In this document: positions 1-64,000 of the stretch, in pieces
Layout of the letters: every line of letters starts with the position of its first letter
Position numbering within the stretch: position 1 is the first letter of the stretch
Assembly: GCA_030427925.1 (NCBI GenBank)
Contig: JAUICJ010000002.1
Coordinates: forward strand, 1 to 64,000
DNA length: 64,000 nt
From: Bacteroidia bacterium
GTDB taxonomy: Bacteria; Bacteroidota; Bacteroidia; Flavobacteriales_D; Sanyastnellaceae
Reading direction: 5' to 3'
The notes under the pieces: generated by a model
The model's input: only the letters and a program-made list of their open reading frames with translations
Told to the model about the DNA's origin: nothing
Databases searched by the model: none
Position numbers and translations under genes: made by a program

Positions 1-1377
1 TGCCTTGGGAGCAGCCTCGTCGGCTCCACTTACATCTTGGACGAACCGAGCATCGGCCTGCACCCGCACGACACCCAGCGACTCATTGCAGTCCTCCACG
101 GATTGCGCGATTTGGGAAACACGGTCGTGGTGGTGGAGCACGACGAGGACATCCTGGCCGCTGCCGATCACGTCATCGACATGGGGCCGCTGGCGGGAAC
201 GCACGGCGGCGAAGTGGTATTCTCGGGCACCTTGGAGGCGTGTGCATCCCTTCCTGCGGATCACCCTTCGTTGACTGCGGCTTATTTGTCCCAGCGAAAG
301 CGCATTCCCCTTCCCGAACGTCCACGGCCCTTGAAAGATGTTCTGCAACTGCGGAGCGCACGGGCGAACAATTTGAAGGGCGTTGACATCGACATCCCGC
401 TGCACGCCTTGACCGTGGTGGCCGGAGTCAGCGGATCGGGAAAGAGCACCCTCATCAACGAAGTCTTCACCCCGCTCGTGCGGGCGGAGTTGGAGGGCCT
501 TCAACCTCCGAGGGCACGCGGAACGTTGAGCGGAGAATGGGGCAACCTGAACTCGCTGGAAAGCGTGGACCAAAACCCGCTCGGTAAAAACTCCCGCTCC
601 AACCCCGTCACCTACGTCAAAGCCTTCGACGACATCCGCGCCTTGTTCGCGTCGACCGCCATGGCTCAAGCCCGAGGCTACAAAGCGGGACACTTCTCCT
701 TCAACGTGCCGGGAGGCCGCTGCGACCAATGCGACGGGGAAGGCGAAGTCACGATCGGCATGCAGTTCATGGCCGACATTCGATTGACGTGCGATGCGTG
801 CAAGGGATTGCGGTTCAAGTCCGATGTCCTCGAGGTCAAGTGGCGCAACCGGCACATCGCCGATGTCCTCGCCATGACCGTCGACGAGGCCATCGGCTTT
901 TTCTCGGAAAACGACCCGACCTCCAATAAGCGACCGGCAGCCTTGACCAAAATCGTCGAAAAGCTCCAGCCGCTGGCCGATGTTGGACTGGGGTATTTGG
1001 CGCTCGGCCAGGGTTCCCACACCCTCAGCGGCGGGGAGGCGCAGCGCATCAAACTCGCCACCTTCCTTTCCAAGGGCTCGCGCAACGGCTCAACGCTGTT
1101 CGTATTCGATGAACCCACCACGGGCTTGCACGTGCACGACGTTCAGCGCTTGCTCGACGCGTTCGACGCCCTCATCGACCAAGGCCACACGTTGGTGGTC
1201 ATTGAGCACCACCTCGATGTGTTGGCCCATGCCGACCACCTCATCGACATGGGACCGGGCGGTGGCGCCGCGGGCGGGCAGTGCGTCTTCCAAGGCCCAC
1301 CCGAAGGCGCCCTCCAAGCGCCGGATTCCGTAACAGGTCCCCACCTGCAATCGAAATTCGTTCCGGCACAGGCCTAA
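1..1377 (+). CDS. uvrA: UvrA-family excinuclease ABC subunit A, C-terminal part (5' end outside the window)
   Basis: UvrA is the DNA-damage-recognition ATPase of nucleotide excision repair. The frame is open from base 1, so the start lies to the left. The end of the first ATPase domain (LDEPSIGLH near 37-63) is followed by a second complete ABC domain. That domain has P-loop GVSGSGKST (about 424-450), two CxxC pairs of the zinc module (721-732 and 790-801) with SNPVTY before them, signature LSGGEAQRIKLA (about 1024-1059) and Walker B DEPTTGLH. Signature, zinc module and order are those of UvrA, not of a transporter ATPase. Some wording (VDQNPLGKNSRSN, FVFDEPTTGLH) suggests a UvrA paralogue rather than the canonical copy, but the missing N-terminus prevents a decision. 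Confidence 0.92.
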   Translation, partial: CLGSSLVGSTYILDEPSIGLHPHDTQRLIAVLHGLRDLGNTVVVVEHDEDILAAADHVIDMGPLAGTHGGEVVFSGTLEACASLPADHPSLTAAYLSQRKRIPLPERPRPLKDVLQLRSARANNLKGVDIDIPLHALTVVAGVSGSGKSTLINEVFTPLVRAELEGLQPPRARGTLSGEWGNLNSLESVDQNPLGKNSRSNPVTYVKAFDDIRALFASTAMAQARGYKAGHFSFNVPGGRCDQCDGEGEVTIGMQFMADIRLTCDACKGLRFKSDVLEVKWRNRHIADVLAMTVDEAIGFFSENDPTSNKRPAALTKIVEKLQPLADVGLGYLALGQGSHTLSGGEAQRIKLATFLSKGSRNGSTLFVFDEPTTGLHVHDVQRLLDAFDALIDQGHTLVVIEHHLDVLAHADHLIDMGPGGGAAGGQCVFQGPPEGALQAPDSVTGPHLQSKFVPAQA

Positions 1378-1381
1378 ACGA

Positions 1382-1423
1382 CATCGGCCGGCAACCGCCC
1401 GTTGAGGGAAGTGCCGGCCGATG
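1382..1423. terminator. Perfect 12-bp inverted repeat between convergent genes
   Basis: CATCGGCCGGCA (1382-1393) and its exact complement (1412-1423) flank an 18-nt loop. It sits between the end of the uvrA-type gene and the end of the convergent secreted-protein gene. There is no T-run on either side, so it would be a non-canonical or Rho-assisted terminator at best. Confidence 0.45.
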
Positions 1424-1441
1424 CCCACGGAGGCTTGGAAA

Positions 1442-2062
1442 TCAGTCCCGTGGAGGCAGCTCCAATTTCACGCCTTCGACCTGAATGGGCGTGACGCTGC
1501 CGACGATGTTGCCGGCTTCGTCAAACGTTTGGGCTTCGCGTCCATGCAAGTTGATGACGCCTTCAATGGGTCCGTCAGCGGTGAGTTGCATGAGCAGGAT
1601 TTTCCGGTCGGGAGGAGCGATGGCTTGGAATTCCGTCGGAACGACGAACCACGCTCCGTTGTTGGTTTCGAAATCGCCCCCTGCTTCGAAGGCATCGAAG
1701 CTCAAGTCGGGTGGGAAGGAAGACACCTTGTTGAGGTAGTTGTCCGCCTTTCCGATGGTGAACCAGGTGTCGTAACGCAAGGAGCGGTCCTGCTCCACGT
1801 CATACCGCTGAACCTCACTCGCAAGCGCGCCACCTTTAGGATGCTGGTAGAAACCGTTTTCGGCGTGCAGTCGCAACGGCGCGTTTTCCTCGCCAAACAC
1901 GGCGTCAATGACATCACCGGGGTTCTCCATCAACGCATAAACGCGCCAAGTTTGGCCTTTAACGAGGCCGTTGTTGGGGACCTCCTCGATGACGAGCTCT
2001 TGGAATTGAGCGAATGTCAACGCGGGAGCGAGCGCCAACGCTAGGGTAAAAATCTTCTGCAT
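1442..2062 (-). CDS. Secreted protein built of one copy of a recurring 165-residue domain; function unknown
   Basis: A 206-residue protein with a clear signal peptide (residues 1-19, cleavage after TFA). The mature part is almost entirely one domain: TWRVYALMENP (about 42), FYQHPKGG (about 75), YDTWFTIG (about 100), GAWFVVP (about 140), LLMQLTADG (about 158) and a final INLHGRE segment. The same order of motifs occurs three times in the 38327-41650 protein and in part near the start of the 3074-6217 adhesin. No T9SS sorting domain follows, so this is a stand-alone copy. It ends 36 bp before porP/sprF and reads the same way, with TAAATTTAG 17 nt before the start as a possible promoter. I do not recognise a named family. 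Confidence 0.8.
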   Translation of the reverse strand: MQKIFTLALALAPALTFAQFQELVIEEVPNNGLVKGQTWRVYALMENPGDVIDAVFGEENAPLRLHAENGFYQHPKGGALASEVQRYDVEQDRSLRYDTWFTIGKADNYLNKVSSFPPDLSFDAFEAGGDFETNNGAWFVVPTEFQAIAPPDRKILLMQLTADGPIEGVINLHGREAQTFDEAGNIVGSVTPIQVEGVKLELPPRD

Positions 2063-2098
2063 GTCCTGGTAGTTCCCCCTAAATTTACAACAATTGAA

Positions 2099-3067
2099 TC
2101 AGCGGACAAGTCGGCTGCGGCTGATGATGCGCTTGCTGTTGAGCGATCGGCTCGAGAACCCCCCGTTGCGCGGCATGAAATAGGTCAAGGTGACCTCGTG
2201 CGTGTGGGGGCTGAACAAGCGCGCGTCCGTGGACGTGATGTCGTAGGTATAGGCCAAACCGAATTGCTCGTAATCGAAGCCCGCCCCCACGAGCACCGCA
2301 TCCCCTGCTCGGAAGCCGAGCATGAGCCATGCCGTTTGGGCGTAACGCGCTTTCGCATAGACGTCCAATTGTGCAGGAGTCACTGCGGTGAACCGAACAA
2401 GGCCGGCGGTTTCGATGGAGAAATCCTTGTTTACATCGTATTCGTAACGCCCCATGAACCGAAAATGGCGGAACAGGGAGTTCTCGTTGTTGGTGGTGCC
2501 GATGTTGGAAGGGTTGATTCCGGATTTGGACTGAAGCAGCTGCGGAATGGCAAAGCCAAACGAGTACGCATCCCCGAAAATCATCATGCCAAAGTTCGCG
2601 TCCAAGCTCATGCTCTGCTCCATGCCCCATTGCAGCGCCGGATCCTCCACATCCCACACCTCCAAATCGTTGTCAAACGACCACTGGCTGGCCATCAAAC
2701 TCAATCCGAACGAAACCGCGTCGTAGTTGTTCAGGTCGATCGTGTAACTCCCCGTCAATTCGACCCCAGATTGCTGAATGGCCCCTCCGGTGTTGTCCGA
2801 ATAGATGACCCCGCCAATGCCGAATCGGTTGGGCAAGCTGGTGTGTGCCGAAATGGTGTTGGTGCGCGGTGCGCCGTCAAATCCCGTCCACTGGTTGCGG
2901 AACGAAGCGGAAATGGGGCTTTCCGGCAACGTGCCCGCCACAGCGGGATTGCTCAAGTAAGGGTTGACTAAAAACTGCGACCGGCGGAAGACTTGCTGCG
3001 CCTGCGCAGTCGTAGCGAATCCTGCCACCAATGCGGCTCCCCATGCGATGTTGCGGATGATGCTCAT
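2099..3067 (-). CDS. PorP/SprF family type IX secretion-associated outer-membrane protein
   Basis: PorP/SprF proteins are small beta-barrels that work with the T9SS to export or anchor partner adhesins that carry a type B C-terminal domain. This 322-residue protein starts with a signal peptide (cleavage near AQAQ, residue 24). It then shows the family hallmark after the signal: FLVNPYLSNPAVAG (about 32-45), followed by FRNQWTGFDGAP. The length is typical. It begins 6 bp after the stop of the SprB-repeat protein, the usual adhesin-SprF pairing, so this is probably a dedicated export partner rather than the core PorP. Its own paralogue number cannot be judged from one window. Confidence 0.93.
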   Translation of the reverse strand: MSIIRNIAWGAALVAGFATTAQAQQVFRRSQFLVNPYLSNPAVAGTLPESPISASFRNQWTGFDGAPRTNTISAHTSLPNRFGIGGVIYSDNTGGAIQQSGVELTGSYTIDLNNYDAVSFGLSLMASQWSFDNDLEVWDVEDPALQWGMEQSMSLDANFGMMIFGDAYSFGFAIPQLLQSKSGINPSNIGTTNNENSLFRHFRFMGRYEYDVNKDFSIETAGLVRFTAVTPAQLDVYAKARYAQTAWLMLGFRAGDAVLVGAGFDYEQFGLAYTYDITSTDARLFSPHTHEVTLTYFMPRNGGFSSRSLNSKRIISRSRLVR

Positions 3068-3073
3068 GGTGAC

Positions 3074-6000
3074 TTAGTATTTCAAGGTGACGGTTCCCGT
3101 AATCGGCGCATTGCCGTTCGCGAACTCGATGGTGTAGTAGTAATCGGCCATGGGCAGGGGCGCGTTGTTGTAACGGCCATCCCACCGGGTTTCGTAGCCC
3201 TGGGATTCGAACAGCACCTGACCGTAGCGATTGAACACCGTCACGCGGGCGCTCGGGAAGTATTCCAATCCCCCAACGATCCACTCATCGTTGTAGCCGT
3301 CCCCGTTGGGCGTGATGGCTTCCGCGATGAAGAGGCATCCGATGGTCGGCTCGACTTCGACGGTTTGGGTGATGGTGCAACCGAGGTCGTCCGTGATGAC
3401 CACGCTGTAGACGTCTTCGGCCAGTCCCGTTGCGGTGGCTGTGGTTTGGGCCAAATTATCGCTCCACAAGAACTCAATCGGCTCGTACCCCCCCGTCACC
3501 GAGGCGGTCGCCGTGCCATCCTCCTCGTTCCAACACGTCACCGGTGAGCTCAGCATCACCACTTCCATGTCCGTCACCTCCTCGGCCCCGACCACGAACA
3601 CCGTGTCCTCCGTGCAGCCCACAGCGTCCACCAACGAAACCGCGTATTCCCCCTCGTACAAATTGTCCAAATCAATGCCCGCCGGGAACACCTCCCAAGT
3701 CAGCACGCCCGTGCCCCCAGTCGGGAAGATGTTCGCGGCCCCGTCGTTCATGCCGGTGCAGGTTACGTTCGTGACCGCCATCAGCACTTCAAGCGCGGGC
3801 GGCGCATCGATGGTGAAAGCCGACTCCGTTACGCAGCCGTTGGCATCGGTAACCGTCGCCTCGTATTCGCCTTGACACAGCGCGCCCAAGTTGAAGTTCG
3901 TGCTGCCGTTGACTTCCAACTCAATCGACCCTGTTCCTCCTGCAAAATCGAGGATGGCGCTGCCGTTGCAGTCCCCACCACAGGCGATGTTTTGGGTGGA
4001 CAACACCTCCAAAGTCAGCGGATCCGGTTCGACAAACAGGATGTCGGACTGCAACGTGCAGCCGCTCTCGTCGATGATTTCCAAGGTTGTGGTGCCCGCC
4101 CCAAGGCCCTCAAGGGTGAACGGCAACGTCGTGGCAACGGGCGAAACCAACTCGATCTCGCCGGTCCCCCCAATGGCGCTCACGCTCACCGACCCATCGT
4201 CAAATCCAAAGCACGAAATTTCATCCGTGTTCAAGATCAACTGCATCGGCTCCGGCTCCGTCAGGGTCAAGCCCGTCACGGACACCATGCAATTCGATTC
4301 ATCCATGACGTTGATGGTGTACGTCCCCACCGGCAAATCGAAGCACGGGGTGTTCACGAACGCATCCTCCGGGGGATCCACTTGGTACATCAACGTGCCA
4401 TTGCCTCCCGAGGCTCCCACCACGCAAATCGACCCATCCGCCTGCCCCGCGCAGCTCACGTTGCTCACGACGACATCGAACTCAATCGGCGTGGGCTCGG
4501 AAATGACCACCGTGTCTTGAATCACGCAGTTGTTGGCATCGATGGTGTTGGCCAAATACGTTCCCGCGCACAAGGCATTTGGATTCGCTCCCGCACCGGC
4601 CAGCGTCGTCACCACAAAATCATAGGGAGCTGTTCCTCCCGAAGCGGACTGAACCACCGTTCCGTTGCACTCTCCAGCACAACCGAGGTCCGTGGAATTC
4701 ACTTCCGTCGCCACCGCTTCCGGCTGCGTGATTTCAAAATCCGTTGTTGCCGTGCAACCGTTTTCGTCGGTGATGGTCACGTCGTAGTTCGCCGGCCCCA
4801 AGTCAGCGAAGTTGACCACCAACGGAGCGCCTCCCGCCAACGCATCCATCGCGGGGTTCGCCTCCCAAATCAACGTTCCGGTGCCACCGGTCACCACACC
4901 GGACACGGCGCCATCGTCCGCCCCGAAACAGGTCACGTCCTCGGCCTCCAAGTTGAACAGCAATGCAGCCGGGCAATTCAATTCAATCAAGGCTTCCACC
5001 GCGCAGCCGTTTGCATCCTCTGCGTGGAACTCGTAGCCCCCATCCCCTTGGATGCAAGGCAAGCCGATCCAATCGTTTTGCCCGTTGGGCAGGGTGATGA
5101 CCCCGGGATTCGTCGCGAGGAAAGCCGAAAACTCGTAGGGTTCCGTTCCGCCAGCAACTTCCATGTGCACGACGGACGCGTTCTCTCCAGGGCAAACGTT
5201 GTCTTGCTCCAGCGTGAACGACACCTCAAAAGCCGGTGGTTCAACGAACGAGAACGCCTCCGACGTGTCGCGGCAGGTGTTGCCATCGACAAGGGCTACG
5301 AAGTATTCCCCTTCAGCCAAGCCCGTGAATTGGTTGTTGCCCGTTTGCGTGGCGATGAGCGTGGTGTCCGCGGCGCTGAACAACTCGTACGTGATGCCGG
5401 GGTTGGCGCCACCTTGTGGCTGGATTTCCACCGTGGCCAAATCCCCGAAGCAGTCGATGTCGCTGATCACGTTCACGGCCGCATCCTCCTCGGACCAGAC
5501 CTCGCATGGGGGTTCCACCGTGAGCATGCCACCGTTGGTTTCCATGCAGTACAACTGGATGTCTCCGGCCGCTTGGCTGCCCTCGGGAAAGACCTGAAAG
5601 CAGGCGTGAAAGTCAAACGGACCGCATGTGGTGATGTGGAACAACTCGATTTGGAGCGATTCCCCGCAAACCAACCCCGCGCCTCCATTCAAGATGAACG
5701 CCCCGTCGTCCACGGTCATGTCGCAAAAACCCGTGATGTTGTTGTAGACCGAGGATATGTTCGGCGTAGCCAGGATGCCCACTCCTCCGAAAGACAGGTA
5801 GCTATCGAATTCAAGCTCCGGAATGAGGGAAAAGAAGATTTCGTTCAAACTTTCCAAATACAACACCCCGTACAGCGGCGTGTTGTAGCATCCGCAAGGC
5901 GCGTTCAAAACGATCGGCGCGGTCAAATCCGCCGCGTTGTTGGCCGAGAACACCGAAACGAGCTTGTCAGTGGGGTTGGTGAAGTTGGCGAAGACCCGAT

Positions 6001-6217
6001 AGGTCGTATACCCAGCGAGCACATTCTCCTCGTCAAAGTCGTAGGCCGGCGTGCCGGGCGCGCTCCCTGTGAGGGGCGCCGGGGCGTAAAATGTCGTGTC
6101 CACTTCCCAGGTCACGGACACCATTTGGCCTAAAACACTGAAGTTCAATAAAATGAGACCAACAAATGCGGCCCATGCAGATGGCAAAACTCCGGTGCGA
6201 ATGTTCTTTTGAATCAT
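3074..6217 (-). CDS. SprB-repeat adhesin with T9SS type B (gliding-motility-type) C-terminal domain
   Basis: A 1047-residue cell-surface protein. ATG 6217 is chosen because it gives a good signal peptide (residues 1-31, cleavage near VLGQ); the longer frame would need a TTG. The region about 55-235 resembles the first half of the domain in the 1442-2062 protein (TYRVFANFTNP, FDSYLSFGG). Nine SprB-type repeats follow, each with a C-F/A-G-x-x-D/N-G-x ... GGTG core. The last ~85 residues begin TPNGDGYNDEW and end in the strand pattern of the type B sorting domain. SprB-type adhesins support gliding or attachment and need an SprF partner, here encoded immediately downstream. The repeats are cysteine-paired and acidic. 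Confidence 0.93.
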   Translation of the reverse strand: MIQKNIRTGVLPSAWAAFVGLILLNFSVLGQMVSVTWEVDTTFYAPAPLTGSAPGTPAYDFDEENVLAGYTTYRVFANFTNPTDKLVSVFSANNAADLTAPIVLNAPCGCYNTPLYGVLYLESLNEIFFSLIPELEFDSYLSFGGVGILATPNISSVYNNITGFCDMTVDDGAFILNGGAGLVCGESLQIELFHITTCGPFDFHACFQVFPEGSQAAGDIQLYCMETNGGMLTVEPPCEVWSEEDAAVNVISDIDCFGDLATVEIQPQGGANPGITYELFSAADTTLIATQTGNNQFTGLAEGEYFVALVDGNTCRDTSEAFSFVEPPAFEVSFTLEQDNVCPGENASVVHMEVAGGTEPYEFSAFLATNPGVITLPNGQNDWIGLPCIQGDGGYEFHAEDANGCAVEALIELNCPAALLFNLEAEDVTCFGADDGAVSGVVTGGTGTLIWEANPAMDALAGGAPLVVNFADLGPANYDVTITDENGCTATTDFEITQPEAVATEVNSTDLGCAGECNGTVVQSASGGTAPYDFVVTTLAGAGANPNALCAGTYLANTIDANNCVIQDTVVISEPTPIEFDVVVSNVSCAGQADGSICVVGASGGNGTLMYQVDPPEDAFVNTPCFDLPVGTYTINVMDESNCMVSVTGLTLTEPEPMQLILNTDEISCFGFDDGSVSVSAIGGTGEIELVSPVATTLPFTLEGLGAGTTTLEIIDESGCTLQSDILFVEPDPLTLEVLSTQNIACGGDCNGSAILDFAGGTGSIELEVNGSTNFNLGALCQGEYEATVTDANGCVTESAFTIDAPPALEVLMAVTNVTCTGMNDGAANIFPTGGTGVLTWEVFPAGIDLDNLYEGEYAVSLVDAVGCTEDTVFVVGAEEVTDMEVVMLSSPVTCWNEEDGTATASVTGGYEPIEFLWSDNLAQTTATATGLAEDVYSVVITDDLGCTITQTVEVEPTIGCLFIAEAITPNGDGYNDEWIVGGLEYFPSARVTVFNRYGQVLFESQGYETRWDGRYNNAPLPMADYYYTIEFANGNAPITGTVTLKY

Positions 6218-6349
6218 GGCAGGTTCGGTCAATTCTCGCTCCAATTAGGACGTCAGAAGGAAAGACCAACACAGCGCCTGAAGCGTTGCTTCGTCCTAAC
6301 TTCGGCGCGCAAAATAAGGCAATATGGGCAGACAACGCACACCCCACAA

Positions 6350-7099
6350 ATGAGCACGCGCACGGAAGATTGGCCGAAGGCGACCCGGCCCCACCGTTTG
6401 GTCCACGTAGATGAGCAGGTGGTGGTGGTGGACAAACCGAGCCACCTGTTGGTCCATCGGACGGACCTCGCCCTCCAAGACCCCGATAACTTGCGCGAAC
6501 GGCTGCTGGCCGAAGGGGTCATCGATCACCGCTGGCACCCCGTCAACCGCATCGACCGACCGACGAGCGGCCTCGTTCTGTTTGCACGTGGGGGCGAGGC
6601 GCACCGCATGCTCCACGAACAGTTCGCCTCCCACCGCGTCGAAAAGCGCTACGTGGCGATCGTTCGGGGATGGCTGGACGCCCCGTGCACCGTGGACAAA
6701 CCCCTCCCCACCAGCCACAACGCCCTTCCGAAGGACGCGTCAACGGACTTCATTCCAAGGGCCCATTTCGAATGGCCGGTGGCCATCACCCGCTACCCCA
6801 CGAGCCGCTTCAGCCTCGTCGAATGCCGCCCCTCCACGGGCCGCTACCACCAAATCCGCTTGCACCTGCGTCACCTGCGCCACCCCATCATCGGCGACTC
6901 CGCGCACGGCGACAAACCGCACAACCGGTTCTTCGCGGACCACTTCACCCACCGGCCGCTGTATCTGCATGCGGGTCACCTCGCGATCCGGCATCCAGAC
7001 GGAACGGAACGCCTCTGGAAATCGCCGTTGCCGGAAGATTGGCAGGAAGTGATGGAAACGTTTGGATGGGGGACGGAAACCGCTTTCCTTCGTGATTGA
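6350..7099 (+). CDS. truC: tRNA pseudouridine synthase of the RluA family, TruC type
   Basis: TruC isomerises U65 in tRNA acceptor stems. The 249-residue protein has the catalytic-Asp motif RIDRPTSGLVLF (about 68-79), a typical KRYVAIVRGW segment, and the TruC-specific string MPVA-type/TRYPTSRFSLVE followed by TGRYHQIRLHLRHLRHPIIG and DSAHGD. These last blocks match TruC better than RluA/RluC/RluD. ATG 6350 is preferred over the upstream in-frame start at 6209, which lies in a stretch without protein-like composition and antisense to the adhesin start. TAACTTCG at 6297-6304 may be its promoter. The stop overlaps the next ATG (TGATG), so the two genes are translationally coupled. Confidence 0.93.
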   Translation: MSTRTEDWPKATRPHRLVHVDEQVVVVDKPSHLLVHRTDLALQDPDNLRERLLAEGVIDHRWHPVNRIDRPTSGLVLFARGGEAHRMLHEQFASHRVEKRYVAIVRGWLDAPCTVDKPLPTSHNALPKDASTDFIPRAHFEWPVAITRYPTSRFSLVECRPSTGRYHQIRLHLRHLRHPIIGDSAHGDKPHNRFFADHFTHRPLYLHAGHLAIRHPDGTERLWKSPLPEDWQEVMETFGWGTETAFLRD

Positions 7100-8145
7100 T
7101 GTTTGGTTTCGACGACCGGGATAAAACCGAATTCCCCTTTCCCTTTCGCACGGGCGAGGCATGGGAAGCGCCAGAGTACGGCAACCCCCTCGCGTGGGGG
7201 CTGCATCCGCGTTTCAACAAATTGCAGGCGTGGCCGAAGGGCTACGGTCCGATGCCGGACCCGGTGCCGCACCCCTTGCACCCGGCGGTGATTCCCGCGG
7301 CCGATTCGGCGGCTCCGTTGGCCGATGTGTTTTTCGTGCACCCGACGACGCACCGCGGTGTGGGTGAAGAGTGGAACGCCGCGTGGAACGACGAGGTGGC
7401 ACGGGCCATCGCCGACGCGTGGCCGCTTCAGCACCAGGCTTCGGCGTTTCGGGGATGCGGTCGGGTGTTCGCCCCGCGTTATCGGCAGGCGCACCTTCGC
7501 GTCTTTTATCAGGATGTGCCGGATGGAGCGGCGGCGTTGGATTTGGCCTACAGCGACGTGCGGCGCGCCTTCGACTGGTACCTCGAGCACGAGGACCGCG
7601 GGCTGCCCCTCATCCTCGCGGGACACAGCCAAGGGAGTTACCACCTCATCCGGCTGATGCGCGAACGATTCGATGACGCCGGTTCGGAGCTCGCCCAACG
7701 GTTGGTGGCCGCTTATGTGCCGGGGATGCAACTCGACCCCGCCGGTTTTCAGCACCTGAAGCCGATGCACGAGCCGGAGGCCACTGGAGGTTACTTGACG
7801 TGGATGACGGTGGCGCGCGGGCACTATCCGGATTACTACCGCGATGACTTCGTGAAAAATCCGACCGTGAATCCGACAACTTGGACAGCGGATTTGGAGG
7901 AATACAGTGCTTATGGGGCGCACCTCGGCATCCTGAACCGGAAGATGCAGCTGCGGTATTCGCGGACCATTCGAGCCATTCCAAAGGACGGACTGCTGTG
8001 GATTCGGCCGCTCCGGATGCCGTTGGGGTCGATGCTGGGGTTGAAGGATTGGCACATTGCGGATTACAATTTGTTCTGGGCCAACATCCGGCACAACGCG
8101 GAACTGCGGACGCAAGCGTGGCATGCGCGCCACCGGAACGGCTGA
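7099..8145 (+). CDS. DUF3089 family alpha/beta-hydrolase-like protein
   Basis: A 348-residue protein with the DUF3089 pattern: [13 protein letters not shown] near residue 75, [15 protein letters not shown] near 132, [14 protein letters not shown] near 155, then the nucleophile elbow GHSQGSYHL near 179. The elbow G-H-S-Q-G marks an alpha/beta hydrolase fold, and this family resembles lipases and esterases; the natural substrate is unknown. No signal peptide is visible, so it is probably cytoplasmic. The ATG at 7099 shares bases with the truC stop. A TTG one codon upstream is less likely. Confidence 0.88.
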
Positions 8146-8188
8146 GCAGGTCGGGACGAAAACGCGCGGTGGTCGGAGGCGCGCGGGT

Positions 8189-8196
8189 TAACTTTG
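8189..8196 (+). promoter_or_regulatory. -7 promoter box for icmF
   Basis: TAACTTTG is a perfect match to the Bacteroidota -7 consensus TAnnTTTG. It lies 43 bp after the DUF3089 stop and 32 nt before the icmF ATG, giving a leader of roughly 25-30 nt. The -33 TTG element is not obvious. Confidence 0.6.
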
Positions 8197-8228
8197 CGGC
8201 GGTTTTGGCCTCAAACACCATCAACGAC

Positions 8229-11200
8229 ATGGTTACCCAACAGACTCCCCCTGCCCCCTACCGCCCGACGCACCAAGTGCGCATTGTCACCGCCGCGAGC
8301 CTGTTCGACGGCCACGACGCGGCCATCAACATCATGCGCCGCATCATGCAGCGTTCCGGCTGCGAGGTCATTCACCTCGGACACGACCGCAGCGTCGATG
8401 AAGTCGTCAACTGCGCGATCCAAGAAGACGCGCAAGGCATTGCCATGACGTCCTACCAAGGCGGGCACATCGAGTACTTCAAGTACATGAAGGACCTGCT
8501 CGACGAGCGCGGAGCCGGGCACATCCGCATTTTCGGTGGCGGTGGCGGCACGATTTTGCCGGAGGAAATCGCGGAATTGCACGCGTACGGCATTGAGCGG
8601 ATTTACCACCCGGACGATGGCCGCGCGATGGGCTTGCAGGGAATGATCAACGACCTCATCGAGCGGGCGGACTTCGCGACGGTGAGCGGGGTGGCGGCGT
8701 TGGACGGCGCGTTGGAACGGCTGGCTGAAGGCCAAACCCGAGACATCGCCCGCTGCATCACGGCGGCAGAAACCGACCCCGAAGGCTTCGGCGCGGCCTT
8801 CTCCCAAGCCCATTCGGAACTGCCCGCCGTGCCCGTCCTTGGCATCACCGGCACGGGGGGTGCGGGCAAGTCCTCCATGGTCGACGAGCTCGTGCGGCGT
8901 TTCCTCCTCGACTTTCCGGACGCCCGGATCGGCCTCATCAGCGTCGACCCCTCCAAGCGCAAAACCGGCGGCGCCCTCCTCGGCGACCGCATCCGCATGA
9001 ACGCCATCCAAAACGGACGGGTCTACATGCGCTCCCTCGCCACGCGCCAATCCAACCTCGCCCTCTCCAAGCACGTCGCCGAAGCGGTGAACGTCCTGAA
9101 AGCCGCGCGGTTCGACCTCATCGTCCTCGAGACTTCCGGCATCGGCCAAAGCGACACGGAAATCATGGACCACAGCGACGTAGCCCTTTACGTCATGACG
9201 CCCGAATTCGGCGCCGCCACCCAACTCGAAAAAATCGACATGCTCGATTTCGCTGACGTGGTGGCCATCAACAAGTTCGACAAACGCGGCGCGCTGGACG
9301 CCATCCGCGACGTGCGCAAGCAGTTCAAGCGCAACCACGACCTGTGGGACGCCGCGGACGAGGACTTGCCCGTGGTAGGCACCATCGCATCCCAGTTCAA
9401 CGACCCGGGGACGAACCGGCTCTACCGAATGGTCATGGACCGGCTGGCGGAGCGCACGGAAACGGACCTTCGTTCCACGTTTGAAGGGCCAATGGACGAC
9501 AGCGAGAAGGTCTTTGTCATCCCGCCGGGCCGGGTGCGCTATTTGAGCGAAATCGCCGAATCGAATCGCGCCTACAACGCATGGGTGGACCAACAAGCCG
9601 AGCGGGCGGGAACGCTCCAGGCCTTGCGCGTCGCAGCGGAGGCCCTTTCAGAAACCGACCGCGGAGCCGTGCTGGCACGGGCCGAGGAACTCACCATGGA
9701 AATCGACCCGAAGAATTTGGTTTGGCTCGAAAAGTGGCCGGAACTCCGGGATCGGTATCGGGCGGCGATTTTCAGCTTTCAAGTCAGGGACAAGCAAATT
9801 GACGTTGAAACCACCACGGAAAGCCTGTCTCACCAGCGCATTCCAAAGGTCAGCGTGCCCCGTTTATCCGGCTGGAAGGACTTGCTGCGGTGGGCGCTAC
9901 AAGAGAACTTGCCCGGGGCCTTCCCTTACACGGCGGGCATTTATCCGTTCAAGCGCCAAGGCGAAGACCCGACGCGCATGTTCGCCGGTGAAGGGGGGCC
10001 GGAACGAACGAACAAGCGGTTCCATTACGTTTCGTTGGGCATGCCCGCCAAGCGGCTCTCGACCGCGTTCGACAGCGTGACGTTGTACGGGCGCGACCCG
10101 GACCCGCGCCCGGACATTTACGGCAAGGTCGGCAACAGCGGTGTGAGCGTCTGCAGCCTCGACGACGCGAAGAAGCTCTACAGCGGATTCGATTTGTGCG
10201 ACCCGGCGACCTCGGTTTCGATGACCATCAACGGCCCTGCGCCCATGATGCTCGGATTCTTTTTGAACGCGGCCATCGACCAACAGTGCGAGCGGTTCAT
10301 CCGGGAACACGGGTTGGAAGAACGCGTCGAATCCGCGCTCAAGGCCCGTTGGGAGGACCGCGGTTTGCCGCGCCCGAAGTACGAAGGAGCCCTGCCGGAA
10401 GGCAACGACGGATTGGGGTTGCTGTTGCTGGGAATTACCGGAGACGAAATCCTCGAACCATCGGATTATGAGCGGATTAAGGCCTACGCCCTCCACAACG
10501 TTCGAGGAACCGTTCAGGCGGACATCCTGAAAGAAGACCAAGCGCAGAACACCTGCATCTTCTCCACGGAATTTGCGCTGCGTCTCATGGGCGACGTGCA
10601 GCAAAGTTTCATCGATCGGGGCGTGCGGAACTTTTATTCCGTTTCGATCAGCGGCTACCACATTGCCGAAGCGGGTGCCAACCCCATCACGCAACTCGCC
10701 TTCACGCTGGCCAACGGCTTCACCTACGTCGAGTACTATTTGAGCCGAGGGATGAACATCGACCAGTTCGGCCCCAACTTGAGCTTCTTCTTCTCGAACG
10801 GCATCGATCCGGAGTACGCGGTGATCGGGCGGGTGGCGAGGCGGATTTGGGCCAAAGCCTTGCGCGAAAAATACGGGGCCTCCCCGCGCGCGCAGATGCT
10901 CAAATACCACATCCAAACGTCCGGCCGCAGCTTGCACGCTCAGGAAATCGACTTCAACGACATCCGCACCACGCTGCAAGCGCTCTACGCCATTTACGAC
11001 AACTGCAACTCCTTGCACACCAATGCGTTCGACGAGGCCATCACCACCCCGACCGAACACAGCGTGCGGCGGGCGATGGCCATCCAGCTCATCATCAACA
11101 AGGAGCTCGGACTCGCGAAGAACGAAAACCCGTTGCAAGGGTCGTTCATCATTGAGGAGTTGACGGATCTCGTGGAAGAAGCGGTGCTGACGGAATTCGA

Positions 11201-11603
11201 CCGGATCACGGAGCGCGGAGGCGTGCTCGGGGCGATGGAAACCATGTACCAGCGCTCCCGGATCCAAGAAGAGAGCTTGCACTACGAAATGCTGAAGCAC
11301 ACCGGGGAATATCCGATCATCGGGGTCAACACCTTCCTTTCAAAAGAGGGGTCGCCGACCATCGTGCCCGGGGAGGTCATCCGGGCGACGGAAGCCGAGA
11401 AAGCGGTGCAGTTGCAGAATGTGGAGGCGCTGCGGAGTGCCTTTGCCGAGCGCGCAGATGCCGCCGTACAGGAAGTGCAGCACGCCGCGGTGAGCGGAGG
11501 CAACGTGTTCGAGGCGCTGCTGGAGGCCTGCAAGGTCACGTCACTCGGGCGGTTAACCGATGCGTTGTTTGAGGTGGGCGGGGCCTACCGGCGCAACATG
11601 TGA
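8229..11603 (+). CDS. icmF: Fused isobutyryl-CoA mutase (IcmF): B12-binding domain, G-protein chaperone and mutase in one chain
   Basis: IcmF interconverts isobutyryl-CoA and n-butyryl-CoA by an adenosylcobalamin radical rearrangement. The 1124-residue chain matches the family length and order. First comes a B12-binding domain with DGHDAA (27-32; His29 is the likely lower cobalt ligand). Next is a MeaB-like GTPase with P-loop GTGGAGKS (208-215) and NKFDKRG, then the large mutase barrel. Two residues separate this family from methylmalonyl-CoA mutase: Phe585 in RMFAGEG where that enzyme has Tyr, and Gln773 in AQNTC where it has Arg. Both are the isobutyryl type. ATG 8229 is used; the frame runs open much further upstream, antisense-like over the DUF3089 gene. 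The stop overlaps the next start (TGATG). Confidence 0.95.
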
Positions 11604-12463
11604 TGGGCGGACCGTACGCCGGCATTGCGTGGATGTTGCTCGCGACGGTGTTGTACACCTCGGCGAACTTGTGCGTCAAGGCGTTGGGGCATTTGCCGAC
11701 GGAGGAACTGGTGTTTTTGCGATCGGTGGTGTCGTTGGTGTTGGCGGGCGGTTGGTTGCTGGCGAAGGGCAAGCCGCTGCTGGGGTACAACCGGCGCTGG
11801 TTGCTGGTGCGCGGCGTATTCGGGACCATCGGGCTGGCCGCGTTTTTTCATACGATCCGACACATTCCATTGGCTTCGGCGACGGTCATCCAATACCTCT
11901 CTCCGATCTTCACGGTGCTGTTGGCGCGGCGGTACGATGGGCAGCAAGCGATGCGACCGGTGCAGTGGGGGTTGTTTGGGTTGGCGTTCGTGGGGGTGCT
12001 GATGGTCAAGGGGTTCGATGCGCGGGTGAGTTGGTTTTACCTGGCGCTGGGCGTGGTGAGCGCGGCGGCGGCGGGGGTGGCATATTTGGCGACCATGAAA
12101 TGCCGGGATACGGACCATCCGGTGGGCGTGGTGATTTGGTTTCACTTGGTGGCGGTGCCGGTTTCGGGGTCGCTGACCGCGTTCACGTGGGTGCCGCCGG
12201 TGGGGTGGGAATGGGGAATGGCGTTGGCCGTGGGCCTGTTGAGCATTGTAGCCCAAATCGCGATGACCTTTGCCCTCCATCAAGGCCAAGCCAGCACCAT
12301 CATGCCCTTCAAATACGTGGGGGCCGTGCTCGCCTTCCTCAGCGGGCTCTTCCTCTTCGACGAGCGCCTGAACGGCTACGCGCTGGCCGGCATTGGCCTT
12401 GTCATCGTGGCCGTGACGCTCAACACGCTGCTCAAGCGGCGGCCTTCACCAGCGGCCGGCTGA
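11603..12463 (+). CDS. EamA/DMT-family inner-membrane exporter
   Basis: A 286-residue hydrophobic protein with about ten membrane segments arranged as two EamA halves. Family-like stretches include LCVKALGHLPTEELVFLRS after the first helix, IPLASATVIQYLSPIF around residue 91, and a second-half segment ending FKYVGAVLAFLSGLFLFDE. Members export amino acids or other small metabolites; the substrate cannot be read from sequence. It is coupled to icmF by a TGATG overlap, so the two may be co-transcribed. Its 3' end overlaps the convergent small membrane-protein gene by 32 bp. Confidence 0.9.
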   Translation: MGGPYAGIAWMLLATVLYTSANLCVKALGHLPTEELVFLRSVVSLVLAGGWLLAKGKPLLGYNRRWLLVRGVFGTIGLAAFFHTIRHIPLASATVIQYLSPIFTVLLARRYDGQQAMRPVQWGLFGLAFVGVLMVKGFDARVSWFYLALGVVSAAAAGVAYLATMKCRDTDHPVGVVIWFHLVAVPVSGSLTAFTWVPPVGWEWGMALAVGLLSIVAQIAMTFALHQGQASTIMPFKYVGAVLAFLSGLFLFDERLNGYALAGIGLVIVAVTLNTLLKRRPSPAAG

Positions 12464-12857
12464 CGAGGTAGGCCAGCGGGATGTACCCGACGAGGTCCAC
12501 GGCTTCGAGCCAAAACGGCGCGGGCAACAGGGCGTTGTTGGCGATGCCACCGATGGTGAACCACGCGCCCATCACCACGCCCGGCCAAACCTGCCGCCGC
12601 CCCGAAGCCAACACGGCGGTGATGGCCCCCAACACGGTCCCACCCCAATGCGAAACCAGCACCGCCAGCATCGGACCGAGGGGCATCGCCGACATGAACT
12701 GCTCCAAGGCCTGCGGGTTCGCCGGCATTTCGTTGAGGCTGAATTCCGGCCACATCACGCCCGACAACAGGTGCAAGCCCATCATGGAAAACGAGCCGAC
12801 AAAGATGGCGAGCACAAAAACAGCGAGGTACTTTAAAATCAGGGTGAACGTGTTCAT
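12432..12857 (-). CDS. Small four-helix membrane protein, function unknown
   Basis: A 141-residue protein with about four predicted membrane segments (residues ~7-33, 58-82, 88-107 and 118-135). It has no recognisable signature. Its ATG overlaps the stop of the aminotransferase gene as ATGA, so it is the last gene of the minus-strand train that begins with the lysyl oxidase. Its 3' end runs 32 bp into the EamA gene on the other strand. It could be a membrane partner of the preceding enzymes, but nothing in the sequence shows that. Confidence 0.75.
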   Translation of the reverse strand: MNTFTLILKYLAVFVLAIFVGSFSMMGLHLLSGVMWPEFSLNEMPANPQALEQFMSAMPLGPMLAVLVSHWGGTVLGAITAVLASGRRQVWPGVVMGAWFTIGGIANNALLPAPFWLEAVDLVGYIPLAYLVSRPLVKAAA

Positions 12858-13753
12858 GAGTCCAGGCTTCGGGCAGTCTGTAAAATGGAGGATTCGTAGC
12901 GTTGTTGAAGGCGATGCGTCAGCGGCCCCTGCCCCGGTATGGACCGGCCATCGACCTCGATGACGTGCGCGAGGGCGCCCATCGTTCCGGTCGTGAACGC
13001 CTCGTCGGCGGTGTACAGTTCCGACAAGGACAGGTCGCGCTCCGCCGCCGGAATGCCGAGTTCACGAGCGAGCTGCAGCACATAGCCGCGCGTGATGCCC
13101 GGGAGGCACGCTGTGGGCCGCGGCGTGAGCAACTCCCCGTCCCGAACAAGGAACAGGTTCGTCGCATTCGTTTCCGCGAGGAATCCCCGCTCGTCGAGCA
13201 TGACTGCATCGTCCGCGCCGGCCACGTTGGCCTCGATCTTCGCGAGGATGTTGTTGAGCAGGTTCGCGTGGTGGATCTTCGAATCGAGGAACGACGGCGC
13301 ATTGCGGCGGGTGGATGCCGTGATGAGCCGAATGCCTTCGCTGCCGTAGACGTAGCCCTTGTACTCCGGAAGCACGATGAGGGTCGGGCCGAAGGTGTTG
13401 AGCCGCGGATCCATGCCGCTGGTCTGCTTGCGCCCGCGGGTGAGGGTCAATCGGATGTGCACGCCGTCGGTCATGCCGTTCGCTTCGAGGGTGGACTTGA
13501 CCGCGTGCCAAACCGCGTCCTCCGTCGGCACTTCAGCGAATGCCAATGCCCGAGCGGAGTCCCGCAACCGCTTCACGTGCTCGCTCCATTGGACCACCGC
13601 TCCCGATCGAACGCGCAGCCCCTCCCACACCGCATCGCCTCCTTGCACCGCGCTGTCCAGCACGTGCACCCGCGCCTCCTCGCGCGCCACCAAACCGTTG
13701 ACCCAGACCTGCGTCCCCTCATTCCGAGGATCGGGTAGATTCCATTTCGCCAT
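12854..13753 (-). CDS. Class IV aminotransferase (branched-chain / D-amino-acid aminotransferase fold)
   Basis: A PLP enzyme of fold type IV, 299 residues. The PLP lysine is Lys159 in LDSKIHHANLLNN. The phosphate-side motifs EAN-to-N (FLAETNATNLFLV, ~185) and PGITRGYVLQLA (~210) are in place, as is TGTMGAL near the end. The set resembles BCAT and related enzymes; whether it acts on branched-chain amino acids, D-amino acids or aminodeoxychorismate cannot be fixed. ATG 13753 gives MAKWN; a TTG three codons earlier is less likely. It follows the sulfotransferase stop by 10 bp and overlaps the next gene as ATGA, so co-transcription is likely. Confidence 0.88.
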   Translation of the reverse strand: MAKWNLPDPRNEGTQVWVNGLVAREEARVHVLDSAVQGGDAVWEGLRVRSGAVVQWSEHVKRLRDSARALAFAEVPTEDAVWHAVKSTLEANGMTDGVHIRLTLTRGRKQTSGMDPRLNTFGPTLIVLPEYKGYVYGSEGIRLITASTRRNAPSFLDSKIHHANLLNNILAKIEANVAGADDAVMLDERGFLAETNATNLFLVRDGELLTPRPTACLPGITRGYVLQLARELGIPAAERDLSLSELYTADEAFTTGTMGALAHVIEVDGRSIPGQGPLTHRLQQRYESSILQTARSLDS

Positions 13754-13763
13754 GGGCGGCAAG

Positions 13764-14480
13764 TTAATTCATCGCGTGCGCCTTCAACACGTCATGGTGC
13801 GGGCGGCATTCGGCTACCAGCGCCTGTTCGGCTGGGGTGAGCTCCGGGGCTGGCGGCAAGGACGCGCCGTGTTTCCAGCCGGACGAAGCGTGGACGTTGG
13901 CGTACCAGTATTTGGCCCAAACCCCGTCCTCCTTCCTCGGCCCCGGCTCCCACGCCATCATCCCCGGCTCCCACGCCCAACCGCACGCCGTGCACAGCGC
14001 CCGCAAGCCCGCTTCCGGATCCACCACCAGCCGATCGCTGTCCAGCACGAACACCGGCCAGCCGCGCCGCCGGCATTCCGCCCACCACCAGGCCTGCCAT
14101 GCACAGCCCAAATCCTCCAACGTCGGTTCCACCCCCCCGTTCCGGTAGCTCGCCACCACAGCGGACGGTTCCCGCACGAGCAACACGTGCACGTGCTCCG
14201 CAAACACCTCAGGCGCCCAGCCCCTGAGGTGGCAGGCCATGTGCTTCAGGAACACATCGCGTCCAACACGCGGCTGCAGCAGGGGCAACAACGCCCACGG
14301 GTCGGTCGCTTGAACCGAGAGGACCTCCTGGCGCGACGGCCGTGCAGCCCCACTCAGCGCGAGGTAGTGCCCGAACAACGGCTCGTCCACCACCTCAACG
14401 TCAGCGCGTTGCGCCACGGAATACATCAGCGCCGTCGAGCGGTTGCGCGGTCCCGACCACAGCGAGACAACACGCCCCAT
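13764..14480 (-). CDS. P-loop sulfotransferase-family protein
   Basis: A 238-residue cytoplasmic protein starting MGRVVSLWSGPRNRSTALMYS. The SGPRNRST segment (about 9-16) is the 5'-phosphosulfate-binding loop of sulfotransferases, and DEPLFGHYL and VHVLLVREPSAVVASY (about 105-120, the 3'-phosphate-binding R-x7-S region) follow in the expected order. PAPS is therefore the likely donor; the acceptor is unknown. ATG 14480 is chosen because it overlaps the CotH-protein stop as ATGA and starts exactly at the conserved region; the longer upstream frame is a shadow. Adjacent class IV aminotransferase and exported kinase-like and oxidase genes suggest a shared modification task. Confidence 0.82.
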   Translation of the reverse strand: MGRVVSLWSGPRNRSTALMYSVAQRADVEVVDEPLFGHYLALSGAARPSRQEVLSVQATDPWALLPLLQPRVGRDVFLKHMACHLRGWAPEVFAEHVHVLLVREPSAVVASYRNGGVEPTLEDLGCAWQAWWWAECRRRGWPVFVLDSDRLVVDPEAGLRALCTACGWAWEPGMMAWEPGPRKEDGVWAKYWYANVHASSGWKHGASLPPAPELTPAEQALVAECRPHHDVLKAHAMN

Positions 14481-17400
14481 CAGCGGATGACCTGAATGAA
14501 GCCCGAGCGCTCCTCCGGAGCATCCTTGTGCGCGGACTGCAACCGCAAGTGGTACTGGTAGATGCCATCCGGGACGTAGTGCCCCCCGCCCTGATGTTCC
14601 CCGAGCCAAGGCTGGGTCGGATCTTCCGATTCGAACACGGTTTCCCCCCACCGATTGAAAACGCGGAGGCGGTAGTTCTCCGTTAATATGGCCTCGCCCA
14701 CAGGCAAGAACGCGTCGTTCATTCCGTCGTTGTTGGGCGAGAACGCCGTCGGCACATAGATCGCGAATTCAATGGGCGTGAAGTGCGCCGTCAGGACATC
14801 GGATTCCTCGATGTTGAACGCCACCTCGCGCTCCTGTGGCCCCGGGAACGGGTTCGCCTGCTCGCTCGTCCACCGATCGAACACCCAGTTGGGCTCGGGC
14901 GTCGCTGTGGCGTCCAGCGCGCCGATGGGCTCCAATCCGCCCGACCATTCGGACATCGTGCTGATGCCGCCCTCCAACAACACCGTGCCGGCTCCAGCGG
15001 GTTCCACCTTCACCGTCACTTCGATGTGCTGGATGACTTCAAAGTGAGCCGTAATCGTATCGGGTTCGTTCACGAAAATGGTGCCCGGTGAACTCGTCGC
15101 CGAAGGCGAAACGTTCAACCCCGTGGTGGTCCAACCTGTGAACACGTGCCACTCGTCCACGCCTTGCGCAGCGATGCTATGATAGCCCGCATCGGTCAGC
15201 TGACTTGCCGGGTAGGAGGCGAAGGGGATTCCGTCGAGCAAGATTTGGCCTGCACCTGCTGGTTCCACTTGGAACACCAGCATTTCTGGGTCCAAATCCG
15301 TTGCAAAATGGGCAATCAACGTCACATCACCCATCAGCTCAAAGCCCAACTCCGGGTTCTCCGGATCGAGCAACTCCACGTCGCCTTCGACGACCTCCCA
15401 AAACAAAAACGGCAAGGCGTTGCCCACATCAGCGGTCAGCGTCAACGGCAAGCCCACGAAGTAAATCCCATTGAACGGGGAAGCGGACTGGTTGATGGTC
15501 ACCGTGTTCACCTCCACCTCGCCGATTCCGTCGATGAGCACCGTCACCGTCGCGGATTCCACGTCGTAGCAATCCTCCATGCCGCTCACCAACGTGGAAG
15601 CACACCGGTCGTCAATGAAGTCGTGGATTTCCTGAACGTTCGCTTCCCATTGGGCGAGGTTTCCGCCCCAACGCTGGATGTGGCGTGGCATTTCGGGCTC
15701 GATGACCGCGATCATGGAGTCGAGTGCCCAATGCATGTAGTCGCAGCTGAAGTACGTGTTGCTCAAGTCCGCATAGCGGTTGATGTACAGGGCCCAAAAA
15801 TCTTCGTTCTCCAGCAAGGCGTTGAGCACGGGGACGTGGCCTTGGCCTCCTGGGTTGCCGAGGCTTTCCGGGTTGCACGGATCGGCATCCGGTTGCTGGG
15901 AGGGAACACCGGTGTAGTTCGCACCGTGCCCGAAGGTGTTGTCCATGTCCCACAGCGCATAGCGCCACCGCTTGGCATCACCGTCCGGATGGCGGCCACG
16001 CCACCAAGCGGTGTTCCAATTGAGCCAGTCGGCGCACACCACGTAGGAGTTCATCACGAAGTAGTCGATGAGGCTCATGGGATTCAGCACGCTCACGACG
16101 TAGTCGTAATTCGCGGGATCCGTCATGTCCTGCGTGGTGACGAAATTCACCAAGGTGTTCCAATCGGCCACCGAGCCGTATTCCTCCCACGTGCCCCCCC
16201 ACGTCTTGATGAAGTCCACGAAGTGCCGCGGTTGGTCATAGTATTCGGTGGTAAAGTCCAAATCATCCACCTTCTCCCGGTACTCGTAAACGCCCCAATA
16301 CTCACCGTTCAAGTAAACGATGCACGATTCGTTCGTGCGCTCATCGAGGTGCAGGTCGGCGAGGTGACTCAGGGTTTGCACGTAGGCGTCGCGGATGTGC
16401 CCTCCACCCGAAGACGGGTAGTTGTCGTTTGCAGCGGCTTTGAAAATGAGGCGCTGGTAGGCGTCCCGCTGCTTGACGTGAAACAAGGGGGCCTCAACGG
16501 CATAGCTGTAGCCCATTTCATCGCGGGAGACGTAATCGAAGCCTTTCTGAGGATAGGCGTTCGAGTCGTTGCCGTGTTCGTTGCTGTCGCCCGTGGCTTC
16601 GCACCAAAACGTGCCATCGGGATGAAAGAATTCGACGTGAGCCGGTTCATCGACGCCTCCCCCCCATCCTCCGGGCCAAGCGCCATCCTCTTGACCGTTC
16701 CCGGAAACGGAAACGACGATCATGTCGTGCACGTCGTTGCCCACGAAGTAGGTGTTCGTCGCAATGAAACTCGTGGCCATCGCCCCAGAAGGATCGAAGG
16801 CCGCCGCGCGAATGACCGTCGTCGCGTTCACCGCAATCGGCCCCGCATACAACGTGCTGGTCGCCGTCGGCGCATACCCGTTCGTCGTGTACCGAATTTC
16901 CAACCCAGCCGCTCCATCGAGGGCCACGGTCGTCCCTGCTGCGACCACCCCTGCCTCCACCGAAAAGGACGGCGTGGGAGCGTAACCGCTGTAGTACGTG
17001 CCTCCGTTGGAGGCATTGGGCGTCGGGGTGGCGCACACCACCCAATTGTTGCTCCCATCCACGTCGCGGGACCAACTGTGGTCCGCTTGATTCGGCGTCC
17101 AGTCCACGCCAAACGTGTGCTGCTCCAAAATCGCTCCGGATGGATCGGCAAAAACGATGGACTCGCCTGCGGTTTGGCGGATCTTGAAATTGGTGTTCAA
17201 GTTGCCCCCCGCATACAGGTTCGCAGGAACCTCGCCTTCTGCGGAACACATCACCATCAGATAACCGCCTGCGTTCACCTGCGTGCCCGCCGGGATCTCA
17301 AATTTCGTCGCGTCGGCGGGATCGTCACTCAAAAAGTAACCGCCCAAATCCACCGCCGCACCCGTGGGGTTGTAGAACTCCACGAAATCCTCGTTGTCCC

Positions 17401-17518
17401 CACCGATTCCGAGCGAATAGTTCGCTGCAGAAAACTCGTTGATCACGACTTGGCCCATGACGCCATTCAGGGAGCCAAGTGCACAACACCACGCAAGCAA
17501 GAGAGCAGAACGCTTCAT
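14480..17518 (-). CDS. Secreted lamin-tail / CotH-kinase protein with T9SS type B sorting domain
   Basis: A 1012-residue exported protein. Order: signal peptide (1-22, cleavage near VMGQ); lamin-tail domain (~23-130, VVINEFSAAN start); chitobiase C-terminal-like domain (~165-255); CotH kinase domain (~260-600); three InlB-like beta repeats each ending in an AHF motif (~680-910); and a gliding-type type B sorting domain (FSPNNDGMNDAF, ~925 to the end). In CotH, the candidate catalytic acids are present: Asp497 in CADWLNWN and Asp524/Asp526 in LWDMDNTFG. Bacillus CotH is a secreted-protein serine kinase, so activity is plausible here but untested. It begins 16 bp after the lysyl-oxidase stop and overlaps the sulfotransferase start. 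Confidence 0.92.
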   Translation of the reverse strand: MKRSALLLAWCCALGSLNGVMGQVVINEFSAANYSLGIGGDNEDFVEFYNPTGAAVDLGGYFLSDDPADATKFEIPAGTQVNAGGYLMVMCSAEGEVPANLYAGGNLNTNFKIRQTAGESIVFADPSGAILEQHTFGVDWTPNQADHSWSRDVDGSNNWVVCATPTPNASNGGTYYSGYAPTPSFSVEAGVVAAGTTVALDGAAGLEIRYTTNGYAPTATSTLYAGPIAVNATTVIRAAAFDPSGAMATSFIATNTYFVGNDVHDMIVVSVSGNGQEDGAWPGGWGGGVDEPAHVEFFHPDGTFWCEATGDSNEHGNDSNAYPQKGFDYVSRDEMGYSYAVEAPLFHVKQRDAYQRLIFKAAANDNYPSSGGGHIRDAYVQTLSHLADLHLDERTNESCIVYLNGEYWGVYEYREKVDDLDFTTEYYDQPRHFVDFIKTWGGTWEEYGSVADWNTLVNFVTTQDMTDPANYDYVVSVLNPMSLIDYFVMNSYVVCADWLNWNTAWWRGRHPDGDAKRWRYALWDMDNTFGHGANYTGVPSQQPDADPCNPESLGNPGGQGHVPVLNALLENEDFWALYINRYADLSNTYFSCDYMHWALDSMIAVIEPEMPRHIQRWGGNLAQWEANVQEIHDFIDDRCASTLVSGMEDCYDVESATVTVLIDGIGEVEVNTVTINQSASPFNGIYFVGLPLTLTADVGNALPFLFWEVVEGDVELLDPENPELGFELMGDVTLIAHFATDLDPEMLVFQVEPAGAGQILLDGIPFASYPASQLTDAGYHSIAAQGVDEWHVFTGWTTTGLNVSPSATSSPGTIFVNEPDTITAHFEVIQHIEVTVKVEPAGAGTVLLEGGISTMSEWSGGLEPIGALDATATPEPNWVFDRWTSEQANPFPGPQEREVAFNIEESDVLTAHFTPIEFAIYVPTAFSPNNDGMNDAFLPVGEAILTENYRLRVFNRWGETVFESEDPTQPWLGEHQGGGHYVPDGIYQYHLRLQSAHKDAPEERSGFIQVIR

Positions 17519-17534
17519 TTCAATGGATTCTAAA

Positions 17535-19937
17535 TCAGTGAATCGACAACCGTCCCGTCATCGGCTGGGCGTTGCGCCCCGTCAACCGATACACGTAGCT
17601 TCCCGGTTCCAAATCTTCTCGTTGGAGGCGAAGCTCCACCCCGTTGACCACCTCGCTGCGCACCACGCGTCCTCGAGCATCGAGCAATTCGAAGAGCACC
17701 GGCTGGCGGCTGGGATTGTCGAAACGAATGAGCGCCTCATCGGTCATCGGATTCGGGAACACCATCGGAGCTGCAGCCGTAAACTCGCTGACCGAATTCA
17801 CCAGAACGCAACCGTTCTCGATGAGGTTCACCGTGTTTTCGTATTGGTCGTTCACGACGTCCACGATGTTGTCGATGCAAATCTCGTCGGAGACATTCGA
17901 CCAATAAAGCCGCACAAGCGGAACCCATTCGTAGTTTTTCTTGAAGCTCTCACCTTCGTAGGACAAACCGATGACCTTCTGTCCCCCCGGCATGTGCGCC
18001 GGTTGAATCGGGTACTCGATGGGATCGGCGATGCTCACTGCGCTGGCGATGCCCATTCCGCTCACCACGAACTCGTAGCCCACGATTCGGTTGTTGGGAT
18101 TCAAAACGTGCACGTCCACAAAGCCCTCGCTCGTGTTCACCGCACCGATGGAGAACCGAACGGAATCGAAAGGATTCGTGATGGCCACGACCGGAAATTG
18201 GCACTTGTCGTGGACACCGGACGAGTCGGGGTGTTGGTGCGCCGCGTTGAAAAATTGGCACTGCGACATCAGGGCAGCGTCCGTCACGCTGATGGCTCCG
18301 TCTTGGTCGATGTCCGTGCACGGAAGCGCCTCAATGTCATTGCCCAAAATGTGCTCGACGTAATCGACCGCATCCGAATACTCCTGCGCACCGTTCGCAT
18401 CGAGGTCACCCATGAGGGCGGAGCCGTTGCAGTCCCCATTGCAGTCGGGCTGCGCCAAACCGAACACCTCTCCCATGCAGTCGGTGTACTGGGGGCAGTC
18501 GTCGAATTCCTCGATGACCAGCGCGCCGCTGGAGCGGTCCATGCCGATGCACACCACGGCCCAGTTGTTGTCGTACGAAATTTCGTAACGCCCCAAGGCG
18601 TCTGGGCTCTCGTCCCAGTTCACGCGCACGACCAACTGGTATTGGCCGTCGGGAATGTCGGTGACATCGATCCATTGGCAGGACAAACCGCTGCTGTAGA
18701 TGTCTCCACAATGCGCCGAAATGCCCATGTTGCTGCAACCGTATTGCGCCGTTCCCCCATCGCTGCATTCCAAATCCATCACGCAGAATCCATTCTTGAA
18801 ACCGATGGGCAAGGCGGTGCCGTCCATTTCGAACAAGATGTACTCCGCATACCCTTTGTAGTGGAAGTGGTTGTGGCAATCGCCCCATTCGAATTGCTGG
18901 GTCTCCGCGTTGTTGGACGTTGGGCCGATGTAGTAGTCCACGTCCCCAACGTTCTTGATGTGGGTCGTGAACCGGACCAACTCCCGCGTTCCATAGCCGT
19001 TCAAACAGCCTTCCCCGACATAGCAATCCCCCTGCCCCACATTCAAGGTCGCTGCAGTCAAGCTGTTGGAAATCGCACTTTCCAACACCGTCAAGTCCGG
19101 CCCCGTGCAATCCGGATCACCCGGGTAAGAGCAATCCCCCGAATCGACCTCCGCCAGCGGGCTGTAATTGCACGCCGCCTCGTCCATGCAGCCAGTCGGC
19201 GGCCCCACAAAGTCGAACTCCCATGCAAAATCCGCGTTGCACGAACCGTCGAGGCTCGCGATGCGGATCCAATACGTGACGCCTCCTTCCAACAGCACCG
19301 TCAAGTTCGCTGACTCCCCGCAACCGCCTTCGAAATCGTCGTAATAAATCGAACCTTCGTTGGTGTCGTCGAAGTTGTTCATGTTGCAGTAATCGTAGAC
19401 CCAAAGCCGCGTGTTGCAAGCCGCCTCGCACGTGCTCAGGAGGTACATGCCGTTCGCCGGTGGGGTGAACGTGTACCAATACGTGTCGGCTGTTTGGTCC
19501 ACCATGCCGTAATCGGCGTCCGTCAGCAGCTGAGCGTCCGAACACGTATAACCTTCTGGACAAAGGAAGTAAGCGGACTCACCAAAACCGTAGCTGTTGC
19601 CCGAAGCCACTTCCACCCCATCGATGGAAATCCAGTAACCTCCCGGGCTGTAAATGCCATCGCCGTAGGTATCGTTGATGTGGAATTCGAGGCATGGCGC
19701 CTCTTCCTCCGAAGCAAAACACACCACGGTCTCCTCCAACACCCCCGAAGTTCCGCCGCCGCCTTCCGCCAAAACGACCGTCCCCGAGAGCAACTCCCAG
19801 GAGATTTCGTTGGGCCAATTGTCCGGTTGTACTCCGATGGTGATTTCGATTTCACCGGCCGCACATTGAGCGGCAAGGTGATGAGGTGCCAGGGATAGGA
19901 TTCCCAAAACGAGGAACAGAGGCGAATAGGGCTTCAT
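17535..19937 (-). CDS. T9SS-exported lysyl oxidase-family copper amine oxidase
   Basis: An 800-residue secreted protein. Signal peptide 1-23, then a beta-rich N-terminal region. A GCMDEAACNY-type repeat near 250 is followed by a lysyl oxidase domain (~260-455), a dockerin-like EF-hand pair (~505-555, DLDANG and DIDQDG) and a type A T9SS sorting domain (PNPMTDEAL to the end, ~725-800). The oxidase signature is complete: copper triad His355/His357/His359 in CHNHFHY, the lysine of the quinone cofactor as Lys381 in GFKNGFC, and its tyrosine as Tyr414 in DIYSSGLSCQWID. Spacings (22 and 33 residues) closely follow animal enzymes. Such enzymes oxidise peptidyl lysine to allysine, which cross-links. 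First gene of the minus-strand train. Confidence 0.88.
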   Translation of the reverse strand: MKPYSPLFLVLGILSLAPHHLAAQCAAGEIEITIGVQPDNWPNEISWELLSGTVVLAEGGGGTSGVLEETVVCFASEEEAPCLEFHINDTYGDGIYSPGGYWISIDGVEVASGNSYGFGESAYFLCPEGYTCSDAQLLTDADYGMVDQTADTYWYTFTPPANGMYLLSTCEAACNTRLWVYDYCNMNNFDDTNEGSIYYDDFEGGCGESANLTVLLEGGVTYWIRIASLDGSCNADFAWEFDFVGPPTGCMDEAACNYSPLAEVDSGDCSYPGDPDCTGPDLTVLESAISNSLTAATLNVGQGDCYVGEGCLNGYGTRELVRFTTHIKNVGDVDYYIGPTSNNAETQQFEWGDCHNHFHYKGYAEYILFEMDGTALPIGFKNGFCVMDLECSDGGTAQYGCSNMGISAHCGDIYSSGLSCQWIDVTDIPDGQYQLVVRVNWDESPDALGRYEISYDNNWAVVCIGMDRSSGALVIEEFDDCPQYTDCMGEVFGLAQPDCNGDCNGSALMGDLDANGAQEYSDAVDYVEHILGNDIEALPCTDIDQDGAISVTDAALMSQCQFFNAAHQHPDSSGVHDKCQFPVVAITNPFDSVRFSIGAVNTSEGFVDVHVLNPNNRIVGYEFVVSGMGIASAVSIADPIEYPIQPAHMPGGQKVIGLSYEGESFKKNYEWVPLVRLYWSNVSDEICIDNIVDVVNDQYENTVNLIENGCVLVNSVSEFTAAAPMVFPNPMTDEALIRFDNPSRQPVLFELLDARGRVVRSEVVNGVELRLQREDLEPGSYVYRLTGRNAQPMTGRLSIH

Positions 19938-20065
19938 GGCGTTGGTTTCAAATCGTTGCAGTCGGGTAAGTTACTGCATCCACGCTCTAAACCCGCAAGG
20001 GGCTCAAAGCGTTGCACGCGTCGTGAACAAAATGAGAGGCGCGTTGCAACTGCTTCAAGTTGCGC

Positions 20066-20073
20066 TATTTTTG
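20066..20073 (+). promoter_or_regulatory. -7 box of a leaderless promoter for the 36-residue protein
   Basis: TATTTTTG matches the Bacteroidota -7 consensus and ends 4 nt before ATG 20078. A TTG at 20044-20046 lies 19 bp upstream, the right spacing for the -33 element. This is the most complete promoter of the window. Confidence 0.7.
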
Positions 20074-20077
20074 CGGC

Positions 20078-20188
20078 ATGTCACACGATCACCACGAACC
20101 CCAACAGAACGAAATCGCTGGACCCGTCGTGTTCGCGCTGATGATGTTCGCCATCGTCATCATGGCGATTGCCTTCATGGCCTCCTGA
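20078..20188 (+). CDS. 36-residue single-helix membrane protein, unknown function
   Basis: Begins MSHDHHEPQQNEIAG, a His-rich hydrophilic head, and continues as one hydrophobic helix of about 20 residues ending at Ser36. It has a strong promoter with the -7 box 4 nt before the ATG, and an intrinsic terminator 23 bp after the stop, so it is a self-contained transcription unit. Small proteins of this size and shape often accompany respiratory or transport complexes, and the histidines could bind metal, but nothing allows a specific name. Confidence 0.65.
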   Translation: MSHDHHEPQQNEIAGPVVFALMMFAIVIMAIAFMAS

Positions 20189-20210
20189 ATCCCACGGGCG
20201 ATTTCGTGAA

Positions 20211-20249
20211 AAAACCCCGCGTCGGCAGCCGATGCGGGGTTTTTCTTTT
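20211..20249. terminator. Bidirectional intrinsic terminator
   Basis: AAAACCCCGC (20211-20220) pairs with GCGGGGTTTT (20234-20243), with an inner TCGG/CCGA helix in the loop, followed by T-rich 20240-20249. A-runs on the left give a U-tract on the other strand too, so it can serve both the small protein and the convergent dipeptidyl-peptidase gene. Confidence 0.85.
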
Positions 20250-20263
20250 CGGGCAAGATCGCG

Positions 20264-22381
20264 TCAGCGAACGAGGTCCATTTCCTCGACGAGGTGGCCA
20301 GCACCGGCATAGATGTCAACGACCCAAAGCACATAACGGATGTCCACCATGATGTTGCGGCATCGGGTCTCATCGAATAAGATGTCGCTCATCGTGCTCT
20401 CCCACGTTCGGTCGAAATTGATGCCGATGAGCTCCCCATCGCCATTGAGGGCAGGCGAACCGGAATTGCCGCCCGTGGTGTGGTTGCTCCCGGTAAAGCA
20501 CACCGGCAAGTCGCCGTCCGCGTTGCCATATCCCCCCCATTCTCCCCGGCGCAACGCTTCGACCAAATCCTCCGGCAAATCGAAATCCGCGTCCCCCGGA
20601 ATGTACTTCTGCAGGATTCCCTTGTGCGTCGTAAACGGCTCGTAGCGCATGCCATCGTAAGGAGCGGAGCCTTCCACTTTGCCATACGTCAAGCGCAAGG
20701 TGCTGTTCGCATCCGGGAAAAAGGCCTCGTCGGGAAAGAGCTCGCGCAGGGCTTGGGTGTAGGTGGCTGTCTGAAGGTCGAGGGCTTCGCGCAACCGACC
20801 GTACTCGGGTGCCACGGTTTCAAAGTACGTGCTGCGCAGTTGCGCGATGAGTTGGAATGCCGGGTCTTTCGCGAGCTTGGAAAACGCCTTCGGGCTGCCT
20901 TTGTCGAGGAGCGCCACCAGGGCCTCTTCGTCGTCGAAGATGGATTTTCCGAACAAATCCGAAGCGAAGTCGGTCCCATTGGCCACTCCTTGCAACGCTT
21001 GCGGCAGGAATTCCGGACGGGGGGTGTGGGCGATGTACGGCCCCGTGAGCGCAGCGAGGATGGCCTCGTCGGTCGCAGCGTCGTACGTGCGGAAGTGCCC
21101 GCTCACCGTTCCGCGCAGGGATTCCAACGTGGACTGCCATTCGCCCTTTTCTTCCAGTTCTGCACCGGACTCGATGGCGTTGCGAAAGGCGTGTGCGAAG
21201 TTCAAGATGTCGGCACCGTAGTACACGTATTCGATGAAGAGGGCCCGGGCGGTTTGGTAAGGGAAGTACTCCGCGTTCAGGGCTTGGATGGCGGGGACGC
21301 AAGCTGCGTAGGTGCGGTTGCCCGCTTGGGAGGCACGCTTGGCGAAGGAGGATTCGAGGTCGCGCTTCTTGCCCAGGGCGTTGAGTTCGATGAGGCCTTT
21401 GTTTTGGCCGATCCACTTCTTCCAAGCGTTCGCCACGCTGCTCTGCTTGTCCGCATAGCCGATGCGCAACGCTGCCGAGGAGGCGCGGGCCGCGTTGATG
21501 ACCGCCAGGCTCGCGTCCCGCATGCCGATGCGCATGGGGTTGAGCTCGTTGATGACGAATTCCACGGCGTCCGATGTCAAGTACTGCTCCGTGGTTCCCG
21601 GGAAACCGAAGACCATGGTGAATTCACCGGGTTCCACGCCGCCGATTTGGACGGGAAGGTGGTGCGCAGGGCGGTAGGGCACGTTGTCTTCGGAGATGTC
21701 GGCGGGCGCGTTGTTCGCGTCGGCGTAGATGCGGAAGATGGAGAAATCGCCGGTGTGCCGAGGCCAAACCCAATTGTCCGTGTCCCCACCGAATTTCCCC
21801 ACCGCACTCGGCGGCGCCCCGACCAAGCGCACGTCCCGGAAGGTCCGCGTCGTGATGAGGTAATGCGAGTTGCCAAAATCGAAGGCCACGACCTTCCCTT
21901 CCAAGTCCGTGCCTTCAATGGCTTCGGCGACGATGGCTTCGCGCTCCGCATCGGCGTCCTCGGCTCCGGCCATGCGCTCGGTCACGTCCACGATGCGGTC
22001 GATGAACGTCGCCGTCAAATCCGGGTTGATGAGCTCTTCGGCCCGTGTCATCGCCCAAAAGCCGTCAGTCAGGTAGTCGTTTTCGACGGTGCTGTGGTAT
22101 GCGATTTGGCCATAACCGCAGTGGTGATTGGTCAACAAGAGGCCCTGATCGCTCACCATTTCCGCCGTACAACCGCCCCCAAAATGCACGATGGCATCCT
22201 TCAAACTGCCCTGGTTCACGCTGTAGATGTCTTCCGCCGTCAGGTGCAAGCCCATGGCCTGCATCTCCCCTTCGACGGCTTCGAGCAACGTGGGGATCCA
22301 CATCCCCTCTTTCGCTCCGGCGCTGAAGGTAAACAAGGCAAAGAGGGCGCTCAAGGCGGCGTGCTTCGATGGAACTTTCAT
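20264..22381 (-). CDS. dpp11: S46-family dipeptidyl-peptidase, Asp/Glu-specific DPP11 type
   Basis: S46 peptidases are exported serine exopeptidases of Bacteroidota that release dipeptides for uptake. The 705-residue protein has a signal peptide (1-22, ending AGA), the His motif TNHHCGYG (His86/87) and nucleophile Ser640 in TGGNSGSPALN. Arg658 in FDRTWE lies 18 residues after the serine, the same distance as Ser655 and Arg673 of the Porphyromonas DPP11, where that Arg selects acidic P1 residues; DPP7 has Gly there. ATG 22381 starts the signal peptide. Divergent from threonine aldolase across 59 bp; TAACTTGC (22405-22412, complement) may be its -7 box. Confidence 0.92.
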   Translation of the reverse strand: MKVPSKHAALSALFALFTFSAGAKEGMWIPTLLEAVEGEMQAMGLHLTAEDIYSVNQGSLKDAIVHFGGGCTAEMVSDQGLLLTNHHCGYGQIAYHSTVENDYLTDGFWAMTRAEELINPDLTATFIDRIVDVTERMAGAEDADAEREAIVAEAIEGTDLEGKVVAFDFGNSHYLITTRTFRDVRLVGAPPSAVGKFGGDTDNWVWPRHTGDFSIFRIYADANNAPADISEDNVPYRPAHHLPVQIGGVEPGEFTMVFGFPGTTEQYLTSDAVEFVINELNPMRIGMRDASLAVINAARASSAALRIGYADKQSSVANAWKKWIGQNKGLIELNALGKKRDLESSFAKRASQAGNRTYAACVPAIQALNAEYFPYQTARALFIEYVYYGADILNFAHAFRNAIESGAELEEKGEWQSTLESLRGTVSGHFRTYDAATDEAILAALTGPYIAHTPRPEFLPQALQGVANGTDFASDLFGKSIFDDEEALVALLDKGSPKAFSKLAKDPAFQLIAQLRSTYFETVAPEYGRLREALDLQTATYTQALRELFPDEAFFPDANSTLRLTYGKVEGSAPYDGMRYEPFTTHKGILQKYIPGDADFDLPEDLVEALRRGEWGGYGNADGDLPVCFTGSNHTTGGNSGSPALNGDGELIGINFDRTWESTMSDILFDETRCRNIMVDIRYVLWVVDIYAGAGHLVEEMDLVR

Positions 22382-22427
22382 GGTCAGACGTTGATTTGAA
22401 GGCTGCAAGTTACCGATTTCGTCGGCT

Positions 22428-22435
22428 TACCTTCG
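22428..22435 (+). promoter_or_regulatory. -7 box in front of threonine aldolase
   Basis: TACCTTCG resembles TAnnTTTG (T to C at the seventh base) and ends 5 nt before ATG 22441, implying a transcript that starts at or near the start codon. Confidence 0.55.
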
Positions 22436-22440
22436 CGGGC

Positions 22441-23487
22441 ATGGAACGCATAGATTTTCGATCCGACACGGTCACGCGGCCAACGGCCGATATGCTGGCC
22501 GCCATGGGCGCAGCGGCAGTGGGCGATGACGTGTTTGCAGAGGACCCCACCGCGGGGGAATTGGAGCGGCGCTGTGCCCGGATGCTGGGGCACGAAGCGG
22601 GGCTGTTTTTCCCCTCTGGAACCATGGCGAATCAAGCGGCCATTCAGGTGCACGTCGCACCGGGGGACGAAGTCATTTGCGGGGATTTGAGTCACATCTA
22701 CCATTACGAAGGGGGCGGCATCGCACGCAATGCGGGGGCGTCCGTCCGACTGCTTGGCGGCAACCGGGGGCGATTCACCGCGGAGCAGGCCGTTGCCGCC
22801 ATCAACCCGCCCGATAGCCACTTCGCCCGCACCGCCTTGATCGCCCTCGAAGACACGGTGAACAAAGGCGGGGGCGCGGTTTGGGCGGAGGACGAGATCG
22901 AGCGGATTCGCGCGGTGGCGGACGAGCGGGGATTGCCGGTTCACTTGGATGGAGCGCGGCTCTGGAACGCACAAGTGGCCCGCGGCGCCAGCGTTGGAAC
23001 GGATGCGGACTGGTCGGGCTATGGCCGGCGATTCAACTCCATCTCCGTGTGCTTTTCGAAGGGCTTGGGCGCGCCCGTTGGCTCGGTGCTGGTCGGTTCG
23101 GCGGATTTCATTCGCCGGGCGCATCGGGTTCGGAAGGTCATGGGCGGAGGGATGCGCCAAATCGGAGGCCTCGCCGCCGCTTGCCTGCACGCCCTCGACC
23201 ACCACTTGCCGGAACTGCACCGCGACCACGAGCGGGCGCGGCGGTTGGGAGAGGCCCTGTTGGCCCACCCCGACTTCACCGGGCTCGAACCCGTGGAAAC
23301 GAACATCGTCATCGCGGAATTGCGCCCGGGTGTTTCCGCCGCGGATGCCACTCGGGAACTCGAGGAACGGGGCATGCGGTGCATGGCGTTTGGCCCGACG
23401 AAAATCCGCTGGGTCCTGCACCGCGACCTGAACGACGCCCACCTCGACCGCGCGTTGGCCGTGCTCGCGGCGTGGCGCGCTGGGTGA
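22441..23487 (+). CDS. ltaE: Low-specificity L-threonine aldolase
   Basis: PLP enzyme that cleaves threonine or allo-threonine to glycine and acetaldehyde. The 348-residue protein begins at RSDTVTRPTADMLAAM, the family opener, and carries GDDVFAEDPT, FFPSGTMANQAA (pyridine-ring and phosphate binding, ~60-71), HLDGARLWNA (~168-177) and the PLP lysine in SVCFSKGLGAPVGS (~202). All are in order and length is usual. ATG 22441 follows a -7 box by 5 nt. Stop lies 1 bp from the stop of the convergent T9SS protein gene. Confidence 0.95.
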   Translation: MERIDFRSDTVTRPTADMLAAMGAAAVGDDVFAEDPTAGELERRCARMLGHEAGLFFPSGTMANQAAIQVHVAPGDEVICGDLSHIYHYEGGGIARNAGASVRLLGGNRGRFTAEQAVAAINPPDSHFARTALIALEDTVNKGGGAVWAEDEIERIRAVADERGLPVHLDGARLWNAQVARGASVGTDADWSGYGRRFNSISVCFSKGLGAPVGSVLVGSADFIRRAHRVRKVMGGGMRQIGGLAAACLHALDHHLPELHRDHERARRLGEALLAHPDFTGLEPVETNIVIAELRPGVSAADATRELEERGMRCMAFGPTKIRWVLHRDLNDAHLDRALAVLAAWRAG

Positions 23488-23488
23488 A

Positions 23489-25366
23489 TCAGCGCACCAC
23501 GTGGACGCGCTGAACGTCCCGCCCTTCCTGCGACTCGAAAAAGTACACCCCCGCGGGCCAATCGGCCACGTTCAATTGCCCCTTTGATTCCGCCAACTCG
23601 GCAACCACGCGGCCGGTGGCATCGCGCACCCGCCCGGTTTGGCTTCCTGCTGGCAACTGCCAATTCACCACATCCGCCGCCGGATTCGGAAACACCATGA
23701 AGGCCTCAGCATCGAGCGCTTCCACCCCGGTGCTGCACGAACCGATGGTCAAAATCAGCACATCCGAGTGCTCGCACCCCTCGTCGTTGCTCACGACCAA
23801 ATACAAGGGATACGTGCCCACGCCCCAATCGCTGGCCTCGATGTACAAAAACTGGTTGATGGAACCGTCCTGCCAAACGTAATCCAACGCGGGTGGACCG
23901 TACAGCAAAAGGCTCTCGTCCAAGCAAATCAGCGTATCGGCGCCCAACGAAAATTCGAGCGATGAACCGGAAACCACCTCCACCGAAGCCAGGAACGTGC
24001 ACCCCTCGTCATCCGTGACTTCGAGGTCGTACCATCCTTCCGGGAGCCCCGCTGGATCCTCTTCGGTCGAGGTGAACCCTGCATTCGTGGTCCACGCGAA
24101 TTCGTAAGGCCCCGATCCGCCCGAAAGGGTCACTTCGATTCCGCCATCCGAAGCCCCGCTGCACGATGTCGACGAGGACGCAAAATCAAACACGAAGGGC
24201 TCGGGCGCAGTCAAGGTGACGCTTTCGGTATAGGTCACGCCGCAAGCCGTGGTGAGCTCGACCTCATAGGTTCCTGGGAACAGGGCGCCCGCATAAGGTG
24301 CATCGGTGTCCACGCCGTTGCCGGTGATGTGGTAGCTGCTTCCGAGGCCGCTTTCGTTCATCGCGAGGAGGATTTGGCCGGAAGGTTCGACTTCCTCGCT
24401 CAACGGACAATCCATGTTGCTGGTGAGCACATTGAACGATGGAGCCGGGTCCGGATTGGAGGCAACGGACACGAGCGCCGTCCCTGAGCTCCCCGCCCAG
24501 CCGTCGAGCTGAATGAGGTAGGTCGCGCCGGCTTCGAGGCAGTCCGATGCGATGCGGGAGGCGTATCCATTGCCCGGACCGCATCCTCCCGGGATGTCGT
24601 CTGAAGCGCCGACGAGCGTGAACGAGGACCAATCGCCGCAATCGTCGACCCGGTAAAGCGCAAGTTGCGTGTCCATGTTGGTGCCCTCGTGGCAGCTGCT
24701 GATGAGCACGGGGTCGTTGGAACTGGCAGTGAAGCTGAGCCAAACCGTGCGCGCGATGTTCCCGTCCGAACCGCACCACCACCCCTGTGTTCCGCACCCG
24801 CCCAGGGGGTTCGCGTCGGGCGAGGGTTCGCCGATTTGGACGGTGGCTCCTTCCGTCGAAACGGTGACGGTATCGCCGTCCACGGCAATGGCCGCGGCAT
24901 CGCACGGGCTGTCGTGCTCAACAAACGACGATTCCGAAGGGCAGAAGTTCCAGGCATTGCCGGCACCGGTGCCGGTATACGCCCCGATTGCCACGCCATC
25001 AGCGGCCAGCTCGAATAACGTGCCCCCATCCCCGTAGTCGTCGATGTGAACGAAGTCGTAGCATCCCCACGTCGGCAAGCAGAAGGGGCCCTCGGTGATG
25101 ACGGCGTTCGAAGCGTACGTCGCCGAACCGTTCGCGTTGCCGTTTCCGTCGCATCCCACGTCGTCCGAGTTGCCTCCAAATGCCCACGGATTCACCCCAC
25201 ATTCCGCACCGGTGTCCACGATCTCCCAATACACTTCATATCCCCAACCGTCCGTGTCCACAGTAACCGTCAGTGCCGACTCGCCCGCTGGACATTGCGC
25301 AAAAAGGGAGGGAACCAGGACCCATGCTGCCCCGGTGATGGATGCTATCCTTAACATGTTTTTCAA
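23489..25366 (-). CDS. Secreted multidomain protein with T9SS type A sorting domain
   Basis: A 625-residue exported protein; signal peptide 1-23 (cleavage at LFAQ). The first ~130 residues resemble the N-terminus of the lysyl-oxidase protein (CPAGES..., a D-Y-G-D-G-G segment and an FCPSE block), followed by a beta-rich region similar to secreted-protein sugar-binding or CUB-like folds (~140-305). One SprB-type repeat lies near 400 (SCSGASDGG), and a type A sorting domain with FPNPAADVVNW (~550 to the end) closes the protein. It is probably surface-bound or released. No catalytic motif was seen. TATCTTCC (25380-25387, complement) is a weak -7 box 13 nt before the start. Confidence 0.85.
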   Translation of the reverse strand: MKNMLRIASITGAAWVLVPSLFAQCPAGESALTVTVDTDGWGYEVYWEIVDTGAECGVNPWAFGGNSDDVGCDGNGNANGSATYASNAVITEGPFCLPTWGCYDFVHIDDYGDGGTLFELAADGVAIGAYTGTGAGNAWNFCPSESSFVEHDSPCDAAAIAVDGDTVTVSTEGATVQIGEPSPDANPLGGCGTQGWWCGSDGNIARTVWLSFTASSNDPVLISSCHEGTNMDTQLALYRVDDCGDWSSFTLVGASDDIPGGCGPGNGYASRIASDCLEAGATYLIQLDGWAGSSGTALVSVASNPDPAPSFNVLTSNMDCPLSEEVEPSGQILLAMNESGLGSSYHITGNGVDTDAPYAGALFPGTYEVELTTACGVTYTESVTLTAPEPFVFDFASSSTSCSGASDGGIEVTLSGGSGPYEFAWTTNAGFTSTEEDPAGLPEGWYDLEVTDDEGCTFLASVEVVSGSSLEFSLGADTLICLDESLLLYGPPALDYVWQDGSINQFLYIEASDWGVGTYPLYLVVSNDEGCEHSDVLILTIGSCSTGVEALDAEAFMVFPNPAADVVNWQLPAGSQTGRVRDATGRVVAELAESKGQLNVADWPAGVYFFESQEGRDVQRVHVVR

Positions 25367-25453
25367 AACTTTTGTCGGCGGAAGATAGCGCGAGATTGGA
25401 TTGCGGACTGTGCCGTCCTACATTCGCCGCTTGCTTCCTTCAATCCCGCAACC

Positions 25454-26236
25454 ATGATTGTCCTGCTTTCCCCTGCGAAGACCATCGACTGCACCGCAAT
25501 GGACCACGCCAGTTCGGCGTCTCAACCGGCCTTTCTGGAGGAGGCGGAGTATTTGGTCCACAAACTCGCGAAGTTCTCTTCGAAAAAGCTCCAATCGCTG
25601 ATGAAAATCAGCCCGGAACTCGCTGAGTTGAACGTGGAACGCTACCGCAATTGGCACGCGCCGTTCCACCCGGGAAATGCGTCGCCGTGCATCGAATGCT
25701 TCCAAGGAGAAGTGTACCGCGGATTGGATGCGAAGACCTTCAAGCAGCCGGATTTGGAGTTTGCCCAGCGGCACCTCCGCATTCTGAGCGGACTGTATGG
25801 CGTGTTGCGGCCGCTGGATTTGATGCAACCGTATCGGTTGGAAATGGGGACCAAATGGCCCATCACTCCGACCAAGCGGAACCTCTACACGTACTGGGGA
25901 GACCGCATTGCCCAGGCGATTGCGGCCGATGCGGAAGGTGCGGTGGTGAATTTGGCCAGTCAAGAATACAGCAAAGCGGTCCAGCGTGACGCATTGAAGG
26001 CGCCCATCATCGACATCGAATTCAAGGACCTCGTAGGCGACCAATTCAAGGTGTTGGGAACGTATGCGAAGCACGCGCGCGGGGCCATGGCGCGGTTTGC
26101 CATCAAACGCCAAATCACCGATCCCGAAGGACTCAAGGACTTCAACGCGGGCGGTTACCTTTACACGGAAAATCTTTCAACGGAAACGACTTGGGTCTTC
26201 ACCCGAGATCATCATTCAACCCCTTCTGATGTTTAA
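25454..26236 (+). CDS. yaaA: YaaA family peroxide-stress protein
   Basis: YaaA lowers free iron and protects DNA during peroxide stress in E. coli. The 260-residue protein begins MIVLLSPAKTID, the family N-terminus, and includes RHLRILSGLYGVLRPLDLMQPYRLEMG split over residues ~96-121, YWGDRI (~137) and NLASQEYSKAV (~156). Length is normal. TACATTCG (25419-25426) is a possible -7 box 27 nt upstream. The stop overlaps the next gene start by 8 bp, so the FKBP lipoprotein is likely co-expressed. Confidence 0.95.
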   Translation: MIVLLSPAKTIDCTAMDHASSASQPAFLEEAEYLVHKLAKFSSKKLQSLMKISPELAELNVERYRNWHAPFHPGNASPCIECFQGEVYRGLDAKTFKQPDLEFAQRHLRILSGLYGVLRPLDLMQPYRLEMGTKWPITPTKRNLYTYWGDRIAQAIAADAEGAVVNLASQEYSKAVQRDALKAPIIDIEFKDLVGDQFKVLGTYAKHARGAMARFAIKRQITDPEGLKDFNAGGYLYTENLSTETTWVFTRDHHSTPSDV

Positions 26237-26921
26237 ATCCAACCTTCCAGCCCTTGCCACGGTGGCAGCGGGCCTGTTTTTCATGACGGGTTGCGCCCAA
26301 TCTCAAAATGCGCAAACCCAAGAAACCTCGACTGAGATGACTGAATTGAGCTACGCCTTTGGCGTGTTGTTCGCCAACAACCTGATGCAAGAAGGGGTGA
26401 ACGAATTGGACACCGACGCGGTCGCCCGCGGATTTGCGGAGCAATTTGGCGGCACCGCCACCTTGACGATGGAAGAAGTGAACCAGGTATTGAGCGAAGG
26501 CATGGCCGCCTTGCGCGAAGCCCAAAACGCAGACTACTTGGCCGAATGCCAAGCCTTCCTTGACGAAAACGCAAAGAAGGACGGCGTGCAAGTCACGGAG
26601 TCGGGATTGCAGTACGAGCACCTCGTGGTGGGCGACGGCCCCTCCCCCGATGCGTCCTCCACGGTCACCGTGCATTACAGCGGCACGCTCATTGACGGCA
26701 CCGAGTTCGACTCGAGCTACAAGCGCGGTGAGACCATCAGCTTCCCGCTCGGCGGCGTCATCCCCGGCTGGACGGAAGGGCTGCAGCTGATGAAGGTCGG
26801 TGGCAAGACGCGCTTTGTCATCCCCCACGATTTGGCCTACGGTGCGAACCCCAACCCGAACAGCCCCATCCCGCCGTATGCAACGCTCGTCTTTGAAGTT
26901 GAGCTGTTCGAAGTGAAGTAA
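26229..26921 (+). CDS. FKBP-type peptidyl-prolyl isomerase lipoprotein
   Basis: A 230-residue envelope protein. Lipobox MTGC with Cys22 marks it for lipidation. An N-terminal dimerisation-like helical part (~35-115, SYAFGVLFANN) as in FkpA/Mip is followed by one FKBP domain (~125-228) with VTVHYSGTLIDGTEFDSSY, PLGGVIPGWTEGLQ and a final PYATLVFEVELFEV. The catalytic core residues look intact. It probably helps fold secreted proteins in the periplasm. ATG 26229 overlaps the yaaA end; a strong terminator follows 24 bp after the stop. Confidence 0.95.
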   Translation: MFKSNLPALATVAAGLFFMTGCAQSQNAQTQETSTEMTELSYAFGVLFANNLMQEGVNELDTDAVARGFAEQFGGTATLTMEEVNQVLSEGMAALREAQNADYLAECQAFLDENAKKDGVQVTESGLQYEHLVVGDGPSPDASSTVTVHYSGTLIDGTEFDSSYKRGETISFPLGGVIPGWTEGLQLMKVGGKTRFVIPHDLAYGANPNPNSPIPPYATLVFEVELFEVK

Positions 26922-26945
26922 ACCCCACTCATCGGCCTGAAAATG

Positions 26946-26992
26946 AAACCTTGATGGTTCCCGAGCGTAAACGGGGCCATTAAGGTTTTTTT
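26946..26992 (+). terminator. Intrinsic terminator merged with the next promoter and start codon
   Basis: AAACCTTGATGG (26946-26957) pairs with CCATTAAGGTTT (26977-26988, one G-T wobble), capped by CCCG/CGGG, and followed by seven T (26986-26992). The next ATG starts at 26994. TAAGGTTT (26981-26988) in the 3' arm can serve as that gene's -7 box, 5 nt before the ATG. Confidence 0.85.
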
Positions 26993-26993
26993 C

Positions 26994-29282
26994 ATGGACC
27001 CATTTTACGCCCTTCCCTCCCGCCTCGCAGGCACATTTGTCTTGGTTTGCTTGAGTTGGTTTGGCCTGCAAGGCGGGCACGCTCAAACTCCATACGTTGC
27101 CGCTCCCGAGCCTCCGATTGCAGTGCAAGCGGGCGAAGTGACTTCGCTTCCCGTTATTGAGTGCGCCGACGACGAACAACGGTCCGAACACGATGGCGCC
27201 CAACGCCGTTCGTTCGAGCGATTCGAAGAGGCCGTTCGCGCCCAAATCAACCGCGACCGCTTTCAGGTCTACCGAGGAGAACGTCCCGCGGAAGCGGTTT
27301 GGTCGTTGCCGGTGGTGGTGCACGTGTACCACCGCGGCGAGGACGTCGGCGACGGGTTCAACTTGAGCTACCCGCAGCTGAACAGTGCGCTTGAAGCGCT
27401 CAATGCGGACTTCGCAAACGGGGAAAGCGTGGACACGGGCATCCGCTTCAAATGGGCGCGTCGCGACGCTGCGGACGTGCCGACGACGGGCATCGTGCGC
27501 CACCTGTTCACGGAGGAAACGTTGGACCGTGCGCACGAATGGATGGCGGAGGTCGCATGGGATCCGGAGCGGTACGTGAACCTGTTCGTGCTGCCGGATT
27601 TGGGCCGCATGGGACTGAAAGGCCAAACCATCGGGGCGTCCCTCGAATCGGCTCCCCTCGGCATCGCCATCGCCAGCCGCGCGTTCGGAACGCACGGATG
27701 GGTCAATGCCTGGACCTCCTCGAACCGCACGCTCACGCACCAAATGGGGCACTACCTCGGCTTGCGCCACGTCTACGCAACGGGTGGCGAAGGCGACTGT
27801 TCGCGAACCGGAGACGGCGTGTGCGATACAGCACCAACGGGACGGCACACTGCGTGCGAACCGGTCCATGCGGACGAAGACGTACACAACCACATGGATG
27901 GGACGCCGGGCATCTGCCGGACGCATTTCACTCCGGGCCAAAAAGAACGCATGCGGGCCGTCCTCCAAGCGACGCGCCCGGCGTTGATTGAACGTTCAGC
28001 GACCGAACCGATCGCGCCGCTGGACGGAGCGATCACCGGTGTGGGCGTGCGGGATTTGGCCTGCTCATCCGAGGGCACCCCCTGGGTGGAGCTGGCGAAC
28101 GTCGGCACCGCCGTCATCGATTCAGCCATTGTGCGCATCCGACTCAACAGCCACGACGCGTATCCCGTCTTCTGGCGTGGGCGCCTTGCCGCGGGTGAGC
28201 GCGTGCGCATCGAAGGGCCGAAAATGGCCATCGGTTATGGGCCTTACGCCCTCAGTGTGGAGCTCGAATTGCCCGTCGCGAATGGCCGAAATCGCGTGGA
28301 CGCCTCGAGCCCGTTTCAAGAGCTCGAAGGGTACCTCGCGAACAACGCGTGGGTGGAGTCCGGGGAGAACCTTCCGGGGAACCGATTGGCGTTGGCCCTG
28401 GCGCCGGATGCGTTCGGAGACGAGATCAGCTGGGTTTTAACGGACCAAAATGGCACCGAATGGGCCCACTCAGCCCCCTACCCGTTGGGCAAAGCCGGCA
28501 TTCCGGTTGAACAAGCGACGTGCGTTCCGGCAGGATGCTACCGCCTTGAACTTTCGGACGCCGGGGGCAACGGATTGGGCCAAGGGCACGGCACGTGGTA
28601 CGAATTGCGCTCGGGCAATGGGGACGTGTTGGCCTCGGGAACAGGCGATTACGGCGCGGGAACGCGAACGTCCTTCTGCGTCGCAGCCTTGGAAATCCCC
28701 ACGTGCATGGACGCCAACCAAAACGGCGTCTGCGACGACCTCGAGTCCCGCGGCTGCACCGATGAACTGGGCTGCAACTACGACCCCAAGGCCACGTTCC
28801 TGAGCGATTGCGAATTCCCGGATTTCGGCCGGGATTGCTCCGGTGAATGCCTCGGCGATCGCGACGGCGACGGCATCTGCGACCAGCTGGAATGGCAGGG
28901 CTGCCTCGACGCTTCGGCATGCAACTACGACGACCGGGCGACCGACGAGGGCCCCTGCGAGTACGGCAACTGCGATGAATCGGCCGAAGGCCTCGGGGAA
29001 GCCCTGAACGGAAAGAACGAAATCAAGCTGTTCCCGAACCCCTCCATGGAGCAGCCTCCGGTGTGGACGGTGGAAGGCTTCACCCGCGATGGCATGCGGG
29101 CCCGGTTGTACTCCCCGAACGGCGTGCTGGTTTGGGAAACCGTTACGGAAAGGGAATCCGACGGCCGCCACCGCCTGCGCACGAACACGTGGATCGCGAG
29201 TGGCGCTTACATCCTTGAATTGTCGGCCGCGGATTATGAGCACCCGGTGGCTCCTTCGGTTGTGCACGTTCGGGTGCGTTAA
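26994..29282 (+). CDS. Secreted M43 (pappalysin-type) metalloprotease homologue with HExxH changed to HQxxH
   Basis: A 762-residue exported protein; signal peptide 1-30 (cleavage near GHAQ). The protease-like domain (~100-335) has LPVVVHVYHRGE, THQMGHYLGLRH (His249, Gln250, His253, His259), the cysteine-rich loop CSRTGDGVCDTAP and the Met-turn HMDG with FTPGQKERM. The zinc histidines are kept but the catalytic Glu of HExxH is Gln (codon CAA at 27741), so proteolysis should be lost or very weak. The region after ~350 includes a lamin-tail-like segment. Two GCTDELGCNY-type repeats lie at ~580-660, and a type A-like T9SS tail (FPNPSMEQPP) closes the protein. Confidence 0.88.
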   Translation: MDPFYALPSRLAGTFVLVCLSWFGLQGGHAQTPYVAAPEPPIAVQAGEVTSLPVIECADDEQRSEHDGAQRRSFERFEEAVRAQINRDRFQVYRGERPAEAVWSLPVVVHVYHRGEDVGDGFNLSYPQLNSALEALNADFANGESVDTGIRFKWARRDAADVPTTGIVRHLFTEETLDRAHEWMAEVAWDPERYVNLFVLPDLGRMGLKGQTIGASLESAPLGIAIASRAFGTHGWVNAWTSSNRTLTHQMGHYLGLRHVYATGGEGDCSRTGDGVCDTAPTGRHTACEPVHADEDVHNHMDGTPGICRTHFTPGQKERMRAVLQATRPALIERSATEPIAPLDGAITGVGVRDLACSSEGTPWVELANVGTAVIDSAIVRIRLNSHDAYPVFWRGRLAAGERVRIEGPKMAIGYGPYALSVELELPVANGRNRVDASSPFQELEGYLANNAWVESGENLPGNRLALALAPDAFGDEISWVLTDQNGTEWAHSAPYPLGKAGIPVEQATCVPAGCYRLELSDAGGNGLGQGHGTWYELRSGNGDVLASGTGDYGAGTRTSFCVAALEIPTCMDANQNGVCDDLESRGCTDELGCNYDPKATFLSDCEFPDFGRDCSGECLGDRDGDGICDQLEWQGCLDASACNYDDRATDEGPCEYGNCDESAEGLGEALNGKNEIKLFPNPSMEQPPVWTVEGFTRDGMRARLYSPNGVLVWETVTERESDGRHRLRTNTWIASGAYILELSAADYEHPVAPSVVHVRVR

Positions 29283-29331
29283 TCGTTCCGCACGGGATGC
29301 AATTTCCGCCTGAATCCGTAGTTTGCACCCC

Positions 29332-30609
29332 ATGACCGCATTGATTACAAACGACGCCGTGGTGCTCGGCCTGTTGCTCGCCGTATTGGCTTTGGTCTTT
29401 CACACGAGCCAGCTTCCTCGATTTGCCAAATTCTACAAGGTGGTGCCTTCGCTCCTCTTGTGCTACTTCCTGCCGGCGCTGCTCAACTCCGCGGGCATCA
29501 TCGACGGCGAATCGTCCTCGCTCTACTTCGTGGCCTCGCGCTATTTGCTGCCCGCGAGCTTGGTGCTGCTGTGCTTGAGCATCGATTTGAAGGGGATTTG
29601 GAACCTGGGGCCCAAGGCGCTCATCATGTTCTTTACGGCCACCGTTGGCATCGTGATCGGTGGGCCCATTGCGTTGAAACTCGTGAGCTTCATCGAACCC
29701 GCGGTATTGGGCGGTGATGATCCTGAAGCGTTTTGGCGAGGCCTTTCTACGGTCGCCGGATCGTGGATTGGTGGCGGGGCGAACCAGGCTGCGCTGAAGG
29801 AGATTTCCCAAACCACGGACGACCAATTCAGCGCCATGCTCATCGTGGACGTGTTCGTGGCCAACTTGTGGATGCCTTTCCTGTTGGTCGGAGCGGGCAT
29901 GAGCGCGGTGCTCGATCGCCGGTTGAAGGCCGACGCGTCGGCAGTGGATGCCTTGAAGGAGAAGGTGGAACGGTTTTCATTGAGCATTGCGCGCAACCCG
30001 TCCTTTTCTGATTTGATGGTCATTTGCGGCATCGCCTTCGGTTCGGTTGCGGTGGCACACCTTGGGGCCGACGCGTTGGGGCCGTGGTTCAAAGGGTGGT
30101 TTGGCGGCATCAAAACCGCGAATCCCGGGAGCTTCGTTGCATATTTGTCGAGCTTGGAGCAGGGATTCTTCTGGATTGTGGTCCTTGCAACGGCGTTGGG
30201 CATCGCCCTGAGTTTCACGCCCGCACGTTCCTATGAAGGAGCCGGCGCGAGCAAAATCGGCAGCGTGTTCTTGTACGTGCTTGTCGCGACCATTGGAATG
30301 AAGATGAACCTGCGCGAACTCTATCACCAATGGGACGTGTACTGGTCGGTCATCCTGATCGGCTTGATTTGGATGGGCGTGCACATCATCACGTTGCTGG
30401 CGGTGGCCAAATGGATCAAAGCCCCGTTCTTCTTCGTAGCGGTGGGATCGCAAGCGAACGTCGGCGGCGCTGCTTCGGCCCCCATCGTGGCCAGCGCCTT
30501 CTCTCCCGCGCTCGCGCCCGTTGGCGTGTTACTCGCCGTCCTCGGTTACGCGGTTGGAACCGTCGGAGCCATTGTCTGCATGGAACTCATGCACGCCATC
30601 TCGCTGTAG
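29332..30609 (+). CDS. DUF819 family membrane permease
   Basis: A 425-residue protein with about eleven membrane segments and family motifs WRGLSTVAGSWIGGGANQAA (~142-161) and AVGSQANVGGAASAPIVA (~374-391). The glycine-rich SWIGGGAN and ANVGGAASAP loops are repeated halves, typical of this transporter-like family (YjcL-like). The substrate is unknown. ATG 29332 follows TAGTTTGC by 5 nt, a poor -7 match. Its 3' end overlaps the convergent propeller gene by 81 bp. Confidence 0.88.
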   Translation: MTALITNDAVVLGLLLAVLALVFHTSQLPRFAKFYKVVPSLLLCYFLPALLNSAGIIDGESSSLYFVASRYLLPASLVLLCLSIDLKGIWNLGPKALIMFFTATVGIVIGGPIALKLVSFIEPAVLGGDDPEAFWRGLSTVAGSWIGGGANQAALKEISQTTDDQFSAMLIVDVFVANLWMPFLLVGAGMSAVLDRRLKADASAVDALKEKVERFSLSIARNPSFSDLMVICGIAFGSVAVAHLGADALGPWFKGWFGGIKTANPGSFVAYLSSLEQGFFWIVVLATALGIALSFTPARSYEGAGASKIGSVFLYVLVATIGMKMNLRELYHQWDVYWSVILIGLIWMGVHIITLLAVAKWIKAPFFFVAVGSQANVGGAASAPIVASAFSPALAPVGVLLAVLGYAVGTVGAIVCMELMHAISL

Positions 30610-31842
30610 GGATTTGGCCAAATTCGGAGGCAACGCCGCCACATGATACAGGACCTTGCGTCGGTCGTTGTCGTCGCGTTTCCTCCGGACCAAATCGTAT
30701 CCGTACAACAAATTGAACTCCGTATTGACCCCTTGGATGATGCGCGACCGCTTGGCTCGCAGGGTCTCGGGAGATTCGATGTTGTGGATGTTCCACAGCA
30801 CATCCAGTTCAACCGCGGTGTAGGACCGCTTGCTCGAGAGCACCAGCGACCGAAGCGGTTCAGACCAATGCGCAATGGACGCAACCGATGACGCAGGCAA
30901 CGAAACCGCCTCCTTCGGCCTCGGATCGGATGGCGAGGGCGCCGGCTGAGCGTTGCGCTGGTACCACACCCAACCTCCGAATCCCACCCACGAGAGGACC
31001 AGCAGCACCCAAGGAAGTTCCAGCGACTCTGTCCCCCGTTCATTCGAAGGCCCAACGGCCCCCATTTCCCCGGGCGACCTGAAATCCGCGAAGCGGACCT
31101 TTTCCCCATAATCGTATCGGTTCAGGCGGTGCTCATCTTGACCAAATTCGAGCACATTGCCCGCCGCAGTGCGCACCACAGCGCCTGAAGCAGCTTGCAT
31201 CAAGTGCCCTGCCCATGCGTCACTTGGAAATTCGGCCACCCATCCATCGGCTTTCCTCAAGACCACCAAGTCCTGATCGCCCGCCGCCCAAACCACGTAA
31301 TCGTCGAGAACAAACAGCGCCGTGGACGAAGCCTCAAAAGCCCCTCCGTGCAATCCGCGCTCCCACCGTCCGCTTGCCAAATCGAATTCCCAAGCCTCCA
31401 ACTGTTCACCGAGCGAACACCACACCGCCTTCCCTCCATCTTGCCACACAACGTAGTCAAAGCGCGGGTCCGGTGCGGTGCCTTCTGCAATCACCCGCTC
31501 CCAAGCCACCGAATCCGGATTCCACTTCCACACGCCAGCATGCCGACCACATGCCAATTCCCCGCCGAACACCCACCATTGCCCATTCCAGTCCACCACG
31601 TGGTGGGGCCTCACGGTACCCGGACCCTCATCCGGATGAAGTCCCGGCACAACACCCGACACCAACTCGAAGGTGCGTTCCGTAGCTCCAGATCGGATCA
31701 CGATGCGATTCCCCCCATCATCCAGCTGGCGAGACTCCATGTAGGTCGCTTCCGGGATTCCCCAAACCACGACCGAAGTGAACACCATCGCCAGTGCTGT
31801 GATCATCCGACCCCTTCGAAACGAACCCAATTGCTTCATCAT
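30529..31842 (-). CDS. Membrane protein with exported beta-propeller-like part and cytoplasmic C-terminal helical domain, unknown function
   Basis: A 437-residue protein. A hydrophobic N-terminus (~13-29) acts as signal or anchor. Residues ~60-265 hold Trp/Gly-rich WW(V/F)-x-G and VW-x-W blades like a Kelch-type propeller. One membrane helix lies at ~275-292 (LPWVLLVLSWVGFGGWVW). The remaining ~145 residues are basic and include YTAVELDVLWNIHNI and SPETLRAKRSRIIQGVN, which could be a winged-helix DNA- or RNA-binding unit. The layout suggests a one-component sensor. This is inference; no family was recognised. TATTTTCG (31860-31867, complement) is a possible -7 box. Overlaps DUF819 by 81 bp. 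Confidence 0.6.
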   Translation of the reverse strand: MMKQLGSFRRGRMITALAMVFTSVVVWGIPEATYMESRQLDDGGNRIVIRSGATERTFELVSGVVPGLHPDEGPGTVRPHHVVDWNGQWWVFGGELACGRHAGVWKWNPDSVAWERVIAEGTAPDPRFDYVVWQDGGKAVWCSLGEQLEAWEFDLASGRWERGLHGGAFEASSTALFVLDDYVVWAAGDQDLVVLRKADGWVAEFPSDAWAGHLMQAASGAVVRTAAGNVLEFGQDEHRLNRYDYGEKVRFADFRSPGEMGAVGPSNERGTESLELPWVLLVLSWVGFGGWVWYQRNAQPAPSPSDPRPKEAVSLPASSVASIAHWSEPLRSLVLSSKRSYTAVELDVLWNIHNIESPETLRAKRSRIIQGVNTEFNLLYGYDLVRRKRDDNDRRKVLYHVAALPPNLAKSLQRDGVHEFHADNGSDGSNRVTEDGE

Positions 31843-31976
31843 GTTCCTGAACTCGAGGTCGAAAATAGAAGGAATAAAAGTTTCGAATTGAGTGACGATG
31901 TGATTAACGGAAATAAAATCCGTTGCAACGCATTTTCTACACGAATATACCGACGATTTGGATGCGAAAGAAGCCT

Positions 31977-32564
31977 TCAGCCATTCAGGAGGCCTTCGAA
32001 GAGGTGCCCCATGCGATCGCGTTTGGTCTTTAAATAGTGTGCATTCTCCGGTGCAATGCTTGTTTCCAACGGCATCCGCTCCACCACTTCGATGCCTGCA
32101 TCATTCAATGCAGCAACCTTTTCGGGGTTGTTGGAGTGCAGCCGAACGCGGGCAATGCCGAGCTCACGCAAGAGCCAAACGGCGGCCTCATAGGACCGGT
32201 CATCCGCCCCATGTCCCAATTGCAGGTTGGCATCAAGGGTATCCCATCCTTTGGCCTGCAATTCGTATGCTTTGATCTTTTCGACCAATCCGATGCCACG
32301 GCCTTCTTGGCGCAGGTAAATCAGGATTCCGCCGCCGGCACCGAAGCGATCCAACGCCGCGTTCAGCTGCGGACCGCAATCGCATTTGAGCGAGCCGAAG
32401 ACGTCGCCGGTCATGCACTCGCTGTGGATCCTGACATCGGCGACATCGCCCGATTGGGGACGATGGAGCGCCACGTGCGGGTGTTCATCGCCGGGTTGAC
32501 CGAAAGCGAGGAAACGAAAACCGCCGTGGGAGGTGGGCAGTTCTGTGGAGGCAAGCACATTCAT
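31977..32564 (-). CDS. ribA: GTP cyclohydrolase II, stand-alone
   Basis: Catalyses the first step of riboflavin synthesis from GTP. The 195-residue protein has the full active site: RIHSECMTGDVFGSLKCDCG with the three zinc cysteines (~46-65), LRQEGRGIGLVEKIKAY (~84-100) and GWDTLDANLQLG (~106-117), plus RVRLHSNNPEKV. It lacks the RibB half. This contrasts with RibBA in the same window, whose cyclohydrolase half has lost these residues. Starts 14 bp from the GH13 stop with its own -7 box. Confidence 0.96.
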   Translation of the reverse strand: MNVLASTELPTSHGGFRFLAFGQPGDEHPHVALHRPQSGDVADVRIHSECMTGDVFGSLKCDCGPQLNAALDRFGAGGGILIYLRQEGRGIGLVEKIKAYELQAKGWDTLDANLQLGHGADDRSYEAAVWLLRELGIARVRLHSNNPEKVAALNDAGIEVVERMPLETSIAPENAHYLKTKRDRMGHLFEGLLNG

Positions 32565-32568
32565 TCAG

Positions 32569-32576
32569 CGAAGTTA
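32569..32576 (-). promoter_or_regulatory. -7 box of a leaderless ribA promoter
   Basis: On the minus strand TAACTTCG lies 4 nt before the ribA ATG, inside the 14-bp gap after the GH13 gene. This gives ribA a promoter independent of the glucan module. Confidence 0.6.
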
Positions 32577-32578
32577 CG

Positions 32579-34816
32579 TCAAGGTCCCATGCGGGGAACG
32601 AAGGTGATGCGGTCCATAACGGGTTCCACGGCCAAATCCTGGCACCCCATGGTATAGGGCCCGGCCTGCGTCGTTACCGGGCGCCAGTCCCCGTTGCCAT
32701 CTGCGTCCCACGCATCCACGACGACGCGCCAATTCGTCCCGTCGGGTTTGGGGCAGCGCCATGCGAGGTAGTCGCCGTCCTGAACGCCGGTGGAGGCAGG
32801 GGGCGCACCGGCCAACGATTGCAACGACCAACCCGTGTGGCGCCATTGGGCGTGCAGCGAATCCCCGTTCACGACGCGCACGTGAAAGGCGACGTGATCA
32901 AAACCAAACCGCGGCCCCCAAACCGTCGACCAACGGGGCGCACACATCCTGACGCGGATTTCCCATTCGGGTCCCTCCTCGAACACTTCAAGGGACTTCA
33001 GGTCCATGCTGTGATCGAACCCCGGGGACGTAGGAGGCAGGATGCTGCCCGACAAGCCGCGATCATCTCCGCACGCATCCTCCACCTGCCCCAACGACCG
33101 GCGTGGATGCGCGACCTCCACCCACTCCGGTGCCGAAAGCGAAACGAGTTGATCGCCTTCAAATCGAGCCCGCTGAACCCGATGCCGGCCATTGGGCACA
33201 CTCGCAAGGCCCTCCGGTGCGAACGCGCCATCCACCACCCACAGCGAATCCACCGGACCGTGCGAGGCCACGCGTTCGGAAGCCGGTCGCCAATCGCTCC
33301 AAGCCACCCACGCGTTCGGAGACAGGTCCGCACGAATCAGGCGACCGGAATCAAAGGCCAGATCGGCGGATCCTTCGACGCGACTCGGCACCGGTTCGCG
33401 TCCCCCTTGCCTGGGAGGCGTTTCAGAGGCCACGACCCGTTGCGCCGACGCGTTGCACAGGACGTGGACCGTGTCGCCTTCGTGGGCAACGGACCAGTAC
33501 AGGATCGACGTGGCCTCGATGGCGCGCGCCTCCACCACGCGTCCCCGACTCAAGGTCGGGTGAGCCCGCCGCCACGCAATGGCCTCGCGCAACCAAACGA
33601 ACGGCTCCGCATCCACGTCGAACCGACCGAACAAGTTGGGCCGAGGGGTCCGGTCACCCTGCTCCGTTCCTTGGTAAAGGACCGGCACGCCCGGCAAGCT
33701 GAGCAGCGAATTGAGGGCCTGCCGCGTGGCCGCCTCGCTCGCCGTAGCGCGGAATCGCGCCATGTCGTGGTTGTCGATGAAGTTGACCAACTGGCGGGCG
33801 GGATCGGAGAACATTTGGCCTTGAAGCATCAACCGATGGGCCAAATCCGCAGCCGCCCCTCCCTCTCCAAACACCCGCAACAAGCTCTCCTGCAGGGGGA
33901 AATTCAGCACCGCATCCACCCCCTCATAACCGGGGCGCCGCAAATGCTTCAGCAACTCCTGCTCCCCTTCATCCCCGAATGGCGCCGAATGCACCCACAC
34001 CTCCCCAAACGTTGGGAAATCCCGCCCATCCCGTTCGGCAAACCGGCGCACCCCAGGATCCTCCAGCTCGCCCTCCAAAAACGCCGGCCAAAAGTCCTCC
34101 TCCACGTACTTGTGCGTGTCGAAACGGAACCCATCCGCTCCCCCCTCCTCGATCCACCAGCGGTAAATCGCCCGCAACCGAGCGCGCACCGAATCCGACT
34201 CCGTGCGCAAATCATCGAGGTTGGCCAGCTCAAAGGTCAACACCTGGTCGGGGTCGTTATAATCCTCAATGGTACCGAACGCATGGTAAAGCCCGGACTC
34301 CGGCTGCAACCACTCCGCACGCGGACGGTCCCGCACCACGCGGCCCGAATCTGTGGTGACGGCCCAGTCCCCGGTGTGGTTCACCACCACATCCTGGATC
34401 AGCAGCATCCCCCGATCATGCAACGCGTCCGCCAAGGACTTCCAATCCTCGAAGGTCCCGAAATGCGCATCAACTGACTCAAAATCAGACGCCCAGTAAC
34501 CGTGATACCCCGTGTACGTGCGCTCCGGATTCCACCATTGGTTGTGCACTGGAGGCGTAAGCCAAATCCCCGTAGCGCCGAGCTCCTCCAGGCCATCCAA
34601 CACCCCCAACACCCCTTCCAAATCCCCACCCTGAAAATGCGATTTCCGCGCAGGGTCCCACTCTCCGGCCCCCTGATCGTCATTCTGGGGATTGCCATTC
34701 GCCAACCGATCAATGAGCGCGAAGTAAATCACTTCGTCGCGCCAGTCGCGCTGGGTCGAACCGCACCCCCATCCCATCACCACCACGGCAAGGCCCAACC
34801 ACATCCGAATCTGCAT
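32579..34816 (-). CDS. GH13 alpha-amylase-family lipoprotein
   Basis: A 745-residue outer-surface or periplasmic enzyme; lipobox GWGC with Cys18. The catalytic barrel (~30-430) has nucleophile Asp233 in GFRFDTHKY, acid/base Glu272 in FGEVWV and Asp351 in FIDNHDMARF, plus DVVVNHTG. The final ~180 residues start with a CGDDRG segment and resemble the glucodextranase C-terminal module, a probable glycan-binding part. It likely hydrolyses alpha-1,4-glucans. ATG 34816 fits the lipoprotein signal; a longer frame exists but has no sense. Neighbours upstream encode a starch-binding-like protein and a sugar transporter. Confidence 0.92.
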   Translation of the reverse strand: MQIRMWLGLAVVVMGWGCGSTQRDWRDEVIYFALIDRLANGNPQNDDQGAGEWDPARKSHFQGGDLEGVLGVLDGLEELGATGIWLTPPVHNQWWNPERTYTGYHGYWASDFESVDAHFGTFEDWKSLADALHDRGMLLIQDVVVNHTGDWAVTTDSGRVVRDRPRAEWLQPESGLYHAFGTIEDYNDPDQVLTFELANLDDLRTESDSVRARLRAIYRWWIEEGGADGFRFDTHKYVEEDFWPAFLEGELEDPGVRRFAERDGRDFPTFGEVWVHSAPFGDEGEQELLKHLRRPGYEGVDAVLNFPLQESLLRVFGEGGAAADLAHRLMLQGQMFSDPARQLVNFIDNHDMARFRATASEAATRQALNSLLSLPGVPVLYQGTEQGDRTPRPNLFGRFDVDAEPFVWLREAIAWRRAHPTLSRGRVVEARAIEATSILYWSVAHEGDTVHVLCNASAQRVVASETPPRQGGREPVPSRVEGSADLAFDSGRLIRADLSPNAWVAWSDWRPASERVASHGPVDSLWVVDGAFAPEGLASVPNGRHRVQRARFEGDQLVSLSAPEWVEVAHPRRSLGQVEDACGDDRGLSGSILPPTSPGFDHSMDLKSLEVFEEGPEWEIRVRMCAPRWSTVWGPRFGFDHVAFHVRVVNGDSLHAQWRHTGWSLQSLAGAPPASTGVQDGDYLAWRCPKPDGTNWRVVVDAWDADGNGDWRPVTTQAGPYTMGCQDLAVEPVMDRITFVPRMGP

Positions 34817-34820
34817 GGTC

Positions 34821-34855
34821 CAAAAATAACAAGGGGCGCCCTCCCGGGCGCCCCT
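34821..34855 (-). terminator. Intrinsic terminator whose U-tract doubles as the GH13 -7 box
   Basis: A 10-bp stem (34832-34841 with 34846-34855, 4-nt loop) is followed on the minus strand by TGTTATTTTTG, terminating the binding-protein transcript. Within that tract TATTTTTG (34821-34828) matches the -7 consensus and lies 4 nt before the GH13 ATG at 34816. Confidence 0.8.
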
Positions 34856-34880
34856 CATCCAATCCAAACCGTTCAAGCAC

Positions 34881-36692
34881 TCAGCACTCCACGCCAAAGG
34901 CAGCCAAGAAGGCCAACAAATCCGGCGTTCCAACGGCCCCATTTCCATCCAAATCAGCCGGGCACGGGTTCACCGCATCGAAGGTGCACGTGCCGTTCTC
35001 CACGTTGGCGTTGGGGCTGTAATTCGAAGCCGTAGGGTACGTGCATCCCTCCACCAACGGAGTCGCACACGATCCGTCATCCGAACCCGCGAACGGGTGA
35101 AACTCTGCGCTGTACGGATCCGTGCAACCTGCGCAGGCATCGCAGCTGAAGAAACAGTGCGCTTCGGTGATCAGGTCACTGCCCGCGACCACGAGGACCC
35201 GGTTGCCCCCGTTTCCGCAGTCGCCTACCGACTCGTCCGCACCCCACTCGTTGCCATTCACGAATTTGTACTCGTACGCCCCGTCAGCCAAAACCAACTG
35301 CACCTCGTACACGCCGTAGCCCAAAAGCGCCATCGGTGTCGCTCCGGGATCCCAACCTTGGAAGGCGCCCGCAACGTGCACGCCGTTGGGCGAAACGGTC
35401 TCGTTGCTCATGTTCACTCGCAGGGTCACCAGGTATTGGCACGATCCATCGTTCGCGTCCGCTTCAGCATTGTAATTCTGAGCGTTCGCGTCGTCGCAAC
35501 CGGGGTTGTAGAAGCACGAACCGTCGTCCTCGGTGGCTGCTGCGTTGTAGTTGGCCGCGGTTTCATCCGTGCAACCCATGACCGACTCGGAACACCCCGA
35601 GCAGCTGTTGAAACAAACGACCTCCAAGACCTCCGCCTCGCCCGAGCGGACGTGCGTCCGGTTCCAGCTTCCGAAGCCGTTGTCGGCCCCGCATCCCATC
35701 ATGGCAAAGTCGGCGGTTTCCGAGCCGCTCTCGTCGATGGCGCCCCCCACGAATGGGTTGCCGATGGAGTATTTGTATTGGATCTCATCCACGCCCTCCA
35801 CGAAAACCGTCCCCGTCCAAACGCCGTCTCCGTCCGCATCGGCGAGCGCCACCGCCCCTGCTTGCCACGAGGGCGCAGTGAAGGACCCCATGAGGTAGAC
35901 GCCATTGGCAGCTGCCGAATCGATTTGGGAAGCATCCACTTGGAAGGTGATGTCTGCGCCCGGGGTAGGCAGAGCGCATTCGGCGGCACATTGACCGAAG
36001 CATGTGGCCACTGTCAGGGCCTCATCGCCCACCGTGATCTCGCGGTTGTTGGAAACCGCGCACTCAGAGGGAACGGCTTCATCGGAGCCCCAAGCGTTTC
36101 CGTTGACGAATTTGTATTGATACGTAGCGGGTTCAATGTCGAGGGTGATGCTGTAAATGCCGTCGCCATCATCGTCCGTCAACTCCGTGCCTGCGGGATC
36201 CCAGCCTTGGAACGATCCGGCTACGTGCACCCCTTGAGCGCTCACTTCCTGGAGCGACAGGTCCACTTCAAAGGTCACCGGTGTCGTCGAAACGACCGTA
36301 CCGCATGCCACACACGCTCCGAAGCAGACGGGATCCAACACCGTGTCCACGTCCGGCGCCGCCTCCAAGAAGCGGTTGTTGTTGTCGCTCACGTTGCCGC
36401 ACGCGGGGGGAACCGTTTCTTCAAGGCCCCACGTCGGACCGTTCATGAATTTCCACTGGACAAAACTTCCGGCCTCCACGGCCGCCGTGACCGAATACAC
36501 GCCATCGCCGTCATCGTCCGACAATTGGGTTCCACCTGCGGTCCACCCTTGGAAGGAACCCGCTACAAACACCCCAGCAGGGTTCGGTGGGGTTTCGTTC
36601 ATGTCGACTTGGAAGGTGATGTTCACCAGTGATTGGGACCAAGCGCCCAAGGAAAACGCAAGGGCTGCGGCAAAGGATAAGACGTGCTTCAT
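34881..36692 (-). CDS. Secreted protein with four starch-binding-like (CBM20/48-type) modules and an EF-hand tail
   Basis: A 603-residue exported protein, signal peptide 1-19 (AWSQ). Four beta modules (~23-110, 137-232, 246-365 and 425-515) repeat G-V-x-V-A-G-S/A-F-Q-G-W-x-x-G and Y-x-Y-K-F-V-N-G-x-x-W-G, the glucan-binding pattern of CBM20/CBM48-like folds. GCTDETAANY-type Cys repeats lie between modules 3 and 4 and after module 4. It ends in CPADLDGNGAVG... DLLAFLAAFG, a single Ca-type loop, with no T9SS domain. Likely captures alpha-glucans for the GH13 enzyme 65 bp downstream. TATGTTTG (36775-36782) is its promoter. Confidence 0.85.
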   Translation of the reverse strand: MKHVLSFAAALAFSLGAWSQSLVNITFQVDMNETPPNPAGVFVAGSFQGWTAGGTQLSDDDGDGVYSVTAAVEAGSFVQWKFMNGPTWGLEETVPPACGNVSDNNNRFLEAAPDVDTVLDPVCFGACVACGTVVSTTPVTFEVDLSLQEVSAQGVHVAGSFQGWDPAGTELTDDDGDGIYSITLDIEPATYQYKFVNGNAWGSDEAVPSECAVSNNREITVGDEALTVATCFGQCAAECALPTPGADITFQVDASQIDSAAANGVYLMGSFTAPSWQAGAVALADADGDGVWTGTVFVEGVDEIQYKYSIGNPFVGGAIDESGSETADFAMMGCGADNGFGSWNRTHVRSGEAEVLEVVCFNSCSGCSESVMGCTDETAANYNAAATEDDGSCFYNPGCDDANAQNYNAEADANDGSCQYLVTLRVNMSNETVSPNGVHVAGAFQGWDPGATPMALLGYGVYEVQLVLADGAYEYKFVNGNEWGADESVGDCGNGGNRVLVVAGSDLITEAHCFFSCDACAGCTDPYSAEFHPFAGSDDGSCATPLVEGCTYPTASNYSPNANVENGTCTFDAVNPCPADLDGNGAVGTPDLLAFLAAFGVEC

Positions 36693-36774
36693 TGCTATGA
36701 TTTGGTTTGATCAGTTCGATGGTTCAGCTCAAATCCAAGACGAATGAACCGAACGACATCACGTAAATATATGA

Positions 36775-36798
36775 CAAACATAGTGTACTAGATACACT
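36775..36798 (-). promoter_or_regulatory. Promoter with operator-like dyad for the starch-binding gene
   Basis: TATGTTTG (complement of 36775-36782) is a -7 box about 80 nt before ATG 36692. Next to it lies a perfect dyad AGTGTA-CTAGA-TACACT (36782-36798), occupying the -7/-33 spacer, where a repressor would block polymerase. GTACACT also occurs in the leader of the neighbouring sugar-transporter gene (complement of 38232-38238). Confidence 0.55.
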
Positions 36799-36802
36799 TC
36801 CG

Positions 36803-38212
36803 TCACGATTCTTCACCCGATGCCGCCTTTTCTCGGATTCGGAACGTCAGCAATCCGCCCAATACCAGCGAAGTTCCGGCGAGGAGCATGGGGGCAATTT
36901 CTCCTTCGCCGAACAACCGTTGAAGGACATTGATGCCACCGAGTGCTGCGGCAATCTGGGGAAGCACAATGAACATGTTGAAGAGGCCCATGTAAGTGCC
37001 CATTTTTTCCTCAGGCAAGCCCCCGGATAGCATGGCATACGGCATGGACAAGATGCTTCCCCAAGCCAAACCGATGAGGCCGAACGACGCATTCAACCAC
37101 CCCGCGCTCGTCGGCGCCAGCAACACCATGGAGGCAAACCCCAACCCACCGAGGACCAACGCCACCGCATGGACCGCCTTCCGGTTGATGGGCATGCGCG
37201 ACGTCACAAAGGTCAACACCAACGCGAACACCATGGAGCTCAGGCCGTACGTCCCCATTGCCGCACTGACGGCATCGGCCGCATCGTTGTACGCGCCGAT
37301 TTTCTCAGCGAAAAGCGGATCGTCCGAAGCGGGATTGGGGGACTGAAACACATGAGCAGTGAGCGCAGGGGTCGCCTTCGCCCACATGGTGAAAAAGGCG
37401 AACCAACTGAAGAACTGCACCAAACCAAGGCTCCGCATGATGCGCGGCATCGCCACCAAATCACCCCACAGCTCCTGCGCCCCCTTCCCCCGGGTTTCCT
37501 GCTTCATCTCCTCAAAGGCAGCCAAATCAGCTGGCGGATCTTCCGTGGTTTTCCAGACCGGGAAGAGGATGGACGCGAGGAAGACGAAGGCGCCTACGGC
37601 GAACGCTGCGAAGACCGAGGGCGGGATTTGGCCTGCAGGCGCTTCATTCGAGAAGGCCAAAACCGGAGCCGCCGCCGGCCAGTTCACCTCCACCCACTCC
37701 CCCATCCGCGTGATGGCCAACGGCAAATTCGAAGCCACCCACGTTCCGATGCCGATGATGAGCGTTTGCATCACGAACCCGTACGAACGCTGATCCTCGT
37801 TCAACTTGTCCGCCACCAACGCGCGGAACGGCTCCATGCTGATGTTGATCGACACATCCAGGATCCAAAGGAACCCCGCCGCCATCCACAACGCCGAACT
37901 GTACGGCACGAAGAACAACGCCAGCGAGCTCAAGATGGCGCCGATCAAAAAGTACGGGCGCCGACGCCCCCAGCGCGGGCTCCACGTGCGGTCGCTCAGG
38001 TACCCGATGATGGGTTGGACGATGAGGCCCGTCAACGGAGCCGCAATCCACAGCAAGGGCACATCATCGGGCTCTGCACCCAAGGTTTGGAAGATGCGGG
38101 TCATGTTCCCGCCTTGCAGGGCAAAGCCAAATTGAATTCCAAGGAACCCAAAGCTCATGTTCCAAATCTCCCAAAACGAGAGTCGGCGCTTGGTGGTGGT
38201 GCTGCTTGACAT
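36803..38212 (-). CDS. MFS sugar transporter, SLC45/GPH-like
   Basis: A 469-residue inner-membrane permease with 12 predicted helices. The opening [21 protein letters not shown] and the cytoplasmic loop [13 protein letters not shown] (~87-99) are those of the SLC45/sucrose-maltose-proton symporter group. Position beside the GH13 lipoprotein and starch-binding protein suggests maltose or maltodextrin import. The module has no SusC/SusD pair. A leaderless -7 box lies 4 nt before ATG 38212. Confidence 0.88.
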
Positions 38213-38216
38213 GCGC

Positions 38217-38224
38217 CCAATTTA
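38217..38224 (-). promoter_or_regulatory. -7 box of a leaderless sugar-transporter promoter
   Basis: On the minus strand TAAATTGG ends 4 nt before ATG 38212. One mismatch to TAnnTTTG. Confidence 0.5.
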
Positions 38225-38273
38225 GCGAATAAGTGTACAAACAACACCACCAGTTTGCTGTCGGAATGGTGCA

Positions 38274-38302
38274 CAAAAAAAGGGAGGCCGCTTGGCCTCC
38301 CT
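38274..38302 (-). terminator. Intrinsic terminator of the large repeat-protein gene
   Basis: AGGGAGGCC (38281-38289) pairs with GGCCTCCCT (38294-38302), loop of 4 nt. A-run 38275-38281 gives seven U on the minus strand. Lies 24 bp after the stop of the 38327-41650 gene. Confidence 0.88.
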
Positions 38303-38326
38303 ATTCTTTTTACATGCTGGTGCGGC

Positions 38327-41300
38327 TCACTCTGGGCAGGAAGTGCCGTACGTGGCCAGGAATTCAATCAAATCGGCCGAACCCACGGATCCATTGCCGT
38401 CCACATCGAAGGGACATGCATCCACGCAATCGAAGATGCAGGACCCGTCATCGACCGATGCGGAGGCGCTGTAGTTCAAGGCATCCATGTACGTGCAACC
38501 GGTAACGGCCTCGACGCACGAACCATCGTCAACCGTCGCGAGCGGATTGTAGTTCGCCGCCACATCATCGGTGCAGCCTTCCCAAACGCACGACCCGTCG
38601 TCATACGTGACAGCCGCATCGTAATTCGAAGCATTGCTGTATCCGCAACCGCCTACGATGCACGAACCATCGTCCACGTTCGCAAAGGTTTCGTAGTTGT
38701 CCGCGTCCGGGTTGGTGCAACCGAGGTATTCGCAAGACCCGTCATCGTCCGTCGCGGCCTCGTTGTAGTTATCCGCTGACGCGTCGGTGCAACCCGGGAC
38801 TTCCAGTTCATCGCAAATGCCGTCGCCGTCCGCATCGTTCACGCAGTTTCCAAAGCAGTCGAAGTACAGCTCGGGGAACACGCATGAGCCATCGTCGGTG
38901 TTGGCTGCCTGGTCAAAGTTGCAGGCCGCGCTGTTGGTACAACCCAAAAACTGACACGACCCATCATCGTCGGTCGCAGCCGGGTTGAAGTTGTCCGCAT
39001 CCGCATCCGTGCAACCCGCGATTTCTTGCTCGTCGCAAACGCCATCGCCGTCGGTGTCGTTGATGCAGTTGCCGAAGCAATCACGGAAGGGCTCGGGGTA
39101 AATGCACGAACCATCGTTCGCTTCAGCAGAAGGGTCGTAGTTGCACGCGGTGTTGTCGGTGCAGCCTTGAACCACAATGGGGAATTCCAATGATTGGTTC
39201 GTCTCTTGCGGATTCGAGCCGTTTTCTGCTCGGTACTGCAAGTTGATGCTCAGGTTCACCACACCATCGGTCGTCAATTGAGCGACCAACACCCGCCCCT
39301 GTTCGTCGGGATAGGCCAACGGCTCCAAACCGGGCAACACGAACCAGCTGCCCCCCAACGCGTTGTCGATTGCGAACGCGCCCCCAGCCTCGAAGGCCGC
39401 CGCTGCATCGTCCGTCCCCAACGTCGTTAAGTTCACCGCATCGTTCTCTCCCCCAATCGTGAACCACGAATCGTACGCCACGTTCGGGTCCACTAACAGC
39501 GCAACATCCGAAACCTCATTGGCAAACGCCCCGCCCAAGTCATTCTGGTAGAACGAGGTGGTCGTGGTGATGCTCATCGGGTTGCCCTCCACCGCGTAGA
39601 CGGCAGTGAGCTGGTCGTCTGGGTTTTCGAAATTGGCGTAGACGCGGTAGGTGCGCATGCCCACCGTCGGCATGTCTTCGGCCACCAACTCGTAGGTCAA
39701 CCCCGTGTACGAAGGCTCGGGGTACTCGCAGGAACCGTCGTCAATGGTGGCTTCGGCGTCGTAGTTATCCGCCAGCGGATCCGTGCAGCCCAGACCGTTT
39801 GCGGACTCTGGGAAGGTCAACTGCATGCCCGTTCCTTGGTAGGTCACGAAGTCGAAGTCCCGGATTTGGATGTTCCAGTTGACGGACACGACGCCGTTGC
39901 TGGTGATTTGGCCCAACAGGACCCGTCCATTCACCGGCACCGCTTGCGCAGATACGCCCGGCACCAAATAAATGGAGCCACCCGTGAAGGTGTTCACATT
40001 CAACTCGTCCGTGGCATTGAAGTCCACCAAAAAATCTTCCATGCCCAACGAGGCGGAGTTGTCGTTTTCACCTGGTGCCGCGCCCAACGCGAGCCACGTG
40101 TCGAACTCCATGTCCGGGAACACCGCGAAGAAGGCTGGGTTGAGTTCACTTGGGAAGTTGCCTCCCATGTCGTTCTGGTAAATGTCACCCGTCGACGAAA
40201 TGGTCCAAGGTGCCGTGTCGTAACCGAAGGCAGCGACGACCTCCAAATCCGCGCTCGAGAAGTCCGCATACACGCGATAAGTCGTGTAACCCGTGATGCC
40301 ATCCTCGGCGTAGACTTCGTACGAAAGTCCTTCGATCAAGCCCCCGCCCCACGTGCAGGTTCCGTTGTCCGTGGTTGCGTCCGCATCGTAGTTGTCCGCG
40401 GTTTCACTGGTGCATCCGAACGATTCCTGATCGTCGCAGATTCCGTTGTTGTTGAGATCGGACAAGCATTCGCCTGCGCAATTCTGGCCGGGATCCGGAT
40501 AGGTGCAGGATCCGTTGTTCACGGTTGCGTCCGCGTTGTAGTTGCACGCCGTTGAATCGGTGCAGCCCGGGATGTACAGGGTGCCTTCGCACTGGCAGTT
40601 CGCGGAATACGCGTCGTCAATCGTGTTCGGGTCGCCATCCGTGCAGGCGTCACCGACGAACACGCAAGGTTCTGGAATGTTCGCTCCTGGCGCATAGTTG
40701 CACGCTTCCGGATCGGGACAACCGCTGATCGCCACTTCGCCCAAGCAATTGCAAGATGCGTCCCACGTGTCGTTGATTGTGCCCGGATTGCCATCGTCGC
40801 ACGAAGACCCCACGTTTTCACACGTGGCGGACATGTTTGCTTCGGGGTCGTAGTTGCATGCCGTTGGATCCATGCAGCCTTCGACAATCAAAACGCCCAC
40901 GCAATTGCAGTCGCCGTCGATTGCGTCCTCCATGGTGCCGTCGTTGCCGTCGTCGCAGGCATCGCCGATGAAGAAGCACGAACCATCATCGACTTCAGCC
41001 GTTGCGCTGTAGTTGCACGCCGAAGCCGACATGCAACCCGATTCGAGCTGTGGCCACGTCATTTCCAGGCCTTCGTCGTTGAACGTTACCCCTGCCCCAT
41101 CGCGGTACTGCAGGTTCCAGACCAACGTCATGACCCCCGTTGTGGTGAGTTGCGCGATGAGCACCTTGCCGTCATCTCCCGCTAGCGCATCCACGGAGGC
41201 TCCCGGCACCACGTACCAGGATGCACCATTTTGGTTGTTCACAATGAACCCGTTGCCCGTGTTAAAACCGGGAATGAACGGCTCGAATCCGAGCTGCGCG

Positions 41301-41650
41301 ACACCTCCTGAACCGGTTGAATTCGCGCTGCCGATGGTGAACCACGAATCGTATGCCATCGAAGGAACGACGGCAAAAAACGCCTCGTTGATGGTTTGGC
41401 CCAAGAACGAACCCAACGGGTCCTGATAGAACGATGTCGTGGTGGTCACCTGGAGCGGTGCCGCCAGGGAAATGCTCTGCTCCCCGTAAATGGCGATCAA
41501 TTCGTCATCGGGTGCATCAAAGTTGGCGTAGAACCGGTACGTGGTTCCAAATTCCGAGGTGGCCGTGGTTTCGACCGTGATGCCCGTGAATGTCGCGTGT
41601 GCCACGAAGGACAGCAAGCATGCACCGGCAGCCAAGAAAAATGATTTCAT
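38327..41650 (-). CDS. Large secreted repeat protein: three 165-residue domains, 14 Cys repeats and an EF-hand tail
   Basis: A 1107-residue exported protein; ATG 41650 gives the signal peptide (1-20, AHA). Three domains share TYR(V/F)YA-x-F, FYQ/IYQ-x-D, (F/Y)D-x-W, VPG and L-x-Q-(L/I)-T motifs (~35-190, ~430-600 and ~625-800). Fourteen Cys repeats of the form GCTD-x2-A-x-NY-x5-A-x2-DDGSC are placed as 5 between domains 1 and 2, 1 between 2 and 3, and 8 after domain 3. The C-terminus is CPFDVDGNGSVGSADLIEFL plus a short tail, the same single EF-hand ending as the starch-binding protein. No T9SS sorting domain, no catalytic motif. Probably a large surface or matrix protein. Confidence 0.82.
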   Translation of the reverse strand: MKSFFLAAGACLLSFVAHATFTGITVETTATSEFGTTYRFYANFDAPDDELIAIYGEQSISLAAPLQVTTTTSFYQDPLGSFLGQTINEAFFAVVPSMAYDSWFTIGSANSTGSGGVAQLGFEPFIPGFNTGNGFIVNNQNGASWYVVPGASVDALAGDDGKVLIAQLTTTGVMTLVWNLQYRDGAGVTFNDEGLEMTWPQLESGCMSASACNYSATAEVDDGSCFFIGDACDDGNDGTMEDAIDGDCNCVGVLIVEGCMDPTACNYDPEANMSATCENVGSSCDDGNPGTINDTWDASCNCLGEVAISGCPDPEACNYAPGANIPEPCVFVGDACTDGDPNTIDDAYSANCQCEGTLYIPGCTDSTACNYNADATVNNGSCTYPDPGQNCAGECLSDLNNNGICDDQESFGCTSETADNYDADATTDNGTCTWGGGLIEGLSYEVYAEDGITGYTTYRVYADFSSADLEVVAAFGYDTAPWTISSTGDIYQNDMGGNFPSELNPAFFAVFPDMEFDTWLALGAAPGENDNSASLGMEDFLVDFNATDELNVNTFTGGSIYLVPGVSAQAVPVNGRVLLGQITSNGVVSVNWNIQIRDFDFVTYQGTGMQLTFPESANGLGCTDPLADNYDAEATIDDGSCEYPEPSYTGLTYELVAEDMPTVGMRTYRVYANFENPDDQLTAVYAVEGNPMSITTTTSFYQNDLGGAFANEVSDVALLVDPNVAYDSWFTIGGENDAVNLTTLGTDDAAAAFEAGGAFAIDNALGGSWFVLPGLEPLAYPDEQGRVLVAQLTTDGVVNLSINLQYRAENGSNPQETNQSLEFPIVVQGCTDNTACNYDPSAEANDGSCIYPEPFRDCFGNCINDTDGDGVCDEQEIAGCTDADADNFNPAATDDDGSCQFLGCTNSAACNFDQAANTDDGSCVFPELYFDCFGNCVNDADGDGICDELEVPGCTDASADNYNEAATDDDGSCEYLGCTNPDADNYETFANVDDGSCIVGGCGYSNASNYDAAVTYDDGSCVWEGCTDDVAANYNPLATVDDGSCVEAVTGCTYMDALNYSASASVDDGSCIFDCVDACPFDVDGNGSVGSADLIEFLATYGTSCPE

Positions 41651-41770
41651 GGTGTTGTGTTGTGGTGGTTGGGTCATGTTGAAGACGTACCGAAGGGGCT
41701 TCGGTTGTCCAAGCATTGGCTCAAGTTAACGGGAATCCCGCAACACCACAACCGCACGGTGCAGTGCTTG

Positions 41771-43390
41771 TCAACGAAGCGGTGTGCACGCTTGAATCAG
41801 GGCGGTGGTTGAAGCATCGTGGCGCGCCATTTGGCCCCCTTCCAAATCCTTCAACACACTGGAAGCCAACTCCTTTCCCAACTCAACTCCCCATTGATCG
41901 AAGCTCAAAATGTTCCAAAGAACCCCTTGAACAAAAATCCGGTGCTCGTGCAACGCGATGAGTTGCCCCACCGCATGGGGCGTCAGGGCATCGAACAAAA
42001 AGAAGGACGTCGGACGGTTGCCTTCAAACACGCGGTGAGGCGCGACCCGAGCGATTTCCTCTTCGGTCTTTCCTTGCGCTCGCATGCCCGACTCCACTTC
42101 CGAACGGGATTTCCCCTTCATGAAGGCCTCCGCTTGTGCGATGGCGTTCGCGAGCAGCTTGCGGTGGTGGTCCTCGCTGCTGGACAAGGGCGCCTTGAAC
42201 GCGATCAAATCAGCGGGGTGCACCGCCGTTCCTTGATGAAGCAACTGGTAAAATGCGTGCTGTCCGTTGGTCCCCGCCTCCCCCCAAACCACCGGTCCCG
42301 TCGCGTGGTCCACTCGTGTGCCATCCCGACCAATGGACTTGCCATTGGACTCCATGTCCGCCTGCTGGAGGTAAGCCGCAAACCGGGACAAATCCTGCGC
42401 ATAACACAAAACCGCATGGCTGGAGAACCCCCAAAAGTTCACGTTCCAACACCCGAGCAACGCGGCGATCACCGGCGCATTCGACTCCAACGGTGCTTCT
42501 TGAAAATGCCGGTCCATGTCACGGGCCCCACGCAGCAGTTCCCTGAAGGATGCGGACCCGGCGGCCACCGCAATGGCCAAGCCCACGGGCCCCCAAAGCG
42601 AGTACCGGCCGCCCACCCAATCCGAAAACCCGAACACGCGCTCCTCGGAAATGCCGAACTCCGCAGCCAACGGCACGTTGCTCGACACCGCGGCAAAATG
42701 CCGCCCGACCGCTTCGTCGCCCTGAGCATCCGCAACCCAACGGCGTGCCGCCAAGGCGTTCGTCATCGTTTCTTGCGTTGTGAACGTCTTGCTCACCACG
42801 ATGAACAGCGTTGTGGCAGGGTCGAGTCCATTCAGCACGGACTCCAAATGCGCACCGTCCACGTTGCTGACGAAGTGCACCCGAGGGCCCGAGCACGACC
42901 GGCGCAAAGCCCGTACCACCATCTCCGGCCCCAAATCGGAGCCTCCGATGCCGATGTTCACCACGTCGGTGATGCCGCCATCGGCACGCACCGCATCGGC
43001 GAACTGCAGCATGCGCTCCCGAACGGCCAGCACATCCGGCATGACGGGCACGCCCCCTACTTGGAATCCGTCCTCGGCTTCGCCTCGAAGGGCCGCGTGC
43101 AAGACTGCACGACCCTCCGTTTCATTGATGGCTTCGCCCGCGAATTGGGCATCCCGAGCTTCGGCCACGCCTGCGGTTCGGGCCCACTCAACGAGGGCCT
43201 TCATGACTTCGGCATCCACCCGCTGCTTCGAGTAGTCGAACAACATCCCGGGCAGCGCGATGTGCAAGCGCTCAAATCGCTCACCGTCCGCCTCGAACTC
43301 CCCTGCAATCGTCTTCCCCTCCCAGTGCGCCTTCAGCCCACGCAAGCGCTCCACGACCGGAAGGGCCATGGGGTTCATCTTCGTCAACAT
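41771..43390 (-). CDS. pgi: Glucose-6-phosphate isomerase
   Basis: Interconverts glucose-6-phosphate and fructose-6-phosphate. The 539-residue protein carries IGIGGSDLGPEMV (~145-157), SKTFTTQETMTNA (~202-214), signature DWVGGRYSLWGPVGLAIA (~260-277), GTAVHPADLIAFKAP and the C-terminal lysine region SFDQWGVELGKELA. Length is normal. ATG 43390 lies 5 bp after the fba stop; an in-frame start further upstream would run into fba. Operon with fba: two successive glycolytic steps around phosphofructokinase. Confidence 0.97.
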   Translation of the reverse strand: MLTKMNPMALPVVERLRGLKAHWEGKTIAGEFEADGERFERLHIALPGMLFDYSKQRVDAEVMKALVEWARTAGVAEARDAQFAGEAINETEGRAVLHAALRGEAEDGFQVGGVPVMPDVLAVRERMLQFADAVRADGGITDVVNIGIGGSDLGPEMVVRALRRSCSGPRVHFVSNVDGAHLESVLNGLDPATTLFIVVSKTFTTQETMTNALAARRWVADAQGDEAVGRHFAAVSSNVPLAAEFGISEERVFGFSDWVGGRYSLWGPVGLAIAVAAGSASFRELLRGARDMDRHFQEAPLESNAPVIAALLGCWNVNFWGFSSHAVLCYAQDLSRFAAYLQQADMESNGKSIGRDGTRVDHATGPVVWGEAGTNGQHAFYQLLHQGTAVHPADLIAFKAPLSSSEDHHRKLLANAIAQAEAFMKGKSRSEVESGMRAQGKTEEEIARVAPHRVFEGNRPTSFFLFDALTPHAVGQLIALHEHRIFVQGVLWNILSFDQWGVELGKELASSVLKDLEGGQMARHDASTTALIQACTPLR

Positions 43391-43395
43391 CCGAA

Positions 43396-44463
43396 TCAGT
43401 GGTTGCGTCCGATGCAATTCAAATCTTCAAAGGCCTGCTCCAACCGGTTGACGAACGAAACCTCGCCTGCACGCAACCAAACACGCGGGTCGTAGTGCTT
43501 TTTGTTGGGCTTTTCGGGGCCATCGGGGTTTCCGATTTGGCTTTGCAAGTAAGGCGCCTTCTCCGCGAAGTAATCCCGAATGCCTTCGGCAAACGCCCAC
43601 TGCATGTCGGTGTCGATGTTCATCTTGATCGCCCCATAACCGATGGCCTCGCGGATCTCCTCCGGGGTCGAACCGCTTCCTCCGTGAAAGACGAAATCCA
43701 CCGGCTTCGGCTCCGTGCCAAACTTCTCTTCAATGTGGCGCTGGCTGGCATCCAGGATCTTCGGCTGAAGGCTGACGTTGCCGGGCTTGTAAACCCCGTG
43801 CACGTTCCCAAAGGCCGCTGCGATGGTGAAGTTATCGCTCACCCGCTTCAACCGCTCATAGGCGTAGGCCACTTCCTCGGGCTGCGTGTACAATTTGCTG
43901 CTGTCCACATCCGTGTTGTCCACTCCGTCCTCCTCGCCCCCGGTCACGCCGAGCTCGATTTCAAGGAACATCCCGAGCTTGTCCATGCGCTCCATGTAGG
44001 CAACGCAGGTGTCGAGGTTCTCCTCGATGGACTCTTCGCTGAGGTCGATCATGTGGGAGCTGAACAGCGGCTGTCCCGTCCGCTCGAAATGCGCTTCGCC
44101 CGCATCGAGGAGGCCGTCAATCCATGGCAGCAACTTCCGAGCGCAGTGATCGGTGTGCAAAATCACCGGCACGCCATACGCTTGTGCCAAGGTGTGCACG
44201 TGCATGGCACCGCTCACCGACCCCAAGACTGCCGCCCGCTGATCTTCCAACTTCAGCCCTTTACCTGCATAAAATGCAGCCCCTCCGTTCGAGAATTGAA
44301 CGATGACTGGCGAGTTCACTTTCGCCGCGGTTTCGAGAACGGCGTTGATGGAATCGGTGCCGATGACGTTGACCGCCGGAAGCGCGTAGTTGTTGGCTTG
44401 CGCGTCTTGCATGACTTGGCGGACTTCTTCGCCCCAGAGGACGCCTGCACGGAATTTGCTCAT
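43396..44463 (-). CDS. fba: Class II fructose-1,6-bisphosphate aldolase
   Basis: Zinc aldolase of glycolysis and gluconeogenesis, 355 residues. The zinc ligand motif HTDHCARK (~102-109), the loop NGGAAFYAGKG, HGGSGSTPEE (~269-278) and the end of the barrel KMNIDTDMQWA (~293-303) are present. ATG 44463 is chosen because the upstream frame is antisense to alkB and has no family similarity. TAAATTTGG (complement of 44484-44492) is a -7 box about 20 nt before the start; pgi follows at once. Confidence 0.97.
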   Translation of the reverse strand: MSKFRAGVLWGEEVRQVMQDAQANNYALPAVNVIGTDSINAVLETAAKVNSPVIVQFSNGGAAFYAGKGLKLEDQRAAVLGSVSGAMHVHTLAQAYGVPVILHTDHCARKLLPWIDGLLDAGEAHFERTGQPLFSSHMIDLSEESIEENLDTCVAYMERMDKLGMFLEIELGVTGGEEDGVDNTDVDSSKLYTQPEEVAYAYERLKRVSDNFTIAAAFGNVHGVYKPGNVSLQPKILDASQRHIEEKFGTEPKPVDFVFHGGSGSTPEEIREAIGYGAIKMNIDTDMQWAFAEGIRDYFAEKAPYLQSQIGNPDGPEKPNKKHYDPRVWLRAGEVSFVNRLEQAFEDLNCIGRNH

Positions 44464-44522
44464 GGTATCGGTTGAATTTTGGGCCAAATTTACCACGCAA
44501 TCCAACGCGCACCCTTGCCAAA

Positions 44523-45593
44523 TCACCCTCCGCTGCCCTCCAACCGCTTCAGCCGGGGATGCACCACCGCGAAATAAAGCGGCGGCAACCAACTCAGAAC
44601 CATCATGCCCGGATAGCCCGTCGGCAATTGCGGCGCATCGGGCAAGTGATCCAATTGCGGATAGGGCTTGGCTGGCGCGGCGTGGTGATCCGAATGCCGG
44701 CTCAACTCGAACAACACCACGCGACCGAGCGGGTGGTTCGAATTCCAACTGTGCACCGCTCGCACCCGTTCGTATCGGTGTTCGTTCACTCGCGCCCGGC
44801 TCAATCCGTAATGCTCAATGTAGTTAACGGTCTCCAACAGCAAACCTCCTATCGCCGCGGCAACCACCCAAGCCCCGGCCACATCCCATCCCCAAATCAC
44901 CCCGACTGCCACCAAAACCGCCCCTTGAATCGCCTGCCAACGCAGCACCTCATTCCCCCAACTCCAAAACGGCTTGCCCGCTCGCCGCAACCGGTCCGCT
45001 TCAAGCTGCCAAGCATGCCACCAGCCGCCCCACCAGGACTTCACCCAAAACAACCACACCCACTCGCCACGACGAGCGGTCGCCGGATCTTCGTCGGTGG
45101 CGACGTTCCGATGGTGTCCGCGGTTGTGCTCCACCTGAAAGTGCGCGTACAGCGAGGTCACCAACAAAGCGTACGAAGCCAACGAAGCCAGGCGGTGGGG
45201 GCGGTGCCCCAACTCGTGCGCCACGTTGATTCCGAGCACCCCACACAGCAAGCCCATCGCCGTCACCCGTCCCCACCACGTCGCGCCATCGAGCTCCGCC
45301 CCATCCATCATCACCCAAAACCAAATCAAGCCCCCCCATTGAATGAACACCATGCTGCCCAACCACGCATCGAACCGGCCATCTTCCTGAATGGCCGCCG
45401 ACTCAGCAGGCGATAAATTTCGTCCGTTGGGCTTCAACACCAATTCCAGCATGGGCAACAAGACGAACGCATAGGCGATTGCAGCGAAGGACCACAGGCC
45501 TTCCAACAGAAACGAAGCGGCAGCAGAAATCGGGATGGTCAGCGAAAACGCATACCGCAGCCAGCGCCAACGAAGTTCACTCGACGGATTCAT
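44523..45593 (-). CDS. alkB: Alkane 1-monooxygenase, AlkB family di-iron membrane hydroxylase
   Basis: Hydroxylates medium-chain alkanes at the terminal carbon with a rubredoxin partner. The 356-residue protein has ~6 membrane helices and all histidine boxes in order: HELGHRPH (His126/130/133), EHNRGHHRNVATDEDPA (~162-178), NYIEHYGL and SRHSDHHAAPAKPYPQL. The length is somewhat shorter than many AlkB. No rubredoxin is fused or adjacent. Start overlaps the end of the lipoprotein gene by 17 bp, so it is the third gene of a def-lipoprotein-alkB train. Marine Bacteroidota also use AlkB relatives on fatty-acid or wax-like chains, so the substrate is not certain. Confidence 0.93.
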   Translation of the reverse strand: MNPSSELRWRWLRYAFSLTIPISAAASFLLEGLWSFAAIAYAFVLLPMLELVLKPNGRNLSPAESAAIQEDGRFDAWLGSMVFIQWGGLIWFWVMMDGAELDGATWWGRVTAMGLLCGVLGINVAHELGHRPHRLASLASYALLVTSLYAHFQVEHNRGHHRNVATDEDPATARRGEWVWLFWVKSWWGGWWHAWQLEADRLRRAGKPFWSWGNEVLRWQAIQGAVLVAVGVIWGWDVAGAWVVAAAIGGLLLETVNYIEHYGLSRARVNEHRYERVRAVHSWNSNHPLGRVVLFELSRHSDHHAAPAKPYPQLDHLPDAPQLPTGYPGMMVLSWLPPLYFAVVHPRLKRLEGSGG

Positions 45594-46110
45594 TGCGTTG
45601 GAAATTACGCAGCAAATCGTCTGCGCGCAAGTCCAACTGTGCCAACGAGATGCGCGCCCATTCCGCCTCCTCCGATTCCGGGTGAACCTCGACCACCTGT
45701 TGGTAGGTCAGCCGAGCTTGCTCCCGGTCGCCCAGCTCCGTCTCGGCGATGAAGCCGACGAGGAAAGCACACCGCGCGCGCTGCGGGTAACTTGGAAAGT
45801 GATCGTGGACATCGCGCAACTGGGTCATCGCTTCCTCGAATGCGCCTTTTGAGCGCAACAGGTCCGCTCGCCGAAACAACATTTCGGGAGCACGCTCTTC
45901 CCCGTTGCACGCATTCGCGAAGGCCGCATAGTCGCGGATCAATTGATCCCGAACTTCGCTGCGCGGGTTCACTTCATCCCCAAACAATTCCGCTTCCAAA
46001 GCGCCGATGGCCTCCAACCGCTCCGCGCAATCGCCCGCTTCACCGACCGCATCCCCCGCGGGATTTCCGCAAGCCGCTAGAGCGACCGCCACCCAAACCC
46101 ACCGACTCAT
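45577..46110 (-). CDS. Small TPR lipoprotein
   Basis: A 177-residue envelope protein. Short signal with lipobox LAAC (Cys14). The rest is helical with TPR-like pairs (APEMLFRRADLLRSKGAFEEA ~76-96 and YPQRARCAFLVGFI ~108-121, then a third EAEWARIS). Resembles YbgF-like or outer-membrane assembly TPR lipoproteins but is too short to name. ATG overlaps the def stop as ATGA; its end overlaps alkB by 17 bp. Confidence 0.8.
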   Translation of the reverse strand: MSRWVWVAVALAACGNPAGDAVGEAGDCAERLEAIGALEAELFGDEVNPRSEVRDQLIRDYAAFANACNGEERAPEMLFRRADLLRSKGAFEEAMTQLRDVHDHFPSYPQRARCAFLVGFIAETELGDREQARLTYQQVVEVHPESEEAEWARISLAQLDLRADDLLRNFQRNESVE

Positions 46111-46682
46111 CGCCCGCGAACTCCTGGAAAGCGCATCCGGTAATCCACCGGGACTTTCCCGTTGGTGATGTCCCGCAATTTCCCGTGCAGCAAGCGGCGG
46201 CGCATGGGATTCAGGTGATCCGTGATGAGCACGCCCTCGATGTGATCGTATTCGTGCTGAACCACACGGGCCGGAATGCCCTCAAGACGTTCCTCCACGA
46301 GCTCCCATTGCTCGTTGTAGTATTCCACCGCAATCCCCGTAGGACGCGTCACTTTTTCCCGAATGCCCGGGATGCTCAGGCAGCCTTCCTCCATTTCGTC
46401 TTGCTCCTCGCTCTCTTCGAAGATGACCGGATTGATCATGACCCGCTTGAAGTCCTTGCAGGCCAAATCCCCGCCCTCGCCTTCCGCAAACGGACTGGCA
46501 TCCACGATGAAGAGGCGCAGCGACTCACCGACCTGGGGTGCTGCCAACCCTACGCCCTCCGAAGCGTACATGGTCTCCCACATGTTCGCAATGAGGCTCT
46601 CCAAACCGGATGATCCCTGCTCCACGTCTTCCGCCTCCACCTTGAGAACGGGATCGCCATAGGCCACTACTGGTAAAATCAT
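46107..46682 (-). CDS. def: Peptide deformylase
   Basis: Removes the N-formyl group of new proteins. The 191-residue metalloenzyme has GVGLAAPQVG (~44-53), EEGCLSIPGI with the metal Cys (~98-107) and HEYDH with two metal His (~144-148). ATG 46682 starts MILPVVAYGDPVL, the family opener, and is 3 nt from a -7 box; the longer frame is not needed. First gene of the train with the lipoprotein and alkB. Confidence 0.97.
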   Translation of the reverse strand: MILPVVAYGDPVLKVEAEDVEQGSSGLESLIANMWETMYASEGVGLAAPQVGESLRLFIVDASPFAEGEGGDLACKDFKRVMINPVIFEESEEQDEMEEGCLSIPGIREKVTRPTGIAVEYYNEQWELVEERLEGIPARVVQHEYDHIEGVLITDHLNPMRRRLLHGKLRDITNGKVPVDYRMRFPGVRGR

Positions 46683-46685
46683 GCG

Positions 46686-46693
46686 CAAATTTA
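46686..46693 (-). promoter_or_regulatory. -7 box of a leaderless def promoter
   Basis: On the minus strand TAAATTTG, a perfect consensus box, ends 3 nt before ATG 46682. It points away from the ribBA promoter 60 bp to the right. Confidence 0.65.
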
Positions 46694-46752
46694 CCACGAT
46701 TCAGCGAACGAGAGGGCGGATTGAGGTGGCGGATTGGGGGTGGGTTTTGGCC

Positions 46753-46760
46753 TAACTTCG
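46753..46760 (+). promoter_or_regulatory. -7 box of a leaderless ribBA promoter
   Basis: TAACTTCG followed by CGGC and the ATG at 46765, a 4-nt gap. No FMN-riboswitch-sized leader exists in front of ribBA, since only 82 bp separate it from def. Confidence 0.6.
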
Positions 46761-46764
46761 CGGC

Positions 46765-47895
46765 ATGAGTGTGCTCGACCCCATTTCCGAAGCCATAGAA
46801 GCCATTCGCAACGGTGAAATCATCATCGTGGTGGACGACGAAGACCGTGAAAACGAAGGCGATTTTCTTACCGCTGCGCGCAACGTCACGCCCGAGGTCA
46901 TCAACTTCATGGCGACCCATGGGCGGGGACTCATATGCGCCCCCCTCATTGAAGACCGCTGTGATGAGTTGGGGCTTGAGCTGATGGTCCATTCGAACAA
47001 CGCCGCGTACGAAACCCCGTTCACGGTTTCGGTTGACCTGTTGGGACACGGGTGCACGACGGGCATTTCAGCCAGCGACCGGTCGAAGACGATCGCAGCC
47101 CTCATCGACCCGGAAACGCGCCCTGAAGAACTGGGCAAGCCGGGACACATTTTCCCACTTCGAGCCAAGCGCGGCGGGGTGCTTCGGAGAGCCGGCCACA
47201 CGGAAGCCGCCATTGATTTCGCGCGGCTTGCAGGCTTCGAACCTGCGGGGGTCATCGTGGAAATCATGAACGAGGACGGCACGATGGCACGGCTTCCTGC
47301 GTGCCGCGAATTGGCGGATCGGTTTGGCTTGAAATTGGTCAGCATTGCCGATTTGATTGCCTACCGCCTGGAGCACGACACCTTGATCAAGAAGGAGACT
47401 ACCCGCGAAATCCCCACGGAATACGGCACGTTCCAAGCCACAGCTTATCGCCAAACCACGAACGACGTGGTCCACTTGGCCATGTGCCTGGGCGATTGGG
47501 ACCGGGATGAAGCGGTGCCCGTTCGGGTTCACCACACCGATGTGGTTTCGGACCTGTTCATGACCTTAGAAAGCGGGCGCGGGCGCGAATTGCGGGCTTC
47601 CCTCGAATACATGGCCCAGCGCGGCAAGGGCATCGTGGTGCTCATCAACAAACTCCCCGCCGACGGTGGGCTGCTCGCCGGCCTCCTGAATCACCAAACC
47701 GGCACCCCTCCACCGACTTCCCCCATGGACTCCAAAGACTATGGCATTGGAGCCCAAATTTTACGCGATTGCGGGGCGCGCAAGCTGGAGGTGTTGTCCG
47801 ACCGACCCCGCAAGCGCGGAATCATCGGTTACGGACTCGAAATCGTCGACACCATTCCGATTTCCCCGTTGTTGAAACCTGTCGCCCACGGGTAA
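46765..47895 (+). CDS. ribB: RibBA-like protein: intact DHBP synthase, degenerate GTP cyclohydrolase II half
   Basis: Residues 1-205 are a complete RibB (3,4-dihydroxy-2-butanone-4-phosphate synthase): DDEDRENEGDF (~24-34), TGISASDR, HIFPLRA (~128-134), RAGHTEA (~142-148). Residues ~210-376 align with GTP cyclohydrolase II at both ends (YGIGAQILRDCGARKLEVL, RKRGIIGYGLEIV) but the zinc cysteines are gone: HSECMTGD becomes HHTDVVSD and CDCG becomes GRGR. The GRGIGL-KI-AY loop is replaced by LPADGGLLAGLLN. So this half is probably non-catalytic, as in RibBX-type variants, and the separate RibA takes over. Confidence 0.92.
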   Translation: MSVLDPISEAIEAIRNGEIIIVVDDEDRENEGDFLTAARNVTPEVINFMATHGRGLICAPLIEDRCDELGLELMVHSNNAAYETPFTVSVDLLGHGCTTGISASDRSKTIAALIDPETRPEELGKPGHIFPLRAKRGGVLRRAGHTEAAIDFARLAGFEPAGVIVEIMNEDGTMARLPACRELADRFGLKLVSIADLIAYRLEHDTLIKKETTREIPTEYGTFQATAYRQTTNDVVHLAMCLGDWDRDEAVPVRVHHTDVVSDLFMTLESGRGRELRASLEYMAQRGKGIVVLINKLPADGGLLAGLLNHQTGTPPPTSPMDSKDYGIGAQILRDCGARKLEVLSDRPRKRGIIGYGLEIVDTIPISPLLKPVAHG

Positions 47896-47919
47896 CACCG
47901 GAGCGACGCCCCACCCCTG

Positions 47920-47956
47920 AAAACAAAAAAGCCACACTCCCGGAGGAGTGTGGCTT
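47920..47956 (-). terminator. Intrinsic terminator of rpmE2
   Basis: AAGCCACACTCC (47929-47940) pairs perfectly with GGAGTGTGGCTT (47945-47956), loop 4 nt. The A-rich left flank becomes TTTTTTGTTTT on the minus strand, downstream of rpmE2. It may also stop ribBA but the plus-strand U-tract is poor. Confidence 0.88.
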
Positions 47957-47984
47957 GGTCTCATTCAAAGCATCCGCAGCGGGA

Positions 47985-48239
47985 TTACTTCTTAAATTTA
48001 TCGTACTTCTGGCGGAACTTGTCGATCCGACCAGCCGTATCCACGAACTGGGCCTTACCCGTGTAGAATGGATGCGACTTGTGGCTCACCTCCACCTTGA
48101 TCAGCGGATACTCGTTGCCGTCTTCCCATTGAATGGTTTCCTTCGTGTTCGCCGCTGACTTGCTCAAGAACGCGTACTCGTTGGACATGTCCTTGAAGAC
48201 GACCAAACGGTAGTTATCGGGGTGAATGCCTTGCTTCAT
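47985..48239 (-). CDS. rpmE2: 50S ribosomal protein L31, type B (zinc-free)
   Basis: An 84-residue ribosomal protein starting [17 protein letters not shown]. Contains [26 protein letters not shown] split over ~47-72, diagnostic for L31, and has no cysteine, so it is the zinc-independent B type. ATG 48239 fits the family start. TATCTTTG (complement of 48260-48267), a perfect -7 box, lies 20 nt upstream. Confidence 0.97.
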
Positions 48240-48259
48240 GTTGCCTCTGAATTGGTCGG

Positions 48260-48267
48260 CAAAGATA
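48260..48267 (-). promoter_or_regulatory. -7 box of rpmE2
   Basis: TATCTTTG on the minus strand, perfect consensus, 20 nt before the L31 start. Gives a short leader of about 15 nt. Confidence 0.6.
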
Positions 48268-48301
48268 GCACATTTCCCAAGAGATGCAACCCGTCGATGC
48301 A

Positions 48302-48384
48302 AAACATCAGAAAAACCACCACAAACACCGGATTGTGGATAACCTGCGGTTATGAAATCTTTGAAACGCAGCCAACACCACTAA
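48302..48384. other. Intergenic stretch with a DnaA-box-like site and an inverted repeat
   Basis: No protein gene is credible here. TGTGGATAA (48336-48344) equals a perfect DnaA box in reverse. It overlaps ATAACC-TGC-GGTTAT (48341-48355), a 6-bp dyad. A single box is not evidence for an origin. Confidence 0.35.
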
Positions 48385-48492
48385 CTTGCCTTCGGTTTTA
48401 AGTGAGTTTAGCGCAAGCTAAGCATCAAGTGATAATTTGGTTAAGTTGGTCCTGTCCCAGAACGCTGGGACAGGACCCTTTGTTTTGGCCCA
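48385..48492 (+). ncRNA. Candidate small RNA ending in an intrinsic terminator
   Basis: After TAACTTGC (48382-48389, -7-like) comes TTAGC-GCAA-GCTAA (48409-48422), a hairpin with a GNRA-type loop. Then a perfect 13-bp stem follows (48448-48460 with 48465-48477, loop AACG), trailed by CTTTGTTTTGG. No upstream plus-strand gene needs this terminator: rpmE2 reads the other way and ribBA ended 500 bp earlier. So an independent transcript of about 100 nt is the simplest reading. No family recognised. Confidence 0.4.
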
Positions 48493-48601
48493 ATTGAGCG
48501 CAACCAAGCTCCCCTTCCACAACTTGATGTTCGCAATTGCCCAAACCCCAAATCTCACGCCGCATTTCCCCCTGTAGCTTGCGAGGCAGCAACCTTGAAC
48601 C

Positions 48602-49864
48602 ATGCACCTCGCCCATTTGCTTTTGTTTTTCCTGCTCCGTCCGTGGTTTGCCTTCATCGGCTTGGGCGAACACATTGATGCCGAGAGCCGCATTCCGAGC
48701 CAGCTTGCAGCTGGTGAGTACGCGACCGCAGCTTGGGTCATCCACAAAGGCGACGCACGAGGATTTGCTCGACTTCACCTGAACGTACCCGAACATTTGG
48801 AGATGACGCCGTTGGAAACGCACGGAGCATCCTTTGAATTTACGGGGAGCTCAGTGAAATTGATTTGGTTGGATGCGCCAGCGGAATCCACATTCCAGAT
48901 CAAGCTCGGGATGCGTGCAGAGCCGCAATTCGATGGCGGCGTATTCGAACCGCTTTGGTCATACATCGTGGAAGGACAACGAAAGGACGTCGCCATGACC
49001 TCGACTTTCTTGGCTGCTTCCAACGCAAGCATGACCGGGTCTCCCCTGATCCCGGCCCCTGCGCATTGGGAAGTAACGGGTGCCGAGCCCGAAGATGCGC
49101 CCGCACCGACCCGCGACTACGACCCTGCTGAGTTCTCCATTCAACGACGGATCTACATCGAGGGCCCAGACGTAGCGCGCGTCGAGTTCCACGTTTCGGG
49201 TCACCGGAAAAACCACATGCTTCGGATTTATGAGGCGTTGCCGGACGATTGCCGTGCCGAACACGATGTCTTGGAAAAGGCCACAGTACGCTTCGAGGCG
49301 CAGGAACTGATTTTTTCTTGGTTCAATGCGCCCAAATCCGACGCGTTCAAAGTCAGTTACCGCATCATGGGGGATTTGAGCGGGTGCTTGACGGCCCTCT
49401 CGGGGCACGCGGAGTTCGCTGTGGAAGAAACCACTCAAGTGGTGGACATTCCCGATTTCAACCGAAGCCTCGTGTTCGACCCCGAGCATTGGATGGATGA
49501 CCTGCGGGGGGCTGAAGTGACCGAAGCGGAAGCTGCGCTTCCCGTCCCCGAGCCGGTTGACGTGCCTGCTCCTGAGATCGGGGTGACGTTCCGGGTGCAA
49601 GTGATGGCCGCGCATGCCCACGTGAAACCCTTTTGGTTCAAGCAAAAATTTGGCTTCCAAGATCCAATCGACGCGGAACCCCACGAAAACTGGATCAAGT
49701 ACACTACCGGCAGCTACTCCGACTACACGAGCGCGCGAAACCGCCGCGAGGAATTGGCTGCTGGCTTCACCTTCCCCGGTCCCTTCGTGACCGCTTACCA
49801 GGAGGGGGAACGCATCACCGTGCAAGAGGCTTTGGTTCTCGCGCAGCAACAATGGATTCCCTGA
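48602..49864 (+). CDS. Secreted protein with SPOR-like C-terminal domain, function unknown
   Basis: A 420-residue protein with a hydrophobic N-terminus (~5-20) as signal peptide. Two beta-sandwich-like parts follow: ~25-150 and ~165-290, the second opening FSIQRRIYIEGPDVARVEFH. An acidic, Pro-rich linker leads to a C-terminal ~85-residue region, TFRVQVMAAHAHVKPFWF, then WIKYTTGSYSDYTSARNRR and FVTAYQEGERI. This is the SPOR-like pattern common in Bacteroidota envelope proteins, used to bind glycan or mediate assembly. The stop overlaps the xerD ATG (TGATG). TAGCTTGC (48575-48582) is a weak -7 box. Confidence 0.75.
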   Translation: MHLAHLLLFFLLRPWFAFIGLGEHIDAESRIPSQLAAGEYATAAWVIHKGDARGFARLHLNVPEHLEMTPLETHGASFEFTGSSVKLIWLDAPAESTFQIKLGMRAEPQFDGGVFEPLWSYIVEGQRKDVAMTSTFLAASNASMTGSPLIPAPAHWEVTGAEPEDAPAPTRDYDPAEFSIQRRIYIEGPDVARVEFHVSGHRKNHMLRIYEALPDDCRAEHDVLEKATVRFEAQELIFSWFNAPKSDAFKVSYRIMGDLSGCLTALSGHAEFAVEETTQVVDIPDFNRSLVFDPEHWMDDLRGAEVTEAEAALPVPEPVDVPAPEIGVTFRVQVMAAHAHVKPFWFKQKFGFQDPIDAEPHENWIKYTTGSYSDYTSARNRREELAAGFTFPGPFVTAYQEGERITVQEALVLAQQQWIP

Positions 49865-50826
49865 TGGCCATCGAGAAAACAAATTGGAAATCGGCGATTG
49901 CAGGTTACCGAGATTACTTAGAATTGGAGCGCGGCTTGAGCCGCAACTCGGTTCAAGCCTACATCCGTGACATTGAGCAGTTTTCTCAATTCGCGTATCG
50001 GGAGGAGCAGATCGCGACGCCCGAGTTCATCACCATGGACATCGTGGAACAGTTCATGGGGAGTTTGTACGACCGAGGATTGGCTCGAAACAGCCAGGCC
50101 CGCATGCTCAGCGGGGTGCGGAGCTTTTGCAAATACCTCCGAATGGAAGGGCTGATGGAAGGCGATCCGGTCGAATTGGTCGAATCCCCGCGTCCGCAGC
50201 GCAAGTTGCCCGACGTTTTGAGCGTGGAAGAAATCAGCCTCCTCATCGACAGCATCGATTTGTCGCGCCGCGAAGGCGTTCGGAACAAGGCCATGCTGGA
50301 GACCATGTACAGCTGTGGGTTGCGGGTGACGGAGTTGGTGGAGTTGAAGCTGAGTCAAGTGGACTTGGTGGACGGATTGGTCCGCGTCATCGGCAAGGGC
50401 AACAAGGAACGCATCGTCCCCATCGGAACGAACGCGATGAACGCCATCGACGATTACTTGAGCCATTACCGTTCGAACATCGTGCCAGCGCCTGGGCACG
50501 AGGACGCGCTGTTCCTCGGTCGACAAGGGCGCGCCATGAGTCGCCAAATGGCGTTCACCATGATCCGCCGCGTGGCCATCCAAGCCGGCATTCGCAAGCA
50601 CGTCAGCCCCCACACCTTCCGACACAGCTTTGCCACCCACCTGGTGGAAGCGGGAGCCGATTTGCGGGCCGTTCAGGTCATGCTTGGACACGCCCAATTG
50701 TCGACCACGGAAATCTACACGCACCTCGATCGCCGCTTCTTGCGCGAACAGGTCACCCAGTTCCACCCCCGAAGCGGCAAATCCGCAGCCCCGAAAGAGC
50801 GCAACAAGCCCTCGAAGAGCCGCTGA
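49864..50826 (+). CDS. xerD: Tyrosine recombinase XerD
   Basis: Resolves chromosome dimers at dif with XerC. The 320-residue protein has an N-terminal SAM-like domain (YLELERGLSRNSVQAYIRDI, ~18-37) and a catalytic domain with Arg in SCGLRVTEL (~150), Lys in GKGNKERIVP (~180), HTFRHSFATHL (~251-261), LGHAQLSTTEIYTH with the His and nucleophile Tyr (~278-291). Intact and of normal size. It starts inside the stop of the preceding gene, so they are co-translated. Not associated with a mobile element here. Confidence 0.95.
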   Translation: MAIEKTNWKSAIAGYRDYLELERGLSRNSVQAYIRDIEQFSQFAYREEQIATPEFITMDIVEQFMGSLYDRGLARNSQARMLSGVRSFCKYLRMEGLMEGDPVELVESPRPQRKLPDVLSVEEISLLIDSIDLSRREGVRNKAMLETMYSCGLRVTELVELKLSQVDLVDGLVRVIGKGNKERIVPIGTNAMNAIDDYLSHYRSNIVPAPGHEDALFLGRQGRAMSRQMAFTMIRRVAIQAGIRKHVSPHTFRHSFATHLVEAGADLRAVQVMLGHAQLSTTEIYTHLDRRFLREQVTQFHPRSGKSAAPKERNKPSKSR

Positions 50827-50830
50827 TCAC

Positions 50831-53287
50831 TCAGAAGTCCACGCGGTAGAAGAAAATCGGCAAGAAGCCCAACTGGTACTCTTCGCGGATGCTGCTTTCT
50901 GGGTCGCCCGATTCATCGGGAGCGTAAGTCAATTTCAGCACGTTTTCTCGGCCCGTCAAGTTGACAAAGTCGATGCCCAGTTGGTGGGTGCTTTCGGGAC
51001 GATTCCAGGTCAGGTTGGTCTTCAGGTCCACGCGGAAATAAGGCGCAAATTGTTGCTCGTTGAACCCTTCGTCCAGATAGATGAGCTCCCGCTGGGCGTT
51101 GCTCGCGGCCAAATCCGGGGTTCCATACCGCCGACCGCCCGCCCGGGTCACCTTCAACCCGGTTACCAAGCTCCAAGCCGGGCTGAAACGCCAATCTTTG
51201 CTGGCCAAGGCGTTCCACGCATAGCCCCCATTGAAATCGGTGTTGCGCTCGATCCCATCGCTGCCCACGAATTTCGAATCGAACAGCGACCCCGTCAGCA
51301 ACACGAACCAATTGTCCCGGAACGCCCGCGAAACGGTCAGCTCAACCCCCTGGTTGCGGGCGGTGCCGTCATTGGTCAAGCTGTCCGGAAACAACCGACT
51401 GAAGCCTGCGCCTGAATTGATGAGCGAGAAGGCGCTGGCCTCCCGTTCCACCGGAATGTTCCAAAGTTGTTGCCGGTAAACTTCCGCCTTCATGGACCAA
51501 ACAGCTCCCAACGGTCGCGCCCACCCCACCACCGCGTGACCGCTGCGGGTCATGCCCATGCCGGTATTGGGCACATTCAGCGTGCCGTCAGGCAGCGTGC
51601 CATTGGATGCCGCATACAGATAAGTCGACTGCACTTGCGAATGGATCCCCAACCCCGCTGTGAACCGGTTCGCTCCCCGCTGAAGTTGCGCGCCCAATCG
51701 CGGTTCGAACCAGGAAAAGTCGCCGGAAAGCGATTGGTACTGAGCATGCCAACCGGCGGTTAACGTCCAAGACGGATTCGGTCGGAACTTCCACTGGAAG
51801 AAAGGTTGGAGGAGAACGGACGTTTGGCGCGCATCCCACCGCCGCTCCCACCCCTGCAACGCGTCCAAGCTGTCCACTTCGATGCGAATGCTGTCCTCGA
51901 ACACCCCCACGCGGTAGTCCACGTTCACCCCATACCGCCACGTCGTCCGCGCATCGCGCTTGGTGGTGGCGTGCAGCGCAGCACTCAGGCGGTTGTTGTG
52001 AAAGTGGTAGCGCATGTAATCCACCACGCTGTCCAGCCGGTACGTGCTGTCGGGCACCAGCAATTCGCGGTAGACCAAATTGTGCTCGCTGTCCTGCCGA
52101 TCCCGGCTCGCCGCCAACGTCGCCTTCACGTACGTGCGCTCATTCAGCGGCCGGGTGTAGGTCGCGCCCACGATGCCCGTCCCCGAACCGAACAACTGGT
52201 CCCGGTCGTTGTCGCCATAAATGTTCCGCTCCGGTCGCTCCTGCTCGCTGATCATGATGTCGACTTGGCTGACCCCGGCAATGCCCCAAAACGCCAACGC
52301 CCCCCCTTTGCGCTGTGGAAAAAACAACCGAAACGTGCCGTCTTGGTAATAAGGCACAGCACTCGTGCCGATGTCAATGCCCAACTTCGAGAAAATCACC
52401 GCGCTGCTGTAGCGGTAATTGATCAAGAACGTCGAGCGCTTCTCCCGGTTGATGGGCCCTTCAAGCATGGCTTCCGCACCGAGAAAGCCAAATTGCGCAC
52501 TGCGCACCCAGCGGTCCGCACTCCCATTGCGCATCCGCAAATCGAACACCGCCGCCGTGGAATTCCCGAACTCCGCAGGAAAAGCCGCCGTATAAAAATC
52601 GCTGTTCGCCAGCACCTTGTTGTTCAGGATGGCCACCGGACCTCCACCCGTACCGGGGATGCTGAAGTGATTCGGGTTGGGCAAATCCACCCCCTCCACG
52701 CGCCACAACACCCCGCTCGGGCTGTTGCCGCGCACCACAATGTCGTTGCGGCTGTCGTCCGCTCCCTGCACCCCCGCAAAGTTGCTCGCCATGCGCGCGG
52801 GGTCTCCCCTCGATCCCGCATACCGGTCCGTTTCTTCAACAGTGAACGCCCGCGCACTCACCGTCGCCATTTCGTTCATCAGCCCATCCCCTTCATCCGT
52901 CGCACGCACTTCAGCAGCTTCCAATGCCACAAGCGACTCCTGCAACGGCACTTCCAAGAAAACGGGCCGACCGCTCGATACTTCCACGGCATCTTGGACA
53001 AAGGTTTCGTACCCGATGAATCCGATGCGCAAGCTCCACCGCCCCACCGACACGGATTCGAACGCGAACTGACCGGCGGCATCGGTTGACGTGAATTGCG
53101 AGGCAGCCCCGGCAGAAAACAACTCCACGGTCGCTCCAGGCAACGGGAACCGCGCATCCACATCCACCACGCGCCCGCTCACCGAAGAAACTTGGGCCAG
53201 CGACCACGGCATCAACGCAATGAAAAAGACCGCGGTCGTCAAGCCCCGCAACGCACCGGTTCGTAACTTCATCTTCATGAATTCCAT
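50831..53287 (-). CDS. TonB-dependent outer-membrane receptor with carboxypeptidase-like N-terminal domain
   Basis: An 818-residue receptor. Signal peptide (~1-31, SLAQ), CarboxypepD_reg-like domain (~34-115, VSGRVVDVDARFPLPGATVEL), plug (~120-235, with DIVVRGNSPSGVLWRVEGV and PNPNHFSIPGTGGGP), then a long beta-barrel ending in an aromatic residue (IFFYRVDF). Substrate unknown; no SusD partner is adjacent. ATG 53287 is favoured because TACCTTGG lies 4 nt upstream on the same strand; a second ATG at 53278 is the alternative. The 5' end overlaps the divergent esterase start by 11 bp. Confidence 0.93.
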   Translation of the reverse strand: MEFMKMKLRTGALRGLTTAVFFIALMPWSLAQVSSVSGRVVDVDARFPLPGATVELFSAGAASQFTSTDAAGQFAFESVSVGRWSLRIGFIGYETFVQDAVEVSSGRPVFLEVPLQESLVALEAAEVRATDEGDGLMNEMATVSARAFTVEETDRYAGSRGDPARMASNFAGVQGADDSRNDIVVRGNSPSGVLWRVEGVDLPNPNHFSIPGTGGGPVAILNNKVLANSDFYTAAFPAEFGNSTAAVFDLRMRNGSADRWVRSAQFGFLGAEAMLEGPINREKRSTFLINYRYSSAVIFSKLGIDIGTSAVPYYQDGTFRLFFPQRKGGALAFWGIAGVSQVDIMISEQERPERNIYGDNDRDQLFGSGTGIVGATYTRPLNERTYVKATLAASRDRQDSEHNLVYRELLVPDSTYRLDSVVDYMRYHFHNNRLSAALHATTKRDARTTWRYGVNVDYRVGVFEDSIRIEVDSLDALQGWERRWDARQTSVLLQPFFQWKFRPNPSWTLTAGWHAQYQSLSGDFSWFEPRLGAQLQRGANRFTAGLGIHSQVQSTYLYAASNGTLPDGTLNVPNTGMGMTRSGHAVVGWARPLGAVWSMKAEVYRQQLWNIPVEREASAFSLINSGAGFSRLFPDSLTNDGTARNQGVELTVSRAFRDNWFVLLTGSLFDSKFVGSDGIERNTDFNGGYAWNALASKDWRFSPAWSLVTGLKVTRAGGRRYGTPDLAASNAQRELIYLDEGFNEQQFAPYFRVDLKTNLTWNRPESTHQLGIDFVNLTGRENVLKLTYAPDESGDPESSIREEYQLGFLPIFFYRVDF
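53264..53271 (+). promoter_or_regulatory. -7-like box of the esterase, inside the TonB receptor gene
   Basis: TAACTTCA, 5 nt before ATG 53277. It resembles TAnnTTTG with two mismatches, so support is moderate. Confidence 0.45.
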
Positions 53288-54155
53288 CGCGCCAAGGTAC
53301 ACGATTCTCGCAACGTGGTTGGGGCTGCTTTTTCCGCTCGTTGCTTGGACACAGCGGGATGTGCCCTTTGCTGAGCGGGAGAAAACCGTGCTGGGGATGG
53401 ACCTCTACCCCGCTGATTCGCCGGACGGACCGTGGCTCGTTTTCGCGCATGGCGGCGGATTCAGCGGGGGAGCGCGCGACGCGGAGCCGGTGGTGGATTT
53501 GGCGCGCGGATTGGCGGAGCGCGGCGTGAATGTGGCGTCCATTTCGTACCGGCTGCGGCAAGTGGGCGTCGGATTTGGTTGCAACGTGCCGGTGGAGGAC
53601 AAACGCGAGGCGATGCGCTGGGCCGCCGAAGACCTGGGTGCTGCCGTGGAAGCCATTCGGGCGCGCGGCGCGACCTTCATCGCGGTGGGCGGGTCGTCTG
53701 CCGGAGCGGAGGCCGCGCTGCTGTATGGATTGGTGCTCGCCGAAGAGCCGGTGGATGCCATCGTGAGTTTTTCAGGGGCGCTGGAGGCGGAAGGCCTGGT
53801 ATTCGACGACGCCCCACCGCTCTTTGCTTTTCATGGGACGTGCGACGGCGTGGTTCCTTTTGGGCGTGCTGTGCATCGCGGGTGCGCGGTCGATTCGCCC
53901 GGAGCGTTTGTGCTCGATGGTGGGGGTGCATTGGTCGGGTGTTACCGCGCAGCGATGCGGCCGGCGGTGCTTTGGGCATTCGATGGCGCTGGGCATGAAG
54001 TGTGCAACGACGCCATGACGAATCCCGCGCTGCTCGACGAGTTGGCCGAGCGGCTGAACGGCCTCCACCGGGTGGGCGCTGTTTTGCCCGATGAATCCTG
54101 GATCAACCTTTCTCACTTGCCATGCGCTTCTTCCTACTCTTTGCCCTGTCCCTGA
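53277..54155 (+). CDS. Secreted carboxylesterase / alpha-beta hydrolase
   Basis: A 292-residue exported hydrolase with signal peptide (~1-26, AWTQ). Oxyanion motif HGGGF (58-62), nucleophile elbow GSSAG with Ser141, acid in GTCDGVVPF and His in GAGHEV make a complete triad of the hormone-sensitive-lipase/BD-FAE-like type. Probable substrate: short acyl esters or a polymer-linked ester; unresolved. ATG 53277 starts the signal peptide; the longer frame is antisense to the receptor. The 3' end overlaps the TlpA gene by 34 bp, so a second protein starts before this one ends. Confidence 0.88.
   Translation: MNSIAPRYTILATWLGLLFPLVAWTQRDVPFAEREKTVLGMDLYPADSPDGPWLVFAHGGGFSGGARDAEPVVDLARGLAERGVNVASISYRLRQVGVGFGCNVPVEDKREAMRWAAEDLGAAVEAIRARGATFIAVGGSSAGAEAALLYGLVLAEEPVDAIVSFSGALEAEGLVFDDAPPLFAFHGTCDGVVPFGRAVHRGCAVDSPGAFVLDGGGALVGCYRAAMRPAVLWAFDGAGHEVCNDAMTNPALLDELAERLNGLHRVGAVLPDESWINLSHLPCASSYSLPCP
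53292..53299 (-). promoter_or_regulatory. -7-like box of the TonB receptor, inside the esterase gene
   Basis: On the minus strand TACCTTGG ends 4 nt before ATG 53287. One mismatch to the consensus. Confidence 0.5.
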
Positions 54156-54634
54156 CGCTCAACGCTGCTGCACAAGTCGACTCACGCGGCTACATCGTTT
54201 CCGTGGGCGACCCCATGCCCGCGTTCGACTTGACGGACTTGAGCGGCCAACGGTACACCAACGCGTCGCTCGCCGGCAAAACGGTCGTGTTGCAATTCAC
54301 GGCGTCGTGGTGCAGCGTGTGCCGAAAGGAGATGCCGGAGTTGGAAGCCCGCGTGCACCAAGCATTCAAGGACCGGGAGTTCGTGCTCATCGGCGTGGAT
54401 TACGACGAGCCCGCTGAAACCGTTGCACGGTTCGCAGAACAGACCGGCGTCACGTACCCCCTGGCGCCCGATCCCGCCGGCCAAACCTTCCAAGCCATCG
54501 CCGCCCCCAAGGCAGGGGTCACGCGAAACGTGGTCATCGATCCCGAGGGCACCATCCGGTTCTTGACGCGGCTTTACGATCCGGAAGAATTTGCGGCCAT
54601 GGTGGACCTCATCGACGAACTGACCACCCCCTGA
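54122..54634 (+). CDS. TlpA-like exported thioredoxin
   Basis: A 170-residue envelope protein; signal peptide 1-18 (AAAQ). Redoxin fold with WCSVC (63-67), an active disulfide site of the C-x-x-C class, and PAFDLTDLSG before it. cis-Pro region GVTRNVVIDPEG follows near 137. Functions as thiol-disulfide reductase or peroxidase-like protein in the periplasm. It starts 34 bp inside the esterase gene, in another frame. Confidence 0.92.
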   Translation: MRFFLLFALSLTLNAAAQVDSRGYIVSVGDPMPAFDLTDLSGQRYTNASLAGKTVVLQFTASWCSVCRKEMPELEARVHQAFKDREFVLIGVDYDEPAETVARFAEQTGVTYPLAPDPAGQTFQAIAAPKAGVTRNVVIDPEGTIRFLTRLYDPEEFAAMVDLIDELTTP

Positions 54635-55342
54635 TCAGGGCGCGTTGCGCAAGCACCGGATGGAACAACCTTCCGCGAGATCCATCTCCGAACTGTAGAC
54701 GTCGGTGCGGTGCCCCGTCAATCCACGGATGTAGAGCGAACGCTCGCTGCGCCGGGTTGACGACCAGAAATAGGCGCTGTCTCCGAAATTGGAATCCTGC
54801 CCACCCGAAGTGCGGAATCCTGAGGGCAACGCGTTCCAGCCGAAGGCGTTGCTGCCCGTCCAGTTCTCGAATTCCGGCAAATGCGCTCGGAGTTGCGCGC
54901 CCTGGGTTCCTCCGCGGAAACCGAATTTGGCCGCCTCCGCCTCCCCGCATCCGAGGGCGATTTCGAGGGTCATCCAATCTTCGTGCGTGGGCACGTGCCA
55001 TCCCGCAGGACAAATCCCGCGCTCATCCACCACCACGTGCCCGTTGTAGTACCAACCGTGGTCGGTGCTGCCCTCCGGCGCTCGGCGCGGCCTCCCCGCC
55101 CGCACCACAGCCGGCGAATTCGCAGGCCACCCCGCGTTCCACAAGTCCGCATCGTCCACGACGGGAAGGGCGTCCCCGTTGGAAAACGCCGACGCCGACA
55201 AATTCTCGGCGAACCAGCACTGTCCCCCGATGGCCACCACCGGATACGTGCGTTGTTGATACCGCACCGCGCCCTCAGCGGGGCACTGGGCACTGACTGC
55301 GGTTGAGAGGACCGCGAACAGGAAGGACGGGAGCGGTTTCAT
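54635..55342 (-). CDS. Secreted FISUMP-domain protein
   Basis: A 235-residue exported protein; signal peptide 1-18 (VSAQ). Matches the Fibrobacter succinogenes major paralogous domain: GGQCWFAENLSASAFSNGD (~38-56), GWYYNGHVV, GICPAGWHVPTHEDWMTLE (~107-125), FRTSGGQ, FWSST and the end GCSIRCLRN. The family is widespread in secreted or surface proteins; function unknown. ATG 55342 overlaps the gluQRS stop (ATGA), an odd pairing of a surface protein and a tRNA-modifying enzyme. Confidence 0.88.
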   Translation of the reverse strand: MKPLPSFLFAVLSTAVSAQCPAEGAVRYQQRTYPVVAIGGQCWFAENLSASAFSNGDALPVVDDADLWNAGWPANSPAVVRAGRPRRAPEGSTDHGWYYNGHVVVDERGICPAGWHVPTHEDWMTLEIALGCGEAEAAKFGFRGGTQGAQLRAHLPEFENWTGSNAFGWNALPSGFRTSGGQDSNFGDSAYFWSSTRRSERSLYIRGLTGHRTDVYSSEMDLAEGCSIRCLRNAP

Positions 55343-56175
55343 GCGGGGAGCTTCCAATGCGTTGTGGCTGTTGCGAGCATGGTTTCGGGGCGATCTGGGT
55401 CCACCGGCGGCAGGCCAAGGTGAGCGAAGACCCGAGCGAGGACGGTGGCGATGGGTTGGTCGTCCACGGGGGGCGCGTGGGTTTGCTTGGACAGTTTTTG
55501 GCCTTCCGCATTCGTCACCACGGGAAGGTGCGCATACCGCGGCGTGGGCAGGCCCAAACGCTGCTGCAACGCAATGTGCCGGGCCGTCGAATCCAACAAA
55601 TCCGCCCCGCGCACCACGTCAGTGATGCCCGCAGCCGCATCGTCCACCACGGCCGCCAAATGGTACGCCCAATGCCCATCCGCACGCTTCAACACGAAAT
55701 CCCCCACGTCCTCTGCGAGGTCAAATGCACAGGGTCCCGCCCACCGGTCTTCCCATTCCACGCGCCCCGCACCCACGCGGAACCGCACCGAACGCGGCGC
55801 TCGGACCGGCGGCTCGTCGCGGCACGTGCCCGGATAGACCGCGTGTCCCGCCAATTGCGCGCGGGTGCAAACGCAACCGAATGCGTCCCCGCTCGCCAAC
55901 AACGCATTCAATGTTGCCCTGTAGGCGTCGCCGCGCTGGCTTTGGTACACAACCGGCTCGTCCGGAATCAAGCCAAACCGCTCCAGCGTTCGCAAGATGC
56001 CGTCCGCCGCTCCCGGGACTTCCCGCGGAGGGTCGAGGTCGTCCATCCGCACGAGCCAGGTTCCACCGCGTGCCCGCACATCCAACCACGACGCCACAGC
56101 AGCCACCATGGACCCCTCGTGCAAGGGACCTGTTGGCGACGGCGCAAAGCGACCGATGACCTTATCCGCGGACAA
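55339..56175 (-). CDS. gluQ: Glutamyl-Q tRNA(Asp) synthetase
   Basis: Attaches glutamate to queuosine in tRNA-Asp. The 278-residue protein is a truncated GluRS-like enzyme without an anticodon domain: RFAPSPTGPLHEGS (~9-22), the zinc site CVCTRAQLAGHAVYPGTC (~100-117; C-x-C and Y-x2-C), and QKLSKQ (~235) in place of KMSKS. The start is a TTG at 56175 inside the 3' end of ettA; no ATG or GTG is available before the conserved block, so this is unusual but sound. Confidence 0.93.
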   Translation of the reverse strand: MSADKVIGRFAPSPTGPLHEGSMVAAVASWLDVRARGGTWLVRMDDLDPPREVPGAADGILRTLERFGLIPDEPVVYQSQRGDAYRATLNALLASGDAFGCVCTRAQLAGHAVYPGTCRDEPPVRAPRSVRFRVGAGRVEWEDRWAGPCAFDLAEDVGDFVLKRADGHWAYHLAAVVDDAAAGITDVVRGADLLDSTARHIALQQRLGLPTPRYAHLPVVTNAEGQKLSKQTHAPPVDDQPIATVLARVFAHLGLPPVDPDRPETMLATATTHWKLPA

Positions 56176-57850
56176 GTTTGCGATATTTCACGCGCTTCGG
56201 TCCCACATCCCCCAAACGCTTCTTCTTGTTCTCCTCATACTCGCTGTAGGTCCCTTCGAACCAAACCACTTGCGAATCGCCCTCGAAGGCGAGGATGTGC
56301 GTGCAAATCCGGTCGAGGAAGTACCGGTCGTGCGAAATCACAACGGCACAGCCGGCAAAGGACTGGATGCCCTCTTCGAGCGCGCGGAGCGTATCGACGT
56401 CGATGTCGTTCGTCGGCTCGTCAAGCAGCAGGACGTTCGCCTCGGTCTTCAGCGTCATGGCGAGGTGAAGGCGGTTCCGCTCTCCGCCGGACAACACGCC
56501 GCACTTCTTTTGTTGATCGGAGCCGCCGAAGTTGAACTTGGAAACGTAGGCCCGGCTGTTGAACAACTTGCCTCCGATTTCGAGCTGTTCGTGGCCGCCG
56601 CTGACCACTTCCCAAACCGACTTCTCCGGATCGATGTCCGCGTGGCGCTGGTCGACGTAACCGACCACGGCCGTTTCGCCCACCCGGAAGGAGCCGCCAT
56701 CGGGCGTTTCCTCGTTCATGATCATGCGGAACAGCGTGGTCTTTCCCGCGCCGTTGGGTCCGATGACGCCGACGATGCCAGCGGGTGGGAGCGAAAAGCT
56801 GAGGTCCTCGATGAGCAGGCGGTCGTCGAAGCCCTTCGTGATGTGCTCGGCCTCGATGACGACGTTGCCCAAACGCGGTCCGTTGGGAATCGGAATGCTC
56901 AAGCGGGCGTCCTTCTCCTCCGTGCCTTCTGCGAGCATCGCTTCGTAGTTGTTCACACGGGCCTTGTTCTTCGCGCGGCGGCCCTTTGGGCTTTGGCGCA
57001 CCCATTCCAGTTCCCGCTCGAGTTCGCGGCGGCGCTTGGATTCGTGTTTCTCTTCTTGGGCCAGGCGCTTCGATTTTTGTTCCAACCACGAAGCGTAATT
57101 GCCTTCATACGGAATGCCATGACCGCGATCGAGCTCCAGGATCCACCCCGCCACGTTGTCGAGGAAGTAGCGATCGTGCGTTACGCACAACACCGTGCCC
57201 GGGTACTGCTCCAAATGTTGCTCCAACCAGTCAATCGACTCCGCGTCCAAGTGGTTCGTCGGCTCGTCCAGCAACAGCACATCCGGTTGTTGCAACAGCA
57301 AGCGGCACAGCGCCACCCGGCGCCGTTCCCCGCCCGAAAGCACTCCGATTTTCGCGTCGTCGGGTGGGCAGCGCAACGCGTCCATCGCGATGTTCAGCTT
57401 GGTGTCGAGTTCCCAGGCCCCCATCGCGTCGATCCGGTCCTGCACCTCGGCTTGGCGGTTCATCAGCGCGTCCATCTTATCGGGATCGTTGAGGATGTCT
57501 TCGTCCATGAATTTGGCGTTGATTTCCTCGTACTCCTTGAGCACGTCCACGATTTCCTGTGTGCCTTCTTCCACCACCTCCCGCACCGTCTTCGACTCAT
57601 CCAGCTGTGGTTCTTGGGACAAATACCCCACCTTCAAGCCCGGAGACCAGGTCACATCGCCGGTGTACGATTCGTCCAAACCCGCAATGATTTTCATCAC
57701 CGTCGACTTACCGGCACCGTTCGCACCGAGGATGCCGATTTTCGCCCCGTAATAGAATCCGAGCGTGATGTCTTTGAGGATGTGCTTGCCTGTGGGGGTC
57801 ACTTTATTGACCCGGTGCATGCTGAAAATGACCTTCTTATCGTCTGACAT
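56162..57850 (-). CDS. ettA: Energy-dependent translational throttle ABC-F protein EttA
   Basis: ABC-F ATPase that binds the ribosomal E site and gates elongation. The 562-residue protein has two ABC domains: P-loops GANGAGKST (~37-45) and GPNGAGKTT (~363-371), signatures LSGGERRRVAL and LSGGERNRLHLA, DEPTNHLDAESI and DEPTNDIDVDTL. The arm and the P-tRNA-interaction linker KGRRAKNKARVNNYEAM (~298-314) match EttA. The end KYRKLVRG overlaps the gluQRS start by 14 bp. ATG 57850 fits. Confidence 0.96.
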   Translation of the reverse strand: MSDDKKVIFSMHRVNKVTPTGKHILKDITLGFYYGAKIGILGANGAGKSTVMKIIAGLDESYTGDVTWSPGLKVGYLSQEPQLDESKTVREVVEEGTQEIVDVLKEYEEINAKFMDEDILNDPDKMDALMNRQAEVQDRIDAMGAWELDTKLNIAMDALRCPPDDAKIGVLSGGERRRVALCRLLLQQPDVLLLDEPTNHLDAESIDWLEQHLEQYPGTVLCVTHDRYFLDNVAGWILELDRGHGIPYEGNYASWLEQKSKRLAQEEKHESKRRRELERELEWVRQSPKGRRAKNKARVNNYEAMLAEGTEEKDARLSIPIPNGPRLGNVVIEAEHITKGFDDRLLIEDLSFSLPPAGIVGVIGPNGAGKTTLFRMIMNEETPDGGSFRVGETAVVGYVDQRHADIDPEKSVWEVVSGGHEQLEIGGKLFNSRAYVSKFNFGGSDQQKKCGVLSGGERNRLHLAMTLKTEANVLLLDEPTNDIDVDTLRALEEGIQSFAGCAVVISHDRYFLDRICTHILAFEGDSQVVWFEGTYSEYEENKKKRLGDVGPKRVKYRKLVRG

Positions 57851-57903
57851 GGTGGTTGTGTTAAGCGCTGTTGAGTCGGGCCAAAACCCCTCCTCCCGCA
57901 CCG

Positions 57904-57911
57904 CGAAGTTA
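57904..57911 (-). promoter_or_regulatory. -7 box of ettA formed by the preceding gene's stop codon
   Basis: On the minus strand TAACTTCG uses the TAA stop (57909-57911) of the metallophosphoesterase. It lies 53 nt before the ettA ATG. Confidence 0.5.
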
Positions 57912-59213
57912 CACCACCTCCGCTGGATTCCGATGACCGCCCAGCGGCTCCAATGCCGCGGTTCGGTCCGAAGGCTCCAATTCCAACAACGTGATTTCAG
58001 GTGGCATCCCAACGCGGCCATGGAAGCCCAGCACTCCAAATCCTCGGTTCACGTGCAGGATTTGGTCCCCTTCTTGGTAAACCCCTCCCCAACGGCGGTA
58101 GCGCAACTTACTCGGCGACAACTTGATGCCCAGCCAAGGCAACTCAATGCCCATCTGCATCCCGTGCGTGTGGCCACTCAATGTCAACTCAATCGGCGCC
58201 TTGCCGCCCATCACGTGCTTTTCCCAATGCGTGGGGTCGTGGCTCATCAAAATGGTCGGCCGGCTTTCGGCCCCAGAACCGTCCATCGTCTGCTTCAAAT
58301 CACCAGACTGCCGGAACCCCACCCCCCAATTCTCAACTCCCAGCAGCACCAGCTCATCGCTTCCTCGGCGCAGCACCTCGTGTTCGTTCAGCAACAGCCG
58401 GAAGCCCATCTCCGCGTGAATGGCGTGAAGCCGGTCGATGCTCGCGGCACGGTCGGCCTCCGTCATGTCACCGTAATCCGCGTAATCGTGGTTCCCCATG
58501 ATGCTGAATTTCCCCAGCGGAGCTTCAAGCGCTGCAAACGCCTCAATCCACGGTTCCGCTTCCTCCGCCAGCAGATTCACCAGGTCTCCCGTGAACAAAA
58601 TCAAGTCAGGCTTCAATTCCTGCACGCTGCGCAGCGCCTCCAACACCGGTTCGGGCGTTCCATGGAAAGAGCCGAGGTGAGCGTCAGAAAGCTGGACCAC
58701 CCGCAGGTTCCGAAATCCCTCTCCCAAGCCCCGAATGCCGAGGCGATGCCGTTCCACGCGGTAAGCGTACTTGCCCCAGGTCACCCCGTACAAAAAACTC
58801 CCGAAAGCCAGCGCCGCCGCCCCTTGGCCGATGTAGGACAAAAACGTCGCCCGCGGAATCGGCTGCACCCCATTGGTGACTTGCTGCACCCCACGACTCA
58901 AGCCCCAACGCACGTCCTCCAGCAGCTGAACAGCGGCCAAAATGACTTTCGGAATGATGGTGACGATGAACAGCGCCGCGAGGAACGTGAAGACTTGTGG
59001 GTAAGTCAATCGCCAGTACGGCCAGGTGAAGCTGTTGATGGCAAACAGGAGGTTGATCGCAATCATTTGGCCCAACCACACCTTCCGCCACAACGCCCAA
59101 TTCGCAGAATCCGACCACGTCCGTTCCAGCGAACGGTAAGCCATCCATTCCACCACCGAAATGACGGCCGCGAGGACCAAGAACATCACCAAAAGTCGCA
59201 TCATGGAAGGCAT
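57909..59213 (-). CDS. Membrane-anchored metallophosphoesterase
   Basis: A 434-residue protein: about four to five N-terminal membrane helices (~5-150), then a calcineurin-like phosphoesterase domain with DAHLGS (~177), GDLVNLL (~205), GNHDYADY (~238), and GHTHGMQ (~343), all metal ligands present. Related to YkuE/YaeI-type enzymes that may act on UDP-sugars or phospholipids; substrate unknown. ATG 59213 with a -7 box 4 nt upstream. Confidence 0.92.
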   Translation of the reverse strand: MPSMMRLLVMFLVLAAVISVVEWMAYRSLERTWSDSANWALWRKVWLGQMIAINLLFAINSFTWPYWRLTYPQVFTFLAALFIVTIIPKVILAAVQLLEDVRWGLSRGVQQVTNGVQPIPRATFLSYIGQGAAALAFGSFLYGVTWGKYAYRVERHRLGIRGLGEGFRNLRVVQLSDAHLGSFHGTPEPVLEALRSVQELKPDLILFTGDLVNLLAEEAEPWIEAFAALEAPLGKFSIMGNHDYADYGDMTEADRAASIDRLHAIHAEMGFRLLLNEHEVLRRGSDELVLLGVENWGVGFRQSGDLKQTMDGSGAESRPTILMSHDPTHWEKHVMGGKAPIELTLSGHTHGMQMGIELPWLGIKLSPSKLRYRRWGGVYQEGDQILHVNRGFGVLGFHGRVGMPPEITLLELEPSDRTAALEPLGGHRNPAEVV

Positions 59214-59217
59214 GGCG

Positions 59218-59225
59218 CGAAATTA
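59218..59225 (-). promoter_or_regulatory. -7 box of a leaderless metallophosphoesterase promoter
   Basis: On the minus strand TAATTTCG ends 4 nt before ATG 59213. One mismatch to TAnnTTTG. Confidence 0.55.
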
Positions 59226-59263
59226 CACCCCCTGCGCTGGCACGGCCCCAAAAAAATCAGAAA

Positions 59264-59929
59264 TTAAAGTGCCGATTCCCAGTCGGAAATCGAAGCTTCC
59301 GTGGGCAACTCGCGCCACGCTTTCCCGAGGACGTTCACCGTGCGAAGCGCAGGCTGTCCACGAAGCAAATGCAGGTCATGCGTGGTGATGACCACGCCCT
59401 TTCCACGAGCCGCCAATTCGTTGAGGTGACCGAAAAGCCGCGTTCGGGAGGCCGCGTCGAGGAAGGCCGTGGGTTCGTCGAGCAGGAGCCACGGCGTGTC
59501 CTGGAGAAAGGCACGGGCGAGCATGACCCGTTGGCGCTGGCCGTCCGACAGTTCGCTCAGGCGGACGTTCCACCAGCCGGCCTCCCCGAACCGCTCCAAG
59601 GCCCGATGCCGTTCAGCGTTCGAGGCGTCCATCAAGTGCAGCACTTCCCCGGCGGTCAGCCCGCTGGCGCTGGGCGGTGTGCTCGCAACGAACGACACGA
59701 ATTGGGCGCGTTCTGCAGGCCGCATGCGGTGCACGTCCTTGGCGCCGAGGTGCACGGTTCCCGCAAGGGGCGACTGCAAGCCGGCCAGCGTCCGGATCAA
59801 CGTGCTCTTTCCCGCGCCGTTCGCGCCGATGAGGGCATGCAGGCCGGAATCGGACCAAATCCGATCGCCAACAGGCCCCACCGGACGGCGGCCATACCCA
59901 CAGACGAGTCCGGAGAGCGCGAGCTTCAT
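59264..59929 (-). CDS. ABC transporter ATPase of the FecE/BtuD/HmuV type
   Basis: A 221-residue ATPase: P-loop GANGAGKST (~35-43), signature LSDGQRQRVMLARAF (~129-143), DEPTAFLD (~153-160) and switch His in THDLHLL (~185). Signature LSDGQ and the small size are typical of type III importer ATPases. ATG 59929 overlaps the permease stop (ATGA). The long upstream frame shown by reading on is the permease gene in another frame. Third gene of the importer operon. Confidence 0.92.
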   Translation of the reverse strand: MKLALSGLVCGYGRRPVGPVGDRIWSDSGLHALIGANGAGKSTLIRTLAGLQSPLAGTVHLGAKDVHRMRPAERAQFVSFVASTPPSASGLTAGEVLHLMDASNAERHRALERFGEAGWWNVRLSELSDGQRQRVMLARAFLQDTPWLLLDEPTAFLDAASRTRLFGHLNELAARGKGVVITTHDLHLLRGQPALRTVNVLGKAWRELPTEASISDWESAL

Positions 59930-60885
59930 GGCGTCCACGTTTTTTTCAAGAGCACGTATACGATGACGGGACCGGCCAAGATGGACAGGACGGCGTTGAG
60001 CGGCCAACTGCCGCCGGATAGGCGAACCAGGCCATCGGCGAGGAGGGCCAAAGTGGCTCCAGCCGCCACCACGTTGGGCAGGAGGGCGCGGTGGGTGCGG
60101 CCGCGTTGGGCCATTCGAACGAGGTGCGGCGTGGCCACGCCCACGAATGCAATGGGGCCGCACGCCGCCGTCACGACCGAGGCGATCGCGCCCGTGACGA
60201 GGACCACTCCCGTCCGGATCGCTCCTTCGGAAACGCCCATGCTCGAAGCGGTTAGGGGACCGAGGGTCCAAGCGTCCAGGGATTTGGCCCGAAACCACGC
60301 CCAGCCCACGCCCAGCAACGTGGCCAGCACGACGCCGAAGGTCCACATCCCTTGAGCCCGACTGAACGACCCCATGCCCCAGAAAACGAACGCCTGCAGG
60401 GCTTCCTTCGACGCCTCCACTTGGAGCACGTTCACCAAGGCCCCCACCACGTAGCCGAGCATCATCCCGAAAACGAGCAGGGTAACGGGACTTTGAAACC
60501 GGCGGCTCACCATCCACAACACGGCGAGCACCACCCCGCTGCCGATGAGGGCGCCGAACAACGCGAACGAAGCCGATCCGCCGAGAATGGCCACCGCAAC
60601 CCCGAGCGTGGCGCCCGACGAGATGCCCAAAACCGACGGCCCCGCGAGCGGGTTGTGAAACCACGTTTGCAGGAGCAATCCCGAGACCGCCAATCCCGCC
60701 CCGGCAGCCGAAGCCAACACCACCCGCAAGGCACGGAGTTCCCATAAAATGGTCCGCCCCATCGCTGCGGACTCGCCCGAACCGGACCACGCCTGTTCCC
60801 AAACAGAAGCAACGGAGCCGAAGCGCACATGCAGGAAGGCCAACACCCCCCACCCCATCAACCAAGCCCACCGAGCGCGGTTCAT
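59926..60885 (-). CDS. FecCD-family ABC importer permease
   Basis: A 319-residue permease with about nine to ten helices and family strings RALRVVLASAAGAGLAVSG (~50-68), QTWFHNPLAGPSVLGISSGA (~72-91), LTASSMGVSE and GPIAFVGVATPHLVRM (~243-258). These match BtuC/FhuB-type transporters for metal chelates or cobalamin. ATG 60885 overlaps the binding-protein stop (ATGA). Confidence 0.94.
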   Translation of the reverse strand: MNRARWAWLMGWGVLAFLHVRFGSVASVWEQAWSGSGESAAMGRTILWELRALRVVLASAAGAGLAVSGLLLQTWFHNPLAGPSVLGISSGATLGVAVAILGGSASFALFGALIGSGVVLAVLWMVSRRFQSPVTLLVFGMMLGYVVGALVNVLQVEASKEALQAFVFWGMGSFSRAQGMWTFGVVLATLLGVGWAWFRAKSLDAWTLGPLTASSMGVSEGAIRTGVVLVTGAIASVVTAACGPIAFVGVATPHLVRMAQRGRTHRALLPNVVAAGATLALLADGLVRLSGGSWPLNAVLSILAGPVIVYVLLKKTWTP

Positions 60886-61949
60886 GGGACCTCGATCCAT
60901 TCAAAACAGCCTGCTCCTCCCCCTTGGCCGTGAAACAAATCAATCAAGTCGGCCAGCAAAACATCCGGTGCAGCGACCAACGCACCGAAGTAATCGCAGG
61001 TGCGCGTGTTGGCGGCAAAAATGGCTCCCGAATGGGGTTGCAGTTCCGCGTAAACGGGATGGGTGGCCGCGATTTCGTCCCATGTGATGGAATCCGCGTC
61101 GTGCCAAACCAACCCCCACGTATCCACTTGGTTGTTCAAGGCCATGAGCTCCTCGAAATCCACGGGAATGCTGCCCGGAGTTTCGGTCGAAGCAAAGGCA
61201 TAGTGAATGCCCGCGTCCGCTAGAAATTGAGCGATGAAGCTGCGACCAGACGGCGCCCAAAAGGCGTCCCCATCGATGCTTCCCGTGAACACTTCGAACC
61301 ACTCGGATTCGTGTACGGAGGCCGCATCGCGCAAGGCCAAGTAGCGCGACTCGACGGCCGCGAAAGCGGAATCCGCGGCTGCGGTTTGGCCCACCAACCA
61401 ACCGAAGGCCCGCATCCACTCCGCCCGGCCCAAGGGATGGCCTTCCAAGTATTCCGTCACCGGCAACACCGGGACTTCAGCCGGCAGGCTCACCCCCTCG
61501 AACGGATTGTGAAACGGAAACGTGGTCACCGCAGCAGGGGAATTCCAGAGCAACTGCTCGAGCGCATCGCCGGCATCTTCTCCAAAGTCGCGCGCCCGCC
61601 CATCCGCAAGCCGGGCCAGCGCCTCCTCCGATTGCAGGTACTGGCACCCGGATCCTCCTGCCCAGTGCGACAACCCGCCGAACGCCTCCATCAACGCCAC
61701 GTGCGTGGTGCTCCACGTCGCGATGCCCTGCCCTGGGCCCAGCGCCCTCGCTCCCGACTTCGGCGACTCGCGCACCACGCGGACCTCCGGGTCGCCATGG
61801 AGCACGAGGACCCGACCGCCCTCTTCCCAATGAAAGCGCGTCGCCCAACGCGGCTGAATGGCTGCCGCCTCAGCGCGTTCAGCATCCGGCGACGGCGCGC
61901 AACCGATCCCCGCTGCAAACACGACGAACAAAGACCATTTCCAGGACAT
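60882..61949 (-). CDS. ABC importer substrate-binding lipoprotein, FepB/BtuF class
   Basis: A 355-residue lipoprotein; lipobox GIGC, Cys17. The fold has VALMEAFGGLSHWAGG (~84-99) and a long linking helix, as in cluster A-II binding proteins for cobalamin, heme or siderophores; the ligand is not decidable. Local Trp and Cys content is high (GSGCQYL, ANTRTCDYF, GGGAGCFEW). First of three genes, each coupled to the next by ATGA. The start is 35 bp from the divergent carboxylase start. Confidence 0.88.
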   Translation of the reverse strand: MSWKWSLFVVFAAGIGCAPSPDAERAEAAAIQPRWATRFHWEEGGRVLVLHGDPEVRVVRESPKSGARALGPGQGIATWSTTHVALMEAFGGLSHWAGGSGCQYLQSEEALARLADGRARDFGEDAGDALEQLLWNSPAAVTTFPFHNPFEGVSLPAEVPVLPVTEYLEGHPLGRAEWMRAFGWLVGQTAAADSAFAAVESRYLALRDAASVHESEWFEVFTGSIDGDAFWAPSGRSFIAQFLADAGIHYAFASTETPGSIPVDFEELMALNNQVDTWGLVWHDADSITWDEIAATHPVYAELQPHSGAIFAANTRTCDYFGALVAAPDVLLADLIDLFHGQGGGAGCFEWIEVP

Positions 61950-61983
61950 GCCGCAAAGGTAGGCTGTCCGCTATCTTTGAAGC
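61950..61983. promoter_or_regulatory. Divergent leaderless promoters in a 34-bp gap
   Basis: Minus strand: TACCTTTG (complement of 61954-61961) ends 4 nt before ATG 61949. Plus strand: TATCTTTG (61972-61979) ends 4 nt before ATG 61984. Both match TAnnTTTG perfectly. The -33 regions would lie inside the opposite gene; clear TTG elements were not seen. Confidence 0.7.
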
Positions 61984-63627
61984 ATGGCAGAGGAAATGAC
62001 CCCTGAATTGGAAGCGAACCGGAACGACGACGCGATGCGGATGTTGCTCTCGGACTTGCGCCGGCTCGAAGCGAAAGTGGCCCTGGGAGGCGGCCAAAAA
62101 CGGCTGGACAAGCAGCACGAACTGGGAAAAATGACCGCACGCGAGCGCCTCGCAGCCCTGTTCGATGCGGGCGATGAGGCGCTGGAAATCGGGGCCTTGG
62201 CGGGTGAAGGCCTGTACGAGGCGGAAGGCGGCTGCCCTTCGGGCGGGGTGGTGGTCCAAATCGGCCGCGTCCATGGACGCCTGGTCATTGCCGTTGCCAA
62301 CGACGCGACGGTCAAAGCCGGTGCGTGGTTCCCCATCACGGGCAAGAAAAACCTGCGGGCTCAGGAAATCGCGATGGAAAACCGGCTGCCCATCGTCTAC
62401 CTCGTGGACAGCGCAGGCGTTTACCTGCCCATGCAGGACGAAATCTTCCCCGACAAAGAACACTTCGGCCGGATGTTCCGCAACAACGCCGTGATGAGCA
62501 GCCGCGGCATTCCCCAAATCGCAGCGGTGATGGGATCGTGCGTGGCCGGCGGCGCCTACTTGCCCATCATGAGCGACGAGAGCCTCATCGTCGAGGGGAC
62601 GGGATCGATTTTCTTGGCGGGCAGTTATTTGGTCCGAGCAGCCATCGGAGAAGACATTGACAACGAAACGCTTGGCGGAGCGGACACCCACTCCTCCATC
62701 AGCGGAGTGACGGACTACAAGTGCGCAAACGACGCCGAAGCGTTGAAGAAAATTCGCGAACTCGTTCGGCACATGAAAGCGCCGAGCCCCCTTGCCGGCT
62801 TCCACCGGGAAACACCGGAATCGCCGAGCGGACGGAACATCCGAAGCATCCTGCCTCCCGATCGCGCCCAACCGTATGAAGGGCGCGATTTGATTGAATC
62901 GCTCGTCGATGCGGGTTCGTTCTTGGAGTACAAGAAGGAATACGGACGGACGCTGCTCACGGGCTATGCGCGCATCGATGGGTGGAGCGTGGGCATTGTG
63001 GCGAACCAGCGGAACATGGTGAAGTCGAAAAAGGAGGGGCTGCAGTTTGGCGGCGTCATCTATTCGGACAGCGCGGACAAGGCGGCTCGTTTCATCATGA
63101 ATTGCAACCAAAAAGGAGTTCCGCTCGTGTTCCTGCAAGACGTCACCGGATTTATGGTCGGCTCGCGATCCGAACACGGCGGCATCATCAAGGACGGTGC
63201 GAAACTGGTGAACGCGGTGGCGAATTCGGTCGTTCCGAAGTTCACCGTCATCGTCGGCAACAGCTACGGGGCAGGGAATTACGCCATGTGCGGCAAGGCG
63301 TACGACCCGCGGCTCATCGTCGCTTGGCCGACCGCCCGGCTGGCCGTGATGGGCGGGGCTCAAGCCGCAAAAGTCCTGCAACAAATCGAAATGAGCCAGT
63401 TGAAAAAGAAGGGCGAAACCATCGACGAGCAGGTCGCAAAGGCCGTCTTCGATCGGATTTCGGCGCAATATGAGGAAGCGACCCAACCGGTTTATGCAGC
63501 AGCGCGGTTGTGGGTAGACGCGATCATCGACCCCCAGGCCACGCGCCATTGGATTTCACGGGGCATCGAAGCGGCCAATGCCGCACCGGCCGAACGCCCC
63601 TTCAACCCGGGCGTCATCCAAACCTGA
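61984..63627 (+). CDS. Biotin-dependent acyl-CoA carboxylase, carboxyltransferase (beta) subunit
   Basis: Transfers carboxyl from biotin to an acyl-CoA. The 547-residue protein has both crotonase-like halves: KMTARERLAALFDAG (~50-64), DSAGVYLPMQDEIFPDKEHF (~140-159) and GSCVAGGAYLPIMSDE (~182-197) in the first, QDVTGFMVGS (~386-395), GNSYGAGNYAMCGKAYDPR (~421-439) and WPTARLAVMGGAQAA (~443-457) in the second. Best similarity by eye is to methylcrotonyl- and related geranyl-type carboxylases; propionyl-CoA is less likely. No biotin carboxylase alpha subunit lies in the window. Leaderless promoter. Confidence 0.92.
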   Translation: MAEEMTPELEANRNDDAMRMLLSDLRRLEAKVALGGGQKRLDKQHELGKMTARERLAALFDAGDEALEIGALAGEGLYEAEGGCPSGGVVVQIGRVHGRLVIAVANDATVKAGAWFPITGKKNLRAQEIAMENRLPIVYLVDSAGVYLPMQDEIFPDKEHFGRMFRNNAVMSSRGIPQIAAVMGSCVAGGAYLPIMSDESLIVEGTGSIFLAGSYLVRAAIGEDIDNETLGGADTHSSISGVTDYKCANDAEALKKIRELVRHMKAPSPLAGFHRETPESPSGRNIRSILPPDRAQPYEGRDLIESLVDAGSFLEYKKEYGRTLLTGYARIDGWSVGIVANQRNMVKSKKEGLQFGGVIYSDSADKAARFIMNCNQKGVPLVFLQDVTGFMVGSRSEHGGIIKDGAKLVNAVANSVVPKFTVIVGNSYGAGNYAMCGKAYDPRLIVAWPTARLAVMGGAQAAKVLQQIEMSQLKKKGETIDEQVAKAVFDRISAQYEEATQPVYAAARLWVDAIIDPQATRHWISRGIEAANAAPAERPFNPGVIQT

Positions 63628-63630
63628 TCG

Positions 63631-64000
63631 TCACTGGGTCCGCTCGAGGCGGTGGAGGTTGTCGAGCAAGGGGTGGAGCAGGACGTGAACGTCACTCAGG
63701 TTTTGGTCTTCTAACCCTCCGCGCACCATCAAAATTGACTCCAGCAAATCGCCCTCGCCATTCAGGGCCTCGAGCTGCTCGACCCACGTCAAGGCCTCCA
63801 TGGCGCTGCGGAAATCACCGCGCACTGCGCACCGCACCACCGCCGGAAGCAGGTCTTCCGAATGGAACCCGCAGTTCCACAGGAAGCCGATGATGTCCGC
63901 GCTGATGGCCTCGAACTCCGGGTCGTCCAGCGCATCGCCGAAGATGTCCTCAGCCGCCGACACCTTCAGCGACCCGAGCACGCCCGAAGCCGCCGCCTTG
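63631..64000 (-). CDS. Hypothetical protein, C-terminal part (start outside the window)
   Basis: The frame is open from the right edge to a stop at 63631, giving at least 123 residues. Composition is acidic and helical (FEAISADIIGFLWNCGFHSEDL, then RSAMEALTWVEQLEALNG), like helical-repeat proteins of Bacteroidota that lie beside acyl-CoA carboxylases. No motif recognised. It converges on the carboxylase gene with a 3-bp gap. Confidence 0.65.
   Translation of the reverse strand, partial: KAAASGVLGSLKVSAAEDIFGDALDDPEFEAISADIIGFLWNCGFHSEDLLPAVVRCAVRGDFRSAMEALTWVEQLEALNGEGDLLESILMVRGGLEDQNLSDVHVLLHPLLDNLHRLERTQ

Follow-up and report, generated by a model that had tools for sequence, protein, structure and literature searches.

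The open reading frame at positions 17535 to 19937 of the window, the 64,000-nucleotide stretch of DNA analysed here, lies on the minus strand, as do all of the window features given below with coordinates. It starts with an ATG at 19937, stops at 17535, and encodes a T9SS-routed lysyl oxidase (LOX) of 800 aa. With hmmscan, the protein scores 108.8 bits against the lysyl oxidase family PF01186 (cutoff 20.4; E=3.6e-31), and by sequence alone human LOXL2 (5ze3) is its sole strong relative of solved structure (E=5.9e-21). The LOX domain spans approximately residues 275–475 (18513..19115), as judged from the Pfam match (residues 315–463), the LOXL2 match and a model of the domain. Within it are the predicted copper ligands His355, His357 and His359 (18861..18875), and the predicted quinone-cofactor residues Lys381 (18795..18797) and Tyr414 (18696..18698). 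An earlier note, made from the sequence, had reported this frame and these five residues, with spacings of 22 and 33 residues from triad to lysine to tyrosine, followed by CQWID and a type A sorting domain; all of these are present, with CQWID at residues 420–424, and the family profile that the note proposed as a check recognises the domain.

All five residues are invariant across 93 of 93 aligned homologous domains, as are many cysteines, even though domain identity to the window protein falls to 55% in some of them. A profile built from 46 homologous domains reaches LOXL2 at E=5.8e-34, with the histidine triad aligned to the HxHxH of LOXL2, Lys381 to the lysine of GHKASFC, and Tyr414 to the tyrosine of DMYRHDIDCQW. 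The residue and family evidence is far beyond chance, and the window ORF is a genuine member of the lysyl oxidase family.

Domain layout and export signals

Modelled alone, the LOX domain reaches pLDDT 89.9 and pTM 0.85, and Foldseek superimposes this model on 5ze3 with a TM-score of 0.71–0.72 and an rmsd of 2.8–3.1 (E=2e-14); apart from LOXL2, that search returned nothing better than 1e-3. The overlay on LOXL2 suggested in the earlier note thus agrees at the level of the fold, as distinct from atomic distances, and since 5ze3 represents the precursor state it is uninformative on the mature quinone. In the full-length AlphaFold2 model (pLDDT 84, pTM 0.53), for which LOXL2 again ranks first (E=2.9e-14), the order is N-terminal β-strand regions, LOX domain, two-helix dockerin-like module, β-sandwich, and T9SS tail. 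The two N-terminal β-sandwich regions (approximately residues 29–245; 19203..19853) match no Pfam family. The full-length model also matches 2w1n (cohesin-FN3) at E=1.1e-6, an alignment whose range is not given; we infer that it falls on the β-sandwich at approximately residues 583–712 (17802..18191), which is possibly cohesin-like.

The internal module (approximately residues 507–562; 18252..18419) was called dockerin-like in the earlier note, a description that holds weakly for the window protein, which misses the PF00404 (dockerin type I) cutoff (13.1 bits versus 22.9; E=0.12), and better for the equivalent module of homologue L105, which passes it (30.1 bits; E=5.5e-7). The window module is therefore best described as dockerin-like only, judging from these profile scores and the two modelled helices. 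The multi-domain architecture, including the dockerin-like and β-sandwich modules, is conserved along the whole protein in homologues. Early-branching long LOX proteins (L102, L105 and others) also have PF11617 repeats beside the predicted copper enzyme domain; this Pfam family is named 'Cu-binding_MopE, putative metal-binding motif'.

Signals for export are found at both ends. A putative Sec signal peptide at approximately residues 1–24 (19866..19937; MKPYSPLFLVLGILSLAPHHLAAQ) is recognised by reading the sequence, and residues 6–21 form a helix in the model. The type A T9SS sorting domain occupies residues 726–791 (17565..17762) and scores 26.7 bits with TIGR04183 (cutoff 23) and 26.8 bits with PF18962, marginally below the cutoff of 27. 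The genome encodes the SprA translocon (1835.7 bits) and contains 53 TIGR04183 matches, 50 of them above cutoff; among full-length LOX homologues, 33 of the 49 scanned match TIGR04183. Another T9SS type A protein is encoded near the LOX gene (23489–25366 (-), 625 aa), with an SprB repeat and a lysine content of 0.32%; 28 loci keep a homologue of it as a neighbour.

Genomic neighbourhood and paralogues

Sixteen bp downstream of the LOX gene is a gene (14480..17518 (-)) for a 1012-aa CotH-domain kinase homologue (PF08757, E=1.3e-32) with a Lamin Tail Domain and a type B T9SS tail, the latter recognised by PF13585 (E=4.2e-18) and scoring 34.7 bits with the NCBIfam model, just under its cutoff of 35. 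Two motifs of the protein, DWLN-WN and WDxDxxFG, do not vary across 27 homologues, a comparison among these sequences rather than with Asp228 and Asp251 of B. subtilis CotH; a sequence search of the protein against the PDB matched nothing. A CotH-domain gene lies directly downstream of LOX on the same strand in 30 loci, although many of these are metagenome near-copies and they do not amount to 30 independent events. In 26 of the 30 the two genes are at most 18 bp apart, and in eight they overlap by 4 bp.

Upstream of LOX is an S46 peptidase gene, at a distance that is usually 170–400 bp and in the window 326 bp, and other genes in the block also keep their order across loci. In two other genera LOX and a CotH gene do not adjoin but are separated by about 10 kb, and the LOX genes of other clades have no adjacent CotH. 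Because block order is conserved in general and CotH can stand 10 kb off, it is the tight spacing, and not nearness as such, that carries the argument for a shared function. In this lineage the LOX gene and the CotH-like kinase gene are most likely co-transcribed.

A tree of LOX domains places the window protein in a largely CotH-linked clade, distinct both from a second, CotH-free clade and from the early-branching long forms; most of the rows marked as lacking CotH among L082–L129 have about 1.5 kb of flank, so that absence there is uninformative. Where LOX and LOX2 genes are paired, we considered whether the gene that separates them is a special one, and rejected the idea: judged by eye, this conserved gene, with a product of about 1100 aa, looks like a methylmalonyl-CoA mutase fusion of the IcmF type, and thus like housekeeping.

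In a paralogous LOX clade the T9SS tail is replaced by a dockerin-like C-terminal module in 27 proteins, with about seven more similar endings recognised by eye. Pfam Dockerin_1 matches this tail at E-values from 1.3e-4 to 0.13. The tail is about 55 aa long and follows the pattern CPGDxNxDGxVTVxDxL..FGC..C..DxNGDGxVxVxDxL..LSAFGxxC (alignment A4). There are 25 matches to the module in the window's genome, and in 26 of 26 loci picked from the best matches (L152–L177; 23 distinct proteins) it stands at the exact C-terminus, 0–2 residues from the stop. In a phylum sample of 247 genomes it was found in two members of the window's family and, weakly, in one genome of the same order. The tail, which recurs about 25 times per genome, seems to be all but restricted to the family and is a candidate for a signal by which the family sorts or anchors proteins. 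A 603-aa ORF in the window (34881–36692 (-)) ends in a half copy of it, NPCPADLDGNGAVGTPDLLAFLAAFGVEC.

Distribution among Bacteroidota

PF01186 is present in 90 of 101 genomes of the window's GTDB family (Sanyastnellaceae), and in 43 of the 48 that are of good quality. Across a phylum-wide sample it occurs in four of 395 genomes, two of which belong to the same family and two of which are weak partial matches. LOX is a hallmark of this family and is rare elsewhere in the phylum sample, a distribution that is new here; such near-universality in the family, set against four of 395 in the phylum, argues for a retained function. Within the window's order, PF01186 occurs in 58 of the 66 genomes that belong to the family; for the 133 genomes outside it, our own counts give 12 with strong matches (E below 1e-20) and 11 with weak ones confined to the C-terminal half of the model. 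In sister families, frames of about 480–790 aa (G502, G511, G530, G555, G567, G575 and others) match only positions 128–197 of the model, at E-values of about 1e-5 to 3e-8, and a pattern search of the fetched sister-family loci (L142–L145) did not find the HxHxH–CQW pair. From their sequences these half-match proteins are possibly degenerate or LOX-related domains.

A scan of genome contigs yielded 176 relatives. We kept 80 of them, the majority being metagenome-assembled genomes titled Flavobacteriales or Saprospiraceae. The one named strain among those kept is Lewinella cohaerens DSM 23179 (L077), whose contig stops before the end of the LOX gene; a LOX homologue is thus available in a culture-collection strain. 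Genus g12 includes G042, a genome in two contigs (99% complete) without PF01186 and with one CotH gene, alongside G012 and G031, which have PF01186 and nine CotH matches. These genomes are a natural contrast for LOX function.

Three findings go beyond the earlier note: the presence of LOX throughout the family, the CotH-kinase gene coupled to it, and the existence of paralogues that end in another kind of tail. That note also held a T9SS-routed LOX to be little described, and this stands within the literature searched (mainly open-access, without preprints), where we found no description of a lysyl oxidase as T9SS cargo, in Flavobacteriales or elsewhere. Bacterial LOX, including those of Bacteroidetes, have been known since 2015, chiefly as lone LOX domains (PMC4448552). 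The family to which the present protein belongs is a known one; it is the architecture and setting of the protein that we did not find described in the literature searched.

Proposed function and comparison with known systems

We propose that the protein is a copper-dependent surface amine oxidase of the LOX family that cross-links surface or matrix proteins through lysine oxidation with CotH as a partner, a proposal to which we give about even weight. The protein would be exported by Sec and then by the T9SS to the cell surface, where copper bound by His355, His357 and His359 would drive formation of lysine tyrosylquinone from Lys381 and Tyr414. In surface or matrix proteins, the active enzyme would convert lysine side-chain amines oxidatively into aldehydes, releasing H2O2 and ammonia, and the aldehydes would condense into covalent cross-links. 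We infer that the enzyme is catalytically active and acts jointly with the secreted CotH-like kinase, the two probably modifying the outer coat or matrix together. These bacteria may, then, cross-link their own outer coat by LOX, as the earlier note had supposed for adhesins or matrix at their surface.

The choice of substrate is where other readings compete. The T9SS-tailed proteins of the window contain only 0.3–1.1% lysine and offer few obvious target lysines, which counts against cross-linking and agrees better with an active surface oxidase for small amines, polyamines or foreign peptides, serving in nitrogen supply, H2O2 production or the disarming of cationic antimicrobials. The LOX of the archaeon Haloterrigena acts on polypeptides that contain lysine, requires Cu2+ when it is refolded and is sensitive to BAPN, but its relaxed specificity also takes in taurine, cadaverine, histamine, polymyxin and aminoglycosides (PMC6452851), making small-amine oxidation a serious rival. 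The surface-sorted multi-domain architecture, conserved throughout, points more to protein substrates, however, as does the coupling to a protein-kinase homologue, and we regard oxidation of small or foreign amines as possible but the less probable account. The low lysine content was measured on T9SS-tailed proteins of the window, and from it we draw no conclusion on lysine depletion as a LOX-linked trait.

Collagen-like proteins, the substrates that the animal enzymes would suggest, are encoded in 28 of the family's 48 good-quality genomes, and the window's own genome encodes one of 1102 aa (G000:C30; L134:5558-8866). Its five Gly-X-Y segments, however, contain no lysine at all, with seven lysines in the roughly 1100 residues of the protein, and within the order collagen-like proteins do not track LOX (39 of 66 genomes inside the family versus 72 of 133 outside). 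Collagen cross-linking was deemed unlikely for bacteria by Grau-Bove et al. (PMC4448552). We rejected the collagen-like protein as a substrate on the lysine-free segments and the lack of co-distribution, and that LOX cross-links the bacterium's own collagen-like proteins in the manner of animals is highly improbable. Loss of catalysis, leaving a structural or binding protein with a LOX fold, is scarcely more credible; LOX activity in this clade is a prediction, but residues would be expected to drift if catalysis had been lost, and the invariance of the three histidines, the lysine and the tyrosine in all 93 homologues argues against it.

For the cross-linking reading, a broader version can be sketched, which we put forward as speculation with rather little confidence: an entire Bacteroidota family, known mostly from metagenomes, would harden its coat covalently with a co-transcribed, T9SS-exported LOX and CotH-type kinase and display further LOX by a family-specific dockerin-like tail, as a counterpart of extracellular-matrix maturation in animals. 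The role of bacterial lysyl oxidases is an open question by the literature's own statement (PMC4448552), and a near-universal LOX with export signals and a coupled secreted kinase homologue makes that role testable. If LOX does cross-link surface proteins, enzymatic lysine cross-linking of extracellular matrix is no animal speciality.

Compared with known systems, the window protein resembles T9SS type A cargo (TIGR04183) in its C-terminal sorting domain, its putative signal peptide and the presence of SprA in the genome. LodA (marinocine) is, like the predicted LOX, a bacterial extracellular enzyme with a quinone cofactor, an L-lysine ε-oxidase, but it belongs to another family, uses cysteine tryptophylquinone and acts on free lysine. 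With human LOXL2 and animal LOX the protein shares its predicted secretion and a homologous catalytic domain with aligned HxHxH, LTQ lysine and tyrosine, and CQWxDxT; identity to LOXL2 is 27–28%, alongside the fold similarity given above. It differs in carrying a T9SS tail and a dockerin-like module where the animal proteins have SRCR or propeptide regions, and in having Gly352 in place of the first histidine of the animal copper motif, which bacterial and fungal LOX are reported to lack (PMC4448552). With HTU-LOX of Haloterrigena turkmenica and the Streptomyces LOX it has in common a PF01186 domain with the three histidines, the lysine and the tyrosine (PMC6452851, PMC4448552). Other prokaryotic LOX consist mostly of a lone LOX domain with or without a signal peptide or TM region (PMC4448552), whereas the window encodes an 800-aa, multi-domain, CotH-linked T9SS cargo.
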